The notes: generated by a model not told the origin, from the letters alone. Shown: positions 1 through 62,471, numbered from the stretch's first letter. The stretch is DNA of 62,471 bases from Bacteroidota bacterium (GCA_021300195.1 JAJTIE010000019.1:1-62471); one strand, 5' to 3'. Numbers and translations: made by a program.

Positions 1-113
<113 letters not shown>

Positions 114-200
114 AGTGATCTTTGTGATCAATTCAATTTCCGTTTTTACTTGTGTGATTCTAGCTGTACACACAGTACTTCCATCCTCAAAAAACATAAG

Positions 201-235
201 AAGGCTACACTACGGTGTAGCCTTTCTTTTTTTTA
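201..235 (+). terminator. Intrinsic terminator closing the 16S transcript
   Basis: A perfect 10-bp stem (201-210 with 215-224) is closed by a TACG loop flanked by C and G, a UNCG-type stable tetraloop, and followed by a T-rich tail to 234. It lies about 90 bases after the 16S 3' end, with no gene between, so this 16S unit ends without a 23S gene. Confidence 0.9.
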
Positions 236-414
236 TCCCTGCCTATCTTCATATAGGCTCGGCCTGTAGGCAGCTATAAAAGAGCTAGAGAGTGGTATGG
301 CGGTCTGTCATCCTGTCTGCTGGCCTTAGGCGTAATCTGTACACGTAATCTACAATCTGCTCATCCGGCTTCATTTCTGTAGCAGCCGTTCCATGCAGGT
401 ATCTGTAGGATAGT

Positions 415-459
415 AAAAACGAAGAGAAGAGAGGACCACAGCTAGCTGTAGCCCTCTCT
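415..459 (-). terminator. Hairpin terminator after the ABM-fold gene
   Basis: A nested inverted repeat: seven outer pairs (428-434 with 453-459) and an inner palindrome ACAGCTAGCTGT at 438-449. Read on the minus strand it lies 25 bases after the stop of the gene at 484-1095, with a five-T run at 419-415. The remaining bases between 236 and 483 hold nothing I recognise. Confidence 0.55.
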
Positions 460-483
460 GGAGGAAATTGTAGCCCGGTCTGG

Positions 484-1095
484 CTAAAAAGGACGGAAGT
501 ACTGATGCACCATTAGCACCTCCTGCACCAGGCCAAAGGCCTGCTGGATGCTGGGGTCCTGCATCATCTGGGCCGATGCCGCCTTGGCATCTTCCACATT
601 GCTCCAATAGGCCCATTCAGCCCAGCGGTTTTCGCCCTTATCATTTTTCAGGATATACCGCCCCTGATACCCTTTTGCGGTGCCTATTACTTGGTTATAG
701 GCCTGCTGGAATGCACTGGGGTCTGCCTCTGGTTTCAGCTGGTACACCACCAGCTCTATCGCAGCTCCTGCTTGGCCCGGCTTTCCATGGCTGGTTTCGT
801 GGGTGTAGTGTTCAAACAGCACGGTCTTCTCTATCTGCTGAACAAAGGGGTGCAGACGCTCGATCTTCATCATGCCCTGTACGGCTGTGTGTGCCTTTTC
901 CAGGCTGTCCCATTCTACCCAGTCTACTAGTAGCAGCGGATTTTCTATCGACTGGTATACACTGCGGTTCCGAAATCCTTCCAGTTGGGCCAGCCCTGCG
1001 TTGGTCTCATCTAGCACCAGATTGCGCTTTCCTGCTACAGGCTCCTTGGCCTGCCAGGCGGCCAGTTCTATGGCCATGGTTTGGGTTGAAGTCAT
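484..1095 (-). CDS. Tandem ABM-fold (dimeric alpha-beta barrel) protein
   Basis: This 203-residue protein looks like two copies of an antibiotic-biosynthesis-monooxygenase-like ferredoxin fold. The halves, about residues 7-95 and 111-200, share the order IELxxxQ, a central WxEW or WAEW segment with an adjacent acidic turn, and a C-terminal VLxxHxY-type strand. Such folds normally pair as dimers, and a duplicated form builds the barrel in one chain. Members range from monooxygenases to heme-degrading or purely structural proteins, so no reaction can be assigned. There is no signal peptide, so it is probably cytoplasmic. It is monocistronic. A decayed relative lies at 3655-3836. Confidence 0.75.
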   Translation of the reverse strand: MTSTQTMAIELAAWQAKEPVAGKRNLVLDETNAGLAQLEGFRNRSVYQSIENPLLLVDWVEWDSLEKAHTAVQGMMKIERLHPFVQQIEKTVLFEHYTHETSHGKPGQAGAAIELVVYQLKPEADPSAFQQAYNQVIGTAKGYQGRYILKNDKGENRWAEWAYWSNVEDAKAASAQMMQDPSIQQAFGLVQEVLMVHQYFRPF

Positions 1096-1250
1096 CTTCG
1101 GTTGAATTTTGGATTAGGGATGCGTTTTACATCCATTGGATGCAGGACCCTGCCTACTGTGACAGTAGAGATCACTTTTTTATCAATCCCCTGTACAGAG
1201 CAGTCTACTGCCCTACCTGATTGGTTGGAGGGGGGTAGGGGGATGTCGTT

Positions 1251-2621
1251 TTACCCCAGTTCGAGCCGACTTTGTGCGGTATAGTGGCCCTGCTCGGCGG
1301 CCAAGCGGTACCAGTGCATGGCCTGGTCGTAGCTGGGCTCTACCCCTTCTCCCTGTTCGTATAGTTGGCCCAAGTTATATTGTGCATTTGCATGGCCCTG
1401 CTCTGCAGCCTTCTGTAGCCAATGGGCCGCCTGTGGATAGTTCTGTGGTATGTATATCCCGTCGGAGTGCACCAGTCCCAGGTCGCACTGTGCTCCGGGG
1501 TGGCCCTGCTCTGCAGCCTTCTGTAGCCAGTACATGCCTTCCTGTGTGTTTATCTCCATGCGCGCGCCCACAAAGCACCGGATGCTCAGGCGGTACTGGG
1601 CCTCAGGGTCTCCCTGTTCCGCTTCCTGCCTTTGCCGGGCATCCTCCACTTCAAACATGCGCTCCAGCTCCTGCAAGGCCGCAGTGTGCTGTGCCCTGGC
1701 GGCACACGTTAGCCAGATTGCTGCCTTGACAAGATCTTTTGGCGTTCCTTCTCCGTCCTTATACAGCATACCCAACTGGTATTGTGCCTCGGTTTGGTTT
1801 TGTTCGGCAGCTTTCTCCCACCATGCTCTGGCCTGTTCGTAGTCTTGCGTTATTCCATGCCCGCCGTAGTACAGCATACCCAGCTGGTACTGCGCGTCGG
1901 ACTGGTTTTGTTCGGCAGCTTTCTCCCACCATGCTCTGGCCTGTTCGTAGTCTTGCGTTATTCCCTTTCCGCTGTAGTACAGCATACCCAGCTGGTACTG
2001 CGCGTCGAACTGGTTTTGTCCGGCAGCTTTTTGCCACCAGGCTCGGGCTTGCTCATAGTCTGGCGTTACCCCCTTTCCGCTGTAGTACAGCATACCCAAC
2101 TGGTACTGCGTTTCGGGGTGGTTCTGCTCTGCCCCCTGCTGCCACCATTGCCGGGCTTGCTCGTAGTCTCGCGGCACGCCCTTACCTTGCTCGTACATCC
2201 GGCCCAGGCTAGACTGGGCAGCTGGGTTTCCCTGCCTGGCAGCTTTCTGGTACCAGCTCGCCGCCTCTTCCCATGAGCCCATGCCGTGCTCCAGCAGATT
2301 GCCCACGCTGTATTGTGCCTCTGCGTGCCCCTGCTCAGCGGCCTGCCTGTACCAGTATAGGGCTTCTTCAAAATAGATGGGTACCCCTTCTCCTGTATGG
2401 AAAACGTAGCCCAGATTGTACTGCGCATCCGGGTGCCCCTGCTGTGCCGCCAGCTGCCACCACTGCACGGCCTTATTGTAGTCCTGTGGTACCCCTTCGC
2501 TCCCATAGTAGTACAGGCAGCCCACTGCGCACTGCGCATTTGCATCCCCGCTCTCAGCCTCGTCTGCTAGTTTGTGGCTGCTTCCTCCATCCTGAGATTC
2601 GGATTGGTTCTTGTCGTTCAT
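1251..2621 (-). CDS. Sel1-like repeat protein
   Basis: A 456-residue protein made almost wholly of Sel1-type (TPR-like) repeats of about 36 residues. Eleven full units and a partial one can be laid out, each with the AQYxLGxLYxxGxGVxxDYxxAxxWWxxAAEQ plan. The seventh to eighth unit is interrupted by a longer insert around residues 290-320. Units five to seven (about 1760-2070) are almost identical at the DNA level, which suggests recent expansion. There is no signal peptide or membrane segment, so it is probably a cytoplasmic scaffold. The binding partner is unknown, and neither neighbour suggests a pathway. Confidence 0.85.
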   Translation of the reverse strand: MNDKNQSESQDGGSSHKLADEAESGDANAQCAVGCLYYYGSEGVPQDYNKAVQWWQLAAQQGHPDAQYNLGYVFHTGEGVPIYFEEALYWYRQAAEQGHAEAQYSVGNLLEHGMGSWEEAASWYQKAARQGNPAAQSSLGRMYEQGKGVPRDYEQARQWWQQGAEQNHPETQYQLGMLYYSGKGVTPDYEQARAWWQKAAGQNQFDAQYQLGMLYYSGKGITQDYEQARAWWEKAAEQNQSDAQYQLGMLYYGGHGITQDYEQARAWWEKAAEQNQTEAQYQLGMLYKDGEGTPKDLVKAAIWLTCAARAQHTAALQELERMFEVEDARQRQEAEQGDPEAQYRLSIRCFVGARMEINTQEGMYWLQKAAEQGHPGAQCDLGLVHSDGIYIPQNYPQAAHWLQKAAEQGHANAQYNLGQLYEQGEGVEPSYDQAMHWYRLAAEQGHYTAQSRLELG

Positions 2622-2670
2622 ACAAACTGGAATACGGTTGGTCTACTCGTTCGTCGGCTTTGGGTTACAG

Positions 2671-2702
2671 TTTGTGTGCGTAATGTACATAAATTAGCTT
2701 TG
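2671..2702 (+). promoter_or_regulatory. Bacteroidota promoter (TTTG-N20-TAGCTTTG)
   Basis: The -33 TTTG (2671-2674) and -7 TAGCTTTG (2695-2702) are separated by 20 bases, a full match to the Bacteroidota consensus. Transcription would begin near 2708. The next real gene on this strand starts at 2947, so it would have a leader of about 240 bases or a separate small RNA. A ten-codon reading frame, ATG at 2704 to TAA, lies at its start. Confidence 0.6.
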
Positions 2703-2883
2703 GCATGATCATCAAGCTTGCACCAGTCGCTGGCTAAGGGCTACTTAACTGGTTTTTAAGTTTAAGTAATTGGTCTCTTTCTCCGATGTGCCCAATGGGT
2801 CGCTATGCCCTTTGGTTTTTATGAGGCTGAACTTGCGGCTTTAGTAGCTGGAAATTGGTTAAGCATGTTTTAAAAGGATTGAC

Positions 2884-2924
2884 CTCGGATTTGGGAATAA
2901 TCCCACTATTGCCCGAGAATAGTG
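2884..2924 (+). promoter_or_regulatory. Mutually exclusive hairpins in the DUF1003 leader
   Basis: Two structures compete. In the first, CTCGG (2884-2888) pairs with CCGAG (2913-2917) around an inner hairpin TGGGA-ATAA-TCCCA (2892-2905). In the second, CACTATT (2904-2910) pairs with AATAGTG (2918-2924). They share bases and cannot form together. They end 22 bases before the TTG start at 2947. The rest of the 2622-2946 gap shows only the promoter at 2671. Confidence 0.4.
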
Positions 2925-2946
2925 TTACGCGTAATCTCGTAGAAAA

Positions 2947-3639
2947 TTGAGCAGTTCCTTGTATAAAAGCCTTTTATCCAAAACCCCCCTGGCACCTGAG
3001 GAGGCCATACACCTCGGCAGCCTAAGCCCTGGTGTTTTACAGCAGCTTCGGGCTCGGCTGTCTGAGTTGCCGTCTGATGGCTATATTAGTCGTAAAGAGT
3101 TAGCAACGCTAACTGAAGCCCATTTTGCTGAGCGCCTACGCCTGGTCACGAACGATCTGAGCAACACCGAACGAGAGGTGCTCCAGAGCATACGCGCTAA
3201 CACCCTGATTAGCAAGGGGCCTGAAGAGGACGAAATCCTGACCACCGGTCAGCGTCTGGCAGACAGGATCAGCCGCTTTGGGGGTAGTTGGCTGTTTATT
3301 ATTTTGTTTCTGATTTTTATTCTGATGTGGTTGGCGCTCAATCTGGCCACCTGGTTGGGTTCCTTCGACCCCTATCCTTTTATCTTGCTCAACTTGGTGC
3401 TAAGCTGTGTAGCCGCCATGCAGGCGCCCATCATCCTGATGAGCCAAAACCGGAAGGAGGAAAAGGACCGTCAACGCAGCATCAACGACTACAAGGTGAA
3501 CCTGAAAGCAGAGCTGGAAATACAAGAATTGCATGAGAAAATGGAGCGTCTGCTAACCAGGCTGGACGGCCAACGGCAGCCGCCCGTGCAGCGGCCAGGT
3601 GGGTCAGATGCGCCGGGCTTTGGACCCAGTAAACAGTAA
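2947..3639 (+). CDS. DUF1003 family inner-membrane protein
   Basis: A 230-residue protein of the DUF1003 family, function unknown. Residues 1-100 are soluble and mostly helical. Two membrane helices follow at about 113-133 and 144-165, with the QAPIILMSQNR motif right after the second, as is typical for this family. A charged coiled-coil-like segment (about 168-200) and a Pro/Gly-rich tail end it. The start is TTG at 2947: an in-frame stop at 2932 rules out a longer product and no ATG is near. Its transcript probably begins near 2708, giving a long structured leader. Confidence 0.8.
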   Translation: MSSSLYKSLLSKTPLAPEEAIHLGSLSPGVLQQLRARLSELPSDGYISRKELATLTEAHFAERLRLVTNDLSNTEREVLQSIRANTLISKGPEEDEILTTGQRLADRISRFGGSWLFIILFLIFILMWLALNLATWLGSFDPYPFILLNLVLSCVAAMQAPIILMSQNRKEEKDRQRSINDYKVNLKAELEIQELHEKMERLLTRLDGQRQPPVQRPGGSDAPGFGPSKQ

Positions 3640-3654
3640 GAGTGGGAGCTAGGG

Positions 3655-3836
3655 GAATCCTGCACTGCCCCAAAGCGTCTTCATCGCTTTCTGCTCGGCT
3701 GTTTTCACCGCAGTGTGTACACCATTAGTTGGGCAAGTCTTACTTCTGCCTGGTTTGTCATCTGGATTCGCTTGCGTACTAAGGGCCTTGTGTGCCAGAC
3801 TGATAGTTCGATGGCCACTTCCTTTGTTTTGGTCAT
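3655..3836 (-). pseudogene. Remnant of an ABM-fold gene paralogous to 484-1095
   Basis: From ATG at 3836 the minus strand reads MTKTKEVAIELSVW, closely matching MTSTQTMAIELAAW at the start of the gene at 484-1095. A further match, LAQL, lies about 30 residues on. That frame then stops at 3705. In a neighbouring frame at about 3700-3655 a VHTAV...AMKTL segment resembles the HTAVQGMMK region of the intact gene. This fits a copy that lost the middle of its first domain and all of its second, with a frameshift. It is short and the match was made by eye. The rest of the 3640-3978 gap shows nothing else. Confidence 0.45.
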
Positions 3837-3978
3837 GATTTTCGTGGGGGGTAGTTGTACGGTAATTACTCCCTTTAGGTATGTAGCGGCCATCTGAGCC
3901 AGATGGGCCCATTTTTTTTGTTATAAACGACTATTTCCATTAAACCTTTGATCGGTCTATACGTCTTGTTTCGGTAGC

Positions 3979-4485
3979 ATGCAGTTTGAAGATCTGATCC
4001 CCACCTATGGCCCCCGGCTATATGCGCACATCCGCCGCATGGTGGTGGATCATGCTGTGGCAGACGATTTGCTACAGAACGTGTGGCTGAAGGCCTGGAA
4101 GAACCGTAGTGCGTTTAGGGGGGACAGCCAGCCTGCCACCTGGCTCTTTCGCATTGCGCACAACGAAGCCCTGGACCACCTGCGCAGGGAGAAAAAGCGG
4201 CGGCAGCTGGCACCAGATGCTGCCACGGCCTGGCTAACCAGCCAGGCTACACAGGCTTTTTCGCCCGATGCGGACGAAACCATACAGCTACTGCACAAGG
4301 CTGTGCACACCCTGCCCGAGCGGCAGCGTACCGTATTCGAGTTTCGCTACTTTGAAGAACTGAGCTACGAGGAAATAAGCAACATAACCGGTACTACCGT
4401 GGGTAGCCTAAAGGCCAGCTACCACCACGCCGTAAAAAAAATTGAGGCATTTGTAACCCAGGCATTAAACCCGACAGGGGTTTAG
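3979..4485 (+). CDS. ECF-type RNA polymerase sigma factor
   Basis: A 168-residue extracytoplasmic-function sigma factor. Region 2 (about residues 5-70) contains the AxDLLQNVWLKAWKN core-binding helix and the WLFRIAHNEALDHLRR promoter-melting segment. Region 4 (about 105-160) holds LPERQRTVFEFRYFEELSYEEIS followed by the TVGSLKASYHHAVKKI recognition helix. It would direct a small regulon in answer to an envelope signal. The next two genes, 30 and 14 bases apart in the same direction, look like its membrane inhibitor and a periplasmic sensor. Confidence 0.93.
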   Translation: MQFEDLIPTYGPRLYAHIRRMVVDHAVADDLLQNVWLKAWKNRSAFRGDSQPATWLFRIAHNEALDHLRREKKRRQLAPDAATAWLTSQATQAFSPDADETIQLLHKAVHTLPERQRTVFEFRYFEELSYEEISNITGTTVGSLKASYHHAVKKIEAFVTQALNPTGV

Positions 4486-4515
4486 GCATCCAATAGATGA
4501 GAAGCAGGAGCAGAT

Positions 4516-5028
4516 ATGGCACAGCAATTTCGATTAACAGAACCAGAGCCTGAGCAGGCAGCTATTTCGCGCCAGCCCTACCGCGTGCCAGCGGGGTACC
4601 AGCCGGTGTGGCACAGGCCAGCCAGGCGGAGTGCACGGCTGGTGCCCCTGTGGGTTTCGGCTGCTGTAGCAGCGGCAGCTACGGCCACAGTGGTGTGGCT
4701 GAGCCAGCCAGCGGCTACACTAACCGAGGGCATGCCCGAGCTGGCCGTGCAGCAGGTGCCTGCTCCTGCGGCACCGGTGCCCGCTACCAAAGGCAGTTTG
4801 GCTGTACGGGCCGGGTACTCGGCCGCATCGGCCCCCCATGCAGTACCCGAGGCCGTCCGTGCCGATGTAGCCGTGGCTACCCTGGCCACCGCTGCGTTCG
4901 ACCAACAGACAGAGGAAACCCTGGCGGCTGCACTGCTGGACACCGACCAGGCCCTGATGCCCAGGCTGGAGGTGGAAGACCAGGCCCTGCTGGCCTACCT
5001 GGCCGATGAACCCCTGATAAGCTATTAA
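4516..5028 (+). CDS. Putative single-pass anti-sigma factor
   Basis: A 170-residue protein with a short basic and Pro-rich N-terminal cytoplasmic part, one membrane helix at about 42-62 and an Ala/Pro-rich periplasmic part. Its place directly after an ECF sigma gene is the main reason to call it an anti-sigma factor. No zinc-binding HxxxCxxC motif or other clear anti-sigma domain is visible, so the role is inferred from context. Unlike most genes here it has an AGGAG about nine bases before ATG. Confidence 0.55.
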   Translation: MAQQFRLTEPEPEQAAISRQPYRVPAGYQPVWHRPARRSARLVPLWVSAAVAAAATATVVWLSQPAATLTEGMPELAVQQVPAPAAPVPATKGSLAVRAGYSAASAPHAVPEAVRADVAVATLATAAFDQQTEETLAAALLDTDQALMPRLEVEDQALLAYLADEPLISY

Positions 5029-5042
5029 ACCCCACAAAGCAT

Positions 5043-5657
5043 ATGAAAACACACACTCTGTACGCGTTGCTTTTTACTGTCTTCACCCTGGCAGGTTCCG
5101 GCTGCCTGGCACAGAAGGACAGACCCCTACCCCCACCCGAGCCCGATGGCGAGTATGAGCTGAGCCCTGAGCAACGACAGCAGCTGGAGCAATACCGGAT
5201 TGCCTACCTGACCCGAGAGCTGGACCTGAGCGTGGAGGACAGCCAGAAATTCTGGCCCATCTACAACGAAAGCGAGAAGCAGGTGGAGGCCATACGCCAG
5301 CGGAATAAAGCCCTGATGCATAAAGTGCAGGCCGAAAGCGATGCCCGTACCGATACGGAACTAAGAGAGCAGATAGCCACGCTGCTGGCCGCTGAGGCCG
5401 AGGAACTGGCCGCGCGCCACAGGCAGATAGCCGCCATAGGCTCGGTGCTGAAGCCCAGAGACGTGCTGCGCTTCATGCAGGCCCAGCGGCAGTTTCGCCT
5501 GCACCTGATGGAGATGCTAAGAGAGAGAGCTGGCGAGCGAAACGGCGAGCAAAACAGCCCGCGGCAACCCAACAGGCGTTCCGGTACGGAGCCCGGTTCT
5601 CGCCCCAGGCAGGGGCCTCCGCCACCTCAGCACGGACAGCCGGAATATCTTGATTGA
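5043..5657 (+). CDS. Spy/CpxP-like periplasmic protein of the ECF operon
   Basis: A 204-residue secreted protein with a signal peptide of about 23 residues, possibly a lipoprotein (GSGC at 18-21). A long helical domain follows with SPEQRQQLEQYRIAYLTRELDLSVEDSQKFWPIYN, the pattern seen in Bacteroidota proteins annotated as sensors of ECF sigma factors or Spy/CpxP-like chaperones. The tail is Arg/Pro/Gln-rich and disordered. Family knowledge suggests it binds misfolded protein or metal in the periplasm and relays stress to the sigma/anti-sigma pair upstream. That role is an inference. Confidence 0.7.
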   Translation: MKTHTLYALLFTVFTLAGSGCLAQKDRPLPPPEPDGEYELSPEQRQQLEQYRIAYLTRELDLSVEDSQKFWPIYNESEKQVEAIRQRNKALMHKVQAESDARTDTELREQIATLLAAEAEELAARHRQIAAIGSVLKPRDVLRFMQAQRQFRLHLMEMLRERAGERNGEQNSPRQPNRRSGTEPGSRPRQGPPPPQHGQPEYLD

Positions 5658-5694
5658 CCTAAACTTTGTATATCCATTCTAAAATCCACCGATT

Positions 5695-6714
5695 ATGAAA
5701 AAAGTATTATTGGCATCCATGGCACTGCTATTTGTGCTGGGTGCGTGCAAAAAGTCTGACGACGACAACAACAATGACACACAGGGCACGACCACTGCGC
5801 TACAGAACAAGGTAACCGTAACTGAAGCGGATGGCTTACGCAAGTTCGAGTCGAACAACATCCCCGATCATACAGTCGGTACTTTTCCCAACTCTGGAAA
5901 CCCCTTTACCCTACAAGAAATAGAGGTAAAGCGCCAGATGCCGCTTGCCCCCACCCAGCTGAATACGCCCCTGATTACGACCGGCTACGAGTTTGGCCTG
6001 GGTATAAACGGAGTGGTTATGGATCCCAATGGCCCCTTCTATATTGAAGGTCGGGAACAATATGCCATTCAGAACCCCTTTGAAGGATTAGCGAGCGGGT
6101 GGCAATATGAGGCTGTATCACAAGTTCGTGAAAAGCTTGGACTTGACCTGAATGAGGCCCATCTGCAGCCGCCCGGCCTGTATCACTACCACGGGTATCC
6201 GCAGGAGTTTGTAAAGGTGCAGCGGGAAAAGCAACTGGGTGCCGGAAAGACCGGTATGGTACTGCTAGGCTATGCGGCAGATGGCTACCCCATCTACAAT
6301 GAGACGGCACCCTCTGTCGCCACAGATCTTTCGTCGGCACTGAAGACGCTGAAAAGCAGCTACCGGCTGAAGAGTGGGGAACGCCCTGTAAACCCGGAGA
6401 GTAAGCCCAAAGCACCTACCGGTGCACACGACGGGACCTACGTGCAGGACTATGAATATGTAGCGGGCTTGGGAGACCTGGATGCGTGTAATGGGCGAAC
6501 CGGTGTAACCAAGGAGTATCCCAACGGAACCTACTACTACGTGATAACGAGCACATGGCCCTACATACCGCGCTACTTCCGGGGCAAGCCAGACGAGAGT
6601 TTTCGCATTCTGCCCCCGGATGGCACCACCCCGCCGCCGCCCCAGAATAAAAGGGGGAGTGCCGAGCACCCGGGCCATACGCATGGGGCCATTATGTGGC
6701 ACTCGCATAACTAG
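5695..6714 (+). CDS. YHYH domain lipoprotein
   Basis: A 339-residue lipoprotein. The signal peptide ends in LGAC with the lipid-bearing cysteine at 18. The next residues, KKSDDDNNND, resemble the acidic lipoprotein export signal that sends Bacteroidota lipoproteins to the cell surface. The YHYH family signature is GLYHYHGYP at about 161-169, followed by GYAADGYPIY and a C-terminal YVITSTWPYIPRYFRG block. The His-rich end (HPGHTHGAIMWHSHN) suggests metal binding. Function is unknown. It follows the ECF module by 37 bases and may be its target. Confidence 0.85.
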   Translation: MKKVLLASMALLFVLGACKKSDDDNNNDTQGTTTALQNKVTVTEADGLRKFESNNIPDHTVGTFPNSGNPFTLQEIEVKRQMPLAPTQLNTPLITTGYEFGLGINGVVMDPNGPFYIEGREQYAIQNPFEGLASGWQYEAVSQVREKLGLDLNEAHLQPPGLYHYHGYPQEFVKVQREKQLGAGKTGMVLLGYAADGYPIYNETAPSVATDLSSALKTLKSSYRLKSGERPVNPESKPKAPTGAHDGTYVQDYEYVAGLGDLDACNGRTGVTKEYPNGTYYYVITSTWPYIPRYFRGKPDESFRILPPDGTTPPPPQNKRGSAEHPGHTHGAIMWHSHN

Positions 6715-6810
6715 CAGGCCCGGAGTGGGGGCCGGGTGCCCTGGCTGGGGCTTTGACAGCCCTCTTGGTTTGGATCAAATCTTTATAAATTGCCTCGCAA
6801 AACTGCTCTT

Positions 6811-6828
6811 AATCTTAATCTTAATCTT
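6811..6828 (+). repeat. Three AATCTT repeats ahead of the first subtilisin
   Basis: Three perfect AATCTT hexamers end one base before the ATG at 6830. The paralogous gene has two hexamers (9361-9372) directly before its ATG. The copy-number difference changes leader length, and such tracts can vary by strand slippage. Confidence 0.8.
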
Positions 6829-6829
6829 T

Positions 6830-9132
6830 ATGAGACGCAAAAGCATTGGATCACGAAGAATTTTACCACAGCTGGTGCTGCTCGCCTTCCTGCTGCCAGG
6901 TAGCACCCAGGTGTATGCCCAGGGTAGGCCCGTGGCACCCACCCCCCCACCCGGACAATAGAGGCAAGTGGCCTATCGCCCAGAACCGCCAAACTACTGC
7001 TAGACCTGGAGGAAGCGGAGCAGCGGGGCCTGAGCAAAGCACCGGACGCACTGGATAAAATCCGCGAGGAGTACAAGCTGGTGCGCAAGAATGGCCAACT
7101 CTACGCGCATACCTTTATCCATACACAAGGGGCGGTAGACTTGGCGCACTATGGCGTTTTGTACGATGCCCGCAAGGAGCCAGGTAATGTGTTAAAGGCG
7201 CTTGTTCCGGTTTCCAACCTAAGGAGCCTGGCTGCCGACCCCGCCGTGAAGTACATGGAGATAGGAAAACCCGTAAAAGTAAAACTGGACGCGGCCCGAA
7301 GCGCTACACGGGTGGATGAGGTGCATGCAGGCACGGGCCTCGCCAGCGCCTATACGGGCGAAGGCGTAGTGGTAGGCATTATTGATATAGGCATGGACTA
7401 CGCCCACCCTACTTTTTTTGATCAAAGCGGTACTGCAAACTATCGGATAAAGCGAGTTTGGGACCAGAATGCTGAGGATGGTACTACGCCCGCAAACTAT
7501 GACTATGGTGCTGAGTACACCACCCAGCAGAGCATATTGGATGCAGCCTATGACCTGCCTGGGGACGTACCGCACGCCACCCATGTAACAGGTATAGCCG
7601 CCGGATCGGGTGGGGGGCTGGCTAGCTATGTAGGCGTAGCCCCGGAGAGCGAAATTGTTTACGTGTCTATTTCTCAGGCAGATGGCTCCATAGCAGACGC
7701 AGCCGAATACATATTTGATTATGCAACCTCGGTAAACAAGCCCTGTGTTATAAACATGAGCCTAGGCATACATGAGGGTCCGCATGATGGCAATTCGACC
7801 CTGGACAAGGCCTTTGACCAGCTGGCTGGGCCAGGTCGGCTACTGGTTGGGTCTGCGGGTAATGAGGGCGATATCCCGCTGCATTTGCAGAAGGTATTCT
7901 CGGCTACCAATAATCAGCTTTATTCGTTTGTCCTCTTCCCGGATAATTCGGTGGCTGGCTCTACCTATGTGGATATCTGGGGAGAACCGGGCCAAACCTT
8001 TCAGGTGGCAGTCCATGTGTATAATCAGGAGACGGATGAGTTCGAGGCCTCTACAAGCCTGGTGTCTACCAGTTCGGATCAGGCTCTTGACTTTACCCTG
8101 GTAGATCAGGATACGGAGGCCGGGGATGAGACCAAAGTATTTATTGGCACAGAGGCCAGCTCAGAAAACAACAACAAACCACACGCCTACATCACGTTCG
8201 ACCATTCAACTCAGGATGATGATTTCAAGCCTGTGCTGGTAGAGGTGCGGGCTAGCTCAGGCACCGTACATGTGTGGGCGGAAGACCCCAATATGTTTAC
8301 CGCCGGGGGTAAGGCTGCTCCCTTTATGGATGGCAACACAAGCTATACGGTAGGCGAGATAGGGGGTACGGGCAAGAGTGTAATAACCGCGGGTGCCTAC
8401 AACACCAAAAAGACCTGGACTGCACTGGGTGGGGAAACCGTTACGCAGAGTTATAGTCTGTACGAGATTGCCGATTTCTCCAGCCAGGGGCCTACGGTAG
8501 ATGGACGCATCAAGCCTGATATAACTGCACCGGGAAACTATGTTGTTTCTGCTATCAGCACATTTGGAAACTCAATTCCGGGCGAGTTCGATGATATCTT
8601 TATAGCGGAGGTGGGCGCAGGGGGCGCTGGCCACTACTACGGGGCATTTCAGGGTACTTCCATGGCTTCGCCCATGGTGGCTGGCACCCTGGCCCTGATG
8701 CTGGAGGCAAACCCCAGCCTGACCCCTACCCAGGCACGCACGCTGCTGAGTAGTGGTGCCATTACGGATACCCATACAGGTACCATCCCCACGGCCGGTA
8801 GCAATACCTGGGGCTGGGGCAAGTTGAACGCTCAGGCCAGCCTCCAGCTGCTCACCGGCGCTACCTCACGTGCGCAGGCAGATCCGTCCTCCAGCTTTCT
8901 GGTCTTCCCCAACCCCAGCCAGGGTACGCTACAGGTGGTGCTGGCAGATGGCGGATCTTCTGCTTATTCGGGCTACCGCCTGGTGAATGCGCTGGGACAA
9001 ACCGTCTCTAGCCAGTCTATTGGTATCAGCACCGGTCAGTTCGAGATCCGGGGCTTGCCAGCTGGTATGTACTCACTCATTCTAGATTCTGCCACCCAGT
9101 CGGTAGCACAAAAAGTAGTGGTACAGCCCTAG
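6830..9132 (+). CDS. Secreted subtilisin A, signal peptide in a different frame (-1 shift)
   Basis: A peptidase S8 with a T9SS type A sorting domain. ATG at 6830 opens a signal peptide (MRRKSI...VYAQG) and a Pro linker that stops at TAG 6959. The enzyme continues in the -1 frame, open from 6928, through 9132. The frames overlap only at 6928-6958, around a C7 run containing in-phase C CCC CCA (6943-6949). A -1 shift there gives about 767 residues. Catalytic Asp is at 7384 (DIGMD), His at 7573 (HATHVTG) and Ser at 8659 (GTSMASP). The C-terminal 75 residues have the FPNPSQGTL...GLPAGMYSLIL sorting pattern. Without a shift only an unexported enzyme could be made, for instance from GTG 7081. The cause may be programmed shifting, phase variation or a sequence error. 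Confidence 0.85.
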
Positions 9133-9220
9133 GCAGTGCCCAGAGAAAGGGCTTGCATGGCCTGCCTCAGGTGGATTGCATGGCCCACCCACTACACCCA
9201 TACACTTACTACACTTAATT

Positions 9221-9257
9221 GGGGGATGGAGCGCAACAAGGCTCCATCCCCCTTTTT
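9221..9257 (+). terminator. Terminator after the first subtilisin gene
   Basis: A perfect 12-bp stem (9221-9232 with 9241-9252), eight-base loop and five Ts. Confidence 0.92.
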
Positions 9258-9311
9258 GTTTGATCGCAACACCGTTTGTGTGCGTAAGTTTATCGTCATG
9301 TTAGATTTAGA

Positions 9312-9342
9312 TTTGGATTAAATCTTTATAGATATATATTTG
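9312..9342 (+). promoter_or_regulatory. Promoter of the second subtilisin gene
   Basis: TTTG (9312-9315), 19-base spacer and TATATTTG (9335-9342). The matching stretch before the first subtilisin (about 6769-6792) has the same TTTG and following bases but lacks about seven bases and has a poorer -7 box (TAAATTG). The two copies probably differ in promoter strength. Confidence 0.75.
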
Positions 9343-9372
9343 CAGCAAAAAACTGCTCTTAATCTTAATCTT

Positions 9373-11729
9373 ATGAGACGCAAAAGCATTACATCACGAA
9401 GGATTTTACCACATCTGGTACTACTCGCCCTCCTGCTGCCAGGCAGCGCCCAGGTGTATGCCCAGGGTAGGCCCGTGGCACCCACCCCCCCCCCACCCGG
9501 ACGATGGTGACAAGAGGGCTTTCGCCCGAGGCTGCTTCGCTGCTGCTAGACCTGGAGGCTGCACCCCTACAAAAACAACCTGCAGACCTGGAGGGCTTGC
9601 AGAGAAAGTATGGCCTGATACGTAAAAATGACCAGCTATATGCGCTGGCTTTCGTTCACACAAATGGCCAGCCCGACCTAGCCTCATATGGTGTTATATG
9701 CCGACCCGGCCAGATCAACGGCTCAATATTAAGAGCAATGGTACCTGTTTCGGGAATAAGAGCTGTAGCAGCAGATCCTGCTGTGCAGTATCTGGAACTG
9801 GGAAAATCCGCAAGAGTGCGGCTGGATAATACAGCCCGCAGACTTTCGGGCATTGATGCGGTACATGCCGGTGGCGGTGGCCTACCCAGTGCCTACAAGG
9901 GCAAAGACGTAGTGGTTGGTGTCATTGACATCGGCATTGACTTTACACACCCTACGTTTTTTGATCAAAGTGGCACCCAAAACTACCGGATAAAGAAGGC
10001 ATGGTTGCAGGCAGATACGGACGGAAACCCACCCGCAAACTATGACTATGGTGCAGAATACACGGGCCAAGCCGAACTGCTGGCCAAGGAAGACGACAGA
10101 CCCCGCGCAGAATATTCTCCTGAAGAATGGGCGGGTGGAACTTTTTCTCATGCCACGGTTGTAAGCGGCATAGTTGCCGGATCGGGCGGCGGAAAAGACC
10201 AATACAGGGGCGTAGCACCCGAGAGTGAGCTTGTGATTGTGTCTATTGATGGTGGAGTAGAAACCAGTGTATTTACAACCCGGGTTTTCGATGCAGTTGA
10301 GTATATATTTGACTATGCTGCTTCGGTAAACAAGCCTTGTGTGATTAACATGAGCCTGGGCACGCACGAAGGCCCACACGATGGCACTTCGACCCTGGAT
10401 AAGGGCTTTGACCAGGTGACCGGCCCTGGCCGGCTGCTGGTAGGGAGTGCAGGCAACGAAGGAACTGATAGGCTGCACGTACGCAAAACCTTTAGCCCAT
10501 CGGATAACAAAATGTATTCCGGGCTTGATTTTTTCGGAAGTGGTATTGGTCAAGCGTTTATAGACATCTGGGGCGATCCGGGCCATAGCTATCAGGTAGC
10601 CGTACACCTGTATGATAGGAATGCAGACCAGATACTTGCCTCTACCAGCCTGATTAACTTTTCGGCAGCAAGTAATTCACAAACAAACACCTTCAAGCTG
10701 ATTGACAATGATCTGGTTAATCCGGATACAACTGGTATCACGATAAATAATGAGGTTTTTCCGGGTAACCAGAAGCCGCACGCCTACATCAAATTTGACA
10801 ATAGCAATCAGGATGACAGCGCCCTGGTAGTACTGGTGGAGGTAAGGGCTACTTCGGGTGGCGTACACGTTTGGACTGAAAGATGCAGTTTTACTGCTTA
10901 TAACAAGCCCGCGCCATTTAGAGGTGGAGATCTGGAGTACTCGGTAGGAGAGGTTGGCGGTACAGGCAATAGCGTTATAAGCGTGGGCGCGTATAACAGC
11001 ACGCTGCAGTGGACAAGCTTAGGCGGAATGGTTACGGATAAAGCCGCACCGGATGAATTGCTGGGAGATATTGCTGGATTTTCCAGCATAGGTCCCACGG
11101 CCGATGGACGCACCAAGCCCGACATAGCGGCACCCGGCCAGGATATTATTTCTTCTTCTTCTTTATTCGGCCAGTCATCCCCCGACTATTCCGTACTAGC
11201 AGACACAATGGTGCTCGGCGGAAAAGTACATGTGTTTCAGGCCTTGCAGGGCACTTCGTTTTCCTCTCCCATGGTAGCTGGTGCCCTGGCGCTGGCGCTG
11301 GAGGCCAACTCCAGCCTGACCCCAGACCAGGCGCGGGCCCTGCTGAAGAGCAGCGCTACTACCGATGTATACACAGGCAGCATTCCCACCACCGGCAGCA
11401 ACACCTGGGGCTGGGGCAAGCTATCCGTACTGCGTAGCCTACAGCAGCTCAATGGCATCACCAGTACATCAACAGCCCGGCTAGGTAGTGCGCTGCTTGT
11501 ATACCCCAACCCCAGCCAGGGTACCCTGCACGTGGTGCTAGGCGATGGAGCCAGCTCGCCCTACACACAGTGCCGACTGGTGAGCACCTTGGGCCAGACT
11601 GTCTATAGCCAGTCTATTGGCACCGGCACCCGGCAGCTAGAGCTTAGCGGCCTGCCCGCTGGCCTCTACACCCTCATCCTGGATGGCGGCACCGAGCCCG
11701 TAGCACAAAAAGTAGTGGTACAGCCCTAG
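9373..11729 (+). CDS. Secreted subtilisin B, same -1 frameshift after the signal peptide
   Basis: A tandem paralogue of the gene at 6830. ATG 9373 directly follows two AATCTT repeats and encodes a near-identical signal peptide, which stops at TGA 9508. The enzyme is in the -1 frame, open from 9471, to 11729. The frames overlap around a C10 run holding the same in-phase C CCC CCA (9489-9495). A -1 shift gives about 785 residues. Catalytic Asp is near 9927 (DIGID), His at 10149 (SHATVVSG, with the second His of the usual HGTH replaced) and Ser is in GTSFSSP. A T9SS type A domain ends the protein. ATG 9504 could start an unexported form. Ends of the two genes are nearly identical, centres are not. 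Confidence 0.85.
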
Positions 11730-11760
11730 GCAGTACCTGCTTGCTTGCATTAGCGAGAAA

Positions 11761-11790
11761 AAGGGGAGCGATGAGTCGCTCCCCTTTTTT
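11761..11790 (+). terminator. Terminator after the second subtilisin gene
   Basis: An 11-bp stem (11761-11771 with 11776-11786), TGAG loop, six Ts. It lies between converging units (trpA ends at 11854 on the other strand) and has a run of As on its left side, so it may work both ways. Confidence 0.9.
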
Positions 11791-11853
11791 GTTGGATGGT
11801 TTTGCTGCGCCTACAGGTAGATAGAAGGGCGCGGTATCCAGTGGGCTATCTAT

Positions 11854-12627
11854 CTATCCCTCCAGCAGCTCCGTTAGCTTCTCGGCCAGGTTTCCGGCCT
11901 CCTGTGCGCGTATGAGTGCACTACCCACAATGGCAAAGTCGGCTGTGCGCAGTACGGCCTGCACGTGTGGGCCGGTGCTGATGCCAAAGCCAATGCCCAC
12001 CTGTGCCCGGCATTGGTGGCGTATGGCCGCTATCAGGGTGCTTACCCGGGGGTCGAGCGTGAACTGCTGTCCGGTAATCTTGAAATCGGCCATGATGTAT
12101 ACATAGTCGGGCTGGTGGGCCAGTAGCTGCGCCAGCCTGGCAGGGGGTACATTGCTGGCCAGCACGGGCACAGGCTTCAGGCCCTGCCGGATGAGCGTAT
12201 GCGCCTGGGGGGTATCCAGGGGCAGATCGGGTACAATAATGCTCGAGATACCTATCGCTAGCATCTCCCTGGCAAAGCGTTCCAGCCCGTAGGCTACCAG
12301 CTTGTTCAGGTACGTCATGGGGATAACGGTTCGTGTTATACCGTCTTGTGTGGCTAGTAGCAGGGCGTATGCCTGTAGCCTGTCGATCGCTCGTAGGCAG
12401 TGCTCGGTATCGGTTCCTTGTGCAATGGCTACATGATTCGCATGGGTAATGGTAAAGCCATCTGCCGAGGGGTCGGAGAACGGGATCTGTAGCTCCAGTA
12501 GCTGCACACCAGCTTCCAGATAGGCCATAGCGGTACGCTCACTCTCCGCCAGGCTGGGGTAGCCCAGCACCAGGTGGCCCATTAGGGGGTGCTTTTGTAG
12601 GGTTGGGTTCGGGCTCATGGGTAGCAT
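11854..12627 (-). CDS. trpA: Tryptophan synthase alpha subunit
   Basis: A 257-residue TIM-barrel protein that cleaves indole-3-glycerol phosphate to indole and glyceraldehyde 3-phosphate and channels indole to TrpB. The catalytic Glu is in LLELQIPFSDPSADG, which also holds the catalytic Asp at the end of strand 2. The phosphate-binding GFGIS and the late FAIVGSALI strand are present. It is the last gene of the DAHP synthase-trpB-trpA operon, seven bases after trpB. Confidence 0.95.
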   Translation of the reverse strand: MLPMSPNPTLQKHPLMGHLVLGYPSLAESERTAMAYLEAGVQLLELQIPFSDPSADGFTITHANHVAIAQGTDTEHCLRAIDRLQAYALLLATQDGITRTVIPMTYLNKLVAYGLERFAREMLAIGISSIIVPDLPLDTPQAHTLIRQGLKPVPVLASNVPPARLAQLLAHQPDYVYIMADFKITGQQFTLDPRVSTLIAAIRHQCRAQVGIGFGISTGPHVQAVLRTADFAIVGSALIRAQEAGNLAEKLTELLEG

Positions 12628-12634
12628 GTAGGGG

Positions 12635-13909
12635 TTATACTTTCGGGCTGATTGCCAGGTTGCGCAGCTGCTGCAGCTTCAGCTCCATAAATTCGGCCAG
12701 CTGCTGGGGTTGCAGGTTTTCCATTGCAATAAAGAGGTCCTTTTCGCCCCTGCCGCTGGCATTTATCACAATGTGCTGTTCGGGTGGCAGGCTGGGTGCC
12801 AGCTCCAGGGCGTAGGCCACGGCATGCAGGCTCTCCAGTGCGGGTACCACCCCCTCGTGGCTCAGGATGGTGCGGTAGGCCTGGCGCACCTGCTCGTCTG
12901 TAGCTGCACGAAACTGCACGCGTCCGGCATCGTACAGCCAGGCCAGTATGGGGCTTACGCCGCAGTAGTCTAGCCCGGCACTGATGCTGCTGGTGGGCGC
13001 TATGTTGCCATCCGCGTCCTGCAGGATGTAGCTGTAGTAGCCCTCGTAGATGCCCTTCTGTAGCCTTCGGAAGCGGGCTGCATGTGCTCCATAGCCCTCA
13101 CCGTGGCCCCCTGCCTCTACGCCGATCAGCTGCACGTCTGGCTCATCCAGAAAGTCGAAGAACGCGCCCATGGCATTGCTACCCCCACCCACACAGGCAA
13201 TAACGTAGTGGGGCAGCCTGCCAAAGGCCTGTAGTGCCTGCTCGCGCACCTCTTCGCCAATGATCTTCTGGAAGAAGGTATTCATCTTTGGGTAGGGGTT
13301 CGGGCCAATAACGGTGCCAATCAGGTAATGGGTATCTTCCGGATGGCTTAGCAGGTCCTTCATGGCGGCTACTACGGCGTCATTCAGGGTCTGCTGCCCT
13401 TCCTCTACGGGCACTACCTCTGCCCCCATCATTTGCATATAGAATACATTGGGGCGCTGGCGCAGGTAGTCTTTGTAGCCCATGTAGATGGTGCAGGGCA
13501 TGCCATAGCGGGCGCACAGGCTGGCAGTAGCCAGGCCATGCTGGCCTGCGCCGGTTTCGGCTATAATGCGCCTGCGGCCCATGTGGCGGGCCACGATGAT
13601 CTGGCCCAGCACATGGTTTATCTTGTGTGCCCCGGTGTGGTTTAGCCCCTCGTTTTTGATGTATAGCTGTGCACCGCCCAGTTTATGGCTCAGGTTTCGC
13701 AGGGGGGTGAAGGCTGTGGGGCGGCCACTGATCTCCACGTAGGCCTGCTTCAGCTCGGCCAGAAAGGCAGGATCCGTCTGTAGCTGCTCAAAGGCTGCCG
13801 CCAGCGCATCGGTATTGGCGCGTATGGCCTCGGGCACATAGGCCCCCCCGTATTCGCCAAAGTAGCCGGTGCTTTGCAGAATGGTATTTCGGTATGCGGT
13901 CATGTTCAC
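12635..13909 (-). CDS. trpB: Tryptophan synthase beta subunit
   Basis: A 424-residue pyridoxal-phosphate enzyme that joins indole and serine to make tryptophan. The PLP lysine lies in HTGAHKINHVLGQ, with the phosphate loop GGGSNAMG and the ETGAGQHG motif of the substrate site. It is slightly longer than the usual 390-400 residues because of extra residues at both ends. The start could be the first Met or Met3. It follows DAHP synthase by 21 bases and precedes trpA by seven. Confidence 0.95.
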   Translation of the reverse strand: MNMTAYRNTILQSTGYFGEYGGAYVPEAIRANTDALAAAFEQLQTDPAFLAELKQAYVEISGRPTAFTPLRNLSHKLGGAQLYIKNEGLNHTGAHKINHVLGQIIVARHMGRRRIIAETGAGQHGLATASLCARYGMPCTIYMGYKDYLRQRPNVFYMQMMGAEVVPVEEGQQTLNDAVVAAMKDLLSHPEDTHYLIGTVIGPNPYPKMNTFFQKIIGEEVREQALQAFGRLPHYVIACVGGGSNAMGAFFDFLDEPDVQLIGVEAGGHGEGYGAHAARFRRLQKGIYEGYYSYILQDADGNIAPTSSISAGLDYCGVSPILAWLYDAGRVQFRAATDEQVRQAYRTILSHEGVVPALESLHAVAYALELAPSLPPEQHIVINASGRGEKDLFIAMENLQPQQLAEFMELKLQQLRNLAISPKV

Positions 13910-13930
13910 TGGGGTAGGGCGGGGCTGTGG

Positions 13931-14971
13931 TTAGGCAGAATAGGCTGTTGTGCGGGCGGCATACAGTTCGGGCAGGGCATCTACCAGCAGGTTTACCTGG
14001 CGCATCATGTTGGCAAACTCCTCAAAGTCCAGTTGCTGGTTCGCATCGCTCAGTGCCTTTTGCGGTGTTGGGTGGGTTTCTACCAGCAGCCCGTCGCAGC
14101 CCACGGCTATGGCGGCGCGTGCCAGTGCCGCCACCAGGTCGTGTCGCCCCACGGCATGGCTGGGGTCTACTACGATGGGTAGGTGGCTTAGGGTTTTTAT
14201 AAGGGCTACGCTGTTCAGGTCCAGCAGGTTGCGCGTACTGGTCTCAAAGGTTCGGACCCCCCGCTCGCACAGGATCACCTGCTGGTTTCCACCGTCCAGT
14301 ATATACTCGGCTGCTAGCAGAAATTCTTCTACCGTGGCACTTAGCCCCCGCTTTAGCAGCACGGGCTTGTCTATCTTGCCCAGCCTTTTCAGCAGGTCGA
14401 AGTTCTGCATATTGCGTGCCCCCACCTGCAGCAGGTCTACTTCGTCTTTGTACAGGTCTATGTCGTCGGAGCTCATAATCTCCACGCACAGGGGCAGCCC
14501 GGTTTCTTCACGTGCCTTTTGCATATACTGCAGGCCTACGTAGCCAATGCCCTGGAAGAAGTAGGGGCTGGTGCGGGGCTTGAAGATGCCGCCCCGGAAT
14601 ATCTGGCCACCCTGTGCCTTTACGGCGCGGGCGGTAGCCAGTGTTTGCGCCTCGCTCTCTACCGAGCAGGGGCCGGCTATTACTACAGGCCGCCCAGCGC
14701 CAAAGGTGGCATCGCCCACGCGCACCAGGGTATCTGCCGGATGAAACTCCTTGCTCACACGCTTATACTTCTTGGTTACTTCTATCACCTCCATTACCCC
14801 GGGCAGCCTTAGCACCTCGTCTTGCCGCACGGCTTCCTTGTTGCCCATTACACCAATGGCTACCCGGCTGTGCCCGGGCAGCACCTCGGGCTGCGTGTGG
14901 TAGGATCGGAGTACGGCCATCACCTCTTGCACTTGGGCATCGGTGGCATCGGCTTTCATTACAACTAGCAT
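13931..14971 (-). CDS. 3-deoxy-7-phosphoheptulonate (DAHP) synthase, class I-beta
   Basis: A 346-residue enzyme for the first shikimate step, condensing phosphoenolpyruvate with erythrose 4-phosphate. Residues 1-75 form a ferredoxin-like domain that in related enzymes (Thermotoga type) mediates feedback inhibition. The catalytic barrel starts at GPCSVES (about 104-110), then FRGGIFKPRTSPYFFQG, the KRG of VLLKRGLSAT and VVDPSHAVGRHD. It leads the operon with trpB and trpA. Its promoter lies at 15073-15042, and a palindrome resembling a trp operator covers the predicted transcription start. Confidence 0.93.
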   Translation of the reverse strand: MLVVMKADATDAQVQEVMAVLRSYHTQPEVLPGHSRVAIGVMGNKEAVRQDEVLRLPGVMEVIEVTKKYKRVSKEFHPADTLVRVGDATFGAGRPVVIAGPCSVESEAQTLATARAVKAQGGQIFRGGIFKPRTSPYFFQGIGYVGLQYMQKAREETGLPLCVEIMSSDDIDLYKDEVDLLQVGARNMQNFDLLKRLGKIDKPVLLKRGLSATVEEFLLAAEYILDGGNQQVILCERGVRTFETSTRNLLDLNSVALIKTLSHLPIVVDPSHAVGRHDLVAALARAAIAVGCDGLLVETHPTPQKALSDANQQLDFEEFANMMRQVNLLVDALPELYAARTTAYSA

Positions 14972-15023
14972 AAAAGGCAGTTTTTATCGTGATTTTTTTT
15001 CTCGGATCTTGGATAAGAAACAC

Positions 15024-15040
15024 AGTACTAATGTACTAGT
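15024..15040 (-). promoter_or_regulatory. Palindrome at the aro-trp transcription start (possible operator)
   Basis: Perfect arms AGTAC (15024-15028) and GTACT (15033-15037) flank TAAT, followed by AGT. The 16 bases 15025-15040 agree with the E. coli trp operator, as I remember it, at 12 positions, including ACTAGT. It covers about -4 to +12 of the predicted start of the DAHP synthase-trpB-trpA transcript. No trpR is in the window and the resemblance could be chance. Confidence 0.35.
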
Positions 15041-15041
15041 G

Positions 15042-15073
15042 CAAAGATACATTGTCTTTTTGATTTGCGCAAG
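15042..15073 (-). promoter_or_regulatory. Promoter of the DAHP synthase-trpB-trpA operon
   Basis: On the minus strand: CTTG (15073-15070), 20-base spacer, TATCTTTG (15049-15042). Predicted start near 15036 gives a leader of about 65 bases. I see no leader peptide or terminator in it. Confidence 0.75.
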
Positions 15074-15132
15074 TAAAGGAGGCGTATTTTCTTGGAGCAC
15101 ACCCAATGATGGCTGCATAATAGCCCAATTCC

Positions 15133-15163
15133 TTTGATTTGGCTATTGGAAATTTTACCTTTG
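15133..15163 (+). promoter_or_regulatory. Promoter of tRNA-Pro
   Basis: TTTG (15133-15136), 19-base spacer, TACCTTTG (15156-15163), 32 bases before the mature tRNA. Confidence 0.75.
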
Positions 15164-15195
15164 CGTGCGGATGTGTAGTACGTACACCTGCACAT

Positions 15196-15269
15196 CGGAG
15201 TGTAGCGCAGCCCGGTAGCGCACTTCGTTCGGGACGAAGAGGCCGGAGGTTCGAATCCTCTCACTCCGA
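15196..15269 (+). tRNA. tRNA-Pro (anticodon CGG)
   Basis: A 74-base cloverleaf. The acceptor arm CGGAGTG pairs with CACTCCG, the D arm contains AGCGCAGCCCGGTAGCGC, the anticodon stem CTTCG/CGAAG encloses loop TTCGGGA (anticodon CGG), and the T arm GGAGGTTCGAATCCTC is standard. The discriminator base is A, and the CCA end is not encoded. Confidence 0.97.
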
Positions 15270-15445
15270 CATTGACAACAAAGGCATGCCAGGGGCTTGC
15301 CACGCCTATTACAAGAGCTATTCGCGCGTGCCAGGTTTCAGTCAGCTTTTGCTTGCCAGATACGTGCTACAGGCTGTTAATAAGGCTTTGTATTTGCAGT
15401 TTGGCCGCCAGCAGGCACGGCAAAAAATCTGCTAACATTACCCGG

Positions 15446-16498
15446 GTGAAACCCTGCCTCCTACTCCTTGCCCTGCTGGCCACCGGCCTGCACGCCCAGG
15501 ATAGCACCCTGTACCTCACTGTATATCTGGACACTACTACGGCTATGATCTGGGCCGATCCGCGGGCCACGAGCGCCCCTACCTGTATGCTGCCAATCAA
15601 CACAACAATTTCAACCTGAACCTACTGGCCCTGAGGCTAACCTGCACTGCCGGCTGGTACCGCCTGCAGGCTACCCCTGCCCTGGGCACCTACATGGCTG
15701 CCAACTATGCCGCCGAGCCGGCCGAACTGCGCTACCTGATAGATGCCTACGGGGGTATCCGTATCCACAAGGACATCTGGCTAGACGCGGGCATACTGCC
15801 CTCGCCATTCGGCTACGAGGGGGCACTGAGCCACGAGCTGCCCACCTATACCCGCAGCTTGTCGGCCGAAAACTCGCCCTACTACCTGGCTGGGGCCCGG
15901 CTAAGCCTACCCCTTTGCCCCCGGCTAAATGGGTACGCCTTTGTGGTAAATGGCTGGCAGAACATAGCCGAGACGAATGATGCCAAAGCTGTAATAGGCC
16001 AGCTGCAGTACCAGGCGAGCAAAAAGCTGCTGCTAAACGCCAGCGCCTATGTGGGCAATGAGCAGACCGTGGACAGCCTGGGGCCCCGCATGCGTAGCTT
16101 CCTGGACCTGTATGCCTACTGGCAGCCGTCGGACGGGGTGAGCCTGCTGCTGCTGTGCGACCTGGGCAGCCAGCAGGGCCGGCAGGCTGCCGATGGGCCC
16201 GGCGGCCACTGCCAGCGGCATAGCCAGCTACCGCTGGGCCCGGTACTGGCGCAGTAGCCTGCGGGCCGAGTACTACAGCGACCCCGATGCGGCAAACCTG
16301 ACCAGCCTGACCCACCCGGGGGCGGGCGTAGTACTGTATGGCAGCAGCCTAGGGCTAGACTACCTGCCCACTACCCAAGCCATGCTGAGGCTAGAGGCCA
16401 GGTACCTGCAGGCGGGGTCTAACGTGTTTCCCGAAGAAGGGGGCACTACCCGCCAAAGGTGGCTGCTGACAGCTGCCCTCAGTATAAAAATAGAGTAG
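15446..16498 (+). pseudogene. Outer-membrane porin (beta-barrel porin-2 type) with two frameshifts
   Basis: Three frames together encode one OmpL/porin-2-like outer-membrane barrel of about 350 residues. GTG 15446 opens a signal peptide (VKPCLLLLALLATGLHAQ). A missing base near 15533 shifts to the frame reading YYGYDLGRS, NFNLNLLALR and then ANYAAEP, LDAGILPSPFGYE, SLSAENSPYYLAGARLS and VVNGWQ, all typical of the family. A second shift, an extra base or two missing between about 16150 and 16200, leads to LRAEYYSDPD and the final strand TTRQRWLLTAALSIKIE, stop at 16498. Neither shift is in a long homopolymer. It may be a decaying gene or hold sequence errors. I see nothing else between the tRNA and 15446. 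Confidence 0.75.
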
Positions 16499-16589
16499 CC
16501 CATTGGGCACCATGCCACTTGGGCAGCCTGTACGCTCCAGGGCATGTTTCCCTTTATATGCCAGGTAGGGTGTCGCTAGCGGGTAGGTC

Positions 16590-16982
16590 CTATACGCTCG
16601 GTATGTCTTCCACCAGGAGTACAGCCCCCTGTTTGTCGCAGTAGCTTACCGTCATCTCCACCAGCCGAGTGGTCCAGCTGGCCACGCCTGCTACAGCTGC
16701 CTGACGGCAAAAGGTGGGATAGTCCGTGTGGCCCTGCTGGTGGCTGGCAAGTGCCGCCTGTAGCTGCCCTACAGCGCCCACTGGCTGTACATCCACCGCC
16801 GGATACTTGCCGGGGGTCTCCAGCCTGTCATCTCCTGCCCCATAGTAGCAGGTGCTGCCATTGTCCACATAGGTGTCGTAGTGGGTTATACCCAGCGCCT
16901 TCAGGTCCTGAATAAACCGGGGGAAGTCGGCTCCGCTCTTTACCTTCTCGGCGGCTTGGCGAATTTGGTTCTGTGTGATCAT
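16590..16982 (-). CDS. DUF1398 family protein (YbcV-like)
   Basis: A 130-residue protein of unknown function. It matches DUF1398 from end to end: KVKSGADFPRFIQDLKALGITHYDTYVDNG, the HQQGHTDYPTFCRQAAVAGV segment and the final YCDKQGAVLLVEDIP. I place the start at ATG 16982, giving MITQNQIRQ; a longer frame to 17129 would overlap thiO and adds no conserved sequence. It follows thiO by 11 bases and is probably cotranscribed with it. Confidence 0.85.
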   Translation of the reverse strand: MITQNQIRQAAEKVKSGADFPRFIQDLKALGITHYDTYVDNGSTCYYGAGDDRLETPGKYPAVDVQPVGAVGQLQAALASHQQGHTDYPTFCRQAAVAGVASWTTRLVEMTVSYCDKQGAVLLVEDIPSV

Positions 16983-16993
16983 ATTTTGTGTGA

Positions 16994-18091
16994 TCAAGAT
17001 TCTGAAAAATTTAGCCAGAACGGACGTAGCACTGCGGGTACCTCGGCCCCCTGTAGCACGGCTACCAGCTGCTGCGCCAGGTAGGGGCCTAGCAGGATGC
17101 CGTGGCGATACAGTCCATTCAGCATCCATACGCCGGGTGCCACTGCACCCAGGCAGGGCATACGGCTTAGGGTGGCGGGGCGCAGGCCCGCCCAGCTATC
17201 CTGCACATGCAGGTGGTATAGGGCGGGTAGCACCCGGTAGGTCTTCCGCAGTATGTCTAGCAGTCCGCCGGCCCGCTGGCGGGTATCGCGGCCCATCTCC
17301 TCGCTGGTGGAGCCGATGAGCAGGCGGTTTGGCTTGGGCACCAGGTAGGCGGGCCCATATGCCTTGCTGCGGATGCGCACGCTATGGCGCAGCAGCGGCT
17401 GTGGCCCTGTCTCCAGGGCTAGCATCTGCCCGCGTATGGGGTATACCTTGTGCGGCAGCTGCAGCTCGGCCCCGGGCAGCCCGCAGCCGGTGGCGAGTAT
17501 CAGCCGGTTGGTGCTTAGGCTGCCCTGGTTTGTTTGCAGCTCTGTGCTGCCCGCGCCTAGGCTGGCCCAGCTGTACACAGGGGTGTGGGGCCGCAGTTCT
17601 ACCCCCAGGTGTAGCAGTGCATCGATGAGGGTGGGCAGCAGCAGCCTGTGCTCCACCTGTATGTCAGTGCGGGCCAGTATGCCAGCCTGAATGTGCGGGC
17701 TTAGCTCGGGCTCCAGGGTGCGCAGCGCCTCCTGCTCCAGCCAGGTCACCGCTAGTCCCTGCGCCTGCTGGAAACGATATAGCCGCTGCAGGTAGCCCAG
17801 GTCCTCGGTGTCCAGGGGCACCTCCAGGGTGCCCGTAGTATCCAGGGGCACCCCCAGCGCCTGGCAAAAGGCAGGGTAGTACGCCAGTGCCTGCAGCCCG
17901 GCCTGCAGCAGCTCCAGCTCCTGAAACTCCAGCTCGTGCACGGGGGCCAGCATGCCCGCCGCAGCCCAGCTGGCCCCCCCGGCCAGTTCGCCCGCCTCCA
18001 GCACCTGCACCCGGTGCCCGGCCTGGCTCCGGGCCAGGTGCCAGGCCACGCTCAGGCCGGCTATGCCCCCACCCACGATGGTGTAGGTCAT
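16994..18091 (-). CDS. thiO: Glycine oxidase ThiO-like FAD-dependent oxidoreductase
   Basis: A 365-residue DAO-family flavoprotein. The FAD-binding GGGIAGLSVAWHLA is at residues 7-20, followed by VLEAGELAGGASWAAAGMLAP. The C-terminal GLRPATLSRMPCLGAV...GLYRHGILLGP block is typical of ThiO. It would oxidise glycine to iminoglycine for the thiazole ring of thiamine. No other thi gene and no TPP riboswitch is visible nearby, so a role in another amine oxidation remains possible. It overlaps the end of aroQ by four bases (ATGA). Confidence 0.82.
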   Translation of the reverse strand: MTYTIVGGGIAGLSVAWHLARSQAGHRVQVLEAGELAGGASWAAAGMLAPVHELEFQELELLQAGLQALAYYPAFCQALGVPLDTTGTLEVPLDTEDLGYLQRLYRFQQAQGLAVTWLEQEALRTLEPELSPHIQAGILARTDIQVEHRLLLPTLIDALLHLGVELRPHTPVYSWASLGAGSTELQTNQGSLSTNRLILATGCGLPGAELQLPHKVYPIRGQMLALETGPQPLLRHSVRIRSKAYGPAYLVPKPNRLLIGSTSEEMGRDTRQRAGGLLDILRKTYRVLPALYHLHVQDSWAGLRPATLSRMPCLGAVAPGVWMLNGLYRHGILLGPYLAQQLVAVLQGAEVPAVLRPFWLNFSES

Positions 18092-18564
18092 GCCCCCTCG
18101 GTTTCTTTGCCCCGCTGCGCTGCTGGCTGCTGGCTCAGCTGGCTGCTTAGCCAGTACAGGGCCAGGCGATAGCTATCCTTGCCGAAACCGCTGATAACCC
18201 CCCGCACGACAGGGCTGATGACGCTGGTGTGCCGGAATGTCTCGCGTGCATAGATGTTGCTCAGGTGCACCTCTACCACCGGCACCCGCACCAGGCGCAG
18301 GGCATCCTGGATGGCGTAGCTGTAGTGGCTGTAGGCCCCGGCGTTTATTACAATGGCGCTGTAGTATGCCCAGTTGTGCAGCTGGTCTATCAGGTCTCCC
18401 TCATGGTTGCTCTGGTGCATCTCTAGCCTGAGCTGCGGGAAGGCAGCTACTAGCTCATCCTGGATGGCCTGCAGGGTATCCGCCCCATAGTGGGCCTCTT
18501 CGCGCTGGCCCAGCATATTCAGGTTCGGGCCATTCAGCATCAGTATGTTAGGTAGGGGAGTCAT
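18088..18564 (-). CDS. aroQ: 3-dehydroquinate dehydratase, type II
   Basis: A 158-residue enzyme for the third shikimate step. The signature LNGPNLNMLGQRE is near the N-terminus, the active-site QSNHEGDLID and NAGAYSHYSYAI follow, then VEVHLSNIYARE and SVISPVVRGVISGFG. Start chosen at ATG 18564, as the longer frame to 18687 would run across the promoter at 18587 and adds unrelated sequence. It leads the aroQ-thiO-DUF1398 unit and diverges from xerD. Confidence 0.95.
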   Translation of the reverse strand: MTPLPNILMLNGPNLNMLGQREEAHYGADTLQAIQDELVAAFPQLRLEMHQSNHEGDLIDQLHNWAYYSAIVINAGAYSHYSYAIQDALRLVRVPVVEVHLSNIYARETFRHTSVISPVVRGVISGFGKDSYRLALYWLSSQLSQQPAAQRGKETEGA

Positions 18565-18579
18565 CGGGCTGGTTTTCCA

Positions 18580-18587
18580 CAAATGTA
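18580..18587 (-). promoter_or_regulatory. -7 box of the aroQ promoter
   Basis: TACATTTG read from 18587 to 18580, 15 bases before the aroQ ATG. No clear TTG lies at the right distance upstream. Confidence 0.5.
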
Positions 18588-18648
18588 GCATATGGGCCTT
18601 TATGCACACCACCACCCGGGCTGTCGGCAGCCTGGGTTCAAAACAACT

Positions 18649-18680
18649 TTTGTGTAAAGCCTTGACCAACACTAGGTTTG
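18649..18680 (+). promoter_or_regulatory. Promoter of xerD
   Basis: TTTG (18649-18652), 20-base spacer, TAGGTTTG (18673-18680). Predicted start is near 18686, so the translational start must lie downstream, which supports GTG 18704 for xerD. Confidence 0.65.
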
Positions 18681-18703
18681 AGCACAACCTAAATGGAAAC
18701 TAC

Positions 18704-19639
18704 GTGGGCTGGAACTATTACCTGCAGAGCTACTACAACTATCTGCGGCTCGAAAAGGGGCTGAGCACCAACACGCTGGCGGCGTACCGTACCGACATTT
18801 TGCGCTACCTGATGTATGTGGAGACGGAGCTGGGCCTGACAGAGCCCGGCCATATCCAGGTACAGGATATACGCGCTTTCCTGGGATATCTGGCAGACTA
18901 CTGTGGCCTGAATGAACTGAGCCAGGCCCGAAACATCTCTTCCATCCGCTCCTTCCACCAGTTTCTGCTGCAGGAAAACTACCTGCAAGACAATCCGGCC
19001 GAGCTGATAGACCTGCCCAGGGTGCAGCGCAAGCTACCCGATGTGATTAGCCTGGATGAGATTAACCAGATCCTGGATGTGTGCGCTCCGGAAAAAATAA
19101 CCGAAGAGGAGAAAATGGGCGGCGGAGATGCGCTGGGGGTACGAAACCGGGCCATGCTGGAGCTGATGTACAGCAGCGGCCTGCGGGTGAGCGAGCTGGT
19201 AAGCCTGCGCCTGGACCAGCTGTATCTGGACGATGGAATTGTGCGCGTGGTGGGCAAGGGCAATAAAGAGCGCCTCATACCGCTGGGTTCCTCGGCTATA
19301 GATCAGATTAAACGGTATTCCAACCTCCATCGTATGAAAGTAAAGGCGCGGCCCGGCAATGATCCCATCCTGTTCCTGAACCGGCGGGGCGCCAAGCTGA
19401 CGCGCAACATGGTCTTCATGATCATCAAGAAGGCCTGCGAGCAGGTCGGCGTGTACAAGACGGTAAGCCCCCATACGTTTCGCCACAGCTTTGCCACCCA
19501 CCTGATAGAGGGTGGGGCCGACCTGATAGCCGTGAAGGAGATGCTGGGCCACGAGAGTGTAACCACTACCGAGATATACCTGCACACCAACGGGCACTAC
19601 CTGCGCGAGGTGCACGCCAGCTTCCACCCCCGGGCCTAA
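18704..19639 (+). CDS. xerD: Site-specific tyrosine recombinase XerD
   Basis: A 311-residue recombinase that resolves chromosome dimers at dif. The N-terminal core-binding domain (LQSYYNYLRLEKGLSTNTLAAYRTDILRYL) is followed by the catalytic domain with Arg in YSSGLRVSELVSL, the HTFRHSFATHL box and the late LGHESVTTTEIYLH with the nucleophilic Tyr. I choose GTG 18704: the frame is open back to 18545 but a promoter at 18649-18680 lies inside that extension, and this start gives the usual length. It is alone and divergent from aroQ. Confidence 0.92.
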   Translation: MGWNYYLQSYYNYLRLEKGLSTNTLAAYRTDILRYLMYVETELGLTEPGHIQVQDIRAFLGYLADYCGLNELSQARNISSIRSFHQFLLQENYLQDNPAELIDLPRVQRKLPDVISLDEINQILDVCAPEKITEEEKMGGGDALGVRNRAMLELMYSSGLRVSELVSLRLDQLYLDDGIVRVVGKGNKERLIPLGSSAIDQIKRYSNLHRMKVKARPGNDPILFLNRRGAKLTRNMVFMIIKKACEQVGVYKTVSPHTFRHSFATHLIEGGADLIAVKEMLGHESVTTTEIYLHTNGHYLREVHASFHPRA

Positions 19640-19787
19640 CCGGGCCTGCCCGGAAGCTCTGCCATTGGTAGGCTTTATAGCCCGATCCGGATGCCCAATA
19701 GGTGGGCAACTGCCGAGTGTGCCCCGCCCGATATGGGCATGCATGCTGCCCAGTGGCCGAATGAACCGGTTTCCCTATCCCTGTAGT

Positions 19788-20873
19788 CTACTTCTTGTCT
19801 GGCAGGTTTCGCTCCAGTTCTTGTATCGCCTGCCGTGCCTCGGCAAAGTCGGGCTTGGCCTGCAGGGCCTGGCGGTAGTATTTCAGCGCCCGGCTGTAGT
19901 CCTTGTAGTATTCGTACAGGCTGCCCAGCTGAAAGGCGGCGCGTGCATCCTGGGGGTTGCGCTCCAGCACAGCCTTGTAGTCTGCCGTAGCCTTGTCCAG
20001 CTTATCCAGCTGCTGGTACAGGTAGCCCCGCTGGTAGCGTGCATCGTTATAGGTGGGGTCGGCCTTTATGGCTTGGCTATATTCTTCTATAGCCTTGTTC
20101 ATCAGCGGTTTATACAGGCTACGGTCTCCGGTCTCGGCGGCCTGGCGGTATAGCACATAGCCCATGTAGTAGTGCCCCACCGGGTGTAGCGAGTCTGCCT
20201 CCAGGATGTAGTACACATAGCGGCGCGCCTCTTTCGGGTCATACACCTCGTTCAGGTGGATATCTGCCGCCAGGGCCGCCGCCTTTAGAAAGGCCTTGTT
20301 TCGTTCCAAGGCGTAGTTGGCAAAAGTAATGGCCCGCTGGGGCTGCTTCATCTGCCTGTATATCAGTGCCTTGCCCAGGTAGAAGATGGGCTGGGTCTTG
20401 TCCAGGTCTATGGCTCTGTCCATATTGGCCAGGGCCTGGGTGTAGTTCTTTTGCAGCAGGTACACATTGCCCATCAGGTGGTAGGCTTCAGGGCGCTGTG
20501 TTTTCTGCGCTACGGCTCGCTTCAGGTAGTCCAGCGCTTGCTGGTCTTTGCCCCGTATATAGGCCAGTTCGGCATTGCCATACAGATACTCCTCGTTGTC
20601 GGGCTCCAGGTTCACGGCCTTTTCCAGGTCGGCCAGGGCCTGTACGGTGTCGCCCAGCTCCAGCTTTATCTTCCCGCGTACGTAGTACAGCTGGGGGTCG
20701 GTTGGGTTTTCTGCCAGCCGCTTTTCGATAACCCGCAGGGTATCTGCCAGCTGCCGCTCCGCCGGGTTTTGGGGTATGCTCAGGGTCTGCTGGGCTTTGG
20801 GCTCCGAGTCGCAGCCTATGCTGGCTAGGCCACTCAGCCCCACTGCCAGCAGCACGATAAAGAAGGATTTCAT
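19788..20873 (-). CDS. TPR-repeat lipoprotein
   Basis: A 361-residue protein with a signal peptide and a probable lipid-bearing Cys at about 21 (ASIGC). At least seven TPR units fill the rest, for example QALADLEKAVNLEPDN, QALDYLKRAVAQKTQRPEAY and RALKYYRQALQAKPDFAEA. It is probably held to a membrane facing the periplasm and acts as a docking platform. The partner is unknown. Its ATG lies directly against the stop of folK at the end of the ruvB operon. Confidence 0.85.
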   Translation of the reverse strand: MKSFFIVLLAVGLSGLASIGCDSEPKAQQTLSIPQNPAERQLADTLRVIEKRLAENPTDPQLYYVRGKIKLELGDTVQALADLEKAVNLEPDNEEYLYGNAELAYIRGKDQQALDYLKRAVAQKTQRPEAYHLMGNVYLLQKNYTQALANMDRAIDLDKTQPIFYLGKALIYRQMKQPQRAITFANYALERNKAFLKAAALAADIHLNEVYDPKEARRYVYYILEADSLHPVGHYYMGYVLYRQAAETGDRSLYKPLMNKAIEEYSQAIKADPTYNDARYQRGYLYQQLDKLDKATADYKAVLERNPQDARAAFQLGSLYEYYKDYSRALKYYRQALQAKPDFAEARQAIQELERNLPDKK

Positions 20874-21377
20874 CTAAAAATGCAATTGGTAGGCAATCAT
20901 TTCGGGCCAGTCTTGCGCGGGTGTTTTTTGCATCAGGTGTTCGGCCAGCTCCGCAACCTGTCGCCCATCTGGCAGCTGCACGCGGGGGGCTATTTCCATC
21001 CAGGGTACCAGTACAAACAGCCGTTCCGCTATACCCGGGTGGGGCAGCTGTAGCTGGGCCGTGTGGCACTGCAGGTTTTCCATCAGCAGCAGGTCCAGGT
21101 CTATGGTTCGGGGTCCCCACTTCTCTCCTCGTACACGGCCCATTTGTTGCTCCAGCTGCATCATGGCCTCCAGCAGGGCTTCTGGGCTCAACTCTGTTTC
21201 CAGTTCGGCCACCGCATTTACAAAAGCACCCTGCTGGGTATTGCCCCAGGGCTTGGTTTCGTACAGCGAGGAGAGGCGTGTAAGTGCACCAATGGCCAGC
21301 AGGCCCTGTGTAGCCTGCTGCACCTGGGCCTCCCGATCGCCCAGGTTGCTACCAATGCCTATGTAGGCGACCGGCAT
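20874..21377 (-). CDS. folK: 6-hydroxymethyl-7,8-dihydropterin pyrophosphokinase
   Basis: A 167-residue HPPK, which moves pyrophosphate from ATP to hydroxymethyldihydropterin in folate synthesis. The family features are IGIGSNLGDR at the N-terminus, SSLYETKPWG, FVNAVAELET and WGPRTIDLDLLL with the Mg-binding Asp pair, then LPHPGIAERLFVLVP. The start is ATG 21377, which shares one base with the tktC stop (TGATG), so translation is probably coupled. Confidence 0.95.
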   Translation of the reverse strand: MPVAYIGIGSNLGDREAQVQQATQGLLAIGALTRLSSLYETKPWGNTQQGAFVNAVAELETELSPEALLEAMMQLEQQMGRVRGEKWGPRTIDLDLLLMENLQCHTAQLQLPHPGIAERLFVLVPWMEIAPRVQLPDGRQVAELAEHLMQKTPAQDWPEMIAYQLHF

Positions 21378-22336
21378 CAGGCTTTCAGAACCGATTCTGC
21401 CGCCTGCACAATGTGTGGGGTATCCAGGCCATACTTTACCAGCAGCTGGTCTGGCGTACCGCTTTCGCCAAACTGGTCCTGCACGGCTACGGCGCGTAGG
21501 GGGGTGGGCAGGTGGGTGCTTAGCAGCTGCCCTACCAGGTCGGCCAGGCCGCCGTGTATCTGGTGCTCTTCTGCGGTAACTACAGCTCTGGTTTTGGCTG
21601 CCGAGGCCAGCAGGGTCTCCGCATCCAGGGGCTTCACGGTGTGCAGGTTGATCACTTCGGCCGAGATGCCCCGCTGCTGGAGTGCATCTGCCGCCAGCAG
21701 GGCCTTCCATACCAGGTGGCCGTTGGCTATCACCGTTACGTCGGTACCCGCACGCAGGATTTGGGCTTTCCCCAGCTGGAAGCTAGGGTCTTGTGCTTCG
21801 GTGAAGATGGGCCACTTAGGGCGGCCAAAGCGCAGATAGGCGGGGCCATCATGCTCGTATAGGGCCAGGGTGGCCAGGCGGGTCTGGTTGTAGTCGCAGG
21901 GCACCACCACCATCATGTGCGGCAGCATGCGCATCATGCCCACATCCTCCAGTATCTGGTGGGTGGCGCCGTCCTCGCCCAGTGTAAGGCCTGAGTGGCT
22001 GGCACATATCTTCACGTTTTTACCGCTGTAGGCTATGCTCTGGCGAATCTGGTCGTACACGCGGCCGGTACTGAAGTTGGCAAAAGTTCCGGTAAAGGGC
22101 ACCTTGCCCCCTGTAGCCAGGCCGGCTGCCACGCCCATCATGTTTGCCTCGCTGATACCTGCCTGGAAGAAGCGATCGGGGAACTGCGCTGCAAAGGCAT
22201 CCATCTTGAGCGAGCCAGTCAGGTCGGCACACAGGGCTACTACATCCTCGTGCAGTTTGCCTAGCTCCAGCAGGCCGGCCCCAAAGCCGCTACGGGTATC
22301 CTGGTGGTCGGTGGGGGTGAGTATTTTGGTAGACAT
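21377..22336 (-). CDS. Transketolase, C-terminal subunit
   Basis: A 319-residue protein holding the pyrimidine-binding and C-terminal domains of transketolase, which moves two-carbon units between sugar phosphates using thiamine diphosphate. The catalytic Glu region DLTGSLKMD...[19 protein letters not shown] is present, as are [14 protein letters not shown] and the C-terminal [17 protein letters not shown]. It must act with the N-terminal subunit encoded 21 bases upstream. Split transketolases occur in archaea and a number of bacteria. Confidence 0.93.
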
Positions 22337-22357
22337 GTTTCTTCGGGGCTAAGTGCG

Positions 22358-23215
22358 TTAGTAATCGGCCAGGGTGGCGGGTAGCTGCTCCAGGGCGCGT
22401 TCGTATTGTTCCTTGTTTGGGGCCTTGCCGTGCCAGTCGTGGGTGCCCTCCATATAGTCCACGCCCTTGCCCATACTGGTGTGCAGCATCACCATTACTG
22501 GCTTGCCTTCTCCGCACAGGCTGCGGGCGTATTCATAGCCCTTTATCACTTCGTCCAGGTTGTTCCCCTCGGGTATTTCCATCACCTCCCAGCCAAAAGC
22601 GCGGAATTTATCGGCCAGGCTGGTGGTATTCATTACCTGCCGGGTGTCTCCGTCTATTTGCTTGTAGTTCAGGTCTATGCTGGCTATCAGGTTGTCTACC
22701 CGGTGGTGGGCAGCATACAGGGCGGCTTCCCACACCTGCCCCTCCTGGCACTCACCGTCGCCCATCAGTACATACACCAGGCGGGGGTCGGCATCCAGTT
22801 TTTTGGCCTGTGCGGCACCTATGGCCACACTCAGGCCCTGGCCTAGCGATCCGCTGGCTACACGTATGCCCGGTAGGCCTTCCTCGGTAGCGGGGTGGCC
22901 CTGCAGGCGGCTATCCAGCCGGCGAAAGGTAGCCAGTTCTGCCACATCAAAGTAGCCGGAGCGTGCCAATACAGAATACCATACCGGAGATATGTGTCCG
23001 TTTGAGAGGAAAAAGAGGTCTTGCCCCCGGCCCTGTATGTCAAATTGTTTGGGATCGTGCACCAGCAGGTGGTAGTACAGGGCTACAAAGTACTCTACAC
23101 AGCCCAGCGAGCCACCCGGGTGCCCGCTCTGCACGTCATACACCATGCGGATGATGTCTCGGCGCACCTGCGCGGCTATTTGCTGCAGCTCGGCCTGGGT
23201 ATAGGTAGTAGGCAT
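22358..23215 (-). CDS. Transketolase, N-terminal subunit
   Basis: A 285-residue protein carrying the pyrophosphate-binding domain of transketolase. It has QSGHPGGSLGCVEYFVALY, SNGHISPVWYSVLA, the GSLGQGLSVAIGAA stretch and the ThDP motif GDGECQEGQVWEAALYAAHHRVDNLIASIDLN. With the next gene it forms one enzyme of the non-oxidative pentose phosphate pathway, supplying the erythrose 4-phosphate used by the DAHP synthase at 13931. It lies mid-operon, 51 bases after a glycosyltransferase. Confidence 0.93.
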   Translation of the reverse strand: MPTTYTQAELQQIAAQVRRDIIRMVYDVQSGHPGGSLGCVEYFVALYYHLLVHDPKQFDIQGRGQDLFFLSNGHISPVWYSVLARSGYFDVAELATFRRLDSRLQGHPATEEGLPGIRVASGSLGQGLSVAIGAAQAKKLDADPRLVYVLMGDGECQEGQVWEAALYAAHHRVDNLIASIDLNYKQIDGDTRQVMNTTSLADKFRAFGWEVMEIPEGNNLDEVIKGYEYARSLCGEGKPVMVMLHTSMGKGVDYMEGTHDWHGKAPNKEQYERALEQLPATLADY

Positions 23216-23266
23216 GCTACAAAATTAGGCTGGAATACAGAAGCTGCAAGCCGCAGCCCGGATATT

Positions 23267-24205
23267 TTAGCAGATGCGTAGTACCAGCCGCTCCCAGGTG
23301 GTCCACAGCTTGCTCTTTATCTTTCTCCACAGCCCCCAGTGCAGCACCTGTCGGTACGTCCAGTGGTCGGCCCGCTGGTTTACGGCCAGGCTGGGCGGAT
23401 GCTGCAGGGGCAGGAGGGGATAAGTAGGAAAAAAGCCGAAGGTAGCCCGGGCGCTTACTCCACTGAAGTTTGCCCCCGCTACCTGTATGCCCATTCCTAT
23501 GTTCGTGGTCAGGTTTACGCGGGGCGCCAGGGCTATGCCTCCTCTTTGCAGGATGGCGTAGGCCCACAGGTAGCTCCAGGCATCTATCTCGCCCCGTCGT
23601 ACCGCTTCCAGCTTTTGGCTGAAGAACGCCCCCAGGTAGGGGGGGGCTTGTTCCGGCCGCAGCTCAGGCACACGGTCGGTGGCTGTTAGCAGGGCCTCGG
23701 CCTCTTGATAAGCCGCCCACTTGTGCCGCCAGGTGGCCCAGCCCCACACGTGGGGGATCTGGCTGGCAAAGTAGCTATACGGGTGGTGCCGCATGTGCGG
23801 GTTGTACTGGTTGGTGCCAATGTGGTACACCTGGGGGTGATGCCAGTACCGCTCCAGTAGCTGGGTGCAGTAGGCGGGCATATCGGGCCCGGGCACGGTA
23901 TCGTCTTCCAGAATGATGCCCGCTTCCTCGTGCGCAAAAAACCAGCTGATGGCGGCGGATACGCCCTGGCGGCAGCCCAGGTTCTGGTCGTGAAACAGGG
24001 TTTTGATCGCACAGGGCCAGTCTACCTGCTGCACCAGGGCGCGGGTTTCGGCCACACGTTCCGCTTCGCCGGGTTTGTGTGGGCGGGCAGCATCTCCGGC
24101 CCAGTACAGGCGGGTAGGGCGGTGCAGGCGCAGGGCCGCCAGCACCTGGGCCACGGTATCGGCCCGGTTGAAGGTAATGAGGAGAACCGGGGTTTCCAGG
24201 CTCAT
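23267..24205 (-). CDS. GT-A fold glycosyltransferase
   Basis: A 312-residue protein resembling nucleotide-sugar transferases of the HlpA/GT2-like group. Features are ETPVLLITFNRADTVAQVLAALR at the start, GCRQGVSAAISWFF, and the metal and nucleotide acidic motif GIILEDDTVPGPDM at about 95-108. HVWGWATWRHKW is a common segment of this group. It probably adds a sugar to a surface polysaccharide or LPS. Its ATG overlaps the stop of the preceding GT4 gene by four bases. Confidence 0.8.
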   Translation of the reverse strand: MSLETPVLLITFNRADTVAQVLAALRLHRPTRLYWAGDAARPHKPGEAERVAETRALVQQVDWPCAIKTLFHDQNLGCRQGVSAAISWFFAHEEAGIILEDDTVPGPDMPAYCTQLLERYWHHPQVYHIGTNQYNPHMRHHPYSYFASQIPHVWGWATWRHKWAAYQEAEALLTATDRVPELRPEQAPPYLGAFFSQKLEAVRRGEIDAWSYLWAYAILQRGGIALAPRVNLTTNIGMGIQVAGANFSGVSARATFGFFPTYPLLPLQHPPSLAVNQRADHWTYRQVLHWGLWRKIKSKLWTTWERLVLRIC

Positions 24206-25419
24206 GCCAGCAGGGATTGGTAAAGGTCTGCATACATACGGCCGATCCGATCGGGGCTATAGGCCGCCATGGCCTGGCTGTGGGCTTGCTCACGGCCCAG
24301 GGGGTGGGCCATGGCGTGCTGTAGCACCTGGGCCAGGGCTGGTGCCGTGGCCTCCTGTGCCAGCCAGCCGCTGTGCCCGTGCGCTATCATCTCGGGGATG
24401 CCGCCCGTGGGCGTGGCCACTACGGGGGTGCCACAGGCCAGGCTTTCCATTACCATATTGGGCAGGTTGTCCTGCAGGCTGGGTACCAGGGTGTAGGTGG
24501 CCGCCCGATAGGCCTGCACCATCTGCCCGGCAGGCAGGCTGCCCAGGTGGGTGTGCAGGTAGCCCGGCGGCAGCTCAATGCCTTTTCGCCCTACTGTGAG
24601 CAGGTGAACGCCTGCACGAGCGGCCATGGGCAGCTGGGTCAGGGCCTGCTGTAGCAGGGCTCCCCCCTTACGGGGGTCCTGCAGGCTAGCGGCCCCGAAC
24701 AGCAGGTAGGTGCCCTGCAGCGGCAGGCCAAGGGTCTGGCGTGCTGCCGCCGCAGGCCCCGGCGAAAATCGATCCGGCTCGATGGGGTTCGGTATGGGGT
24801 GGGCCGGTGCCCGAAACAGGCCCGATGCATCGGCGCACTTGGCCAGCCAGGCCGATGGGGTAACAATGTGCAGGTTGCGGGCCTGGGCATACAGCTGCTG
24901 CTTGTGGCGCCACTGGCGCTGGGTAAGGTCGTGCTGGTGTGGGTGGCGCAGCAGGGGGCACTGCCCGCAACCCGACAGGTAGCGCTCGCAGCCAGGTGCT
25001 GAGTGGCAGCCACCGGTGAAGGCCCACATATCATGCAGGGTCCACACTACGGGTTTACCCAAGGCCAGCAGTTTTTTTAGGCCAGTCAGGGAGAGAAAAC
25101 CGTGATGAAACCAGTGCAGGTTCAGCACATCGGCCTGTAACACGGCGGGGTGCCGCCACAGGGGCAGGCCCACGGCAGCGCGGCTGAACATGAACATATC
25201 GGGGCGCCGCTTCAGCCGGGGTGCCATGGGTAGCACCTCCAGGGCCATCAGGGCTTTGGGGGGGAGCAGGCTACGGACACTATGCAGGTGTGGGCCAGGC
25301 TCGGCCTCGCGCGTTAGCAGGGCTGCCTCCAGCCCTATGGTGCGCTGGGCGGCGGCAATGCGCCGGGCGGATACGCCCGCGCCCCCCTGGGGCCAGGCGG
25401 TAAGGTGCAGTATACGCAT
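24202..25419 (-). CDS. GT4 family glycosyltransferase
   Basis: A 405-residue GT-B fold transferase. The N-terminal half starts MRILHLTAWPQGGAGVSARRIAAA and contains VLNLHWFHHGFLS and WTLHDMWAFTGGCHSAPGCERYLSGCGQCP, a Cys-rich segment seen in wcaC-like enzymes. The C-terminal half has the donor-binding VPSLQDNLPNMVMESLACGTPVVATPTGGIPEMI. It likely builds an exopolysaccharide or O-antigen with the next gene. It follows ruvB by six bases. Confidence 0.88.
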   Translation of the reverse strand: MRILHLTAWPQGGAGVSARRIAAAQRTIGLEAALLTREAEPGPHLHSVRSLLPPKALMALEVLPMAPRLKRRPDMFMFSRAAVGLPLWRHPAVLQADVLNLHWFHHGFLSLTGLKKLLALGKPVVWTLHDMWAFTGGCHSAPGCERYLSGCGQCPLLRHPHQHDLTQRQWRHKQQLYAQARNLHIVTPSAWLAKCADASGLFRAPAHPIPNPIEPDRFSPGPAAAARQTLGLPLQGTYLLFGAASLQDPRKGGALLQQALTQLPMAARAGVHLLTVGRKGIELPPGYLHTHLGSLPAGQMVQAYRAATYTLVPSLQDNLPNMVMESLACGTPVVATPTGGIPEMIAHGHSGWLAQEATAPALAQVLQHAMAHPLGREQAHSQAMAAYSPDRIGRMYADLYQSLLA

Positions 25420-25425
25420 AGCCGG

Positions 25426-26439
25426 TCAGGAGAATAGTGCGCCGGGTTTGGGTCCCTGTTTTTTGCCAAAGTGCTCGTAGGCCCGCTGGGTGGCTATGCG
25501 GCCCCGCTGGGTGCGCTGCAGGAAGCCCTGCATAATCAGGAAGGGCTCGTATACCTCTTCTATGGTCTCGGCCTCCTCGGCCACGGCAGTAGCCAGGGTG
25601 CCCAGGCCTACCGGCCCCCCACCGAATTTCTCGATCAGGGTGCGCAGGATGCGGGTATCCATTTCGTCCAGGCCCGCCTCATCCACGGCCAGGGCATCCA
25701 GTGCCATCTGGGCAATGTCTTGGGTTATCTCGCCTTGGCCCTTTATCATGGCAAAGTCTCGCGCACGGCGCAGCAGCCGGTTGGCTATACGTGGTGTGCC
25801 GCGGCTGCGGCGTGCCAGCTCCTGGGCCCCGCTGGCGGCTATGCCCACCTGTAGCACCTGGGCCGAGCGGATAATAATCCGGCTTAGCAGGTCGGCATCG
25901 TAGTACTCCAGCCGACACTGAATGCCGAAGCGGGCCAGCAGGGGCGAGGTGAGCAGCCCGGCACGGGTAGTGGCCCCTACCAGGGTGAAGGGGTTCAGGT
26001 TGATCTCTACCGAGCGGGCATTTGGCCCGGTCTCCAGCATGATGTCTATCTTGAAATCCTCCATGGCGCTGTATAGGTATTCCTCCACCACGGGGCTTAG
26101 GCGGTGTATTTCGTCTATAAACAGCACATCGCGCGGCTCCAGGCTGGTAAGCAGGCCGGCCAGATCTCCGGGTTTTTCCAGCACGGGGCCACTGGTGGTT
26201 TTTACCTCGCTGCCCAGCTCGCGGGCTATGATGTAGCTGAGGGTGGTTTTGCCCAGTCCTGGCGGACCATGCAGAATCACATGATCCAGAGCCTCGCCCC
26301 GCATGTTAGCTGCCTGCACAAAGATCTTCAGGTTCTCGATGATCTTAGGCTGGCCCGCAAACTCGCCAAAGCGCTGCGGGCGTAGCACCAGCTCTTCGCT
26401 GTCGGTCAGCCGGGCATTCAGGTCGAAGGATCTTTCCAT
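25426..26439 (-). CDS. ruvB: Holliday junction branch migration helicase RuvB
   Basis: A 337-residue AAA+ motor that works with RuvA and RuvC on recombination intermediates. Seen are [19 protein letters not shown], Walker [10 protein letters not shown], Walker [16 protein letters not shown], sensor 1 GATTRAG and the arginine-finger [12 protein letters not shown]. The length is standard. It heads a seven-gene operon that ends with the TPR lipoprotein. ruvA and ruvC are not in the window. Confidence 0.97.
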
Positions 26440-26809
26440 ACAGTTCGCTTCTCAGCACCGATCCAGGTGGTGGTACGGGCTTGGTGGTACGGGGATAACC
26501 ACCCGGGCACTAAGCTAGCTAAAAAAATAGCGCCCGCCCTGGCTTGCACCGGATATAGCCATAGGCGGGGCTTGGAGGTAGGGGCAGCCCGGACTCTGCC
26601 CAATTGTTTCTGCACACATCGCAGCTGTTTTACAACGTACACCGATCGGCCCTAGTACTACCCGTAGGTGCTTTCGCGCTAATCGGTCTCATATTCAGCC
26701 TTTTGTTTATGTGTAAGATGAAACCAAAATACAAGATATATAACAGAGATTCCAGCTTTTTGTTGGATAATTTTCTGAATAAATTGTTAAAAATTGCAAA
26801 TATGCTCGC
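26440..26809. other. Gene-free stretch between gldA and ruvB
   Basis: This 370-base gap must hold the ruvB promoter, but I find no clear TAnnTTTG on the minus strand. The part from about 26695 to 26805 is markedly richer in A and T than its surroundings. A plus-strand open frame from 26604 runs through it and into the antisense of gldA, and has no recognisable protein. Confidence 0.5.
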
Positions 26810-27508
26810 TTACTGTGTCAGAGACTGGAACATTTGCTCCAGGCTTCGGTTTCGTGTTAGCGCGGCCAGGCTGTCGTCTGCTTTTATCTGCCCCTTGTGG
26901 ATCAGTATAACGCGCTGGGCCACCGCTTCTACCTCGGGCAGTATGTGGCTGCTGAAGAGTACCGTCTTGGTACGGCCCACTTCCTTGATCAGGTTGCGGA
27001 TTTCGATCACCTGGTTGGGGTCCAGGCCACTGGTGGGTTCATCCAGTATCAGCAGCTCCGGGTCGTGTATCAGTGCCTGGGCTATGCCCACACGCTGCCG
27101 GTAGCCCCGGCTTAGGGCACCTATCTTTTTGTGCTGCTCGTGCTGTAGGCCTGTTTGCGCTATCAGCTCGGCTATTCGCTGCCCCAGCTGTGCCCCCCTC
27201 AGCCCATACAGCCGGCCCGTGAAGCGCAAAAACTCGTGCACGTACATATCCAGGTACAGGGGGTTGTGCTCGGGCAGGTAGCCTATGCGGCGGCGCATCT
27301 CCAGGCTACCGGCCTCCAGCCCATCCAGCTGAGCTGTGCCTGCTGTAGGCTGTATGAAGCCGGTGATGATTTTCATCGTGGTGCTCTTGCCCGCCCCATT
27401 CGGCCCCAGAAATCCCACGATTTCGCCCTTTTCCATCCGGAACGAAACGCCGTCCAGGGCCTGCTGGCTGCCATAGGTTTTGCGCAGCGTGTCTACTATC
27501 AGTGCCAT
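26810..27508 (-). CDS. GldA-like ABC transporter ATP-binding protein
   Basis: A 232-residue ATPase. Walker A is GPNGAGKSTTMK (about 38-49), the Q-loop region reads YLPEHNPLYLDMYVHEFLRFTG, the signature is LSRGYRQRVGIAQALIHDP, and Walker B is LLILDEPTSGLDPNQ. The PEHNPLYLDMYVHE stretch is characteristic of GldA, the ATPase linked to gliding in Flavobacterium. It ends soon after the core domain, where I recall GldA as about 300 residues, so the C-terminal extension is missing. ATG 27508 is chosen for the IVDTLRKTYG start; a near -7 box (CATTTTTG) ends four bases before it. Confidence 0.85.
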   Translation of the reverse strand: MALIVDTLRKTYGSQQALDGVSFRMEKGEIVGFLGPNGAGKSTTMKIITGFIQPTAGTAQLDGLEAGSLEMRRRIGYLPEHNPLYLDMYVHEFLRFTGRLYGLRGAQLGQRIAELIAQTGLQHEQHKKIGALSRGYRQRVGIAQALIHDPELLILDEPTSGLDPNQVIEIRNLIKEVGRTKTVLFSSHILPEVEAVAQRVILIHKGQIKADDSLAALTRNRSLEQMFQSLTQ

Positions 27509-27584
27509 CGTGCAAAAATGGGAAACATCTATCAATGATTCTTTGTTTAGTTTGCACCGCCAACGCTGGTTTTTGCACACGCCT

Positions 27585-27914
27585 ATGAATGTATACGAGG
27601 TCGAATTTGTATTTGACGAAGACGATAAGGAACCCCTGACCGTACAGGCTGCAGCGGGCGAAACAATCCTGGAGCTATGTGAGCAGAACAACATAGAGCT
27701 GCACCACAACTGCGGGGGGGTGTGTGCCTGCACTACCTGCCACGTGTATATAGAGGAGGGGATGGACTGCCTGTCTGAGATGAGCGAGAAGGAAGAAGAC
27801 TACGTAGACCGCGCCATCAACCCCCGCATAGAGAGCCGCCTGGGCTGCCAGTGCGAGATCTATGGCCGCATCACCGTGCGCATACCCGACCAGTCTGTAA
27901 TGATTGGGCACTAG
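27585..27914 (+). CDS. fdx: Adrenodoxin-type [2Fe-2S] ferredoxin (Fdx)
   Basis: A 109-residue ferredoxin that donates electrons to iron-sulfur cluster assembly. Three cluster cysteines lie in HNCGGVCACTTCHVYI, and the fourth in SRLGCQCEIYG. The acidic loop MDCLSEMSEKEEDYVD is typical of adrenodoxin-like Fdx. Start chosen at ATG 27585, as the longer frame reaches into the gldA promoter region. The next gene is iscX, 51 bases on, the same order as the end of the E. coli isc operon. Confidence 0.93.
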   Translation: MNVYEVEFVFDEDDKEPLTVQAAAGETILELCEQNNIELHHNCGGVCACTTCHVYIEEGMDCLSEMSEKEEDYVDRAINPRIESRLGCQCEIYGRITVRIPDQSVMIGH

Positions 27915-27965
27915 CGTGCCGGCGTGCCCACACCCATTAATGCCATTGACCCTGAACCCGATACC

Positions 27966-28208
27966 ATGACGAACCACTACGAGCCGCCCTATGGCTGGGC
28001 CGACCATGAGGATATTGCCCAGAAGTTGTACGAGAAGTTTGGCGACGATTTTAGCGAAGGGAAGATTTACCGCATCCGGTTTACCGACCTGCTGGACTGG
28101 GTGCTGGCGCTGCCGGGCTTTGAGGGTAAGCGCGAGGAGTGCAACGAGGGCCACCTGGAGCAGATACAGAGCGCCTGGGTGTACGAGTGGCGCGACAATC
28201 AAAACTAG
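27966..28208 (+). CDS. iscX: Fe-S cluster assembly protein IscX
   Basis: An 80-residue acidic protein matching IscX (YfhJ): YGWADHEDIAQKLYEKFGDDF, a central IRFTDLLDWVLALPGF and the end LEQIQSAWVYEW. IscX binds the cysteine desulfurase IscS and iron and moderates cluster assembly. Here only fdx accompanies it; iscS, iscU and hscAB are not in the window. Confidence 0.93.
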   Translation: MTNHYEPPYGWADHEDIAQKLYEKFGDDFSEGKIYRIRFTDLLDWVLALPGFEGKREECNEGHLEQIQSAWVYEWRDNQN

Positions 28209-28233
28209 AAATACCACCGCTACCCGGCCCACG

Positions 28234-29160
28234 CTACGGATACGTAAGGCGGTAGACAAAAAACCCCTCTATACCTGTGCGATTGCCCAGGTAGCTGCAC
28301 AGGTCTTGCCCCACCACCAGCCTGCCTGCCAGGCTGCTACTGTGCGTTAGCCGCAGCCCGCCTGTTTCCGCATCGCGTTCCACAAAGCCCAGGTGGCTGA
28401 TATCCAGGCCAGCCTGGGTGCTCGCAAAGGCGATGATGTCTCCGGTCTGTGCCAGCTCGGCATAGCGCTCGTATACCTGGTGTGGGTAGTAGAAGCGCCG
28501 GGCCACACTTAGCTGCTGCTCATAGTGCACTACACGCTGCCAGTCTTGCACCCCTGGGTAGCGTGCGCGGTGGGTGCTCATGTAGGATATAGGCTTGTGA
28601 TAAGGCTCGCCATTCAGGGCGGCCACATCCTGCACCAGCCCATACTGCCGCAGCTGCTCCATGGCCTGGGTGAAGTAGAAGAGCCGATCTTCCCACCGGC
28701 AGTTCACCCCCCGGTCGTAGCGGATGTGGTCTAGCACATACTTATACCGTTCCAGGATCTCCGCATCCCGCATGTGGTGCACGTGCTCGGCTAGCATGTG
28801 CTGTGTTAGGTACAGGGCCAGCAGGTTCTCCACAAAGGTCAGGCAGTCCATCTGCTCCAGGTTGATGAGGGTCTGGCCGGCCTGGCTGCCCTTGCCCCCA
28901 CTGCCATAGGGTACGGCCTGCAGCTGGCTGTGGTGCGCCAGGTAGAAAGCTGCAAACCCCCCGCCAGAGGCGCCCGCCCCGGCGGGGGCACGCACAATGG
29001 CGCACACGGTGGCTGCAGACTGGCCCACACAGTAGGCACCCGGCACAGTGGGCTGTGCCAGGCACTGCCCGGGTAGGCAGCCTAGCAGCCCTGCCAGCAG
29101 GCCTGCCAGGCGGTGTAGCCCCCGCCGCTTAATGATCGAAGGCGGCAAACAGGCGGTCAT
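28234..29160 (-). CDS. DUF1460 family amidase-like protein
   Basis: A 308-residue exported protein. A signal peptide (about 1-36, ending CLAQ) precedes a domain of the NlpC/P60 clan. The likely catalytic Cys is in MDCLTFVENLLAL and the His in LDISHLGFVER, as in DUF1460 proteins, which are predicted to act on cell-wall peptides as N-acetylmuramoyl-L-alanine amidase-like enzymes. The extra TYP end is normal. It starts 32 bases before the end of the TM2 gene in another frame, so the two are cotranscribed. Confidence 0.85.
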   Translation of the reverse strand: MTACLPPSIIKRRGLHRLAGLLAGLLGCLPGQCLAQPTVPGAYCVGQSAATVCAIVRAPAGAGASGGGFAAFYLAHHSQLQAVPYGSGGKGSQAGQTLINLEQMDCLTFVENLLALYLTQHMLAEHVHHMRDAEILERYKYVLDHIRYDRGVNCRWEDRLFYFTQAMEQLRQYGLVQDVAALNGEPYHKPISYMSTHRARYPGVQDWQRVVHYEQQLSVARRFYYPHQVYERYAELAQTGDIIAFASTQAGLDISHLGFVERDAETGGLRLTHSSSLAGRLVVGQDLCSYLGNRTGIEGFFVYRLTYP

Positions 29161-29551
29161 TGAAGTAGTAACGATCCATCCCGTCTAACAAAAGCGTGCC
29201 CAGGTCTACCGGCCAGAGGGGGATGGCCAGCACCAGGTAGCCCGCCGTCAGCAGCGGCTTCCGGGCCCCCAGGTAGTAGCGGTGTGCGGCCACAAAGCCT
29301 GCAAAGAGGCAGAGCGCAAGGGCAACCCCCTTTTTCTTCCAAGCCCTGGGCTTCCGGCGGGCTGCGGGGTCCTCCTCGGTAGGGGTAGGGGGCTGGGCCC
29401 TTCCTGGTGCCCCTACAGCCTGCTGGGGCTGGTGCAGGCATTCGGCCTGGCTGGGCCTGGTTGCGGCCTGGTGGCCCGGGGCTACCCCTGCCTGCAGGCG
29501 GGATGCAAGTAGGCAGAGGGCGACAAGCAGCAGGCAGCAAAGCACTTTCAT
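29129..29551 (-). CDS. TM2 domain membrane protein with signal peptide
   Basis: A 140-residue protein. Residues 1-21 form a signal peptide (MKVLCCLLLVALCLLASRLQ), then a Pro/Gln-rich linker, a basic KAWKKKG-like segment and a TM2 domain: the GVALALCLFAGFVAAHRYYLG helix, a turn and YLVLAIPLWPVDLGTLLLDG. TM2 domains are two-helix hairpins with unclear function. Start chosen at ATG 29551; a longer frame to 29599 adds no sensible signal sequence. It overlaps the DUF1460 gene by 32 bases. Confidence 0.75.
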   Translation of the reverse strand: MKVLCCLLLVALCLLASRLQAGVAPGHQAATRPSQAECLHQPQQAVGAPGRAQPPTPTEEDPAARRKPRAWKKKGVALALCLFAGFVAAHRYYLGARKPLLTAGYLVLAIPLWPVDLGTLLLDGMDRYYFNDRLFAAFDH

Positions 29552-29688
29552 GCCCATAATAATACGGAAAATATCCTGGGCTGCGTAGCAATGCTGCATC
29601 GGCCTGTAGCCTAAAAGCGCCTCAGATGCATCAGGGCCGCCTTTTCAGGGGCTACGCACCTGGTATTCGCAAAATTTAGCCATTCTTA

Positions 29689-29720
29689 TTTGACACCTGG
29701 GCTCGCAGTGCGTAGCTTTG
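29689..29720 (+). promoter_or_regulatory. Promoter of the SRP RNA gene
   Basis: TTTG (29689-29692), 20-base spacer, TAGCTTTG (29713-29720). The base-paired 5' end of the RNA begins at 29726, six bases after the box, which fixes the box-to-start distance in this genome. Confidence 0.85.
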
Positions 29721-29725
29721 CCACG

Positions 29726-29814
<89 letters not shown>

Positions 29815-29883
29815 TTTTTTTATTTTTTGCCTGTCGGCTGCCATTCATTCCCCTCGCTATCTCTCCACGCTATTTTTTTGGTC

Positions 29884-30534
29884 ATGAAGTTCTTCCTCGA
29901 TACAGCCAATCTGGATGAAATACAAGATGCCCAGAGCCTGGGCCTGCTGGATGGTATCACCACCAACCCCTCGCTAATGGCCCGAGAGGGAGTACAGGAC
30001 GTAGAGGCGCATTACCTGAAGATATGCCAACTGGTGGAGGGTGACATAAGTGCCGAGGTGATAGCCACGGACTATGCCGGCATGCTGGACGAGGGCCGAA
30101 AACTGGCCCGCCTGCACGAGAATATTGTGGTAAAGATCCCTTTCATCAAGGAAGGAGTACGCGCCATACGCACCCTGGCCGATGAAGGCATTCGTACCAA
30201 CTGTACACTGATATTCAGCCCCATGCAGGCCCTGCTGGCTGCCAAGGCCGGGGCCAGCTATGTGAGCCCCTTTATTGGCCGGCTGGATGATATTGCGCAC
30301 GACGGCATGGACCTGATTGCCCAGATCCGCACCATTTTTGACAACTATGGCTACGACTGCGAGATACTGGCCGCCAGCACCCGCCACACCCTGCACATTG
30401 TGCAGTGTGCCGAGGAAGGTGCCGACGTGGTAACCCTGCCCTACAAGGTGTTTATGGGCCTTTTCAACCATCCGCTTACGGATATTGGCCTGAAGCAGTT
30501 TTTGGCAGACCACGCCAAAAGCCACAAGGTTTAG
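29884..30534 (+). CDS. Small transaldolase / fructose-6-phosphate aldolase family
   Basis: A 216-residue barrel of the short transaldolase class. It begins MKFFLDTANLDEI, with GITTNPSLMA, the Schiff-base lysine in ENIVVKIPF, TNCTLIFSPMQALLAAKAGASYVSPFIGRLDD and the end NHPLTDIGLKQFLADH. It transfers a dihydroxyacetone unit in the pentose phosphate pathway or acts as fructose-6-phosphate aldolase; sequence alone does not decide. Start ATG 29884; TTTTTTTGGTC precedes it. Confidence 0.93.
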   Translation: MKFFLDTANLDEIQDAQSLGLLDGITTNPSLMAREGVQDVEAHYLKICQLVEGDISAEVIATDYAGMLDEGRKLARLHENIVVKIPFIKEGVRAIRTLADEGIRTNCTLIFSPMQALLAAKAGASYVSPFIGRLDDIAHDGMDLIAQIRTIFDNYGYDCEILAASTRHTLHIVQCAEEGADVVTLPYKVFMGLFNHPLTDIGLKQFLADHAKSHKV

Positions 30535-30592
30535 CCCCAGCTAGCACCAAGCCGCATAGCCCGGGTACGGGGCTGCCAAGCTCGAGGGAGGA

Positions 30593-30615
30593 AAAAGTAG
30601 CTGACCTCTACTTTT
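30593..30615. terminator. Weak hairpin after the transaldolase gene
   Basis: AAAAGTAG (30593-30600) pairs with CTACTTTT (30608-30615) around seven bases. Only a short T-rich tail follows. Confidence 0.4.
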
Positions 30616-30699
30616 CTTATCCTGTTTTATCCTACATTGAGGTATCTGGCGCGGGCATACGCGTGCGGAGAAAGGGTTGGATGAACAAAACCTCAGGCG

Positions 30700-31137
30700 T
30701 TGCACAGGCTTTTCGAACCCCAGCACAGTAGGGTCATTCACCAGAATGATCACTTTCGTATCTGGCACAATCGTCGCCTTCAGTCAATCGTTCTCGTTCA
30801 TCTGGCCCCGCCCAGCAGTGGTTTGTTTCGAGACTGCCTGCAAAAGTTGGTAGAGGCTTATGAATATTCAAAGGCGAGCCAGGAAGCCCTGCACCTTATT
30901 TCGGATGCACGCCTATTCCGGCTGGCAGCCGCCAATGATATGGCGTGGACGGCCACCCACATATTATCCCGGCTTGCCACATCCGGCCTCAGGCACTTTG
31001 CCATTGTAGCCCCGCCCGAGCCACAGCGCACGGCCATTGTGTGCCTGCAGGAGCCCGCCGAAGTACTGGGCATACAGCTACACTGGTACGAGAGCGTGCC
31101 CGAGGTGCTGGTCCACTTTCATCCCATCGGGCATTAG
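30700..31137 (+). CDS. STAS/SEC14-like hypothetical protein
   Basis: A protein of up to 145 residues. The order of a strand pair (FRIWHNRRLQSIVLVHL), a helix (FRDCLQKLVEAYEYS), LISDARLFRLAAANDMAWTATHILSRLATSGLRHFAIVAP and a final strand-helix recalls the small STAS/SpoIIAA-like proteins common in Bacteroidota, often near signalling genes. The match is loose. The start is unsure: the frame opens at TTG 30700 with no in-frame ATG near. It precedes the nucleoside kinase by about 100 bases. Confidence 0.5.
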   Translation: MHRLFEPQHSRVIHQNDHFRIWHNRRLQSIVLVHLAPPSSGLFRDCLQKLVEAYEYSKASQEALHLISDARLFRLAAANDMAWTATHILSRLATSGLRHFAIVAPPEPQRTAIVCLQEPAEVLGIQLHWYESVPEVLVHFHPIGH

Positions 31138-31235
31138 GCGAGCAGAATCCTGGTTTTGTCGCCTGCCACGGGGCATGTCCCGTTTCTTTTGTTAGCTTGC
31201 CAAACCGAAAAGATCCCGCCCTCTACTCTTGTATC

Positions 31236-31853
31236 ATGCACATAGCCATTGCCGGTAATATAGGCTCGGGTAAAACCACGTTGGCAGGCCTGCTGGCCAA
31301 GCACCTGCAGTTTGATGTACTGTATGAAGACCCAAGTACCAATCCCTACATCTACGACTTTTACCAGGACATGCAGCGCTGGAGCTTCAATCTTCAGGTC
31401 AGTTTTCTGAATGCCCGTGTAAAACAGAGCCTACAGGTTCACCAGCGGCTGCATGTGGTGCAAGACCGCACCATCTACGAGGATGCCGAGATTTTTGCCC
31501 CCAACCTGCTGAGTATGGGCCTGCTTACCCAGCGCGACTACGAAACCTACCGCACCCTGTACGAAAGCGTGCGCCAACTGATAGCCCCCCCCGATGTAGT
31601 CATTTATCTGCGGGGCAGCATAGCCACCCTGGTAGACCAGATTGCACAGCGAAACCGCGAGTACGAAGACAGCATCCGCATAGACTACCTGCGAAAGCTG
31701 AACGAACGCTACGAAGACTGGTATCAGTCCTACGAGCTGGGCCGAAAACTCGACTTTGATGTAGACGACCTCAAGTTCCACACGCAGGCCGAGGATCTGG
31801 GCGTTATCCTGAACGCGATAAATGCAGAAATAGGTGGACTCTTTGGCCGCTAG
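31236..31853 (+). CDS. Deoxynucleoside kinase
   Basis: A 205-residue kinase of the deoxyguanosine/deoxyadenosine kinase family, which salvages deoxynucleosides. P-loop GNIGSGKTTLAG (7-18), the DRTIYEDAEIFA substrate motif, DVVIYLRGS and the lid QRNREYEDSIRIDYLRKLNERYEDWY are all seen. ATG 31236 is preceded by TACTCTTG and four bases, a one-mismatch -7 box, hinting at a leaderless message. Downstream, nusB lies 50 bases on. Confidence 0.93.
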   Translation: MHIAIAGNIGSGKTTLAGLLAKHLQFDVLYEDPSTNPYIYDFYQDMQRWSFNLQVSFLNARVKQSLQVHQRLHVVQDRTIYEDAEIFAPNLLSMGLLTQRDYETYRTLYESVRQLIAPPDVVIYLRGSIATLVDQIAQRNREYEDSIRIDYLRKLNERYEDWYQSYELGRKLDFDVDDLKFHTQAEDLGVILNAINAEIGGLFGR

Positions 31854-31856
31854 TCT

Positions 31857-31864
31857 TACCTTTG
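31857..31864 (+). promoter_or_regulatory. -7 box upstream of nusB
   Basis: TACCTTTG, four bases after the kinase stop. A start near 31870 lies inside the longest possible nusB frame and favours GTG 31904 over TTG 31862. No -33 TTTG is at the proper distance. Confidence 0.5.
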
Positions 31865-31903
31865 CACCCATTCGTTTTTTTATCACAATCGTTTCGCGTA
31901 CCG

Positions 31904-32416
31904 GTGGCCGAAGAAGCAACTAAACATCCCCTGCCCAACCGCAGGCAGCTCCGTGTAAAGATCATGCAGGCCATTTATGCCGTCTTTAGCAGCGGAAACT
32001 CCGCGCACGAAGTATTTGGGCACCTGCTAGAGGCCACCTACAAGCCCTTTAGAGAAGCGGGCAAAACTGATGAGGCGGTGCGTGAGGATGCCGAGTTTAT
32101 CCACCAGCTGTACTACGGCACCCTGAAGGAGCAGCAAGAAATGGAGCTGCTGATCACCCAAAAACTGGAAAAGTGGGACCTGAAGCGTGTAGCCCTGATA
32201 GACCGTATCCTGATCCTGATGGGCCTGTACGAGCTGCTGCAGTTTCCTGAAATTCCCATCAAGGTCTCAATCAACGAATACATCGAGATCGCCAAAAACT
32301 TCAGTACCGAAAAGAGCAGCCAGTTTGTAAACGGCGTGCTGGATGCCATACAAAGGGAGCTAAAGGCCGAAAACAAAATAAAGAAGGTGGGCCGTGGCCT
32401 GCTGGAAAACAGCTAA
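31904..32416 (+). CDS. nusB: Transcription antitermination factor NusB
   Basis: A 170-residue all-helical protein. The N-terminal PNRRQLRVKIMQAIYAVF, the central FIHQLYYGTLKEQQEMELLI, KRVALIDRILILMGLYELL and the final INEYIEIAKNFSTEKSSQFVNGVLDAI follow the NusB plan. It binds boxA RNA with NusE during rRNA transcription. The frame is open from TTG 31862; I prefer GTG 31904 (MAEEATKH) since a promoter box lies at 31857-31864. It opens a seven-gene operon that runs to coaE. Confidence 0.9.
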   Translation: MAEEATKHPLPNRRQLRVKIMQAIYAVFSSGNSAHEVFGHLLEATYKPFREAGKTDEAVREDAEFIHQLYYGTLKEQQEMELLITQKLEKWDLKRVALIDRILILMGLYELLQFPEIPIKVSINEYIEIAKNFSTEKSSQFVNGVLDAIQRELKAENKIKKVGRGLLENS

Positions 32417-32471
32417 TTTCGCCCCACTTAAGTCTATTCAACGTCCATTCAACCCCTAACCCAAGACCGCC

Positions 32472-32765
32472 ATGAATCGCACCAACGCCATCTTGACCGC
32501 CTTCCTGACCGGAGTAGCCACGGGTGCCGTACTCGGGGTGCTGTATGCGCCAGACAGCGGCAAAAATACCCGCGAAAAACTGCGCCTGCAGCTTAACAAA
32601 TATGCAGGCCAGCTGCGCCTGCTGGTAAACCGGAAGAAAGAGGAAATACAAAGTGGTACCTACCCCACCAGCTACAAGGAGCAGGAGGACTACAAAAAGG
32701 CAGAGGAACTTTTGTTTGAAGTAGAGAGTATTCTGGATGAGTTGAAGCAAAAATCTCAATCCTGA
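32472..32765 (+). CDS. YtxH domain protein
   Basis: A 97-residue protein with an N-terminal membrane helix of the YtxH type (AFLTGVATGAVLGVLYAPDSGKNTREKL), followed by a charged helical tail. YtxH proteins are small stress-associated membrane proteins of unknown action. It shares one base pair region with the next ATG: its TGA and the following ATG overlap at 32765. Confidence 0.85.
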   Translation: MNRTNAILTAFLTGVATGAVLGVLYAPDSGKNTREKLRLQLNKYAGQLRLLVNRKKEEIQSGTYPTSYKEQEDYKKAEELLFEVESILDELKQKSQS

Positions 32766-33322
32766 TGAAAGCATATACCCTTTGGCTAGGCCTGCTCCTG
32801 CTGGGCCTTGCAGGCTGTGGTGAGGACAAAACGCCGAATGTGGCAACTACACCCCAAGCTGAAAACCCGGAAGCCCAAGCTGCGGATGAACAGGCGGACA
32901 CTGCGGCGGCGGATGAGCCGCAGACGGCCACAGCACCCACTGGAGAAGGCCCTGCGCAGCAAGCCGCCCAGGCCACGCCCCCCGCATCCAAACAGGTGGA
33001 TGGCCCGGCGCAGCTGCAGTTCGCTACCCTGAAGCACGACTTCGGCCTGCGGCCCGTGGGCGACTCTGTGGTTACCTACTACCCCTACCAGAATGTGGGC
33101 ACCAAGCCCATCTCCATCACCAAGGCTAAGCCTACCTGCAGCTGTACCGGTGTGCAGTACCCCACAGGTACCATAGCCCCGGGTGCCCGCGGAAAAATCA
33201 GGGTGTCTTATCCCACTGTGGGCAAAGAGGGGCAGTTTGCTAACAAGAGCGTCTTTATCTTTACCGATGCAGACAAGAAACCGATAGAACTGAAATTCTC
33301 ACTCGAAGTAGAAGAAAAATGA
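32765..33322 (+). CDS. DUF1573 lipoprotein, first copy
   Basis: A 185-residue lipoprotein. The lipobox is LAGC with Cys at 18, followed by an Ala/Glu/Gln/Thr-rich disordered stretch to about residue 78. The DUF1573 domain (about 82-183) has KHDFGLRPVGDSVVTYYPYQNVGTKPI, the hallmark TCSCTGVQYP and APGARGKIRVSY. DUF1573 domains are immunoglobulin-like and common in Bacteroidota envelopes, with no known function. It overlaps the following copy by four bases. Confidence 0.88.
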   Translation: MKAYTLWLGLLLLGLAGCGEDKTPNVATTPQAENPEAQAADEQADTAAADEPQTATAPTGEGPAQQAAQATPPASKQVDGPAQLQFATLKHDFGLRPVGDSVVTYYPYQNVGTKPISITKAKPTCSCTGVQYPTGTIAPGARGKIRVSYPTVGKEGQFANKSVFIFTDADKKPIELKFSLEVEEK

Positions 33323-33774
33323 AAACCCTGATCTTTATTCTGGCATTCGGCAGCCTGGTGGCAGGCTGCAAAGAGGCTGAACAGCCCGCCCACGATGCGG
33401 TAGCCGAATCGGCCCCTGATGGCGTGGAAGAAAATGAGACCGTAGATGCCAAACGCATGCCACGCACCAGCATCCGGTTCGAAGCCTATACCCACGACTT
33501 TGGCACCCTGCAGGAGGGCGCACCGGCCAAGCACCGCTTCACCTTTACCAACGAGGGGAAACACCCCCTGCACCTGGGGCACGTAGAGGCTAGCTGCGGC
33601 TGCACCACCCCCCAGTGGAGCAAGGATGCCATAGCACCGGGTGCGCAGGGTTTTATTGATGTAGAGTTCAACAGCCGTGGCAAGCGGGGGCAGACGTTCA
33701 ACAAGACCATTACCGTGCATGCCAATACCCAACCCGAAGTAACCAAGTTATCCATTACCGGAGAAGTACAATAA
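33319..33774 (+). CDS. DUF1573 lipoprotein, second copy
   Basis: A 151-residue lipoprotein with LVAGC at 13-17 and a DUF1573 domain (about 50-150): THDFGTLQEGAPAKHRFTFTNEG, ASCGCTTPQWSKDAIAPG and VEFNSRGKRGQTFNK. It is a diverged duplicate of the gene before it, with a shorter linker. Its stop is followed one base later by the start of yajC. Confidence 0.9.
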   Translation: MKTLIFILAFGSLVAGCKEAEQPAHDAVAESAPDGVEENETVDAKRMPRTSIRFEAYTHDFGTLQEGAPAKHRFTFTNEGKHPLHLGHVEASCGCTTPQWSKDAIAPGAQGFIDVEFNSRGKRGQTFNKTITVHANTQPEVTKLSITGEVQ

Positions 33775-33775
33775 A

Positions 33776-34093
33776 ATGACATTGACTACGATCCTGCTAC
33801 AAGATGCTGCCCAAGGTGGTGGCCCTATGCAAATCATTCTGCTCGTTGGCATCATGGTGGTTTTCTACTTTTTCATGATCCGCCCACAGATGCAGCGCCA
33901 GAAGAAGGAGAAAGAGTTTCGCAAAAACCTGCAAAAGGGCGACAAGATCGTTACCCTGGGTGGCATCCACGGCCGCATCCTCAGCATTGAGGACAATACC
34001 GTATTGGTAGAAGTGGACGACAGCGTAAAAATGCGCTTTGAGAAAGCCGCTATACGCGAGCGGCAAGATGCCGCTGGCAGCGCTCAGAAATAA
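33776..34093 (+). CDS. yajC: Sec translocon accessory protein YajC
   Basis: A 105-residue inner-membrane protein. One helix (IILLVGIMVVFYFFMIRPQ, about 20-38), then QRQKKEKEFRKNLQKGDKIVTLGGIHGRILSIED and a short basic end, as in all YajC. It associates with SecDF and SecYEG. The DUF1573-yajC-ybbR-coaE order is widely kept in Bacteroidota. Confidence 0.95.
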   Translation: MTLTTILLQDAAQGGGPMQIILLVGIMVVFYFFMIRPQMQRQKKEKEFRKNLQKGDKIVTLGGIHGRILSIEDNTVLVEVDDSVKMRFEKAAIRERQDAAGSAQK

Positions 34094-34108
34094 GCACTAT
34101 CTTGGTGC

Positions 34109-35023
34109 ATGCTTCGCCGGTTACGCTTCTTGCTCTATCTGGGCGTTACCTTTCTGCTATGGCTTTCTATACAGCTAACGGCAGACTACACCGTGGTGCT
34201 GGAAGTGCCGGTAAAGTATGCCAATATCCCCGCCAAGCTGAAGCTTACCCGCTCCCTGCCCGATCATTTTCAGATTCAGGTAAAGGGACAGGGGCAAGAC
34301 CTCATCCTGCCGTATCTCGGTATCTTTCAGGATACGGTAGAGGTGGACCTGCGGCAGGCTGTGCAGCAGGGCAGGCTACTAACAGGTACGCTGGGCGATC
34401 ATTTTAAGGCCCAGTTTCCAGACTCTTACACCATACTGGGTATTGTGCCGGAGGCTGTGCCTATCTACTTTGTAGAGAAAGTGCAGAAGCGTGTGCCCGT
34501 AGTACCCCGTATCTCTATCAAGACGGATGCCGGCTACTATGTGTCTCGCACCGTACAGGTGGAACCAGATTCGGTGCTTATCTACGGGGCCGAGGACGAC
34601 CTGGCCAGCCACTACAGCTGGCCTACCGAGGAGGTGGTGATAGACCAAATCCACGAGAGTGGGCAGCTAAGTCTATCCCTGGCCCGCGATCAGGACGTGC
34701 TGGTTAGCCAGAGCAAAGTAAAGGCCATATACCGGGTAGATAGGCTAACAGAGGTGAGCCGCGAGCTAAAAGTAACCGTGGATGACATGCCACCCAATGA
34801 GCAGGTGCGCATCCTGCCCAGCCGGGTAATGGTGCACTACCTGGTACCGCTCGACCGATACGATTCCTTCTCTCACATACCTATTAAGGTAGAGGTGTAT
34901 GCAGACGAGATGCTGCCTGGGGCTAGCCATGTAGTGCCCCATGTAAAGGGCCTTCCTGCCTACCTCATTGGGGTGCGCACCGATCCGCCCGTCATTCGTT
35001 TCGTAAAGCAAGTGCGGCCATGA
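34109..35023 (+). CDS. YbbR-domain (CdaR-like) membrane protein
   Basis: A 304-residue protein with an N-terminal membrane helix (FLLYLGVTFLLWLSIQL) and two or three YbbR repeats such as VLEVPVKYANIPAKLKLTRSLPDHFQIQVKGQG. In Firmicutes the related CdaR tunes the cyclic-di-AMP synthase; here no cdaA is adjacent, so the role is unknown. It is 15 bases after yajC and overlaps coaE by four. Confidence 0.85.
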   Translation: MLRRLRFLLYLGVTFLLWLSIQLTADYTVVLEVPVKYANIPAKLKLTRSLPDHFQIQVKGQGQDLILPYLGIFQDTVEVDLRQAVQQGRLLTGTLGDHFKAQFPDSYTILGIVPEAVPIYFVEKVQKRVPVVPRISIKTDAGYYVSRTVQVEPDSVLIYGAEDDLASHYSWPTEEVVIDQIHESGQLSLSLARDQDVLVSQSKVKAIYRVDRLTEVSRELKVTVDDMPPNEQVRILPSRVMVHYLVPLDRYDSFSHIPIKVEVYADEMLPGASHVVPHVKGLPAYLIGVRTDPPVIRFVKQVRP

Positions 35024-35622
35024 AAACCATTGGCATAACCGGTGGAATAGGCAGTGGCAAGTCTACCGTGTGCCGCCAGCTGGCGGGCATGGGCTACCCG
35101 GTTTTCCACTCCGATGCGGAGAGCAAGCGCCTGCTGAATGAGGACCCCCAGGCCCGTGCGGAGGTGCTGGAGGCTTTTGGCCAGCAGGCCTATTCCGATG
35201 GCCAGCTCAACCGTGCCTGGCTGGCCAGGCAGGTGTTTGCAGATCCGGCCGCCCTGCAGGTGCTCAACCGGATAGCCCATCCGGCTGTGGGCCGTGCCTT
35301 CCGTGCCTGGCAGGCTGCACACGCCGCCTCTCCGCTGGGGTTCAAGGAGGCGGCTATCCTATACGAGGCCGGCGTGGCTGCCGAACTGGATGCTGTTGTA
35401 GTAGTAAGCTGCCCCCTGGAGGAGCGCATCCGCCGCGTAATGGCCCGCGACCAGGTGGGCAGGGAGGAAGTGTTGGCACGCATGGAGCGGCAGTGGCCCG
35501 AGGAACGAAAACTGGCCCTGGCGGACTATGTGATTGTAAATGATGGTACCCAGCCCCTACAGCCCCAGTTGGACCAGCTTATTGCGGCACTGCACCAGCA
35601 GCCCCCGCTGATAGACGGGTAA
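35020..35622 (+). CDS. coaE: Dephospho-CoA kinase
   Basis: A 200-residue kinase for the last step of coenzyme A synthesis. P-loop GITGGIGSGKSTVCRQLA at 5-22, HSDAESKRLL, the HPAVGRAFRAW region, KEAAILYEAGVAAELDAVVVVSCPLEERIRRVMARD with the lid, and the end DYVIVNDGT. It ends the nusB operon. Its stop lies five bases from the stop of the converging porX. Confidence 0.96.
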   Translation: MKTIGITGGIGSGKSTVCRQLAGMGYPVFHSDAESKRLLNEDPQARAEVLEAFGQQAYSDGQLNRAWLARQVFADPAALQVLNRIAHPAVGRAFRAWQAAHAASPLGFKEAAILYEAGVAAELDAVVVVSCPLEERIRRVMARDQVGREEVLARMERQWPEERKLALADYVIVNDGTQPLQPQLDQLIAALHQQPPLIDG

Positions 35623-35627
35623 GACCG

Positions 35628-37181
35628 CTAGGATTTTTTACCCAGAATGGCCAGGGGTACGATCATCTCCTCCAGGCTGATGCCCCCATGCTGAAACGTA
35701 TCTGCATACAGGTTTACAAACTTGTTGTAGTTGTTTGGGTACACAAAATACCCGTCCTCCAGGCAGAAGGCATAGCTGCCCGACACCGTGCTGACCGGTA
35801 GCCGAATGTCTCCGGGCTTGCGCACGCCCATAATGCGGCGATCTTTCTCGTCATAGTTCAGGTTTCGCCCCTGTTTGTATCGCAGGTTGGTTGTCGTCTC
35901 CCGGTCTCCCACAATCTTGAGGGGGCGGCGTACCCGGGTTACACCATGGTCGGTAGTCAGTACGATGGTTACATCCTCTCGTGCCAGGCGCTCCAGGGCC
36001 GTCAGCAGGGCCGAGTGCTGCAGCCAGCTTTTGCTTATCGACCGCAGGGCTGCCTCGTCTGGTGCCAGCTCGCGGATGATGGTCATCTCGCTGCGTGCAT
36101 GGGCCAGCATGTCGATAAAGTTGATCACTACGGCATTCAGCTCATTATTCAGCTGGTTGCCCACGTTCTGCGCCCAGTCCTTCATCTGGTCTGCATGCAG
36201 GATCTTGGTATAGCTCCAGCGCAGGTTTTTGCGCTCCCGCTTTAGCAGTTCGGCCAGCAGCTCCTCCTCGTACAGGTTTTTTCCCCCTTCTTCGCTGTCA
36301 TGCACCCAGTACTGGGGATACTTCCGGGCTATCTCCTCGGGGAAAAGGCCGCTAAAGATGCTGTTTCGGGCATACTGGGTGGCTGTGGGCAGGATAGCCA
36401 GGTAGGTTTCCTCCTGCAGCAGGCGGAAGTATTGGCTGATGATGGGTAAAAAGGTTCGCCACTGGTCATAGCGCAGGCAGTCTATCAGCAGGAAGAAAAC
36501 TGGCTTGTCGCCCAGCTGGGGCAGCACCCGCCTGGGGAATAGGTCGGGGCTCATCAGCACCCGCTCTCCGGCAGGCTGCTGCACCCAGCTTTGGTAGTTT
36601 TTGGCTACAAATTTTCCGAACTGTGTATTGGCTTCGGCAAACTGGCTATTCAGCACCTCGCGCATGCCTATATCCTGGCTATCCTGTAGCTCCAGGTCCC
36701 AGTGCACCAGCTTTCCATATACCTCCATCCACTCTGCCACGCTCAGGTTCTCCATAAAGCGCAGGGCTATCTGGGTGAAGTCCTTCCGGTAGTTGCGGCT
36801 CGACTTTTCGCTCACCAGCTGCTTGCCGTCCAGCAGCTTTTTCACGCTCAGCAGCACCTGGTTCGGGTTAACAGGTTTTATCAGGTAGTCGGCTATCTTA
36901 CTGCCTATGGCTTCCTCCATCACCTGCTCCTCCTCGCTCTTGGTTATCATCACCACTGGCACATGGGGGCGCTTGGCCTTTATCTGCTCCAGGGTTTCCA
37001 GGCCGCTGAGGCCCGGCATATTTTCATCCAGGAAGATAACGTCATAGGCTTCGGTCTCCAGCTTCTCCACAGCCGTTTCACCATCGGTTACGGTGTCTAC
37101 CCGAAATCCCTTTTGCTCCAGCAGCAGGATTTGCGGTTTGAGGAGGGCCACCTCATCATCTACCCATAGGATGCTAGGCAT
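35628..37181 (-). CDS. porX: T9SS response regulator PorX with PglZ phosphatase-like domain
   Basis: A 517-residue regulator of type IX secretion. Residues 1-120 form a receiver: acidic pair DDE at 8-10, phospho-acceptor Asp52 in FLDENMPG, switch Thr in MITKSEEE and Lys in LIKPVNP. A helical linker follows, then a PglZ-type alkaline-phosphatase fold (about 205-510) with FFLLIDCLRYDQWR, PTATQYARNSIFSGLFP, NFIDMLAHAR and LTTDHGVTR. In Porphyromonas PorX is paired with sensor kinase PorY and controls por genes; no porY is in the window. The two tandem subtilisins are likely cargo of the system it serves. Confidence 0.95.
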   Translation of the reverse strand: MPSILWVDDEVALLKPQILLLEQKGFRVDTVTDGETAVEKLETEAYDVIFLDENMPGLSGLETLEQIKAKRPHVPVVMITKSEEEQVMEEAIGSKIADYLIKPVNPNQVLLSVKKLLDGKQLVSEKSSRNYRKDFTQIALRFMENLSVAEWMEVYGKLVHWDLELQDSQDIGMREVLNSQFAEANTQFGKFVAKNYQSWVQQPAGERVLMSPDLFPRRVLPQLGDKPVFFLLIDCLRYDQWRTFLPIISQYFRLLQEETYLAILPTATQYARNSIFSGLFPEEIARKYPQYWVHDSEEGGKNLYEEELLAELLKRERKNLRWSYTKILHADQMKDWAQNVGNQLNNELNAVVINFIDMLAHARSEMTIIRELAPDEAALRSISKSWLQHSALLTALERLAREDVTIVLTTDHGVTRVRRPLKIVGDRETTTNLRYKQGRNLNYDEKDRRIMGVRKPGDIRLPVSTVSGSYAFCLEDGYFVYPNNYNKFVNLYADTFQHGGISLEEMIVPLAILGKKS

Positions 37182-37312
37182 AGGTATCGTATATAAAATA
37201 GGGCCTCAAGTTAGGCATTACCCTATGAACGAAACCTGGCCAGGCGTGGTGTACGCAGGTTAAAATTTTTCGCTCCCAGGGGTAGCCTCGGCTGGCTTGG
37301 CTCTCCGGGGTG

Positions 37313-37930
37313 CTACAGCCAGCTGGCTTTTGTGCCAAAGTGGGTATCGAACACCAGGTCCTCCAGCGCATGCCGCTTGCGGGCGGCCTCTTCCGCCTCG
37401 CGCAGGCCGCCGGTGGGCAGTATGGCCGGTGTGCCCAGGTAGCCCAGGCAGAAGGCTGCGGCGGGCACATAGCCCTGGGGCAGCTCGAATGTTTCTATCG
37501 CTTTTTTGCGGTCGAATCCGCCCATCTGGTGCACATACAGGTCTTGCAGCGTGGCCTGCAGGCTCAGGCTGCTCATGGCCTGCCCACAGTCGTACAGGTG
37601 GTAGGGGTTGGGCTGGCCGGTTCGGTCCGAAGTTTCCTTGGCCACCACCAGGCCGAGCACCGGGGCTGGGCCCATGGCCACCCACTGCTGGTTGGCCTCT
37701 ACCAGGCAGCTGGCAATGCGGCTATACACCTCGGGGCTTAGGTCCCGCAGGCCCAGGATGAACCGCCAGGGCTGATCGTTGTAGCTGCTGGGTGCCCAGC
37801 TGGCTGCCTCTAGCAGCAGGCGCAGCTGGTCTGTTGGCACGGGTTTATCCAGGAAGGCGCGGGGGCTCCAGCGGTGGCGGATTTCTTTCAGAATAGTAGT
37901 TGAGAGGGGGGCAACTTTGGGATCAGACAT
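37313..37930 (-). CDS. Nitroreductase family protein
   Basis: A 205-residue FMN-dependent oxidoreductase. The family marks are IRHRWSPRAFLDKPVP at the N-terminus, LLEAASWAPSSYNDQPWRFILG for FMN binding, the PNPYHLYDCGQAMSSLSLQATLQDLYVHQMGGFD stretch and YVPAAAFCLGYLG. The substrate cannot be told. Start chosen at ATG 37930 (MSDPKVAP); a longer frame to 37978 begins with sequence unlike the family. It is alone, downstream of porX's direction. Confidence 0.9.
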   Translation of the reverse strand: MSDPKVAPLSTTILKEIRHRWSPRAFLDKPVPTDQLRLLLEAASWAPSSYNDQPWRFILGLRDLSPEVYSRIASCLVEANQQWVAMGPAPVLGLVVAKETSDRTGQPNPYHLYDCGQAMSSLSLQATLQDLYVHQMGGFDRKKAIETFELPQGYVPAAAFCLGYLGTPAILPTGGLREAEEAARKRHALEDLVFDTHFGTKASWL

Positions 37931-38013
37931 AAAGTATATGTTGGTACATCGTTTTAGGTAAAATTTCGAGTTCGGCAAAAAAGTTCGATAAAGGCAGGCC
38001 AGTAGGAAAAAAA

Positions 38014-39468
38014 CTAGGGCCCCTCGATGGCTCCAATGTCGCGAATGCCCCGGGCTGCCTGGTCTAGCAGGTCGGTAGTGGTGGCGGTGAGCGGGCTGCC
38101 TGCATTGATGAGCGGGCTGCCTGCCAGGGGGGCAAAAAGGCGGTTGCGCGGAGCCTGAAACAATGGATCCTGGTTAAACTGGTTTGTGCCACTACCAGCT
38201 TCAAATACATCTGCCTTTAGCAGGCAGTATTCAAAGGAGAGGACCGGCAGGGGGCCCCCAAAGTTTCGGAAGTCCACGCCAAACTCATTTGTTTTGCTCC
38301 CCCAGATGACCGTGTTGCTGAATACAACCTCGGTGGGGAAGCTTGTATTTACCGCTTGGCCGCTGCCATCCTGGCCGCTGAGGAAGTTGCTGAGGGCTAC
38401 GGCCGGCTGGTTGCCACTACTCACCTGGTCATAGTCGGCAAGGGTGCAGTTGTTGAACGCATACAGCCCGCCGAAGAAGAGGCCCACCACGCTCTGTCCG
38501 GCGTTGTAGGCCAGCACATTCTCGGCCAGGATGCTGGGCTGGCTGCTACTACTGCTGCTGGCTCCCAGGCCCAGGATGGCAAAGTTGCTGAAGTTGCGCA
38601 GCTCCACATTGCGCAGTCGTACCTTGGGCTCGCTGTTTGAGTTCGGGATCGAGTCTACACGTATCCCGATGCTTGCATTCTTGAGCAGCAGGTTCTGCAC
38701 CACCGAGCCCTGGCTCAGGCGGGTGAAGTGGATGCCGCCCCACAGGCCGGCTGTTTCCTGCCAGTCTACGTCGAAGGTGCGGCCCAGGCGGAAGTTGCTC
38801 ATCTGTACCCGGCTCTGCGGTGTGCCCTGTATGCTGAGCTTGCCCAGTACCTGGATCTGGCTTGTGAAGTTGAAGTTTTCATCCTGCCGGGCCGTGAAGA
38901 AGAGCCGCGCACCCGCGGGTATGGTCAGCTCGCACCCCTCGGCTACCCGCATATAGCCGTCTACTACAATGGGTTTATCTGTGGGTAGGGTGCTGTTGCA
39001 GGCCAGTACCGAGTCTGAGATCAGGTACGCATCCAGCACATGGGCGTAGAGCACCACTTCCTCCACGCGGCCGTCGGTCTCTATCCGCAGCACGTCGGTT
39101 ACGTCCTCATCCTGCTCCCGGGTGGTGATGCGGGTGCGGAAAAAGCAGTACAGGCTGTCTCCCCGCCCCAGCTCTATCTGTTCGTGCCGCTGGGCTTCCA
39201 CGCCATTCAGGATCAGGCGAAAGGGCGACTGCTGGCCGCCGCCCACGTAGATGGCCGAGATACGCAGGGCACCGCCCGAGCGGTTGTAGAGCAGCAGGCG
39301 CTGGGTGGGGCTCTGCTGGGTGGTGAAGAGGGTGTCGAAGCGGACACTGTCGCGCGAGGCATCCACCTCCCCGCTGGTAGAGAAATTTTCGGGTCGCTCG
39401 CAGGCTGCCAGCAGCCCCATCAGCAGCAGGATGGGGCCAAGCAGGGCCGGTGCATACAGCATGCGCAT
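38014..39468 (-). CDS. Beta-helix repeat lipoprotein
   Basis: A 484-residue lipoprotein (LLAAC, Cys at about 22). After a region with RISAIYVGGG and CFFRTRITTREQDEDVTDVLRIETDG, it reads like the right-handed parallel beta-helix proteins of Bacteroidota: GARLFFTARQDENFNFTSQIQVLGKLSIQGTPQSRV, GLWGGIHFTRLS, AFNNCTLADYD and the end FAPLAGSPLINAGSP...RDIGAIEGP, a choice-of-anchor Q-like finish. It may bind or cleave a polysaccharide at the surface; no catalytic site is evident. Seven of eight residues in one loop are Ser. Start ATG 39468 gives the signal peptide directly. Confidence 0.8.
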   Translation of the reverse strand: MRMLYAPALLGPILLLMGLLAACERPENFSTSGEVDASRDSVRFDTLFTTQQSPTQRLLLYNRSGGALRISAIYVGGGQQSPFRLILNGVEAQRHEQIELGRGDSLYCFFRTRITTREQDEDVTDVLRIETDGRVEEVVLYAHVLDAYLISDSVLACNSTLPTDKPIVVDGYMRVAEGCELTIPAGARLFFTARQDENFNFTSQIQVLGKLSIQGTPQSRVQMSNFRLGRTFDVDWQETAGLWGGIHFTRLSQGSVVQNLLLKNASIGIRVDSIPNSNSEPKVRLRNVELRNFSNFAILGLGASSSSSSQPSILAENVLAYNAGQSVVGLFFGGLYAFNNCTLADYDQVSSGNQPAVALSNFLSGQDGSGQAVNTSFPTEVVFSNTVIWGSKTNEFGVDFRNFGGPLPVLSFEYCLLKADVFEAGSGTNQFNQDPLFQAPRNRLFAPLAGSPLINAGSPLTATTTDLLDQAARGIRDIGAIEGP

Positions 39469-39590
39469 GCCCCCATAACGATGTGGACGGAGATGTGGTA
39501 TGTGGCTAGACAGAGCCTGCATATAAGGGGCGATAGGGGCGGGCGATAAATGCAGCTGATGGACGGGGGGTGATGCCGTACTGGGCCGCC

Positions 39591-40436
39591 CTAGGCGGGT
39601 TTCATTTTGTTGAAAAAAGCCTTCAATTGCTCGCGCGGTGCCATTTGGGCAATGTAGTTGAACTCGGCACCCTGCAGGCGCTCTCCACCGTCTATCACCA
39701 CACATTCTCCGGTTATGTAGGGTGCCAGGTCGCTCATCAGGAACACGGCCAGGTTGGCTATCTCCCATTTCTCGCCTACACGGCCGGTAGGCAGCTTGCC
39801 TACATAGGCCTGCTCAAACTGCTGGCTGGGCATCAGGCGGCTCCAGGCCCCCTCGGTGGGGAAGGGCCCCGGCGCAATGCTATTTACCCGAATGCCATAG
39901 GTGGCCCACTCGTAGGCCAGGCTGTTGGTAAGGGCGTATACGCCCGCCTTGGCACAGGCACTGGGTAGCACAAATGCCCCGCCAGTTTCGGTATAGGTGG
40001 TAACAATGCTGATAACGCTACCGGGCAGCTTTTGCTCGATCAGCCGCTTGCCAAAGTGCTGGGTACAGTTAAAGGTACCATGCAGCACAATGTCCACAAT
40101 AGCCTTGAAGCCGTTGGGGCTCAGGTCTTCGCTGGCTGCCAGAAAGTTGGCACCGGCGTTGTTCATCAGGCCATTGATGGGGCCTAGCTGGGCGGTGGCG
40201 TGGTCAAACATGCGGCCCACCGCCTCGTAGTCTCGTATGTCGGTAGCATAGGTTAGCACCTGGGTGCCATGGCTACGGATGCGTTCTGCGGCGGCATCCA
40301 GGGTGGCCTGTGTTCGGCCACATAGTACCAGGTTTGCCCCCAGTTCGGCATATCGTTCCGCAAAGGCCGCCCCCAGGCCGCCACCGCCGCCGGTTATCAG
40401 GATGTTTTTGCCTTTCAGGGTGTCTTGGGTAAACAT
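39591..40436 (-). CDS. SDR oxidoreductase similar to 2,4-dienoyl-CoA reductase
   Basis: A 281-residue short-chain dehydrogenase. NAD(P) loop ITGGGGGLGAAFAERYAELG, NNAGANF, and the catalytic region PSACAKAGVYALTNSLAYEW, where the Ser and Lys remain but the usual YxxxK Tyr is absent, as in the mitochondrial-type DECR group. The IAPGPFPTEGAWSRLMPSQQF run is also DECR-like. It would reduce dienoyl-CoA during breakdown of unsaturated fatty acids. Start chosen at ATG 40436 (MFTQDTLKGK). It closes the operon led by the SpoIIE phosphatase. Confidence 0.85.
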   Translation of the reverse strand: MFTQDTLKGKNILITGGGGGLGAAFAERYAELGANLVLCGRTQATLDAAAERIRSHGTQVLTYATDIRDYEAVGRMFDHATAQLGPINGLMNNAGANFLAASEDLSPNGFKAIVDIVLHGTFNCTQHFGKRLIEQKLPGSVISIVTTYTETGGAFVLPSACAKAGVYALTNSLAYEWATYGIRVNSIAPGPFPTEGAWSRLMPSQQFEQAYVGKLPTGRVGEKWEIANLAVFLMSDLAPYITGECVVIDGGERLQGAEFNYIAQMAPREQLKAFFNKMKPA

Positions 40437-40493
40437 AGGCGTGTTATTGAGCCGAAAGATAGGCATTCTGTGGGCATGGGCCAGCGGTGTGGC

Positions 40494-40988
40494 CTAGGCC
40501 GATGCCTCGGCTACCAGTTGCTCCAGGATGCGGAATACGGCAGGACAGATTTCCGCATTCTTTAGCGTGAGGGTTAGGATGCCCTGCATCTGTTTCCGGT
40601 CGGTATGCGGATACGCGCGGCAGGCCAGTGGGCGCTCTGCGTATACGCTGCAGTGGTTGTCTGTGCCCAGAAAGGGGCAGGGGGCCTGCCGCAGCACCCA
40701 GTCTCCGTCCTCATCCCGGTGCAGGTATTGGGCTACCAGTTCGGCTTCCTTTATCCGCAGGTGGCGTGCTAGGCGGCGTATGTCGGCCTCGCGAAACAGC
40801 GGGCTGGTGGTGCGGCAGCAGTTGGCACAGCTCAGGCAGTCTATCTCGGCAAAGGCTTCTTCGTGCGCGCTATGAAAGCGCTCGTCTACCTTCCTGGCCG
40901 GCAGCGTGGCCAGCTGGCGCATCAGTTTTTGGTGCGATTTCTTTCGGGCCAGGGCCAGGCTACGCTGCTGCTGGGGGTCCGGGTTCAT
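40494..40988 (-). CDS. YkgJ family cysteine cluster protein
   Basis: A 164-residue protein with the conserved cysteines of the YkgJ/UPF0153 type: DCLSCANCCR (about 50-59), CPFLGTDNHCSVYAERPLACRAYPH (about 103-127) and a late Cys near 148. The pattern suggests zinc or an iron-sulfur cluster; the function is unknown. It lies 17 bases after the deacetylase and 57 before the SDR gene. Confidence 0.88.
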   Translation of the reverse strand: MNPDPQQQRSLALARKKSHQKLMRQLATLPARKVDERFHSAHEEAFAEIDCLSCANCCRTTSPLFREADIRRLARHLRIKEAELVAQYLHRDEDGDWVLRQAPCPFLGTDNHCSVYAERPLACRAYPHTDRKQMQGILTLTLKNAEICPAVFRILEQLVAEASA

Positions 40989-41005
40989 GGGGGGAGGTAT
41001 GTGGG

Positions 41006-41893
41006 CTAAGAGAATGAGCGGTAGTAGCGCAGCTGGGTTTCCAGGCTGCGCAGCCCGGTAGGCATCACCCGCCTCAGGCGGTAGCGCTGTGCGTCTATCC
41101 GGTTCAGCCGATTAATGCCTGCCCGGGTGGTAAAGGCAAACTGAACCATATTGCCCTGGGTAGCGGGCTGGCTGTAGTCGCCATTCGGGTAGGCCAGTAT
41201 GGGTAGGGGCTGGGTGCCCAGGCCGGTCAGGGTCTGCCAGTTTTCATGCAGCTCTGCCTGGCAGGCAATGGCATCCAGATGGTGCAGGTGCTGGTGGCTG
41301 TGCCCGTGCAGGCCTAGCCAGGCCAGGGGGTGGGCATCCAGCTGCTGCAGCTCGGTGGCAGTCAGGGGGCGGTCTAGCTCCCCCACGGGCTGTAGGGCTT
41401 CGGGGCCATACTGCTCCAGCAGGGCCTCCTCCACCTCTTGCGGGGGCAGCTGTTTCAGCCGTTCTATGTGCCGATAGATGGCCTTTATGGGCCAGCCCAT
41501 GTCTCGGGTGGCACGCCATACTACATCCCACCACCAGGCCTTTTGCTGTAGGCAGTGTGCAGTGTTTACACAGTATAGGGCGCTCAGCCCATGCCGCTCC
41601 AGGACGGGTAGGGCAAGGTGGGTATTGGCATAGCCGTCGTCGAAGGTGATCAGCAGGTGGCTGTGCCGGGCATCCAGCTGCGCCAGCCTGTCGGGGTCTG
41701 CAGGCCGGTATCCATTGGCCAGCAGGGCAGCCAGGAGTTTGTCCAGCTGGGCTACGGTAAGGGGCTGAAAAGGCAGGAAGGGTAGCTCCTCCGGGTTCTG
41801 CCATTCGGGCAGCAGCTGGTGTAGGGCCAGCACCAGCAGGTGGGGGCGCTGGGGGCGGATTCGCAGGTGGGCAAGCCGGGCGCGGAGGTGCAT
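41006..41893 (-). CDS. Polysaccharide deacetylase family protein
   Basis: A 295-residue protein of the NodB-homology fold. The catalytic base motif is LITFDDGYANTHLALPVL, the metal-binding HxxxH lies in LGLHGHSHQHLHHL, and PILAYPNGDYS corresponds to a later active-site motif. It would remove acetyl groups from a surface sugar polymer or its precursor. There is no signal peptide, which points to a cytoplasmic or loosely attached enzyme. It follows the acetyltransferase-like gene by 21 bases. Confidence 0.88.
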   Translation of the reverse strand: MHLRARLAHLRIRPQRPHLLVLALHQLLPEWQNPEELPFLPFQPLTVAQLDKLLAALLANGYRPADPDRLAQLDARHSHLLITFDDGYANTHLALPVLERHGLSALYCVNTAHCLQQKAWWWDVVWRATRDMGWPIKAIYRHIERLKQLPPQEVEEALLEQYGPEALQPVGELDRPLTATELQQLDAHPLAWLGLHGHSHQHLHHLDAIACQAELHENWQTLTGLGTQPLPILAYPNGDYSQPATQGNMVQFAFTTRAGINRLNRIDAQRYRLRRVMPTGLRSLETQLRYYRSFS

Positions 41894-41914
41894 GGGGGGC
41901 GGGGCTAACGGTAA

Positions 41915-42772
41915 CTAGAAAGTGTCTTGCTGGCCCTGAATTAGGCCAAAGTCCCGTGCCGCAAAGATAGCCCCGTTCAGGCTACGCCAAACGAAGGGCG
42001 TGGGGATTCTTTTTTTTCGGTGGAGCAGGCTAGCCAGGGGATGCCCCGGCAGGTATTCCAGGCGAAGCAGGGGCACCCCCAGCCGTGCGCGAAAGTGCTG
42101 GAGTGCCGAGCGGGATGCCGTGGCAGCCATGCCCCCCACCGCCCCATAGCAGATGCGCAGGGGCCCCCGCCGCCACTGCCTCCGCAGGCCCCAAACCCCA
42201 TCCTGCTCTACCAGGGCGGTGCCATGCTTGTGCTGCTGATAGGCCAGCAGGTCTTCCTGATCGGCCGTTACCAGGGCCGCAACCGGCGGGACCAGTGGGC
42301 GCGCAGTAGGGTGCCGCCTCCACAGCCAGCTGCAATAATGAAAGGGCTGCTGGCCGAAGCCCAGCCGCTGGGTGAAGATGGGCAGGCTCTGCACATTGGG
42401 GTAGCCAATGATAAGCTGGGCCTGTGTACGCAGCCGGGCTGCAGCCTCCTCCTGTATGGCCGAGAAGTGGCCCTGGCCGCTGTGGCTGGGTAGGGTACTG
42501 CTGAAACTACTCTGGTAAGCCGGAAGGGGCCCCCCCGCAGTATGTAGCTGCTGAGGCAAGAAAGCATTAAAGGCCACGAGCTGAGCACCGATGTAGCTGC
42601 CCAGATACAGGGCACGGCTGCCGAAGAGGTCGGGGGCCAGTGTGCGCAGGCAGTGGTCCCAGTTGGGCAGGGTGGCACCATAGCTGGCTGCCAGCAGCTC
42701 CTGCAGCGCTAGCAGCTCCGTGGTGGTGTGCAGAGAGAGCGCGCGCAGCGTGATGGGAGCTTTGCCTGCCAC
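41915..42772 (-). CDS. GNAT-like acetyltransferase
   Basis: A 285-residue protein. The N-terminal half looks like a GNAT domain: LQELLAASYGATLPNWDHCLRTLA, LYLGSYIGAQLVAFNAFLP, GQGHFSAIQEEAAARLRTQAQLIIGYPNVQSLPIFTQRLGF. The C-terminal half matches the extended sugar or peptidoglycan-type acyltransferases only loosely. The start is GTG 42772, one base into the phosphatase stop (TAGTG), so its translation follows the large gene. Pairing with a deacetylase suggests control of acetyl groups on a surface polymer. Confidence 0.65.
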   Translation of the reverse strand: MAGKAPITLRALSLHTTTELLALQELLAASYGATLPNWDHCLRTLAPDLFGSRALYLGSYIGAQLVAFNAFLPQQLHTAGGPLPAYQSSFSSTLPSHSGQGHFSAIQEEAAARLRTQAQLIIGYPNVQSLPIFTQRLGFGQQPFHYCSWLWRRHPTARPLVPPVAALVTADQEDLLAYQQHKHGTALVEQDGVWGLRRQWRRGPLRICYGAVGGMAATASRSALQHFRARLGVPLLRLEYLPGHPLASLLHRKKRIPTPFVWRSLNGAIFAARDFGLIQGQQDTF

Positions 42773-45700
42773 TACACTTCTACCCCGATGAACACGATGT
42801 CGTCCGTCTGTTCCTGTTCACCTTTCCATTGCGCCAGGGCCGCCTCCAGCTGCTGCTGCTGCTGCTGCAGGGGTAGGTTGGCACTTTGGGTAATGATTTC
42901 GCGGATGCGCTGTAGCGAAAACTTCCGCGACTTTTCTCCGCCAAACTGATCGGGCATGCCATCGGAGAAGATGTAGAGCCGGTCGCCTGGCTGCAGGGCT
43001 ATTTCATGGCCCTCTATGGTATTGTTTCCGTAGTTTTTGCTGCCCAGAAAGACCTTGCTGCCTGCATATTCGCTCAGCTCGCCCTGGCGGTAGAGGAAGA
43101 GGGGCCGCTGGGCGGCGGCAAACTGTACCCGTGTGCGTGCGTGGTCGAACACCAGGATGGCCAAGTCCATGCCATCGGCGGTTTTACTATCGGGTTTATC
43201 CTGGCCCAGTGCTACACGGATGCGCTGGTCCAGCTTGTTCAGTATGTCCGCTGGGTTTAGTGTGTGTTCGCCTTCCACGATTTGGCTGAGGAAGGTAGAG
43301 CCAATGATGCTCATGAAGGCTCCGGGCACGCCATGGCCCGTACAGTCTACCGCAGCCAGCACAAACTTGTCTTGGTACTCCACCCACCAGTAGAAGTCGC
43401 CCGAAACAATGTCTCGGGGCATAAAGACCAGCATGTTGTCTTTGAAGTGTCGGGCCAGTGTGTCGGGCTCGGGCATAAAAGCATGCTGGATGCGCTGGGC
43501 ATACACAAAGGAGGCCAGTATATCCTCGTTCTTCTTTTCGATGATGTTGTGCTGCTGCTCCACCAGTTCTTTTTCCTTGCGCAGTTCCTCGGTGCGCCGG
43601 TTCACCAGGGCTTCCAGTTTTCTGTTTCGGCGTTGCAGGCGTGCAGCATTCAGGCGCAAGAGGCCAAATATCAGCGCCGCGGCCAGCAGCACATAGGCAA
43701 TGTAGGCGTAGATGCTGCGATACCAAGGGGGCCGGATGGTAAAGGAATAGCGTTCTACCTCGCTGATTTCGCCAAAGGCATTCCGCGCTCGCACCAGGAA
43801 GGTGTAGCTGCCCTCGGATAGATTGGGGTAGCGGATGGCACTACCACCACTTACCCAGGCACTCCACTCCTTGTCTAGCCCCTCCAGCCGATATTGATAG
43901 CGGTTGGCCTGCGGGTTGATGTACGAGGTGGCTCCGATAAAAAACACCATACTGTTCAGGCCATAGTCCAGGCGCTGCATGAACCGATCGGTCTGGCTCA
44001 GGCTAATCTCTCCCTGGTCATTCCAGTAATACCCCTGGTACAAAACCGAGTCTCGTCCTGCGGTTACCAGGCGGATTAGTGGGCTGAAACGCTCCTTTTT
44101 GGTAGAAACAGTCCGCTTGTTGTTTATGCGGATCAGCTTGTCCTGAAAGGCAAGCCAGGTATTGCCTGCGCTCGAGTATATGCTACTGGCTTTTTCGTCG
44201 AACATGTAGGCTACAGACACGCTGTCTACGGCAAAGCGGCCGTCTCGTACCCGAATCTTGTAGATGCCGAGGGCACTGTATAGCCATAGTGCATCCGGGC
44301 CGGCGGGGTCCAGGTTGGCCAGGCCCCCGCTGCTGAGCTGGTTTAGCAGGGCATCTTTTTCAAAGCCCTTTTCTGTTTTGGTAAAGATGCCTTCATCGGT
44401 GGCGAGTACCAGCCGGTTCTGAATACTGCTTACGCGTACAAAACCGTCTGGCAGCCCATACTTGCCTGCCAGGCGGGTTAGGGTGGGTTGGGCTTTTTGA
44501 TACCCCTCCAGCTTGATAAGGCCGCGAAACGTGGAACCCAGCCACAGGCTGCCATCCTTTAGTTCCACCACCGAGTTCAGCTCCTCCTGGCTACCGGGTA
44601 CAGCGCGTGCGGTGCCGTACACCCCTCCACCCTGGTGGCGTAGGGTATACAGGCCATTTTTGGTAGCGGCAAAGAGTAGCCCCCGGGTATTTTCGCTCGC
44701 AAAAAGCCCGGTCGTATACTCCTCCAGCAGCAGGGTGGCCCGGCCGTCTGTAATGTCATACACCCCGGCACTGGTGGCAGCCAGCATCCGGCCATCCGTC
44801 TGCAGCAGGTCCCAGCACTCGGTCTCATCCTGCCCTATGGCCTGGTAGCTGCTTGGCTGTTCAATATCAGCGTAATAGAGCGCATTGTTGGTGGCAACGT
44901 ATACGGTGCCACGCATCTCTTCTATGGCGTGAATCTTGCCGGATAGCCCAGGCACAGCGGCATAGCTGCTCACGGGCAGCTCGGGCAGGGTATACACTAC
45001 GCCTACGCTGGTGCTGATCCACAGGCCACGCTCGCGGTCGCTGAATACGAAGTAGGTTTCGTCGTTGGGGAAGCCACTGCTTTGGCTCAGGGTATTGCGG
45101 AGGGTGCCGTCCGGGTTCAGGATGAGCACGCCGTCGCTTTGAAAGGCCAGGGCAATCATTCCATCTGCACTAACGGTGCCGTGGTACAGGATGCGGTCGG
45201 TGAGCAGGCCATCTGCCTGGGTGGTAAACTTGCGAATGCTGCCGTCGGGCCACAGTTTGTACAGGCCATAGAAGGCTGTGCCGATCAGGTAGCTTTTGCC
45301 ATCGGGTAGGGGGGCAAACATGCGGATGTAGCAGTCATCCAGGGCAAAGTCTGCCGGGGCCGCCACCCTGCCTTGCTGGCCCGTGTTTGTCATCTTCACC
45401 AGGCCTTTGCCCGCCACGTTTATGTACAGGTTGGCACCTACCAGCCCACTGCCTATTATCTCGCCATCGGTGGCTATGTATTTCAGTTTCATGTCCGTTC
45501 CACCGGCCCAGGTGCCTATGGCTACGGCATGGGTGCTTACGTAGTACACGGTCTGGCCAGTGGTATAGATGTGTTCCACCTCCAGGTGCACGCGTTCTTT
45601 TTCGGGTAGCAGGGCCTTGGCGCTGCGGTAGTTCAGGCTATAGCCTGCTGCGCTGGGCACCAGGTAGCCAAAGTCGCCCTTGCCCCCTACGTAGATGCGG

Positions 45701-45987
45701 TTCTTTTCATCCACCGCCACGGCCCGCACCAGCTTGGCCGTAGGCAGGGTGGTCCAGCTGGCACCATCAAAGAGCATCAGCCCATCGTTGTGGGCAAAAA
45801 ACAGCAGGCCCCGGCTGTCTTGCGCTATGCCCCACTGATACTCATCGGTGGCGTTGAAGTCCTTATAGTTGTACAGCCGGTAAATGGGGTGATTGCCCTG
45901 TGCATAGGCCGATCCACAGGCCCAATAGAAGATGAGCAGAAAGAGATACAGGACGTTTTTGAACACAGAAAGCCGGATTGAATTCAT
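42772..45987 (-). CDS. Propeller-sensor SpoIIE-type protein phosphatase
   Basis: A 1071-residue membrane receptor. After a signal peptide (about 1-30, ending SAYAQ), two-component-regulator propeller repeats fill about residues 31-680. A Y_Y_Y domain (about 690-760: NRYQYRLEGLDKEWSAW...SEGSYTFLVRARNAFGE) precedes one membrane helix (YAYIAYVLLAAALIFGLLRL). A coiled coil of about 50 residues then leads to a PP2C/SpoIIE phosphatase with VSGDFYWW, LAAVDCTGHGVPGAFMS, DGMDLAILV, IFSDGMPDQFGG and QTDDI metal-binding acids. This is the architecture of hybrid sensors with a phosphatase in place of a kinase. A (CTG)6 run encodes Gln repeats near the end. Start ATG 45987. Target unknown. Confidence 0.92.
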   Translation of the reverse strand: MNSIRLSVFKNVLYLFLLIFYWACGSAYAQGNHPIYRLYNYKDFNATDEYQWGIAQDSRGLLFFAHNDGLMLFDGASWTTLPTAKLVRAVAVDEKNRIYVGGKGDFGYLVPSAAGYSLNYRSAKALLPEKERVHLEVEHIYTTGQTVYYVSTHAVAIGTWAGGTDMKLKYIATDGEIIGSGLVGANLYINVAGKGLVKMTNTGQQGRVAAPADFALDDCYIRMFAPLPDGKSYLIGTAFYGLYKLWPDGSIRKFTTQADGLLTDRILYHGTVSADGMIALAFQSDGVLILNPDGTLRNTLSQSSGFPNDETYFVFSDRERGLWISTSVGVVYTLPELPVSSYAAVPGLSGKIHAIEEMRGTVYVATNNALYYADIEQPSSYQAIGQDETECWDLLQTDGRMLAATSAGVYDITDGRATLLLEEYTTGLFASENTRGLLFAATKNGLYTLRHQGGGVYGTARAVPGSQEELNSVVELKDGSLWLGSTFRGLIKLEGYQKAQPTLTRLAGKYGLPDGFVRVSSIQNRLVLATDEGIFTKTEKGFEKDALLNQLSSGGLANLDPAGPDALWLYSALGIYKIRVRDGRFAVDSVSVAYMFDEKASSIYSSAGNTWLAFQDKLIRINNKRTVSTKKERFSPLIRLVTAGRDSVLYQGYYWNDQGEISLSQTDRFMQRLDYGLNSMVFFIGATSYINPQANRYQYRLEGLDKEWSAWVSGGSAIRYPNLSEGSYTFLVRARNAFGEISEVERYSFTIRPPWYRSIYAYIAYVLLAAALIFGLLRLNAARLQRRNRKLEALVNRRTEELRKEKELVEQQHNIIEKKNEDILASFVYAQRIQHAFMPEPDTLARHFKDNMLVFMPRDIVSGDFYWWVEYQDKFVLAAVDCTGHGVPGAFMSIIGSTFLSQIVEGEHTLNPADILNKLDQRIRVALGQDKPDSKTADGMDLAILVFDHARTRVQFAAAQRPLFLYRQGELSEYAGSKVFLGSKNYGNNTIEGHEIALQPGDRLYIFSDGMPDQFGGEKSRKFSLQRIREIITQSANLPLQQQQQQLEAALAQWKGEQEQTDDIVFIGVEV

Positions 45988-46192
45988 AAGTATGCCGTGT
46001 AGAATAGGGCCAGCCAAAATTAACGGAATATTCCGAAAAGTGGGGCTGTGTGCCCCCGCGGCCCAGGCATTCGATGCGATTATCCACAGGGGTTGGCAGG
46101 GGCTGTGGGTGTGCATGTAGGCGAAAGTACAGGCAAGCATACGCACGCTTTCTGCTTATTTGGGCAACCACTACCCCTAACCCCCCCCAGCT

Positions 46193-47119
46193 ATGCTAAA
46201 CATAGAAGACGTAAAGAAGACGCTGCAACGGATCGGACTCCGGCAGATAGAGGTAAAGGGGGATGCACTGAAGGCCCAAACAAACCTGCTAAGCATAGAG
46301 GCCCACACCTCGGCCAGGGGGCTACGCTTTGAGTGCCAGCTACTACAGCAGGTAGCGCGAAACAAGATCTTTTTGTGGAACATTATTCACCACAACAATA
46401 GCTTTTTTCCGTTTGGCAGTTTTTACATATCGCCCGGGCAGCAGGTGTGCTTTGGCTGGTTCCTGCCACAAGGCTGCTACTTTGAGGCATGGCTAGACCG
46501 CGTACTCTTTGAGACGGTGAGCACCGCCGAGGGCTACTACAAGGTGATCCAGAGCGAGTTTAACGAGCTACCGTTTGATGAAGCAGAGCTGACTCAAAAC
46601 CTGCTGGAGCTGATTCGCACCGAGCTGAAGGCACCCAAGTTCAATGTAGAAACCACCCGCCAGGAGGCCTCGGTTATGCTGGAGCGCATTCTGGAAGAAG
46701 CCGTGGGCTTTGACAACATGGTACGTATAGGCGAGTTTGAATTTGGTACCACCAAAGACCACATCATTAACCTGACGATTGAAAACGCCCCATTCTTTCG
46801 TCGTACGGTCAGCGGCCCGGCCTGGTACATCTCGGTACACACAGAGGTAGGGCTCCTGCACAACACGGACAACAAGCTTTTTATCCAGTTTAACCGGCAG
46901 AACTACGATAGCTTTCTGCTGGCCCGGGGGATGAAGTACCGAGACCGAAAGCCGATGGTGGTGCTGAATAGCCAGCTACTGCCAGACTATATACAGCATC
47001 CGGGCGTGCTACGCAGGGTGATAGACCAGCATAATGAGGTGGCCAATGAGCTGCTGCACAGCCTGCAGAAGCCCTACCACATACAGAGTCTGATTGACTA
47101 TAAGCTGAAAATAGGGTAG
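46193..47119 (+). CDS. Hypothetical protein, possibly two YbjN/CesT-like lobes
   Basis: I do not recognise this 308-residue protein. It has no signal peptide or membrane helix. Residues 1-125 and 165-290 each look like a mixed alpha-beta lobe. The first has RFECQLLQQVARNKIFLWNIIHHN and FYISPGQQVCFGWFLPQGCYF, the second FGTTKDHIINLTIENAPFFRRTVSGPAWYISVHTEVG, and both end in a helix-rich stretch. The pattern faintly recalls YbjN or type III chaperone-like folds, which act as protein-binding adapters. It diverges from the phosphatase gene (206 bases between) and converges with moxR. Confidence 0.7.
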   Translation: MLNIEDVKKTLQRIGLRQIEVKGDALKAQTNLLSIEAHTSARGLRFECQLLQQVARNKIFLWNIIHHNNSFFPFGSFYISPGQQVCFGWFLPQGCYFEAWLDRVLFETVSTAEGYYKVIQSEFNELPFDEAELTQNLLELIRTELKAPKFNVETTRQEASVMLERILEEAVGFDNMVRIGEFEFGTTKDHIINLTIENAPFFRRTVSGPAWYISVHTEVGLLHNTDNKLFIQFNRQNYDSFLLARGMKYRDRKPMVVLNSQLLPDYIQHPGVLRRVIDQHNEVANELLHSLQKPYHIQSLIDYKLKIG

Positions 47120-47186
47120 GGTATAGCAGCGTTGGGCAGTGTGCTACGCGGTATCGTGCTTCTGCCCTATGCCCCTGGGCATGTGC

Positions 47187-48161
47187 CTAGATGGGCACTT
47201 TGTCCAGGATGGTGCGGACAAGGTCTTTGCCCGTCAGGCGTTCTGCATCGGCCTCGTAGGTGGTAATGATGCGGTGATTTAGCACATCGGCGGCTTGCGC
47301 CTTCACATCCTCGGGTGTGGCATAGTCTCTCCCCTCCAGCAGGGCACGGCCCCTGGCAGCCAGGGCCAGGGCAATAGAGCCACGGGGAGAGGCTCCGTAC
47401 TCAATGTATGGCTGCAGCTGGGGCAGCCCTAGCCGGGCCGGGTAGCGGGTAGCCTCTACAAGGTTCAGGATATAGTGTTCCAGGCGCTCCTCTATGCGCA
47501 CACCGGGTATTAGGGTGCGCAGGGCCATAATGTCTGTGCCGTGCAGCACAGCGGCCAGCCGGGCCGGCGGCCCAGGCACGGCCATGCGGCGCAGTATCTG
47601 CCGCTCTTCCTCGCGGCTGGGGTAGTCCAGGTGCACCCGGAAGAGGAATCGGTCCATCTGTGCCTCGGGCAGGGCATAGGTCCCCTCCTGGTCTATGGGG
47701 TTCTGCGTAGCCATTACCACAAAAGGCATGTTCAGTGGGTAGGTTTCGTCGCCTATGGTTACCTGCCGCTCCTGCATGGCTTCCAGCAGGGCACTCTGCA
47801 CCTTGGCTGGCGCCCGGTTTATCTCGTCTGCCAGGATCAGGTTGGCAAAAACCGGCCCCTTGCGCACACGAAAGTCGCCTTCGCGCTGGTTGTATATCAG
47901 GGTGCCCACCAGGTCTGCCGGCAGTAGATCCGGCGTGAACTGGATGCGGCTGAAGTCCAGATCCAGGCACTGGGCCAGGCTGCTTACCGTAAGGCTCTTG
48001 GCCAGGCCCGGAACGCCCTCTAGCAGCACATGGCCACCCGTTAGCAGGGCCACCATGAGCCGGTCTACCAGCTCTGCCTGTCCCACCAGCACCTTGGCAA
48101 GCTCGCCGCGCACGGCATCCATCCTGTGCTTTACCTGGCTTGTGTCCACTGCTATTTTCAT
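47187..48161 (-). CDS. MoxR-family AAA+ ATPase
   Basis: A 324-residue ATPase. Walker A reads LLEGVPGLAKS, Walker B LADEINRAPAKVQSALLEAMQE, and VMATQNPIDQEGTYALPEAQMDRFLFRV is the MoxR signature with sensor 1. The C-terminal lid has SPRGSIALALAARGRALLEGRDYATPEDVK. MoxR proteins act as chaperones with von Willebrand-type or DUF58 partners, usually next door; none is here. TATTTTTG ends four bases before its ATG, so the message may be leaderless. Confidence 0.95.
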   Translation of the reverse strand: MKIAVDTSQVKHRMDAVRGELAKVLVGQAELVDRLMVALLTGGHVLLEGVPGLAKSLTVSSLAQCLDLDFSRIQFTPDLLPADLVGTLIYNQREGDFRVRKGPVFANLILADEINRAPAKVQSALLEAMQERQVTIGDETYPLNMPFVVMATQNPIDQEGTYALPEAQMDRFLFRVHLDYPSREEERQILRRMAVPGPPARLAAVLHGTDIMALRTLIPGVRIEERLEHYILNLVEATRYPARLGLPQLQPYIEYGASPRGSIALALAARGRALLEGRDYATPEDVKAQAADVLNHRIITTYEADAERLTGKDLVRTILDKVPI

Positions 48162-48165
48162 GGCC

Positions 48166-48173
48166 CAAAAATA
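48166..48173 (-). promoter_or_regulatory. -7 box touching the moxR start codon
   Basis: TATTTTTG read from 48173 to 48166; four bases (GGCC) then ATG at 48161. Confidence 0.6.
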
Positions 48174-48196
48174 GTATAATCGTCCGACGCTTTTTG

Positions 48197-48228
48197 CTTG
48201 CTACATAAAAATACGAGTTCTATATTTG
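48197..48228 (+). promoter_or_regulatory. Promoter of tRNA-Arg
   Basis: CTTG (48197-48200), 20-base spacer, TATATTTG (48221-48228), 11 bases before the mature tRNA. Confidence 0.75.
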
Positions 48229-48239
48229 CCCCCCTATTC

Positions 48240-48313
48240 GCACTTGTAGCTCAACTGGATAGAGCATCTGACTACGGATCAGAAGGTTTGGGGTTCGAAT
48301 CCCTACAAGTGCA
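48240..48313 (+). tRNA. tRNA-Arg (anticodon ACG)
   Basis: A 74-base cloverleaf. The acceptor GCACTTG pairs with CAAGTGC, the D arm has AGCTCAACTGGATAGAGC, the anticodon stem TCTGA/TCAGA holds loop CTACGGA (anticodon ACG), and the T arm has GGGGTTCGAATCCC. The discriminator is A; CCA is not encoded. It is read as inosine in the wobble position in most bacteria. Confidence 0.97.
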
Positions 48314-48322
48314 CACAGCTCG

Positions 48323-48354
48323 GTGCCGCTTTATACAAGGCGGCACTTTTTTTT
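48323..48354 (+). terminator. Terminator after tRNA-Arg
   Basis: GTGCCGC (48323-48329) pairs with GCGGCAC (48340-48346), followed by eight Ts. Confidence 0.9.
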
Positions 48355-48512
48355 GCCCATTGGTTTTTGCCCATAGGCCTGTGCGTATCCTACCGTGTAC
48401 TCCATGAATGGATAGCTGCCGATTTGCCCGTGCCAGGGGCCTTGCCCCACCGTGCGGCAGGGCTTCGGCGGCAAACTTCCTGCCACTGGGCGATAAATGT
48501 GGCGCGGCCCGC

Positions 48513-48520
48513 TATCTTTG
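48513..48520 (+). promoter_or_regulatory. -7 box touching the MBL hydrolase start codon
   Basis: TATCTTTG, then GGC, then ATG at 48524. A transcript would start at or within the start codon. Confidence 0.6.
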
Positions 48521-48523
48521 GGC

Positions 48524-49366
48524 ATGAAGCTTTATTCCATCCATGCGGGCAAGTTTAAGCTGGACGGCGGCGCCATGTTCGGCGTGGTGCCCAAAACACT
48601 CTGGAACCGCACCAACCCCGCAGATGCAGACAACCGCATAGAGATGGCCATGCGCTGCCTGCTGGTAGAGGCAGGCGACCGGCTGGTGCTGATAGACAAT
48701 GGCATAGGCGAGCAGCACGATGCCCGTTTTCGGCAGATCTATGTACTGGAGAACGAGGGCTGGCTGGACCGCGGCCTGGCGGAGCATGGCTTTGGCCGCG
48801 CCGATGTTACAGACCTGGTGCTCACGCACCTGCACTTTGACCACTGTGGGGGCACCCATGTGTGGGATGCCGCAGCAGGCCGGTATACACCCGCTTTTCC
48901 CCATGCACAGGTGTGGGTACAGCGCAGCCACCTGCACTGGGCCACCCGGCCCAATGAGCGAGAGAAGGCCAGTTTCCTCAAGCTGAACGTGGAGCCCCTG
49001 GCTGCCAGTGGCCAGCTACGGCTGCTGGATGGGGCGCAGGAGCTGTTTCCCGGCTTTGCCCTGCGGGTGGTGAATGGCCACACCGAGGCGCAGCAGCTAC
49101 CGGTTATCCACTACCGGGGCCACACCGTGCTTTTTGCCGCCGACCTTTTCCCCACCTATGGCCACCTGCCCCTGCCCTACGTAATGGGCTACGACACCCG
49201 CCCCCTGCTTACCCTGGAAGAACGCATGCAGTATCTGCCCTGGCTGGTAGAGGATCAGGTGGTGATTTTCTATGAGCACGACCCCTACCACGAGTGTGGG
49301 CACGTGGTACGGAATGAGAAGGGAGCCTTTGTGAGTGGCGACACCTTTCCACTCAGTGCCCTGTAG
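48524..49366 (+). CDS. MBL-fold metallo-hydrolase
   Basis: A 280-residue metallo-beta-lactamase-fold protein. The zinc motif THLHFDHCGG (about 101-110) is followed by a later His in NGHTEAQQLP, an Asp in LFAADLFPTYGH and a last His in YEHDPYHECG. The fold is close to the lactonase/quorum-quenching or general hydrolase group; the substrate cannot be told. The start ATG 48524 sits four bases after a -7 box. It stands alone between the tRNA terminator and an outer-membrane protein gene. Confidence 0.88.
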   Translation: MKLYSIHAGKFKLDGGAMFGVVPKTLWNRTNPADADNRIEMAMRCLLVEAGDRLVLIDNGIGEQHDARFRQIYVLENEGWLDRGLAEHGFGRADVTDLVLTHLHFDHCGGTHVWDAAAGRYTPAFPHAQVWVQRSHLHWATRPNEREKASFLKLNVEPLAASGQLRLLDGAQELFPGFALRVVNGHTEAQQLPVIHYRGHTVLFAADLFPTYGHLPLPYVMGYDTRPLLTLEERMQYLPWLVEDQVVIFYEHDPYHECGHVVRNEKGAFVSGDTFPLSAL

Positions 49367-49431
49367 GCTAGTCGGAGCGGCACTACTGGCCCTGTGGTAT
49401 TCAGTTCTGCTTCAGCTTACTTGTTTTATTG

Positions 49432-49462
49432 CTTGTGCGTAGTTCAGGAAACTGTATATTTG
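49432..49462 (+). promoter_or_regulatory. Promoter of the outer-membrane protein at 49486
   Basis: CTTG (49432-49435), 19-base spacer, TATATTTG (49455-49462); start near 49468 gives a leader of about 18 bases. Confidence 0.7.
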
Positions 49463-49485
49463 CCTAGCCTAAACGTAACGCTGGA

Positions 49486-50376
49486 ATGAAAAAAGTTCTG
49501 TTCCTCCTTCTGCTCTTTTCCGGTACTGCCCTTGCGCAGCAAGATAACCAGGACACCACCGAATCTGAAACCAAACAGGAGAACACGCTGCAGCTCGGCA
49601 CCGATGGCGTGCCCACTACCTACACAAAGGATGTAGTGTCCGTGCCCGTTAAGCTTAAGTGGGGCATACTGGGCCAGCTCAATCCCGGCTTTACCTACGG
49701 TGTGCAGTCCGACCTGGAGAAGGACTTGGACAGCACTTTTTCCGCCTCGTCCGATTACTCAAACAACCCACTGGGCATGCTGCTGGGTGGCAGTATAGAT
49801 GTGATCATTGGCTCGAAGATTATGGTTGGTGTGGGTGGCATGCGCCTCAACTACAACCGGAGAACCGCCCTGGGTTCTGCAACTGAGGTAGATGCCGACC
49901 CCGAGATTGGCAGTGCCCACTCATATTGGTCTTTTGTAGGCGCACGCGTAGGCTACCTGCTGATGCACAAGGCTCGCTACCGCTGGGACCCCTCCATTGC
50001 CCGCTACGAGTATACGAACAGCTTCCTGCTTTACCCCTACGCCGGCTACCACTTCATCGGGCAGGGCACCCTGGAGGTGGAAAACTACAGCTCCGAGGAC
50101 ATTTATTTTGGTGGACGTACCAGGGGCGAACTGATCCAGCCCGTAGAGAAGAAGGAATTTACCGCCACCCAAGGCCTGGTCGAGCTGGGCTTGGGGGCAA
50201 AATGGGCCCGAAACAAGCAGGGTGGTCTTACGTTTGGGCTAGAACTGGGCGGCTACTTTGGCGTAGGCGGCAGCAGCTGGGAGGGAGACCGAAGCCTGGA
50301 TGACACCAAGGCTGCCAGCCTGACCGGTGCCTACCTCCGCGTAAGCGTAGGTGGCGGCTATTTCTCCTTGCGCTAG
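49486..50376 (+). CDS. Putative outer-membrane beta-barrel protein
   Basis: A 296-residue exported protein with a signal peptide (MKKVLFLLLLFSGTALAQQ). After an acidic Gln/Thr-rich segment come alternating hydrophobic strands such as WGILGQLNPGFTYGVQ, IMVGVGGMRLNYNRRT, SYWSFVGARVGYLLMH, LLYPYAGYHFIGQG and YLRVSVGGGYFSLR, ending in an aromatic strand as outer-membrane barrels do. No family recognised. It has its own promoter and terminator. Confidence 0.7.
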   Translation: MKKVLFLLLLFSGTALAQQDNQDTTESETKQENTLQLGTDGVPTTYTKDVVSVPVKLKWGILGQLNPGFTYGVQSDLEKDLDSTFSASSDYSNNPLGMLLGGSIDVIIGSKIMVGVGGMRLNYNRRTALGSATEVDADPEIGSAHSYWSFVGARVGYLLMHKARYRWDPSIARYEYTNSFLLYPYAGYHFIGQGTLEVENYSSEDIYFGGRTRGELIQPVEKKEFTATQGLVELGLGAKWARNKQGGLTFGLELGGYFGVGGSSWEGDRSLDDTKAASLTGAYLRVSVGGGYFSLR

Positions 50377-50409
50377 GGGCCCTACGCCCGGCCAGTACAG
50401 CAAAGAACT

Positions 50410-50432
50410 AAGGCCCAAACGGGCCTTTTTTT
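50410..50432 (+). terminator. Terminator abutting the comEC start codon
   Basis: AAGGCCC (50410-50416) pairs with GGGCCTT (50421-50427) around AAAC, followed by Ts to 50432. The next base is the A of the comEC ATG. Confidence 0.88.
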
Positions 50433-51986
50433 ATGTCAATTGCACACTACTGCCGCCGCTATCTGCCTGCTGTATTGTGGCACAAAATGCCCCTGCTGTG
50501 GGCTGCCCTGGCCCTGGCCGCAGGTATAGGGGCGGCAGGCTATGTTTCGCTCGCCTGGGGCTGGGCTGCCCTGGCACTGGCTGCACTGGCTGCACGCTAC
50601 CTTAGCCGCCGCCTGGGCATGGCCGTGTGGTGGTGGTGTCTGTGGGCAGTCTGGTTCATGCTAGGTGCTAGCCTGATGCAGCAGGGTGCAGAGGAACCCG
50701 CCGGCCACCTGGCCCACCTGACCCCGGGCCCGCAGCACCTGCGGGGCGAGCTGCTAAGCCCGCCCGTGCCCAGCCGCACCGGCCCACGCGCCTGGCTAGC
50801 CGTGCACCACGTGCGCCGGGCGGGCCACTGGCAGCCCGCCACGGGCCAGCTGCTGCTACAGCTGCCACAGGGCTGCACACAGCAGGCCCTGGCAGGCCAG
50901 TGGGTAGAGGTGCAGGGCAGCCTGGCACCCCTGGCCCACACCGGCTACTGGGGCTACCTGCGCCGCCAGGGCCTTAGCCACCGGCTGCGCAGCTACTGCC
51001 CGCGCGTGCTAGCCCGGGCTGGCTGGCGGATATACCCCAGCCAGCTGCAGCACCACCTCAGCCAGCAGCTGGGCCGCTACCTTCCGCCCGGGCCAGAGCT
51101 GGCTGTGGCGCGTGCCATCCTGCTGGGAGAGATGACTGAGCTGGGCGGAGACCTGCGCCAGGCCTACAACAGCGGCGGGGTAACCCATGTGCTCTCCCTA
51201 TCGGGCCTGCACATGAGCCTGCTGTCTCTGCTGCTCTACTTCTTTATGGACCGGCTGCTGCCGCCCGACCGATGGCGCTACCTGCGCCTGGGTGGGGTGT
51301 GCCTGCTGCTGGCGCTGTATGCCTGCATGACCGGCCTAAGCCCCCCGGTGGTTCGGGCCGTGCTGCTTAGCCTGGCTGTGGTGGGGGCCCGGCTGCTGCT
51401 ACGCCGCCCCCACATACTGAACCTGCTGGGTGCCTGCTGCCTGCTACAGCTGCTGGCCAGCCCCCGGCTGTTCTACAACTACAGCTTCCAGCTTAGCTAC
51501 GCCGCCGTGGCAGGCATCGTGCTACTCACCCCCCTGCTGTACCAGGCCTGGCGGCCCCGCGCCACCGCCTGGCAGTGGGTGTATGGCTGCCTGGTGGTCA
51601 GTTTGGCGGCCCAGCTTTTCACGCTGCCCCTCAGCCTGCACCATTTTGGCACCACCTCGCTCTACTTTCTGCCGGTCAATCTGCTTTTTACGCCCATAGT
51701 CTTTATCGCCATGCTGGTGGGGCTGCTGTTTTTGTTTTTCCACCCTTTTTATTCCCTGGCCGCTTTGCTGGCCTGGGTGGTGTATGGCAGCCTATGGGCC
51801 ATGAACCATACGGTATACTGGGTGCAGGCGCTGCCGTGGGCCCTGGTGCACATCCGCCTATCGGCCTGGCAGGCGGGGCTGCTGGCTGCGGCCATTGTGC
51901 TGCCGGTTTTGGGGGCCTGGCTATACCGCGCACGGTTCCGCCGAAACCCCGTACCTTTGGCCCATGAGCCTGGAAGTAGAGATTAA
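50433..51986 (+). CDS. comEC: ComEC/Rec2 family DNA-uptake channel protein
   Basis: A 517-residue multi-helix membrane protein thought to pass single-stranded DNA into the cell during transformation. The N-terminal helices and the OB-like region (about 85-200, ELLSPPVPS...QWVEVQGSLAPL) precede the competence core with NSGGVTHVLSLSGLHMSLLSLLLYF and SPPVVRAVLLS, then about eight more helices. The C-terminal beta-lactamase domain of longer ComEC proteins is missing. ATG 50433 lies right against a terminator; Met19 at 50487 is another possible start. Its end overlaps the enoyl-CoA hydratase start by 23 bases. Confidence 0.9.
   Translation: MSIAHYCRRYLPAVLWHKMPLLWAALALAAGIGAAGYVSLAWGWAALALAALAARYLSRRLGMAVWWWCLWAVWFMLGASLMQQGAEEPAGHLAHLTPGPQHLRGELLSPPVPSRTGPRAWLAVHHVRRAGHWQPATGQLLLQLPQGCTQQALAGQWVEVQGSLAPLAHTGYWGYLRRQGLSHRLRSYCPRVLARAGWRIYPSQLQHHLSQQLGRYLPPGPELAVARAILLGEMTELGGDLRQAYNSGGVTHVLSLSGLHMSLLSLLLYFFMDRLLPPDRWRYLRLGGVCLLLALYACMTGLSPPVVRAVLLSLAVVGARLLLRRPHILNLLGACCLLQLLASPRLFYNYSFQLSYAAVAGIVLLTPLLYQAWRPRATAWQWVYGCLVVSLAAQLFTLPLSLHHFGTTSLYFLPVNLLFTPIVFIAMLVGLLFLFFHPFYSLAALLAWVVYGSLWAMNHTVYWVQALPWALVHIRLSAWQAGLLAAAIVLPVLGAWLYRARFRRNPVPLAHEPGSRD
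51952..51959 (+). promoter_or_regulatory. -7 box touching the enoyl-CoA hydratase start codon
   Basis: TACCTTTG, then GCCC, then ATG at 51964. It lies inside the end of comEC. Confidence 0.55.
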
Positions 51987-52734
51987 GGACCGGGTATGCA
52001 CCCTGCGCCTGAACCGCCCCGAGCAGCGCAATAGCCTGGATAGGGCGCTGATACGTGCCCTGAAAGAGGCCCTGGCCTCCGCCGAGCGCGATCCACGTGT
52101 GCGGGCCGTTGTGCTGTGCGGGCAGGGCCCGTCCTTTTGCGAGGGGCTGGATGTGCAGGAGCTGGCCGAAACCCAACCGGAAGAGCTGGATCACCAGCTG
52201 CTTACCATTGGCCACGTGGTAGAGCTGTACCTGATGATCCGGCGGCACAAAAAGGTGGTAGTGGCCCAGGTGGCCGGCCGCGCCCTATCCAGCGGCTGCA
52301 CCCTGGCTCTTTGTGCCGACTTCGTATTTGCCGCAGAAGGGGCCGAAATGGGCTATCCGGATGTGCAATGGGGCTTTGTACCCGCAGTCAGCATTCCGGT
52401 TTTGCGGCAGCGTCTGGCACCGGCAGTTATCCGCAGGCTCCTGCTGGGGGCACAGCTGTATACGGGAGCAGACCTGCTGCAGATGGGCCTGGCCGATGCC
52501 TGTGTGCCACCAGCCGAGCTGACTGACCACGTGCAGCACTATGTGCAGCGCCTGATGATGGGCAGCAGCCCCGGCTCGGTAGAGCTAACCAAGCGCCTGC
52601 TGGCAGATCTGGCCGACATGCCCGAAAAGGAGGCGATTAATTTTGCGGCCCGTATTGCTAGCCATAGCCGAAAGACCGTGGAGTACGAAATTGGGCTAAA
52701 GGCCTTTTTGGCAAAAAAGCAGCCAGACTGGTAG
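51964..52734 (+). CDS. Enoyl-CoA hydratase/isomerase family protein
   Basis: A 256-residue crotonase-fold protein. It begins MSLEVEIKDRVCTLRLNRPEQRNSLDRAL, with the oxyanion-hole region GQGPSFCEGLDVQEL and the second one AGRALSSGCTLALCADFVFAAEGAEMGYPDVQWGFVPA. The Glu positions of classic hydratases are not both evident (Arg and Ser stand near AGRALSSG), so isomerase or hydrolase activity is possible. Start ATG 51964 follows a -7 box by four bases. Confidence 0.85.
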   Translation: MSLEVEIKDRVCTLRLNRPEQRNSLDRALIRALKEALASAERDPRVRAVVLCGQGPSFCEGLDVQELAETQPEELDHQLLTIGHVVELYLMIRRHKKVVVAQVAGRALSSGCTLALCADFVFAAEGAEMGYPDVQWGFVPAVSIPVLRQRLAPAVIRRLLLGAQLYTGADLLQMGLADACVPPAELTDHVQHYVQRLMMGSSPGSVELTKRLLADLADMPEKEAINFAARIASHSRKTVEYEIGLKAFLAKKQPDW

Positions 52735-53071
52735 CCAAACGGGCGCCAAGTCAAACACGCCGAATCGGTTTTGCGTATACGATCCATACGTTACGCTCTA
52801 TACTTTGTTACTCATCTCATGGGGTTACTCATCTCATGGGGGGCTGCCCTTATTTTGCCAGTAGCCATGGGGCCATGGGTATGGCGTGGCGCTTACCAGG
52901 GCCTCCGGCGGGCTGCGTGCAGGCGCGTATTAGTACGAATTTGTTTATCGAGATAAATAGTATGGGGGGAAAGAGATAGGGGTATCTAGCCTAAACGGAT
53001 AGGCCTAAGATCGCTAAATAACGGGGGTTTTAGATAGTTTTGCACCCCGCTGAACCACAAGCAGTACGTAT
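52735..53071. other. Intergenic stretch with a 17-bp tandem duplication
   Basis: No gene is supported in these 337 bases. GTTACTCATCTCATGGG occurs twice in tandem (52807-52823 and 52824-52840). The only other recognised element is the -7 box at 53035. Confidence 0.7.
53035..53042 (+). promoter_or_regulatory. -7 box of the TerB-like gene
   Basis: TAGTTTTG, 29 bases before the ATG at 53072. No clear -33 TTTG at the right distance. Confidence 0.5.
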
Positions 53072-53632
53072 ATGGAAATGGCCACCGAGTTTTCTCAGCT
53101 CTACGAGCGCTACCGCCACCAGCGGCAGAACTACACCATTACGGTAGAGGCATTTCAGGTATTGCTTATGGTATATCCGTCCATCCTTGTAGCCCAGGCA
53201 GACGGGCATGTGGATACCAGTGAGATGATCCAGCTGAACAAGCTGGTGAAGCACCTGAGCAGCAAGCTGGCGCTAGAGGAGCAGCCAGACTTGAACTCCG
53301 AGATTCGGTACCTTAGCTGGAACAGCCGTATCTGGCGGGGCTACTTCCTCACAGCCCTGCGGATCTTCATGGCCCAGAACAAGCTGGAGCATGAGCTGAT
53401 AGACCTGATGCTGACAGCCGCCAGCAGCAGCACAGGGAGCGTGATTAACAACATTCTGATGCGGAACATCAGCCCAGCTGCAAATGGCCGCACAGGCCGC
53501 CTTGTACCCAATGGCGAGGTGGAGTTCATCTCGCTGAAGGAGAAGGAGGAGATTATGGCTATCCTGGACTATATGAACCTGCTGGAGGATGAAGCCATAG
53601 CCTGGAAGGTGCGCCACATCCTGCGGCAGTAG
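53072..53632 (+). CDS. TerB-like (tellurite resistance-type) protein
   Basis: A 186-residue helical protein. YPSILVAQADGHVDTSEMIQLNKLVKHLSS (about 35-64) is the TerB/DjlA-type motif with acidic residues that may bind metal, and the C-terminal FISLKEKEEIMAILDYMNLLEDEA is another helical pair. TerB-like domains occur in stress and phage-defence operons, but this one stands alone. No signal peptide. Confidence 0.7.
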   Translation: MEMATEFSQLYERYRHQRQNYTITVEAFQVLLMVYPSILVAQADGHVDTSEMIQLNKLVKHLSSKLALEEQPDLNSEIRYLSWNSRIWRGYFLTALRIFMAQNKLEHELIDLMLTAASSSTGSVINNILMRNISPAANGRTGRLVPNGEVEFISLKEKEEIMAILDYMNLLEDEAIAWKVRHILRQ

Positions 53633-53673
53633 TGCGCCAGGCCTGGCAGGCACCGGCTGTGGGGGATACGGAG

Positions 53674-54906
53674 CTACTGTGCCTGTGCCAGCAGGGCTTG
53701 CATTACCCGGCCAGTGGCGCCCGCATGTTGCTCGATAAAGTGCCGGGCCTGGGCCTGCCTGTGTGCTAGCCCCTCGGGCTGTGTGGCGGCCCACACCAGC
53801 TGTTGGCACAGGCTGTGTGCATCCTGCACCTCGCAGCCCCCGCCTGCCGCCTGTAGGGCCCTCCCCTCGGGAAACTTGTGGTGCCGGGGGCCATACAGGG
53901 TGTAGCAGCCATATACGGCGGGCTCCAGTATGTTGTGAATACCGGCCTGAAAGCCACCCCCCACATAGGCTACCTGGGCCAGGCGGTACAGCCGTGCCAG
54001 CAGGCCTATACGGTCTACCACCAGTACACGGCTGTGCTGCCCTGGCTGCAGCGCACTCAGGCGCACGGCTGCTGCCCCATAGCGCCGCAGGATCTGCTGA
54101 ATGTGCCCCTCGTCTACCGTATGGGGGGCAAGTATCCAGGCGGCATCTTGCAGCTCGGGCTGCTGCATGGCTTCGGCCAGCAGCTGCTCGCTGTACGGGT
54201 AGGTACTGCCACCCAGTATACAGAAGCGTCCTGCCAGCCAGCGCTCAATCAGCCCGAAATCTGCCTCGGTGGCACGTACCTGTATCGCCCGGTCAAAGCG
54301 GGTATCACCGCTTACGCTAACCGCGCTGAGGCCAAAGTGCTGCCCTAGTAGTTTCCGGGTCTCTTCGTTCTGCGTAAAAATGTGCGTGTAGCAGGCCAGC
54401 ATCTGCCCATACAGGGGTTTCTGTGGCCATCGGAAGATGCTGCTGCCGGGCACCACGCTGGCCGATAGCAGGTAGGTAGGCACCTGCCGCTGCCGCAGCC
54501 CCCGCAGGTAGTAGTACCAAAAGTCGTATTTAACAAAAATAGCCAGCCGTATGGGTATTGCCTCTAGCCAGGTGCGGGCCGTGGCGGGCCCGTCCAGGGG
54601 CAGGTAGCGCACCTGTGCATCATAGTGCTGGCGGGCCTCGTAGCCCGATGGGGAGAAGAATGTAACCAGTACGGGCACATCCGGCCAGGCAGCACGCAGG
54701 GCCTCCAGTACCGGCCTGCCCTGCTCAAACTCGCCCAGCGAGGCGGCATGTAGCCAGATGCAGGGCTTATCGAACTGCGGCAGCTGCCGCCGCCAGCCCC
54801 TGCGGCCCTGTACCCACTTGCGTGCCTTGGCATGCCCCAGCAGGGCCGCCAGGCCCACCACCAGCCGGTAGCCCCACAGTCCCAGTCTATACAGCAGCAG
54901 GCGCAT
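53674..54906 (-). CDS. waaA: 3-deoxy-D-manno-octulosonic acid transferase (Kdo transferase)
   Basis: A 410-residue inner-membrane GT-B enzyme that adds Kdo to lipid A precursors in LPS synthesis. It has an N-terminal hydrophobic anchor, IWLHAASLGEFEQGRPVLEAL with the catalytic Glu, VLVTFFSPSGYEAR, LAIFVKYDFWYYYL, SVSGDTRFDRA, ILGGSTYPYSE and the C-terminal VAYVGGGFQAGIHNILEPAVYGCYTLYGPRHHKF. It follows the outer-membrane protein gene by 12 bases, so the two form one unit. Confidence 0.95.
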   Translation of the reverse strand: MRLLLYRLGLWGYRLVVGLAALLGHAKARKWVQGRRGWRRQLPQFDKPCIWLHAASLGEFEQGRPVLEALRAAWPDVPVLVTFFSPSGYEARQHYDAQVRYLPLDGPATARTWLEAIPIRLAIFVKYDFWYYYLRGLRQRQVPTYLLSASVVPGSSIFRWPQKPLYGQMLACYTHIFTQNEETRKLLGQHFGLSAVSVSGDTRFDRAIQVRATEADFGLIERWLAGRFCILGGSTYPYSEQLLAEAMQQPELQDAAWILAPHTVDEGHIQQILRRYGAAAVRLSALQPGQHSRVLVVDRIGLLARLYRLAQVAYVGGGFQAGIHNILEPAVYGCYTLYGPRHHKFPEGRALQAAGGGCEVQDAHSLCQQLVWAATQPEGLAHRQAQARHFIEQHAGATGRVMQALLAQAQ

Positions 54907-54918
54907 GGGCAGGCAGGG

Positions 54919-55755
54919 CTAGTAGTAGTAGTACTTTTCGGGTGCGGTGCCGTAGATGGGCAGGGTCCAGCCTATGCGGGCACCGTACTGCACATCGCTC
55001 CGGCTGCGGTTGTCCTGCAGGCCTGTGTCATAGTTATAGCTGCGGCGGTTCTGTGTTACATTAAAGGCTGCATCCAGGGCGATAAAGAAGTTTATGAAAC
55101 GCCGATTGCCGTAAAACTGATAGCCCACGCTGGCCAGGGTACCCAGGCCGTTGGTCAGGCGGTCGTAGCCCTTTTTCAGCTCGCTGCTCAGGTAGGGCAT
55201 ATCGGCATTGGACGGGGTGGTGATCAGGATCTTGTGCTGGATAAACTGCAGGCCAGTTTCCACAAACAGGCCGCAGTTTGGGTTCTGCTTGCCCAGCCGA
55301 AGCTGGTTGAAAATATAGCCTACCCGTAGTGGAATGGCGTAGCCCCGCATAAACAGCGAGGGACGCTCCACAGCGCCAAACTGGCCGTCTATCCAGCCGC
55401 CGGTGCGCTGGGTGCTGCCATCTCCGTCTGTCCAGCTATAGGTATAGCCCAGGTCGGCTATGATGCCTCGCTCATACACCACATTCCCAAACAGCGCGTG
55501 TGCCCCCAGGGTAAAGTAGAAGTTCAGCTTGTGTTTATAGCCCACCTGTGCCCCCAGGCCGCTGTGAAAGCCGAACCGATCGGCCAGGGTTCCCGCACTC
55601 CAGTTGGCCTGGTAGTAGGGGCTGAGGGTAAAAAAACTGATGCTGGAGTCGGCTATACTCTTTTGTGCATGCCCATTCAGCGGGAAAAAACACCCACCCA
55701 GGCAGAGTAGCAGGCAGCAGACCAGGTTTTTGTTATTTTTGCCGGGCGCTCTCAT
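54919..55755 (-). CDS. Putative outer-membrane beta-barrel protein
   Basis: A 278-residue exported protein with a signal peptide ending near GHAQ (residue 31). Strands such as SGLGAQVGYKHKLNFYFTLGAHALFG, IPLRVGYIFNQLRLG and GYQFYGNRRFINFFIALDAAFNV alternate with turns, and it ends in a barrel-like run with YGARIGWTLPIYG. It resembles the OmpA-like or PorT-like barrels of Bacteroidota in outline only. It leads waaA and diverges from ugd, with only 32 bases between the two start codons. Confidence 0.65.
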   Translation of the reverse strand: MRAPGKNNKNLVCCLLLCLGGCFFPLNGHAQKSIADSSISFFTLSPYYQANWSAGTLADRFGFHSGLGAQVGYKHKLNFYFTLGAHALFGNVVYERGIIADLGYTYSWTDGDGSTQRTGGWIDGQFGAVERPSLFMRGYAIPLRVGYIFNQLRLGKQNPNCGLFVETGLQFIQHKILITTPSNADMPYLSSELKKGYDRLTNGLGTLASVGYQFYGNRRFINFFIALDAAFNVTQNRRSYNYDTGLQDNRSRSDVQYGARIGWTLPIYGTAPEKYYYY

Positions 55756-55787
55756 ATTTTTCAGGGCTGCAATATAAATCAGAAACC

Positions 55788-57122
55788 ATGAATATTTCGG
55801 TAATCGGCACAGGCTATGTGGGATTGGTATCAGGCGTTTGCTTTGCCGAATCAGGCAATCAGGTGATCTGTGTGGACAACGACCCCGAGAAGCTGGCCAT
55901 CCTGCACAGCGGAGATATTCCTATTTATGAACCCGGACTGAAAACCCTCTTCGACCGGAATGTAAAGGAGGGCCGCCTGCAATTTACCGACGACCTGCGG
56001 CGGGCCGTGGCCGAAACCGAGATCATCTTTCTGGCCCTACCCACCCCCCCGATGGAGGACGGAAGCGCCGACCTGAAGTATGTGCTGCAGGTGGCCGAGC
56101 AGATAGCCGACTACCTGACGGACTACCGCATTATTGTAAACAAAAGCACCGTACCCGTAGGTACGGCAGACAAGGTGCGGGCTGTGATAGCGGCCAAAAC
56201 AAACGTACCCTTCGATGTGGTGAGCAACCCCGAGTTCCTGCGCGAGGGCTGGGCCGTGGAGGACTTTATGAAACCCGACCGCGTGGTGGTGGGCACCCGT
56301 AGCGAACGCGCCCGCGCCCGGATGGAGCAGCTGTACAAGCCCTTTGTGCGCAGCGGAAACCCGGTCATCTTTATGGACGAGCGCAGCAGTGAGCTAACCA
56401 AATACGCGGCAAACAGTTTTCTGGCTACCAAAATTACCTTTATGAATGAGGTGGCCAACCTGTGCGAGCGCGTGGGCGCAGATGTAGACATGGTGCGCAA
56501 GGGTGTGGGCACCGACACCCGCATTGGCCCCCGCTTCCTGTTTGCTGGTGTGGGCTATGGGGGCAGCTGCTTCCCCAAGGATGTGCAGGCCCTGCACTTC
56601 ACCGCCCGCGAGTACGGCTACCATTTTCAGATCCTGGAGTCGGTGATGGAGGTAAACCAGCGCCAAAAATCCGTGATCGTCGAAAAAATAAAAGCGGTGC
56701 TGGGAGACAACCTGCAGGGCAAGCGTTTCGCCCTCTGGGGCCTGGCCTTCAAGCCCAATACCGACGACATACGCGAGGCACCCTCCTTGGTCATCATCCA
56801 GGCACTACAGGCCCTGGGGGCCGAGGTGGTAGCCTTTGACCCCGAGGCCATGGCTGCCGTGCAGAAGTACTACCCCCAGCTGGGCATCCGCTATGCCGAA
56901 GACATGTATAGCGCCCTGGAGCAGGCCGATGCCCTGCTAATCGTTACCGAATGGAATGAGTTTAGAGGTGCAGACCTACAGCGGGTAAAGAAAGCCCTGA
57001 AGATCCCGGTCATTTTTGACGGGCGAAATGTATTCGACACCGAAGATGCCGAGGCCGCCGGTTTTCTCTACCACTCCATTGGCCGCCTGCCAGTGGATGG
57101 GCGGGTACCCCAGCGTGCCTAG
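55788..57122 (+). CDS. ugd: UDP-glucose 6-dehydrogenase
   Basis: A 444-residue enzyme that oxidises UDP-glucose to UDP-glucuronate, a precursor for capsule or lipid A sugars. The Rossmann start VIGTGYVGLVSGVCFAESG, PTPPMEDGSADL, NKSTVPVGTADKVR, NPEFLREGWAVEDFMKPDR and the catalytic Cys261 in GYGGSCFPKD are present, as is FKPNTDDIREAPS for the C-terminal domain. Start chosen at ATG 55788; the longer frame would run into the divergent gene. Confidence 0.96.
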   Translation: MNISVIGTGYVGLVSGVCFAESGNQVICVDNDPEKLAILHSGDIPIYEPGLKTLFDRNVKEGRLQFTDDLRRAVAETEIIFLALPTPPMEDGSADLKYVLQVAEQIADYLTDYRIIVNKSTVPVGTADKVRAVIAAKTNVPFDVVSNPEFLREGWAVEDFMKPDRVVVGTRSERARARMEQLYKPFVRSGNPVIFMDERSSELTKYAANSFLATKITFMNEVANLCERVGADVDMVRKGVGTDTRIGPRFLFAGVGYGGSCFPKDVQALHFTAREYGYHFQILESVMEVNQRQKSVIVEKIKAVLGDNLQGKRFALWGLAFKPNTDDIREAPSLVIIQALQALGAEVVAFDPEAMAAVQKYYPQLGIRYAEDMYSALEQADALLIVTEWNEFRGADLQRVKKALKIPVIFDGRNVFDTEDAEAAGFLYHSIGRLPVDGRVPQRA

Positions 57123-57246
57123 ACAGGGCCCAATAGGGTAGTGGGGTAGCCACAGCGGGTGGCGCGCCTGTTGCCAGAGACTACCGCTTGGCCCATTTGC
57201 AAAAAATGTCTTGCAAGGCCCCCATGGCTTTGTGTACCTTAGCGGC

Positions 57247-59100
57247 ATGGCAAGTGGATTTGTGGTATCAGCGCGCAAGTACCGGCCCGGCACCTTTGCC
57301 GATGTGGTGGGGCAGGAGTATGTGGCCAACACCCTGCGCAATGGCCTGAAGCAAGACCAGCTGGGGCATGCCTTCCTCTTCACCGGCCCGCGTGGTGTGG
57401 GCAAAACCACCTGTGCGCGCATCCTGGCCAAGGCCATAAACTGCCAGAACCTGACCGAGACCGGAGACCCCTGCAATGCCTGCGACAGCTGCCGAAACTT
57501 TAACGAGGGCCGTAGCCTGAATATCTTTGAGCTGGATGCCGCCAGCAACAACAGTGTGGAGGACATCCGCCAGCTGATAGAGCGCCTGCGCTACGTGCCC
57601 CAGGGCGGGGCCAAGAGTGTGTACATCATAGATGAGGTGCACATGCTCAGCACGGCTGCCTTCAATGCTTTTCTGAAAACGCTGGAAGAGCCACCCCCGC
57701 ACGCGCTTTTTATCCTGGCCACTACCGAGAAGCACAAGATCCTGCCTACCATCCTCAGCCGCTGCCAGAAGTTTGACTTCCGCCGCATACAGGTAGACGA
57801 TATTGCCCAACGCCTGCAGTGGATATGTGAGGAGGAGCACATAGAGGCCGAGTATGATGCCCTCCAGCTGATTGGCCTGAAGGCCGATGGTGCCCTGCGC
57901 GATGCGCTCTCGATCTTTGACCAGATTGTAAACTTCAGCGGTGGGCACCTTACCTACCAGTCTGTGCTGGAGAACCTGAATGTGCTCGACTATGAGTACT
58001 ACTTCAGGCTGGTGCACTGCATGGCCGCCGAAGACCACCCCCAGGCCCTGCTGCTGCTGAACGAGGTCATCCACAAGGGCTTTGAGCCCATCAATTTCCT
58101 GATGGGCCTCGTAGAGCACTTCCGAAACCTGCTGGTGGCCTATGAGCCCGGCACCGTGGCCCTGCTGGAAACCAGCGACGGGGTGAAGCAGCGCTACCTG
58201 GAGCAAAGCCAGCTGCTGCCGCCCAATGTGCTACTCAATGCCTTCAACCTGGCTAGCGAGGCCGAACAGAAAATCCGATCGGCCACCCTGCCCCGCCTTA
58301 CGGTAGAGTTGCTCTTGCTCAAGCTTACGCATCTGCCCCAGGTGCTCAGCCTCGCCACCCTTCCGGAAACGGACGGGCAAAAAAAAAAGGTAGCCAAGCC
58401 TGAGCTGGCCCCTCCCGTAGCGGCCACCACAGCGGCCACCATCCCTGCGCCCTCCGTACAGCCAGCCTATACCGCCACCCCCAGTGGGGATGGCCCGGGC
58501 AGTGTGCCCCAGGTGGAAGCACACCCGGCAGCTTATACCTTGCCCCAGGCTAGCCCGCAGGTACGCCTGGTGCCCGATCCCAATGATCGGCCCGTGCAGG
58601 CCGAGGCGCATCCTGCCCCCCCGGCAAAGCGCGCGGGTACACGTAGAAATGCCCTGCAGCTAGACCTGGATGCCCTGGATGCCATGGAGGAGGAGCGGGC
58701 CCAGCCAGAGGAAATCCTGGTAGCCCAGCCCATAGCGCCCCACGCTTTTCGCCAGGCGCTGGATCAGTTTGTGGCAGAGGAGCTGGGAGACCGACGCATG
58801 CTGGGGGCCGCCCTGCGCGCCGCCCCACCTGAGTTCGACCTCAATACCTGGATCTGCCGTGTTCGGGCTGAGATAAACCGCATAGACCTGGAGAAGGCGC
58901 GCGAGGAGCTGGTAAGCTATCTGCGCGCCAAAACCGAGAATCCCACCCTGGTGCTGGAGATCCTGCTAGACCCCAGCCTAAGCCCCCCCGAGGATGTGGA
59001 GAAGCCCCTGACAGCACAGGAACGCCTGGTGGCGATGATGGAAAAAAATCCCGAGCTGGCCCGGCTGGTTCAGCACCTAAACCTCCAATTGATCTACTGA
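57247..59100 (+). CDS. dnaX: DNA polymerase III subunit tau/gamma
   Basis: A 617-residue clamp-loader subunit. Walker A GPRGVGKTT is at 47-55, four zinc Cys lie in CQNLTETGDPCNACDSCRNF, Walker B is VYIIDEVHMLS, and the SRC motif is ILSRCQKF. The clamp-loader core ends near residue 370. A run of ten As at 58379-58388 encodes Lys379-381, right after it, followed by a Pro/Ala-rich linker and a tau-type C-terminal domain. Frames -1 and +1 both stop within 15 bases of the run. A near -7 box (TACCTTAG) ends four bases before ATG 57247. Its stop shares a base with fmt. Confidence 0.96.
   Translation: MASGFVVSARKYRPGTFADVVGQEYVANTLRNGLKQDQLGHAFLFTGPRGVGKTTCARILAKAINCQNLTETGDPCNACDSCRNFNEGRSLNIFELDAASNNSVEDIRQLIERLRYVPQGGAKSVYIIDEVHMLSTAAFNAFLKTLEEPPPHALFILATTEKHKILPTILSRCQKFDFRRIQVDDIAQRLQWICEEEHIEAEYDALQLIGLKADGALRDALSIFDQIVNFSGGHLTYQSVLENLNVLDYEYYFRLVHCMAAEDHPQALLLLNEVIHKGFEPINFLMGLVEHFRNLLVAYEPGTVALLETSDGVKQRYLEQSQLLPPNVLLNAFNLASEAEQKIRSATLPRLTVELLLLKLTHLPQVLSLATLPETDGQKKKVAKPELAPPVAATTAATIPAPSVQPAYTATPSGDGPGSVPQVEAHPAAYTLPQASPQVRLVPDPNDRPVQAEAHPAPPAKRAGTRRNALQLDLDALDAMEEERAQPEEILVAQPIAPHAFRQALDQFVAEELGDRRMLGAALRAAPPEFDLNTWICRVRAEINRIDLEKAREELVSYLRAKTENPTLVLEILLDPSLSPPEDVEKPLTAQERLVAMMEKNPELARLVQHLNLQLIY
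58379..58403 (+). promoter_or_regulatory. A10 slippery run in dnaX, predicted gamma-forming site
   Basis: Zero-frame codons read CAA AAA AAA AAG, with the heptamer A AAA AAG in E. coli dnaX phase. A -1 shift, or an extra A in the RNA, reads GGT AGC CAA GCC then TGA at 58401-58403, giving a protein of about 385 residues. Loss of one A reads AGG then TAG at 58391. Confidence 0.65.
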
Positions 59101-60035
59101 TGCGTCTGGTTTTCATGGGCACGCCAGATTTTGCCGTAGCCTCGCTAGCTGCCCTGCATGCCGCGGGGCACGAGGTAGCCGCAGTGGTAACAGCCCCGGA
59201 CAAGCCCGCCGGCAGGGGGCAGCGGCTACAGGCCAGCGCAGTGAAGCAGTGGGCCCAGGCCCAGCACCTGCCCGTGCTACAGCCCCCCCGGCTAAAGGAT
59301 CCTGCCTTCCTGGCACAGCTGGCCGCGCTACAGGCCGATCTGTTTGTGGTAGTGGCCTTCCGCATGCTGCCCGCCGAGGTATGGGCCATGCCCCCCCGTG
59401 GCACCATCAACCTGCATGGCAGCCTGCTGCCCCAGTACCGTGGGGCTGCCCCCATACACTGGGCCGTACTGAATGGCGAGACGGAAACAGGCGTAACCAC
59501 CTTCTACATTGAGCACGAAATAGACACAGGCCAGATACTGGCTGCACGAAAGACCCCCATAGGCCCAGATGAAACCACGGGCGAGCTGTATGCCCGCCTG
59601 ATGCAGCTGGGCGCCCAGCTGCTGGTGGATACCGTGGCCGATATAGCGGCAGGCAGGATACAGCCCCACCCCCAGCCAGCGGGTGCCGAGGGCCTGAAGC
59701 CTGCGCCCAAGCTCTTTCCGGCAGATGGGCTGCTAGACTGGAACCTGCCAGCCCGCCAGCTGCACAACCGCATTCGCGGGCTAAACCCCTTCCCGGCAGC
59801 CCATACCACCTATGAGGGCAAGCTGCTGAAAGTGCTGAGGAGCAAAATGCCGGAGGCCCCCGGTGAGGCACAGGCCGTACCGGGCACACTGCGTGTGGCC
59901 GCCCGGTGCCTGCTGGTAGCCACACAGGATGGCTGGCTGGAGCTGCTGGAGCTGAAGCCCGAGGGAAAGCCTGCCATGACTGCCCAGGCCTTTGTCAATG
60001 GCTACCAGCCCCATGGACAGCGCCTGGGCGGATAG
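59100..60035 (+). CDS. fmt: Methionyl-tRNA formyltransferase
   Basis: A 311-residue enzyme that formylates initiator Met-tRNA. The N-terminal domain has MRLVFMGTPDFAVASLAALHAAGHEVAAVVTAPDKPAGRG, the catalytic region NLHGSLLPQYRGAAPIHWAVLNGETETGVTTF, and the C-terminal OB domain has NRIRGLNPFPAAHTTYEGK. The ATG overlaps the last base of the dnaX TGA, so translation is coupled. Confidence 0.96.
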   Translation: MRLVFMGTPDFAVASLAALHAAGHEVAAVVTAPDKPAGRGQRLQASAVKQWAQAQHLPVLQPPRLKDPAFLAQLAALQADLFVVVAFRMLPAEVWAMPPRGTINLHGSLLPQYRGAAPIHWAVLNGETETGVTTFYIEHEIDTGQILAARKTPIGPDETTGELYARLMQLGAQLLVDTVADIAAGRIQPHPQPAGAEGLKPAPKLFPADGLLDWNLPARQLHNRIRGLNPFPAAHTTYEGKLLKVLRSKMPEAPGEAQAVPGTLRVAARCLLVATQDGWLELLELKPEGKPAMTAQAFVNGYQPHGQRLGG

Positions 60036-60072
60036 GGCTGCTGTATTTTGCCCAGGCATATCGGCCCCCGCG

Positions 60073-60104
60073 CTTGTGGATACTGGCGGAAAGGCCTATT
60101 TTTG
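60073..60104 (+). promoter_or_regulatory. Promoter of apaG
   Basis: CTTG (60073-60076), 20-base spacer, TATTTTTG (60097-60104), start near 60110, 13 bases before ATG 60123. Confidence 0.65.
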
Positions 60105-60122
60105 TTTGCTACACACCGCTAT

Positions 60123-60518
60123 ATGGAGTTTTCTACAGCCACTTTGGTAACCCATGGGGTTCGCATCAGTGTTCGCACCGCCTATGTGCCCGAGCAGAGC
60201 AGCCAGAAGAACAACACCTTTGTCTTTGCCTACCACATCACCATTGCGAACGAAACCGGGCACACGGTGCAGCTACTGCGCCGCCGCTGGCTGATACAGG
60301 ATGCCCTGGGCGAACGCAGGGAGGTGCGGGGCGAGGGAGTGGTAGGCCAGCAGCCTGTGCTACAGCCAGGCCAGACCCATGCCTATGTGAGTGGCAGTGT
60401 GCTGAAAACACCCATCGGCACCATGGATGGATACTACACTATGGCACGCATGGATGGATCAGAGTTTGAAGTAAAGATCCCGGCCTTTACCCTTGTAGCC
60501 AGCTTTTTGCTCAACTAG
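60123..60518 (+). CDS. apaG: ApaG domain protein
   Basis: A 131-residue immunoglobulin-like protein of the ApaG family. VRISVRTAYVPEQSSQKNNTFVFAYHITIANETG, VQLLRRRWLIQDALGERREVRGEGVVGQQPVLQPG and the GTMDGYYTM end are as expected. ApaG was linked to cobalt and magnesium sensitivity in enterics, with no proven reaction. Start chosen at ATG 60123, downstream of a promoter. Confidence 0.94.
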   Translation: MEFSTATLVTHGVRISVRTAYVPEQSSQKNNTFVFAYHITIANETGHTVQLLRRRWLIQDALGERREVRGEGVVGQQPVLQPGQTHAYVSGSVLKTPIGTMDGYYTMARMDGSEFEVKIPAFTLVASFLLN

Positions 60519-60559
60519 TCAGTTTTTCCCTCCCGTCCGTATTCCTTCCGTTCTGTTTT

Positions 60560-60967
60560 ATGGCGCTTACCAGCAAGCTTGACTATGTATCGGACCTGCG
60601 GGTGCAGGCTACGCACCTGCAGAGTGGCAGTGTCCTGCTTACCGATGCACCTACGGATAACCATGGCAGGGGCGAAGCCTTCAGCCCTACCGACCTGCTG
60701 GCTACCAGCCTGGGCATGTGTATGATGACAATTATAGTCATCCGCTGCAGGCAGCACGACATACCCGAGCCAGCCATGTGCGCAGAGGTGGAGAAGCGGA
60801 TGAGCCCGGCCCCACGCCGGGTGGCAGAGGTACGCCTGACGCTGTACCTGGCAGGGAAGCTGACCGATGCGCAGAAGACCCTGCTAGAGGCCGAGGGGCG
60901 TGCCTGCCCGGTAGCCCTCAGCCTGCACCCAGACCTGAAGCAGGCCATCACCTTCGTTTGGGAGTAG
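60560..60967 (+). CDS. OsmC family peroxiredoxin-like protein
   Basis: A 135-residue protein of the OsmC/Ohr fold. The two catalytic cysteines are in DLLATSLGMCMMTI (about 45-58) and AEGRACPVALSL (about 111-122). Such proteins reduce organic hydroperoxides with dithiols. Start ATG 60560, 41 bases after apaG. Confidence 0.92.
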   Translation: MALTSKLDYVSDLRVQATHLQSGSVLLTDAPTDNHGRGEAFSPTDLLATSLGMCMMTIIVIRCRQHDIPEPAMCAEVEKRMSPAPRRVAEVRLTLYLAGKLTDAQKTLLEAEGRACPVALSLHPDLKQAITFVWE

Positions 60968-61356
60968 GGCGGAGACGGGAGCCTGCCGAAGTCGGCCTGC
61001 CTATTTGTTATCTTCTTCACCCAACTCCTCCGCTGGACCTCTTCGTGTGAAAGAAGTTCGGCTTGGGCTATTTATCGCCTGCCTGCCCACTACCCCAAAA
61101 ATCAGAGGATTTAAGCAGTGGGCTACTGTACCAGCCTACCTAATGTCCTTCGCAGGATTGCTGAGAATGCAAATAAGTTGTGCTCCTGTATTTAGTATTC
61201 CGAAAATCACGGCTATTTTTTTTGTTTTTTTGTACAAAAGCGAGTTTTTTGAACCATAAGATTTATATATTTGATTTTATTTAAAATAACTGGAAAAGCC
61301 TCGCCTCTCGATTTACCTGAATTTCTGGCTTCTGGCTAACGTTTATCTGTTTGATT
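60968..61356. other. Gene-free stretch before the secreted repeat protein
   Basis: These 389 bases hold no supported gene. The second half (about 61195-61300) is rich in T and A and carries TATATTTG at 61266-61273, a -7 box for the gene at 61357 with a leader of about 78 bases. No terminator for the osmC transcript is clear. Confidence 0.6.
61266..61273 (+). promoter_or_regulatory. -7 box of the secreted repeat protein gene
   Basis: TATATTTG; the nearest TTTG upstream (61248-61251) is only 14 bases away, shorter than elsewhere in the window. Confidence 0.45.
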
Positions 61357-62471
61357 ATGAAGGTACTATCATTTCGGTTTGCTTTTGTTGCCCTGCTATT
61401 TGGTTTGTTGAGCATTCGTTATGCTGAGGCAGATGTTCTTTTTCGGCAGAACTTCTCCAGCAGCACGCTTCCCGCCGGGTGGACAAATACGGCCCTGGGC
61501 TTGAGCACAACCTGGAATTTCCAGAACAGTCCGGTGCTGGGTAGCGTCAGCGGTGGTACCTATCTAGCGTTTAATGATCCGACTGCTGTAGGTAATATCG
61601 CAGAGCTTGTTACCAGCTCCTATAGTGCTAGTGGGCGCACCAACCTGAAGCTGAGCTTTTACCAGGTATGGCCCGGAACAGAGGGACGCATTGGCCGCGT
61701 GCAGGTAAGTATAGCAGGGGGGAGCTGGACAGATCTTGCTACCTATGGCGTGGCAGCCAGGGGCTCTGCCGCCAGCCCTTCCATGGAGATCATTTCTTTG
61801 CCGGCCAGCACCTATAACCAGGCAGATCTGCGGTTTCGCTGGCTCTATGACGACAATGGTTCGCCATCTAGCCGTGCCTGGTTTATCGATGACCTCGTTC
61901 TGTATGCCGACCCCGATGTGGGCGTCAGTAATTTGGTCTCTCCCGCCCCGCTTGGATGCGCAGCCAGATACGGGGCTAGCCAGAGTGTACAGATTCAGCT
62001 TACTAATTACAGCAACGAGGATATTACACTTGTAAACCTCCCCATTACCATTAATGTAGCAGGGCCTATACCTATTACCCTCAATAGTACCTACTCGGGA
62101 TTGATATCGGCGGGTGCCACGGTACTGCATCCCATAGCCGGAACCCTCAACATGTCTGCCCCAGGGGTCTATGTCATCACGTCTAGCACCGCTTTGCCTT
62201 CGGATGGCTATACGGCGAACGATGCTTTTGTGAGAAGCCTCTCGCAAGTGATAGACACCTATCCATTTGTAGAAGATTTTAATACGACGAATGGCGCCTG
62301 GATACCTAGCAGTGCCGTTAGTGGTAATAGCTGGCAGCACGGTCCTTTGCCGAGCGGCTACGCCACATTTAGCGGGGTAGATGGTAGCCAGGGTAGCGCT
62401 TGGTATGCGGTAGCGAACATTAATTCTGCCGACCAGCCCACCATTCTTCAGAGCCCTATTTTCGACTTTAG
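61357..62471 (+). CDS. Large secreted adhesin-like protein (5' part)
   Basis: The first 371 codons of a gene that runs off the window without a stop. A signal peptide (MKVLSFRFAFVALLFGLLSI) is followed by a choice-of-anchor J-like domain (about 25-185: LFRQNFSSSTLPAGWTN, GTYLAFND, LKLSFYQVW, SRAWFIDDLVLYAD), a CARDB-like domain (about 186-305: DVGVSNLVSP, SVQIQLTNYSNEDIT, APGVYVI) and the start of a second jelly-roll domain (TYPFVEDFNTTNGAWIP). Such modular surface proteins often end in a T9SS sorting domain. That end is outside the window. Confidence 0.85.
   Translation, partial: MKVLSFRFAFVALLFGLLSIRYAEADVLFRQNFSSSTLPAGWTNTALGLSTTWNFQNSPVLGSVSGGTYLAFNDPTAVGNIAELVTSSYSASGRTNLKLSFYQVWPGTEGRIGRVQVSIAGGSWTDLATYGVAARGSAASPSMEIISLPASTYNQADLRFRWLYDDNGSPSSRAWFIDDLVLYADPDVGVSNLVSPAPLGCAARYGASQSVQIQLTNYSNEDITLVNLPITINVAGPIPITLNSTYSGLISAGATVLHPIAGTLNMSAPGVYVITSSTALPSDGYTANDAFVRSLSQVIDTYPFVEDFNTTNGAWIPSSAVSGNSWQHGPLPSGYATFSGVDGSQGSAWYAVANINSADQPTILQSPIFDF

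Follow-up and report, generated by a model that had tools for sequence, protein, structure and literature searches.

Two tandem subtilisin genes of a Bacteroidota bacterium with signal peptide and protease frames offset at a poly-C tract: possible slipped-strand OFF alleles of type IX secretion cargo

Two tandem genes for subtilisin-type proteases are found at nucleotides 6830–11729 of the window, the whole stretch of 62,471 nucleotides that was analysed from a Bacteroidota bacterium (GCA_021300195.1, JAJTIE010000019.1). The genome is a draft of 2.67 Mb in 71 contigs and is 98.6% complete. In both alleles as sequenced the Sec signal peptide is complete and is out of frame with the protease. 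The coding features are as follows.

6830–6961, + strand: signal-peptide open reading frame of gene 1, 43 aa, MRRKSIGSRRILPQLVLLAFLLPGSTQVYAQGRPVAPTPPPGQ, stop codon TAG at 6959–6961
6928–9132, + strand: protease frame of gene 1, Peptidase_S8 domain and type IX secretion system (T9SS) type A CTD (CTD at 8902–9126)
6942–6948, + strand: C7 tract at which the frame of gene 1 breaks by −1, with the heptamer C CCC CCA at 6943–6949
9373–9510, + strand: signal-peptide open reading frame of gene 2, 45 aa, MRRKSITSRRILPHLVLLALLLPGSAQVYAQGRPVAPTPPPPGRW, stop codon TGA at 9508–9510
9471–11729, + strand: protease frame of gene 2, Peptidase_S8 domain and T9SS type A CTD (CTD at 11499–11723)
9485–9494, + strand: C10 tract at which the frame of gene 2 breaks by −1, with the heptamer C CCC CCA at 9489–9495

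Open reading frames and translations place the protease frame at −1 relative to the signal-peptide frame in both genes, and the overlap of the two frames is confined in each to the neighbourhood of the C run. At both 6943 and 9489 the heptamer C CCC CCA lies in the phase of the signal-peptide frame. An earlier reading of this DNA, made from the sequence alone, had described the −1 offset in both genes, the C7 and C10 runs, the in-phase heptamer and zero-frame stops at 6959 and 9508; the frames were re-derived at these coordinates, and every one of these elements is present. Past the tract there are 733 and 751 codons with no other lesion, and the S8 domain and CTD are whole in both genes. Peptidase_S8 matches have E values of 1e-37 to 1e-40 (Pfam/NCBIfam), and the catalytic motifs are legible in the translations (D, IIDIGMD and VIDIGID; H, HATHVTG and HATVVSG; S, GTSMASP and GTSFSSP). 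The T9SS sorting domains that the sequence-only reading assigned to both proteases are borne out by the same profile collections, with Por_Secre_tail/TIGR04183 scoring 36.9 bits in each (cut-off 23), which places both among T9SS type A cargo.

The proteases resemble ordinary T9SS type A subtilases of Bacteroidota, such as a 39% identical homologue in Chitinophagaceae bacterium IBVUCB1, and share with them the S8 domain, the CTD, the signal peptide and a GLSP-type stretch. Homologues in other genomes have the signal peptide, a short linker and a ‘GLSPxTAxLLLDL’-like stretch all in one frame, and the leader open reading frame and the protease are therefore halves of one gene. The homologues differ in that, where their N termini are readable (about 27 sequences, all distant), the signal peptide is in frame and there is neither a C/G run nor a break at the signal-peptide/protease junction. 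Such a comparison had been named beforehand as the test of a conserved mechanism, and its outcome argues against one. No congener of the source was found among the genomes searched, where the nearest relative belongs to another genus and has no orthologue; a pattern scan of viral contigs gave no match.

In gene 2 an ATG at 9504 overlaps the leader stop TGA at 9508, which is a translational-coupling arrangement. It could be taken to mean that the proteases are cytosolic by design, with an internal start coupled to the leader stop and with the leader open reading frame encoding a separate short peptide. Gene 1, however, has no start codon at the homologous site, nor anywhere before 7081. In addition, both proteins keep the T9SS CTD, a domain that works only after Sec export, and the homologues carry the signal peptide fused in frame. 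A cytosolic design is thus scarcely credible.

Programmed −1 frameshifting requires a slippery site, usually together with a stimulator. If ribosomes shifted by −1 at C CCC CCA, as a programmed event or as a useful leak, a fraction of full-length, exported protease would be made. The two copies have in common the run length modulo 3 and the in-phase heptamer, and both downstream frames remain open. The genes are similar to the X_XXZ_ZZN type of −1 frameshifting in the IS3 family (PMC4066793) in that their heptamer fits this pattern and is read in the phase that it requires. In E. coli, C_CC.C_CC.A with no stimulator shifts at above 0.10% (PMC4066793), which is a weak intrinsic slipperiness, and a small leak of full-length product is possible. 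The differences from the IS3 family are that the present motif is inherently weak, that no stimulator was found, and that conservation is limited to one genome. In a folding computation limited to structures other than pseudoknots, the flanking RNA has z-scores of 0.03 to 1.56 and so folds no better than shuffled sequence. It should be pointed out that the heptamer arises from any C run before an A in this phase and so is not independent evidence, that any two broken frames would agree modulo 3 half of the time by chance, and that shared descent of the leader accounts for the similarity. Together with homologues that have no run or break, the folding result leaves programmed frameshifting disfavoured among the readings offered earlier, and we consider it very unlikely. 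A case of frameshift suppression by rpoB (PMC7022156) concerns +1 shifting on CCC-AGG and is inapplicable to a −1 break.

The similarity of the two genes is concentrated at their 5′ ends, where the following features are found.

6763–6965, + strand: leader block of gene 1 (promoter region, 5′ UTR, signal peptide and C run), 81–91% identical to the gene 2 block
6769–6792, + strand: homologous promoter region of gene 1, with TTTG retained and the −7 box gone, 7-nt deletion relative to gene 2
9300–9515, + strand: leader block of gene 2, 81–91% identical to the gene 1 block
9312–9342, + strand: promoter of gene 2, TTTG (9312–9315), 19 nt, TATATTTG (9335–9342), an exact match to the Bacteroidota −33/−7 consensus

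The 5′ block of about 200 bp is about 90% identical at the DNA level, whereas the gene bodies are about 60% identical on average (38–82% per 60 columns of the paralogue alignment, the last 19 bases excepted), and thus the leader was homogenised, by gene conversion or recent copying. The block is present in just these two copies genome-wide; a genome-wide leader family sharing the C run was not found. Inside the homogenised block the tract length differs by 3 between the paralogues, and a C7 against a C10 in otherwise about 90% identical surroundings indicates that the tract itself changes length. The 5′ UTRs also differ: a TTAATC repeat occurs in unequal copy numbers, and gene 1 has a 7-nt gap, through which its −7 box is lost. 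Promoters were compared with the published −33/−7 consensus (PMC6847099), and the loss of the −7 box from gene 1 resembles decay. Judging from the alignment, the frame break may have been copied along with the leader, in which case the two breaks are not necessarily independent; the repeated break has a weight somewhere between that of one observation and that of two.

Across the genome there are 71 C/G runs of at least 9, of which 69 were read with a frame-shift HMM trained on this genome; 24 sit in intact coding sequence and most others are intergenic. A 462-kb sample has 66 runs of exactly 7 C/G, about the Markov-model expectation, and in it 64 coding C/G runs of 7–8 are intact against one frame break, that of gene 1, which is also the sole start-less break there containing a homopolymer of at least 6. 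A C7 run is thus no rarity in itself, whereas a broken frame at such a run is rare. The sample stretches were hand-picked, contain no other run of at least 9, and are no guide to how densely such runs occur. Breaks close to gene ends or beside start codons escape the HMM, and gene 2 was missed for the latter reason. LepA, FabH, a Dus-like protein and a glycosyltransferase, identified by eye in the translations, are among the products of intact genes with C/G runs of 7–10, and dozens of further genes are intact likewise. With runs of this length intact in so many genes, homopolymer undercalling is an unlikely cause of two broken neighbours, and sequencing error at homopolymers was rejected as a general cause on the survey of 69 runs and the 462-kb sample. 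The sequence-only reading had leaned towards phase variation or error: the repeated undercall is disfavoured, and phase variation is the best candidate among its three readings.

Other HMM shift calls in the window, at 12647, 18095, 21382, 24207, 29136, 32742, 33316, 35013, 42777 and 51969, are ordinary overlapping or adjacent operon genes, and calls at long runs elsewhere (contig positions C18:55154, C28:53307 and C71:2805) are gene boundaries or intact genes.

An error of a more specific kind may be considered, namely that a strain mixture or near-identical paralogue segments led the assembly or consensus to wrong tract lengths, and that the genes are in fact continuous. The draft is in 71 contigs, identical flanks of about 45 nt beside both tracts could confuse short-k assembly, and breaks in the genome cluster in variable, paralogous genes. 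Contig ends often lie inside T9SS cargo genes or at G/C runs (contig C25 opens with G16), which suggests that repeats and tracts broke the assembly. Against such an artefact, C/G runs of 7–10 elsewhere are in frame (24 intact coding runs of at least 9, and 64 of 7–8), and two neighbours would have to be wrong in the same direction at different tract lengths. We regard it as improbable.

Profile TIGR04183 has 47 matches in the genome and TIGR04131 has 22; 50 cargo genes are testable, meaning that the frame is contained within the examined stretch. Eleven of the 50 are broken, both subtilisins included, and the others are given here by contig and position.

C18:134086–134095, G10 with a −1 break in a surface protein with a T9SS type-B gliding-motility C-terminal domain
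C35:40211, T9SS type A protein of about 3000 aa whose frame breaks three times, including once at G9 and once at G8
C2:3596, cargo gene broken at G7
C5:209717, cargo gene broken near G5
C71:6, T9SS type A protein broken directly behind the signal peptide, at a G5C4 stretch
C28:40499, cargo gene broken near T6, CTD match below the cut-off
C9:10900 and C21:41620, broken cargo genes
C12:7840, cargo gene whose third codon is an in-frame stop, with a complete signal peptide following it

The break at C18:134086 falls in the middle of a repeat, and an intact copy of the repeat later in that protein shows the expected reading. Frame breakage thus characterises the T9SS cargo of this genome, and C/G tracts are the site of some breaks but not of all. 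For C/G runs of at least 7, six are broken and 32 intact in cargo genes versus none broken of 64 elsewhere (Fisher p about 0.002), a comparison that is uneven in that cargo genes were checked by hand for the signal peptide, the others were read by HMM, and a few cargo genes are in the sample. In the only genome available from the same family, one of 20 cargo genes clearly has no readable signal peptide, which is not significantly different from 11 of 50 (p 0.16). The gene sprA, for the T9SS translocon SprA, is intact, and export is therefore available.

These findings bear on whether the two subtilisin genes are early pseudogenes, in which slippage broke the leader, the break arose independently or was spread by gene conversion, and the genes are decaying with other T9SS cargo. 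Several of the 11 broken cargo genes have no homopolymer at the break, gene 1 has lost its −7 box, and the leader is homogenised. A porin-like outer-membrane gene with a signal peptide, nearby at 15446–16498, is likewise broken twice, near 15520, immediately after the signal peptide, and again near 16190; there is no homopolymer at either site. On the other side, each subtilisin gene has more than 700 codons with no further lesion, the gene 2 promoter is still exact, and sprA is intact. In addition, an old shared break followed by neutrality predicts stop codons: if the break is as old as the homogenisation of the leader and has been neutral since, the chance of no stop is 6–7% per gene, an estimate based on 8–9% leader divergence between the copies (about 4.5% each) and on substitutions only. 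This low chance indicates that the breaks are probably recent, or are reversed from time to time, or are tolerated. Decay of the pair is a close rival to the reading preferred below, though we rate it somewhat lower.

The reading that we prefer, with a probability of roughly 0.45, is that both genes are real slipped-strand OFF alleles at the C tract, and that they may represent a contingency switch similar to that of NalP. Both subtilisins would once have been intact and exported by the T9SS, and the frame would then have slipped by one base at the poly-C just after the signal-peptide cleavage site. With replication slippage in the tract, the signal-peptide frame would meet a stop within about 14 bases, and from the OFF allele the protease would either not be made or be made with no export signal. 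Slippage in the opposite direction would restore the frame, so that the tract could act as an on/off switch. The arrangement may have become common to both genes through homogenisation of the leader, by duplication or gene conversion and with the C run included, and the run lengths would have diverged afterwards. The layout of the genes, the −1 break, the whole domains, the homogenised leader and the intact state of similar runs in other genes are observed; the presence of the lesion in the DNA of living cells, its reversibility and any selective value of switching are inferred.

Phase-variable genes are expected to have a tract in the coding region or promoter where a unit change alters frame or expression, with the rest of the gene intact and constrained, and their defining feature is a tract length that varies among cells or strains to give in-frame (ON) alleles. 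The C7 and C10 tracts lie at the frame breaks, and the remainder of each gene is intact, with the exception of the damaged gene 1 promoter, which makes the pair candidates for the class. Switching is ranked ahead of decay since neither gene has a coding lesion outside the tract and the gene 2 promoter is exact, and decay is kept close behind because of the gene 1 −7 box and the breaks in other cargo genes that no switch could repair. Against switching, C7 is short for a fast switch and both copies are OFF, no homologue elsewhere carries such a tract at the junction, and breakage in this genome is not specific to C tracts, since a nonsense codon or a break in ordinary sequence has disabled other cargo genes. 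It should be added that a single sequence would look alike under recent decay and under reversible switching.

The closest parallels are nalP and mspA of Neisseria meningitidis, whose poly-C tracts range from 6 to 15 and from 6 to 14, respectively, and which are ON at particular lengths modulo 3; about half of meningococcal strains are ON for nalP (PMC3723659). The products are exported autotransporters, NalP being a subtilisin-like serine protease, and as in the present genes a C tract in the coding region sets the frame by its length modulo 3. The nalP range covers both 7 and 10. The present proteases differ in that they are T9SS cargo and not autotransporters, the tract is right behind the signal peptide, and there are two tandem copies with one shared leader, each known from a single sequence.

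The frame break is real in the sequence and its mechanism ordinary in kind, not a new translational trick; its status may be that of a switch, of decay or, less probably, of a consensus error. What is new is the frequency of broken frames among this genome's T9SS cargo, often though not always at C/G runs, and the loss of the −7 box from gene 1. The broader proposal, that the lineage uses C/G-tract switches to vary T9SS-exported surface and secreted proteins, and that gene conversion keeps the leader and switch of the subtilisin pair alike, is speculative and we hold it to be doubtful. In the literature available for searching, no paper linked phase variation with both type IX secretion and a frameshift. 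Should tract length prove variable among cells of the source population, the known range of poly-C phase variation in exported subtilisins would extend from Neisseria autotransporters to T9SS cargo of Bacteroidota. Invariant tracts would make the pair a case of decaying cargo genes or of an error in the draft genome, and a warning to those who annotate secretomes from single genomes.

The last 30 or so bases of the two genes (9114–9143 and 11711–11740), which comprise the end of the CTD, the stop codon and a few bases beyond, are again near-identical. Coming after a diverged body, they are likely a second patch of homogenisation, as far as the alignment of the paralogues can indicate.
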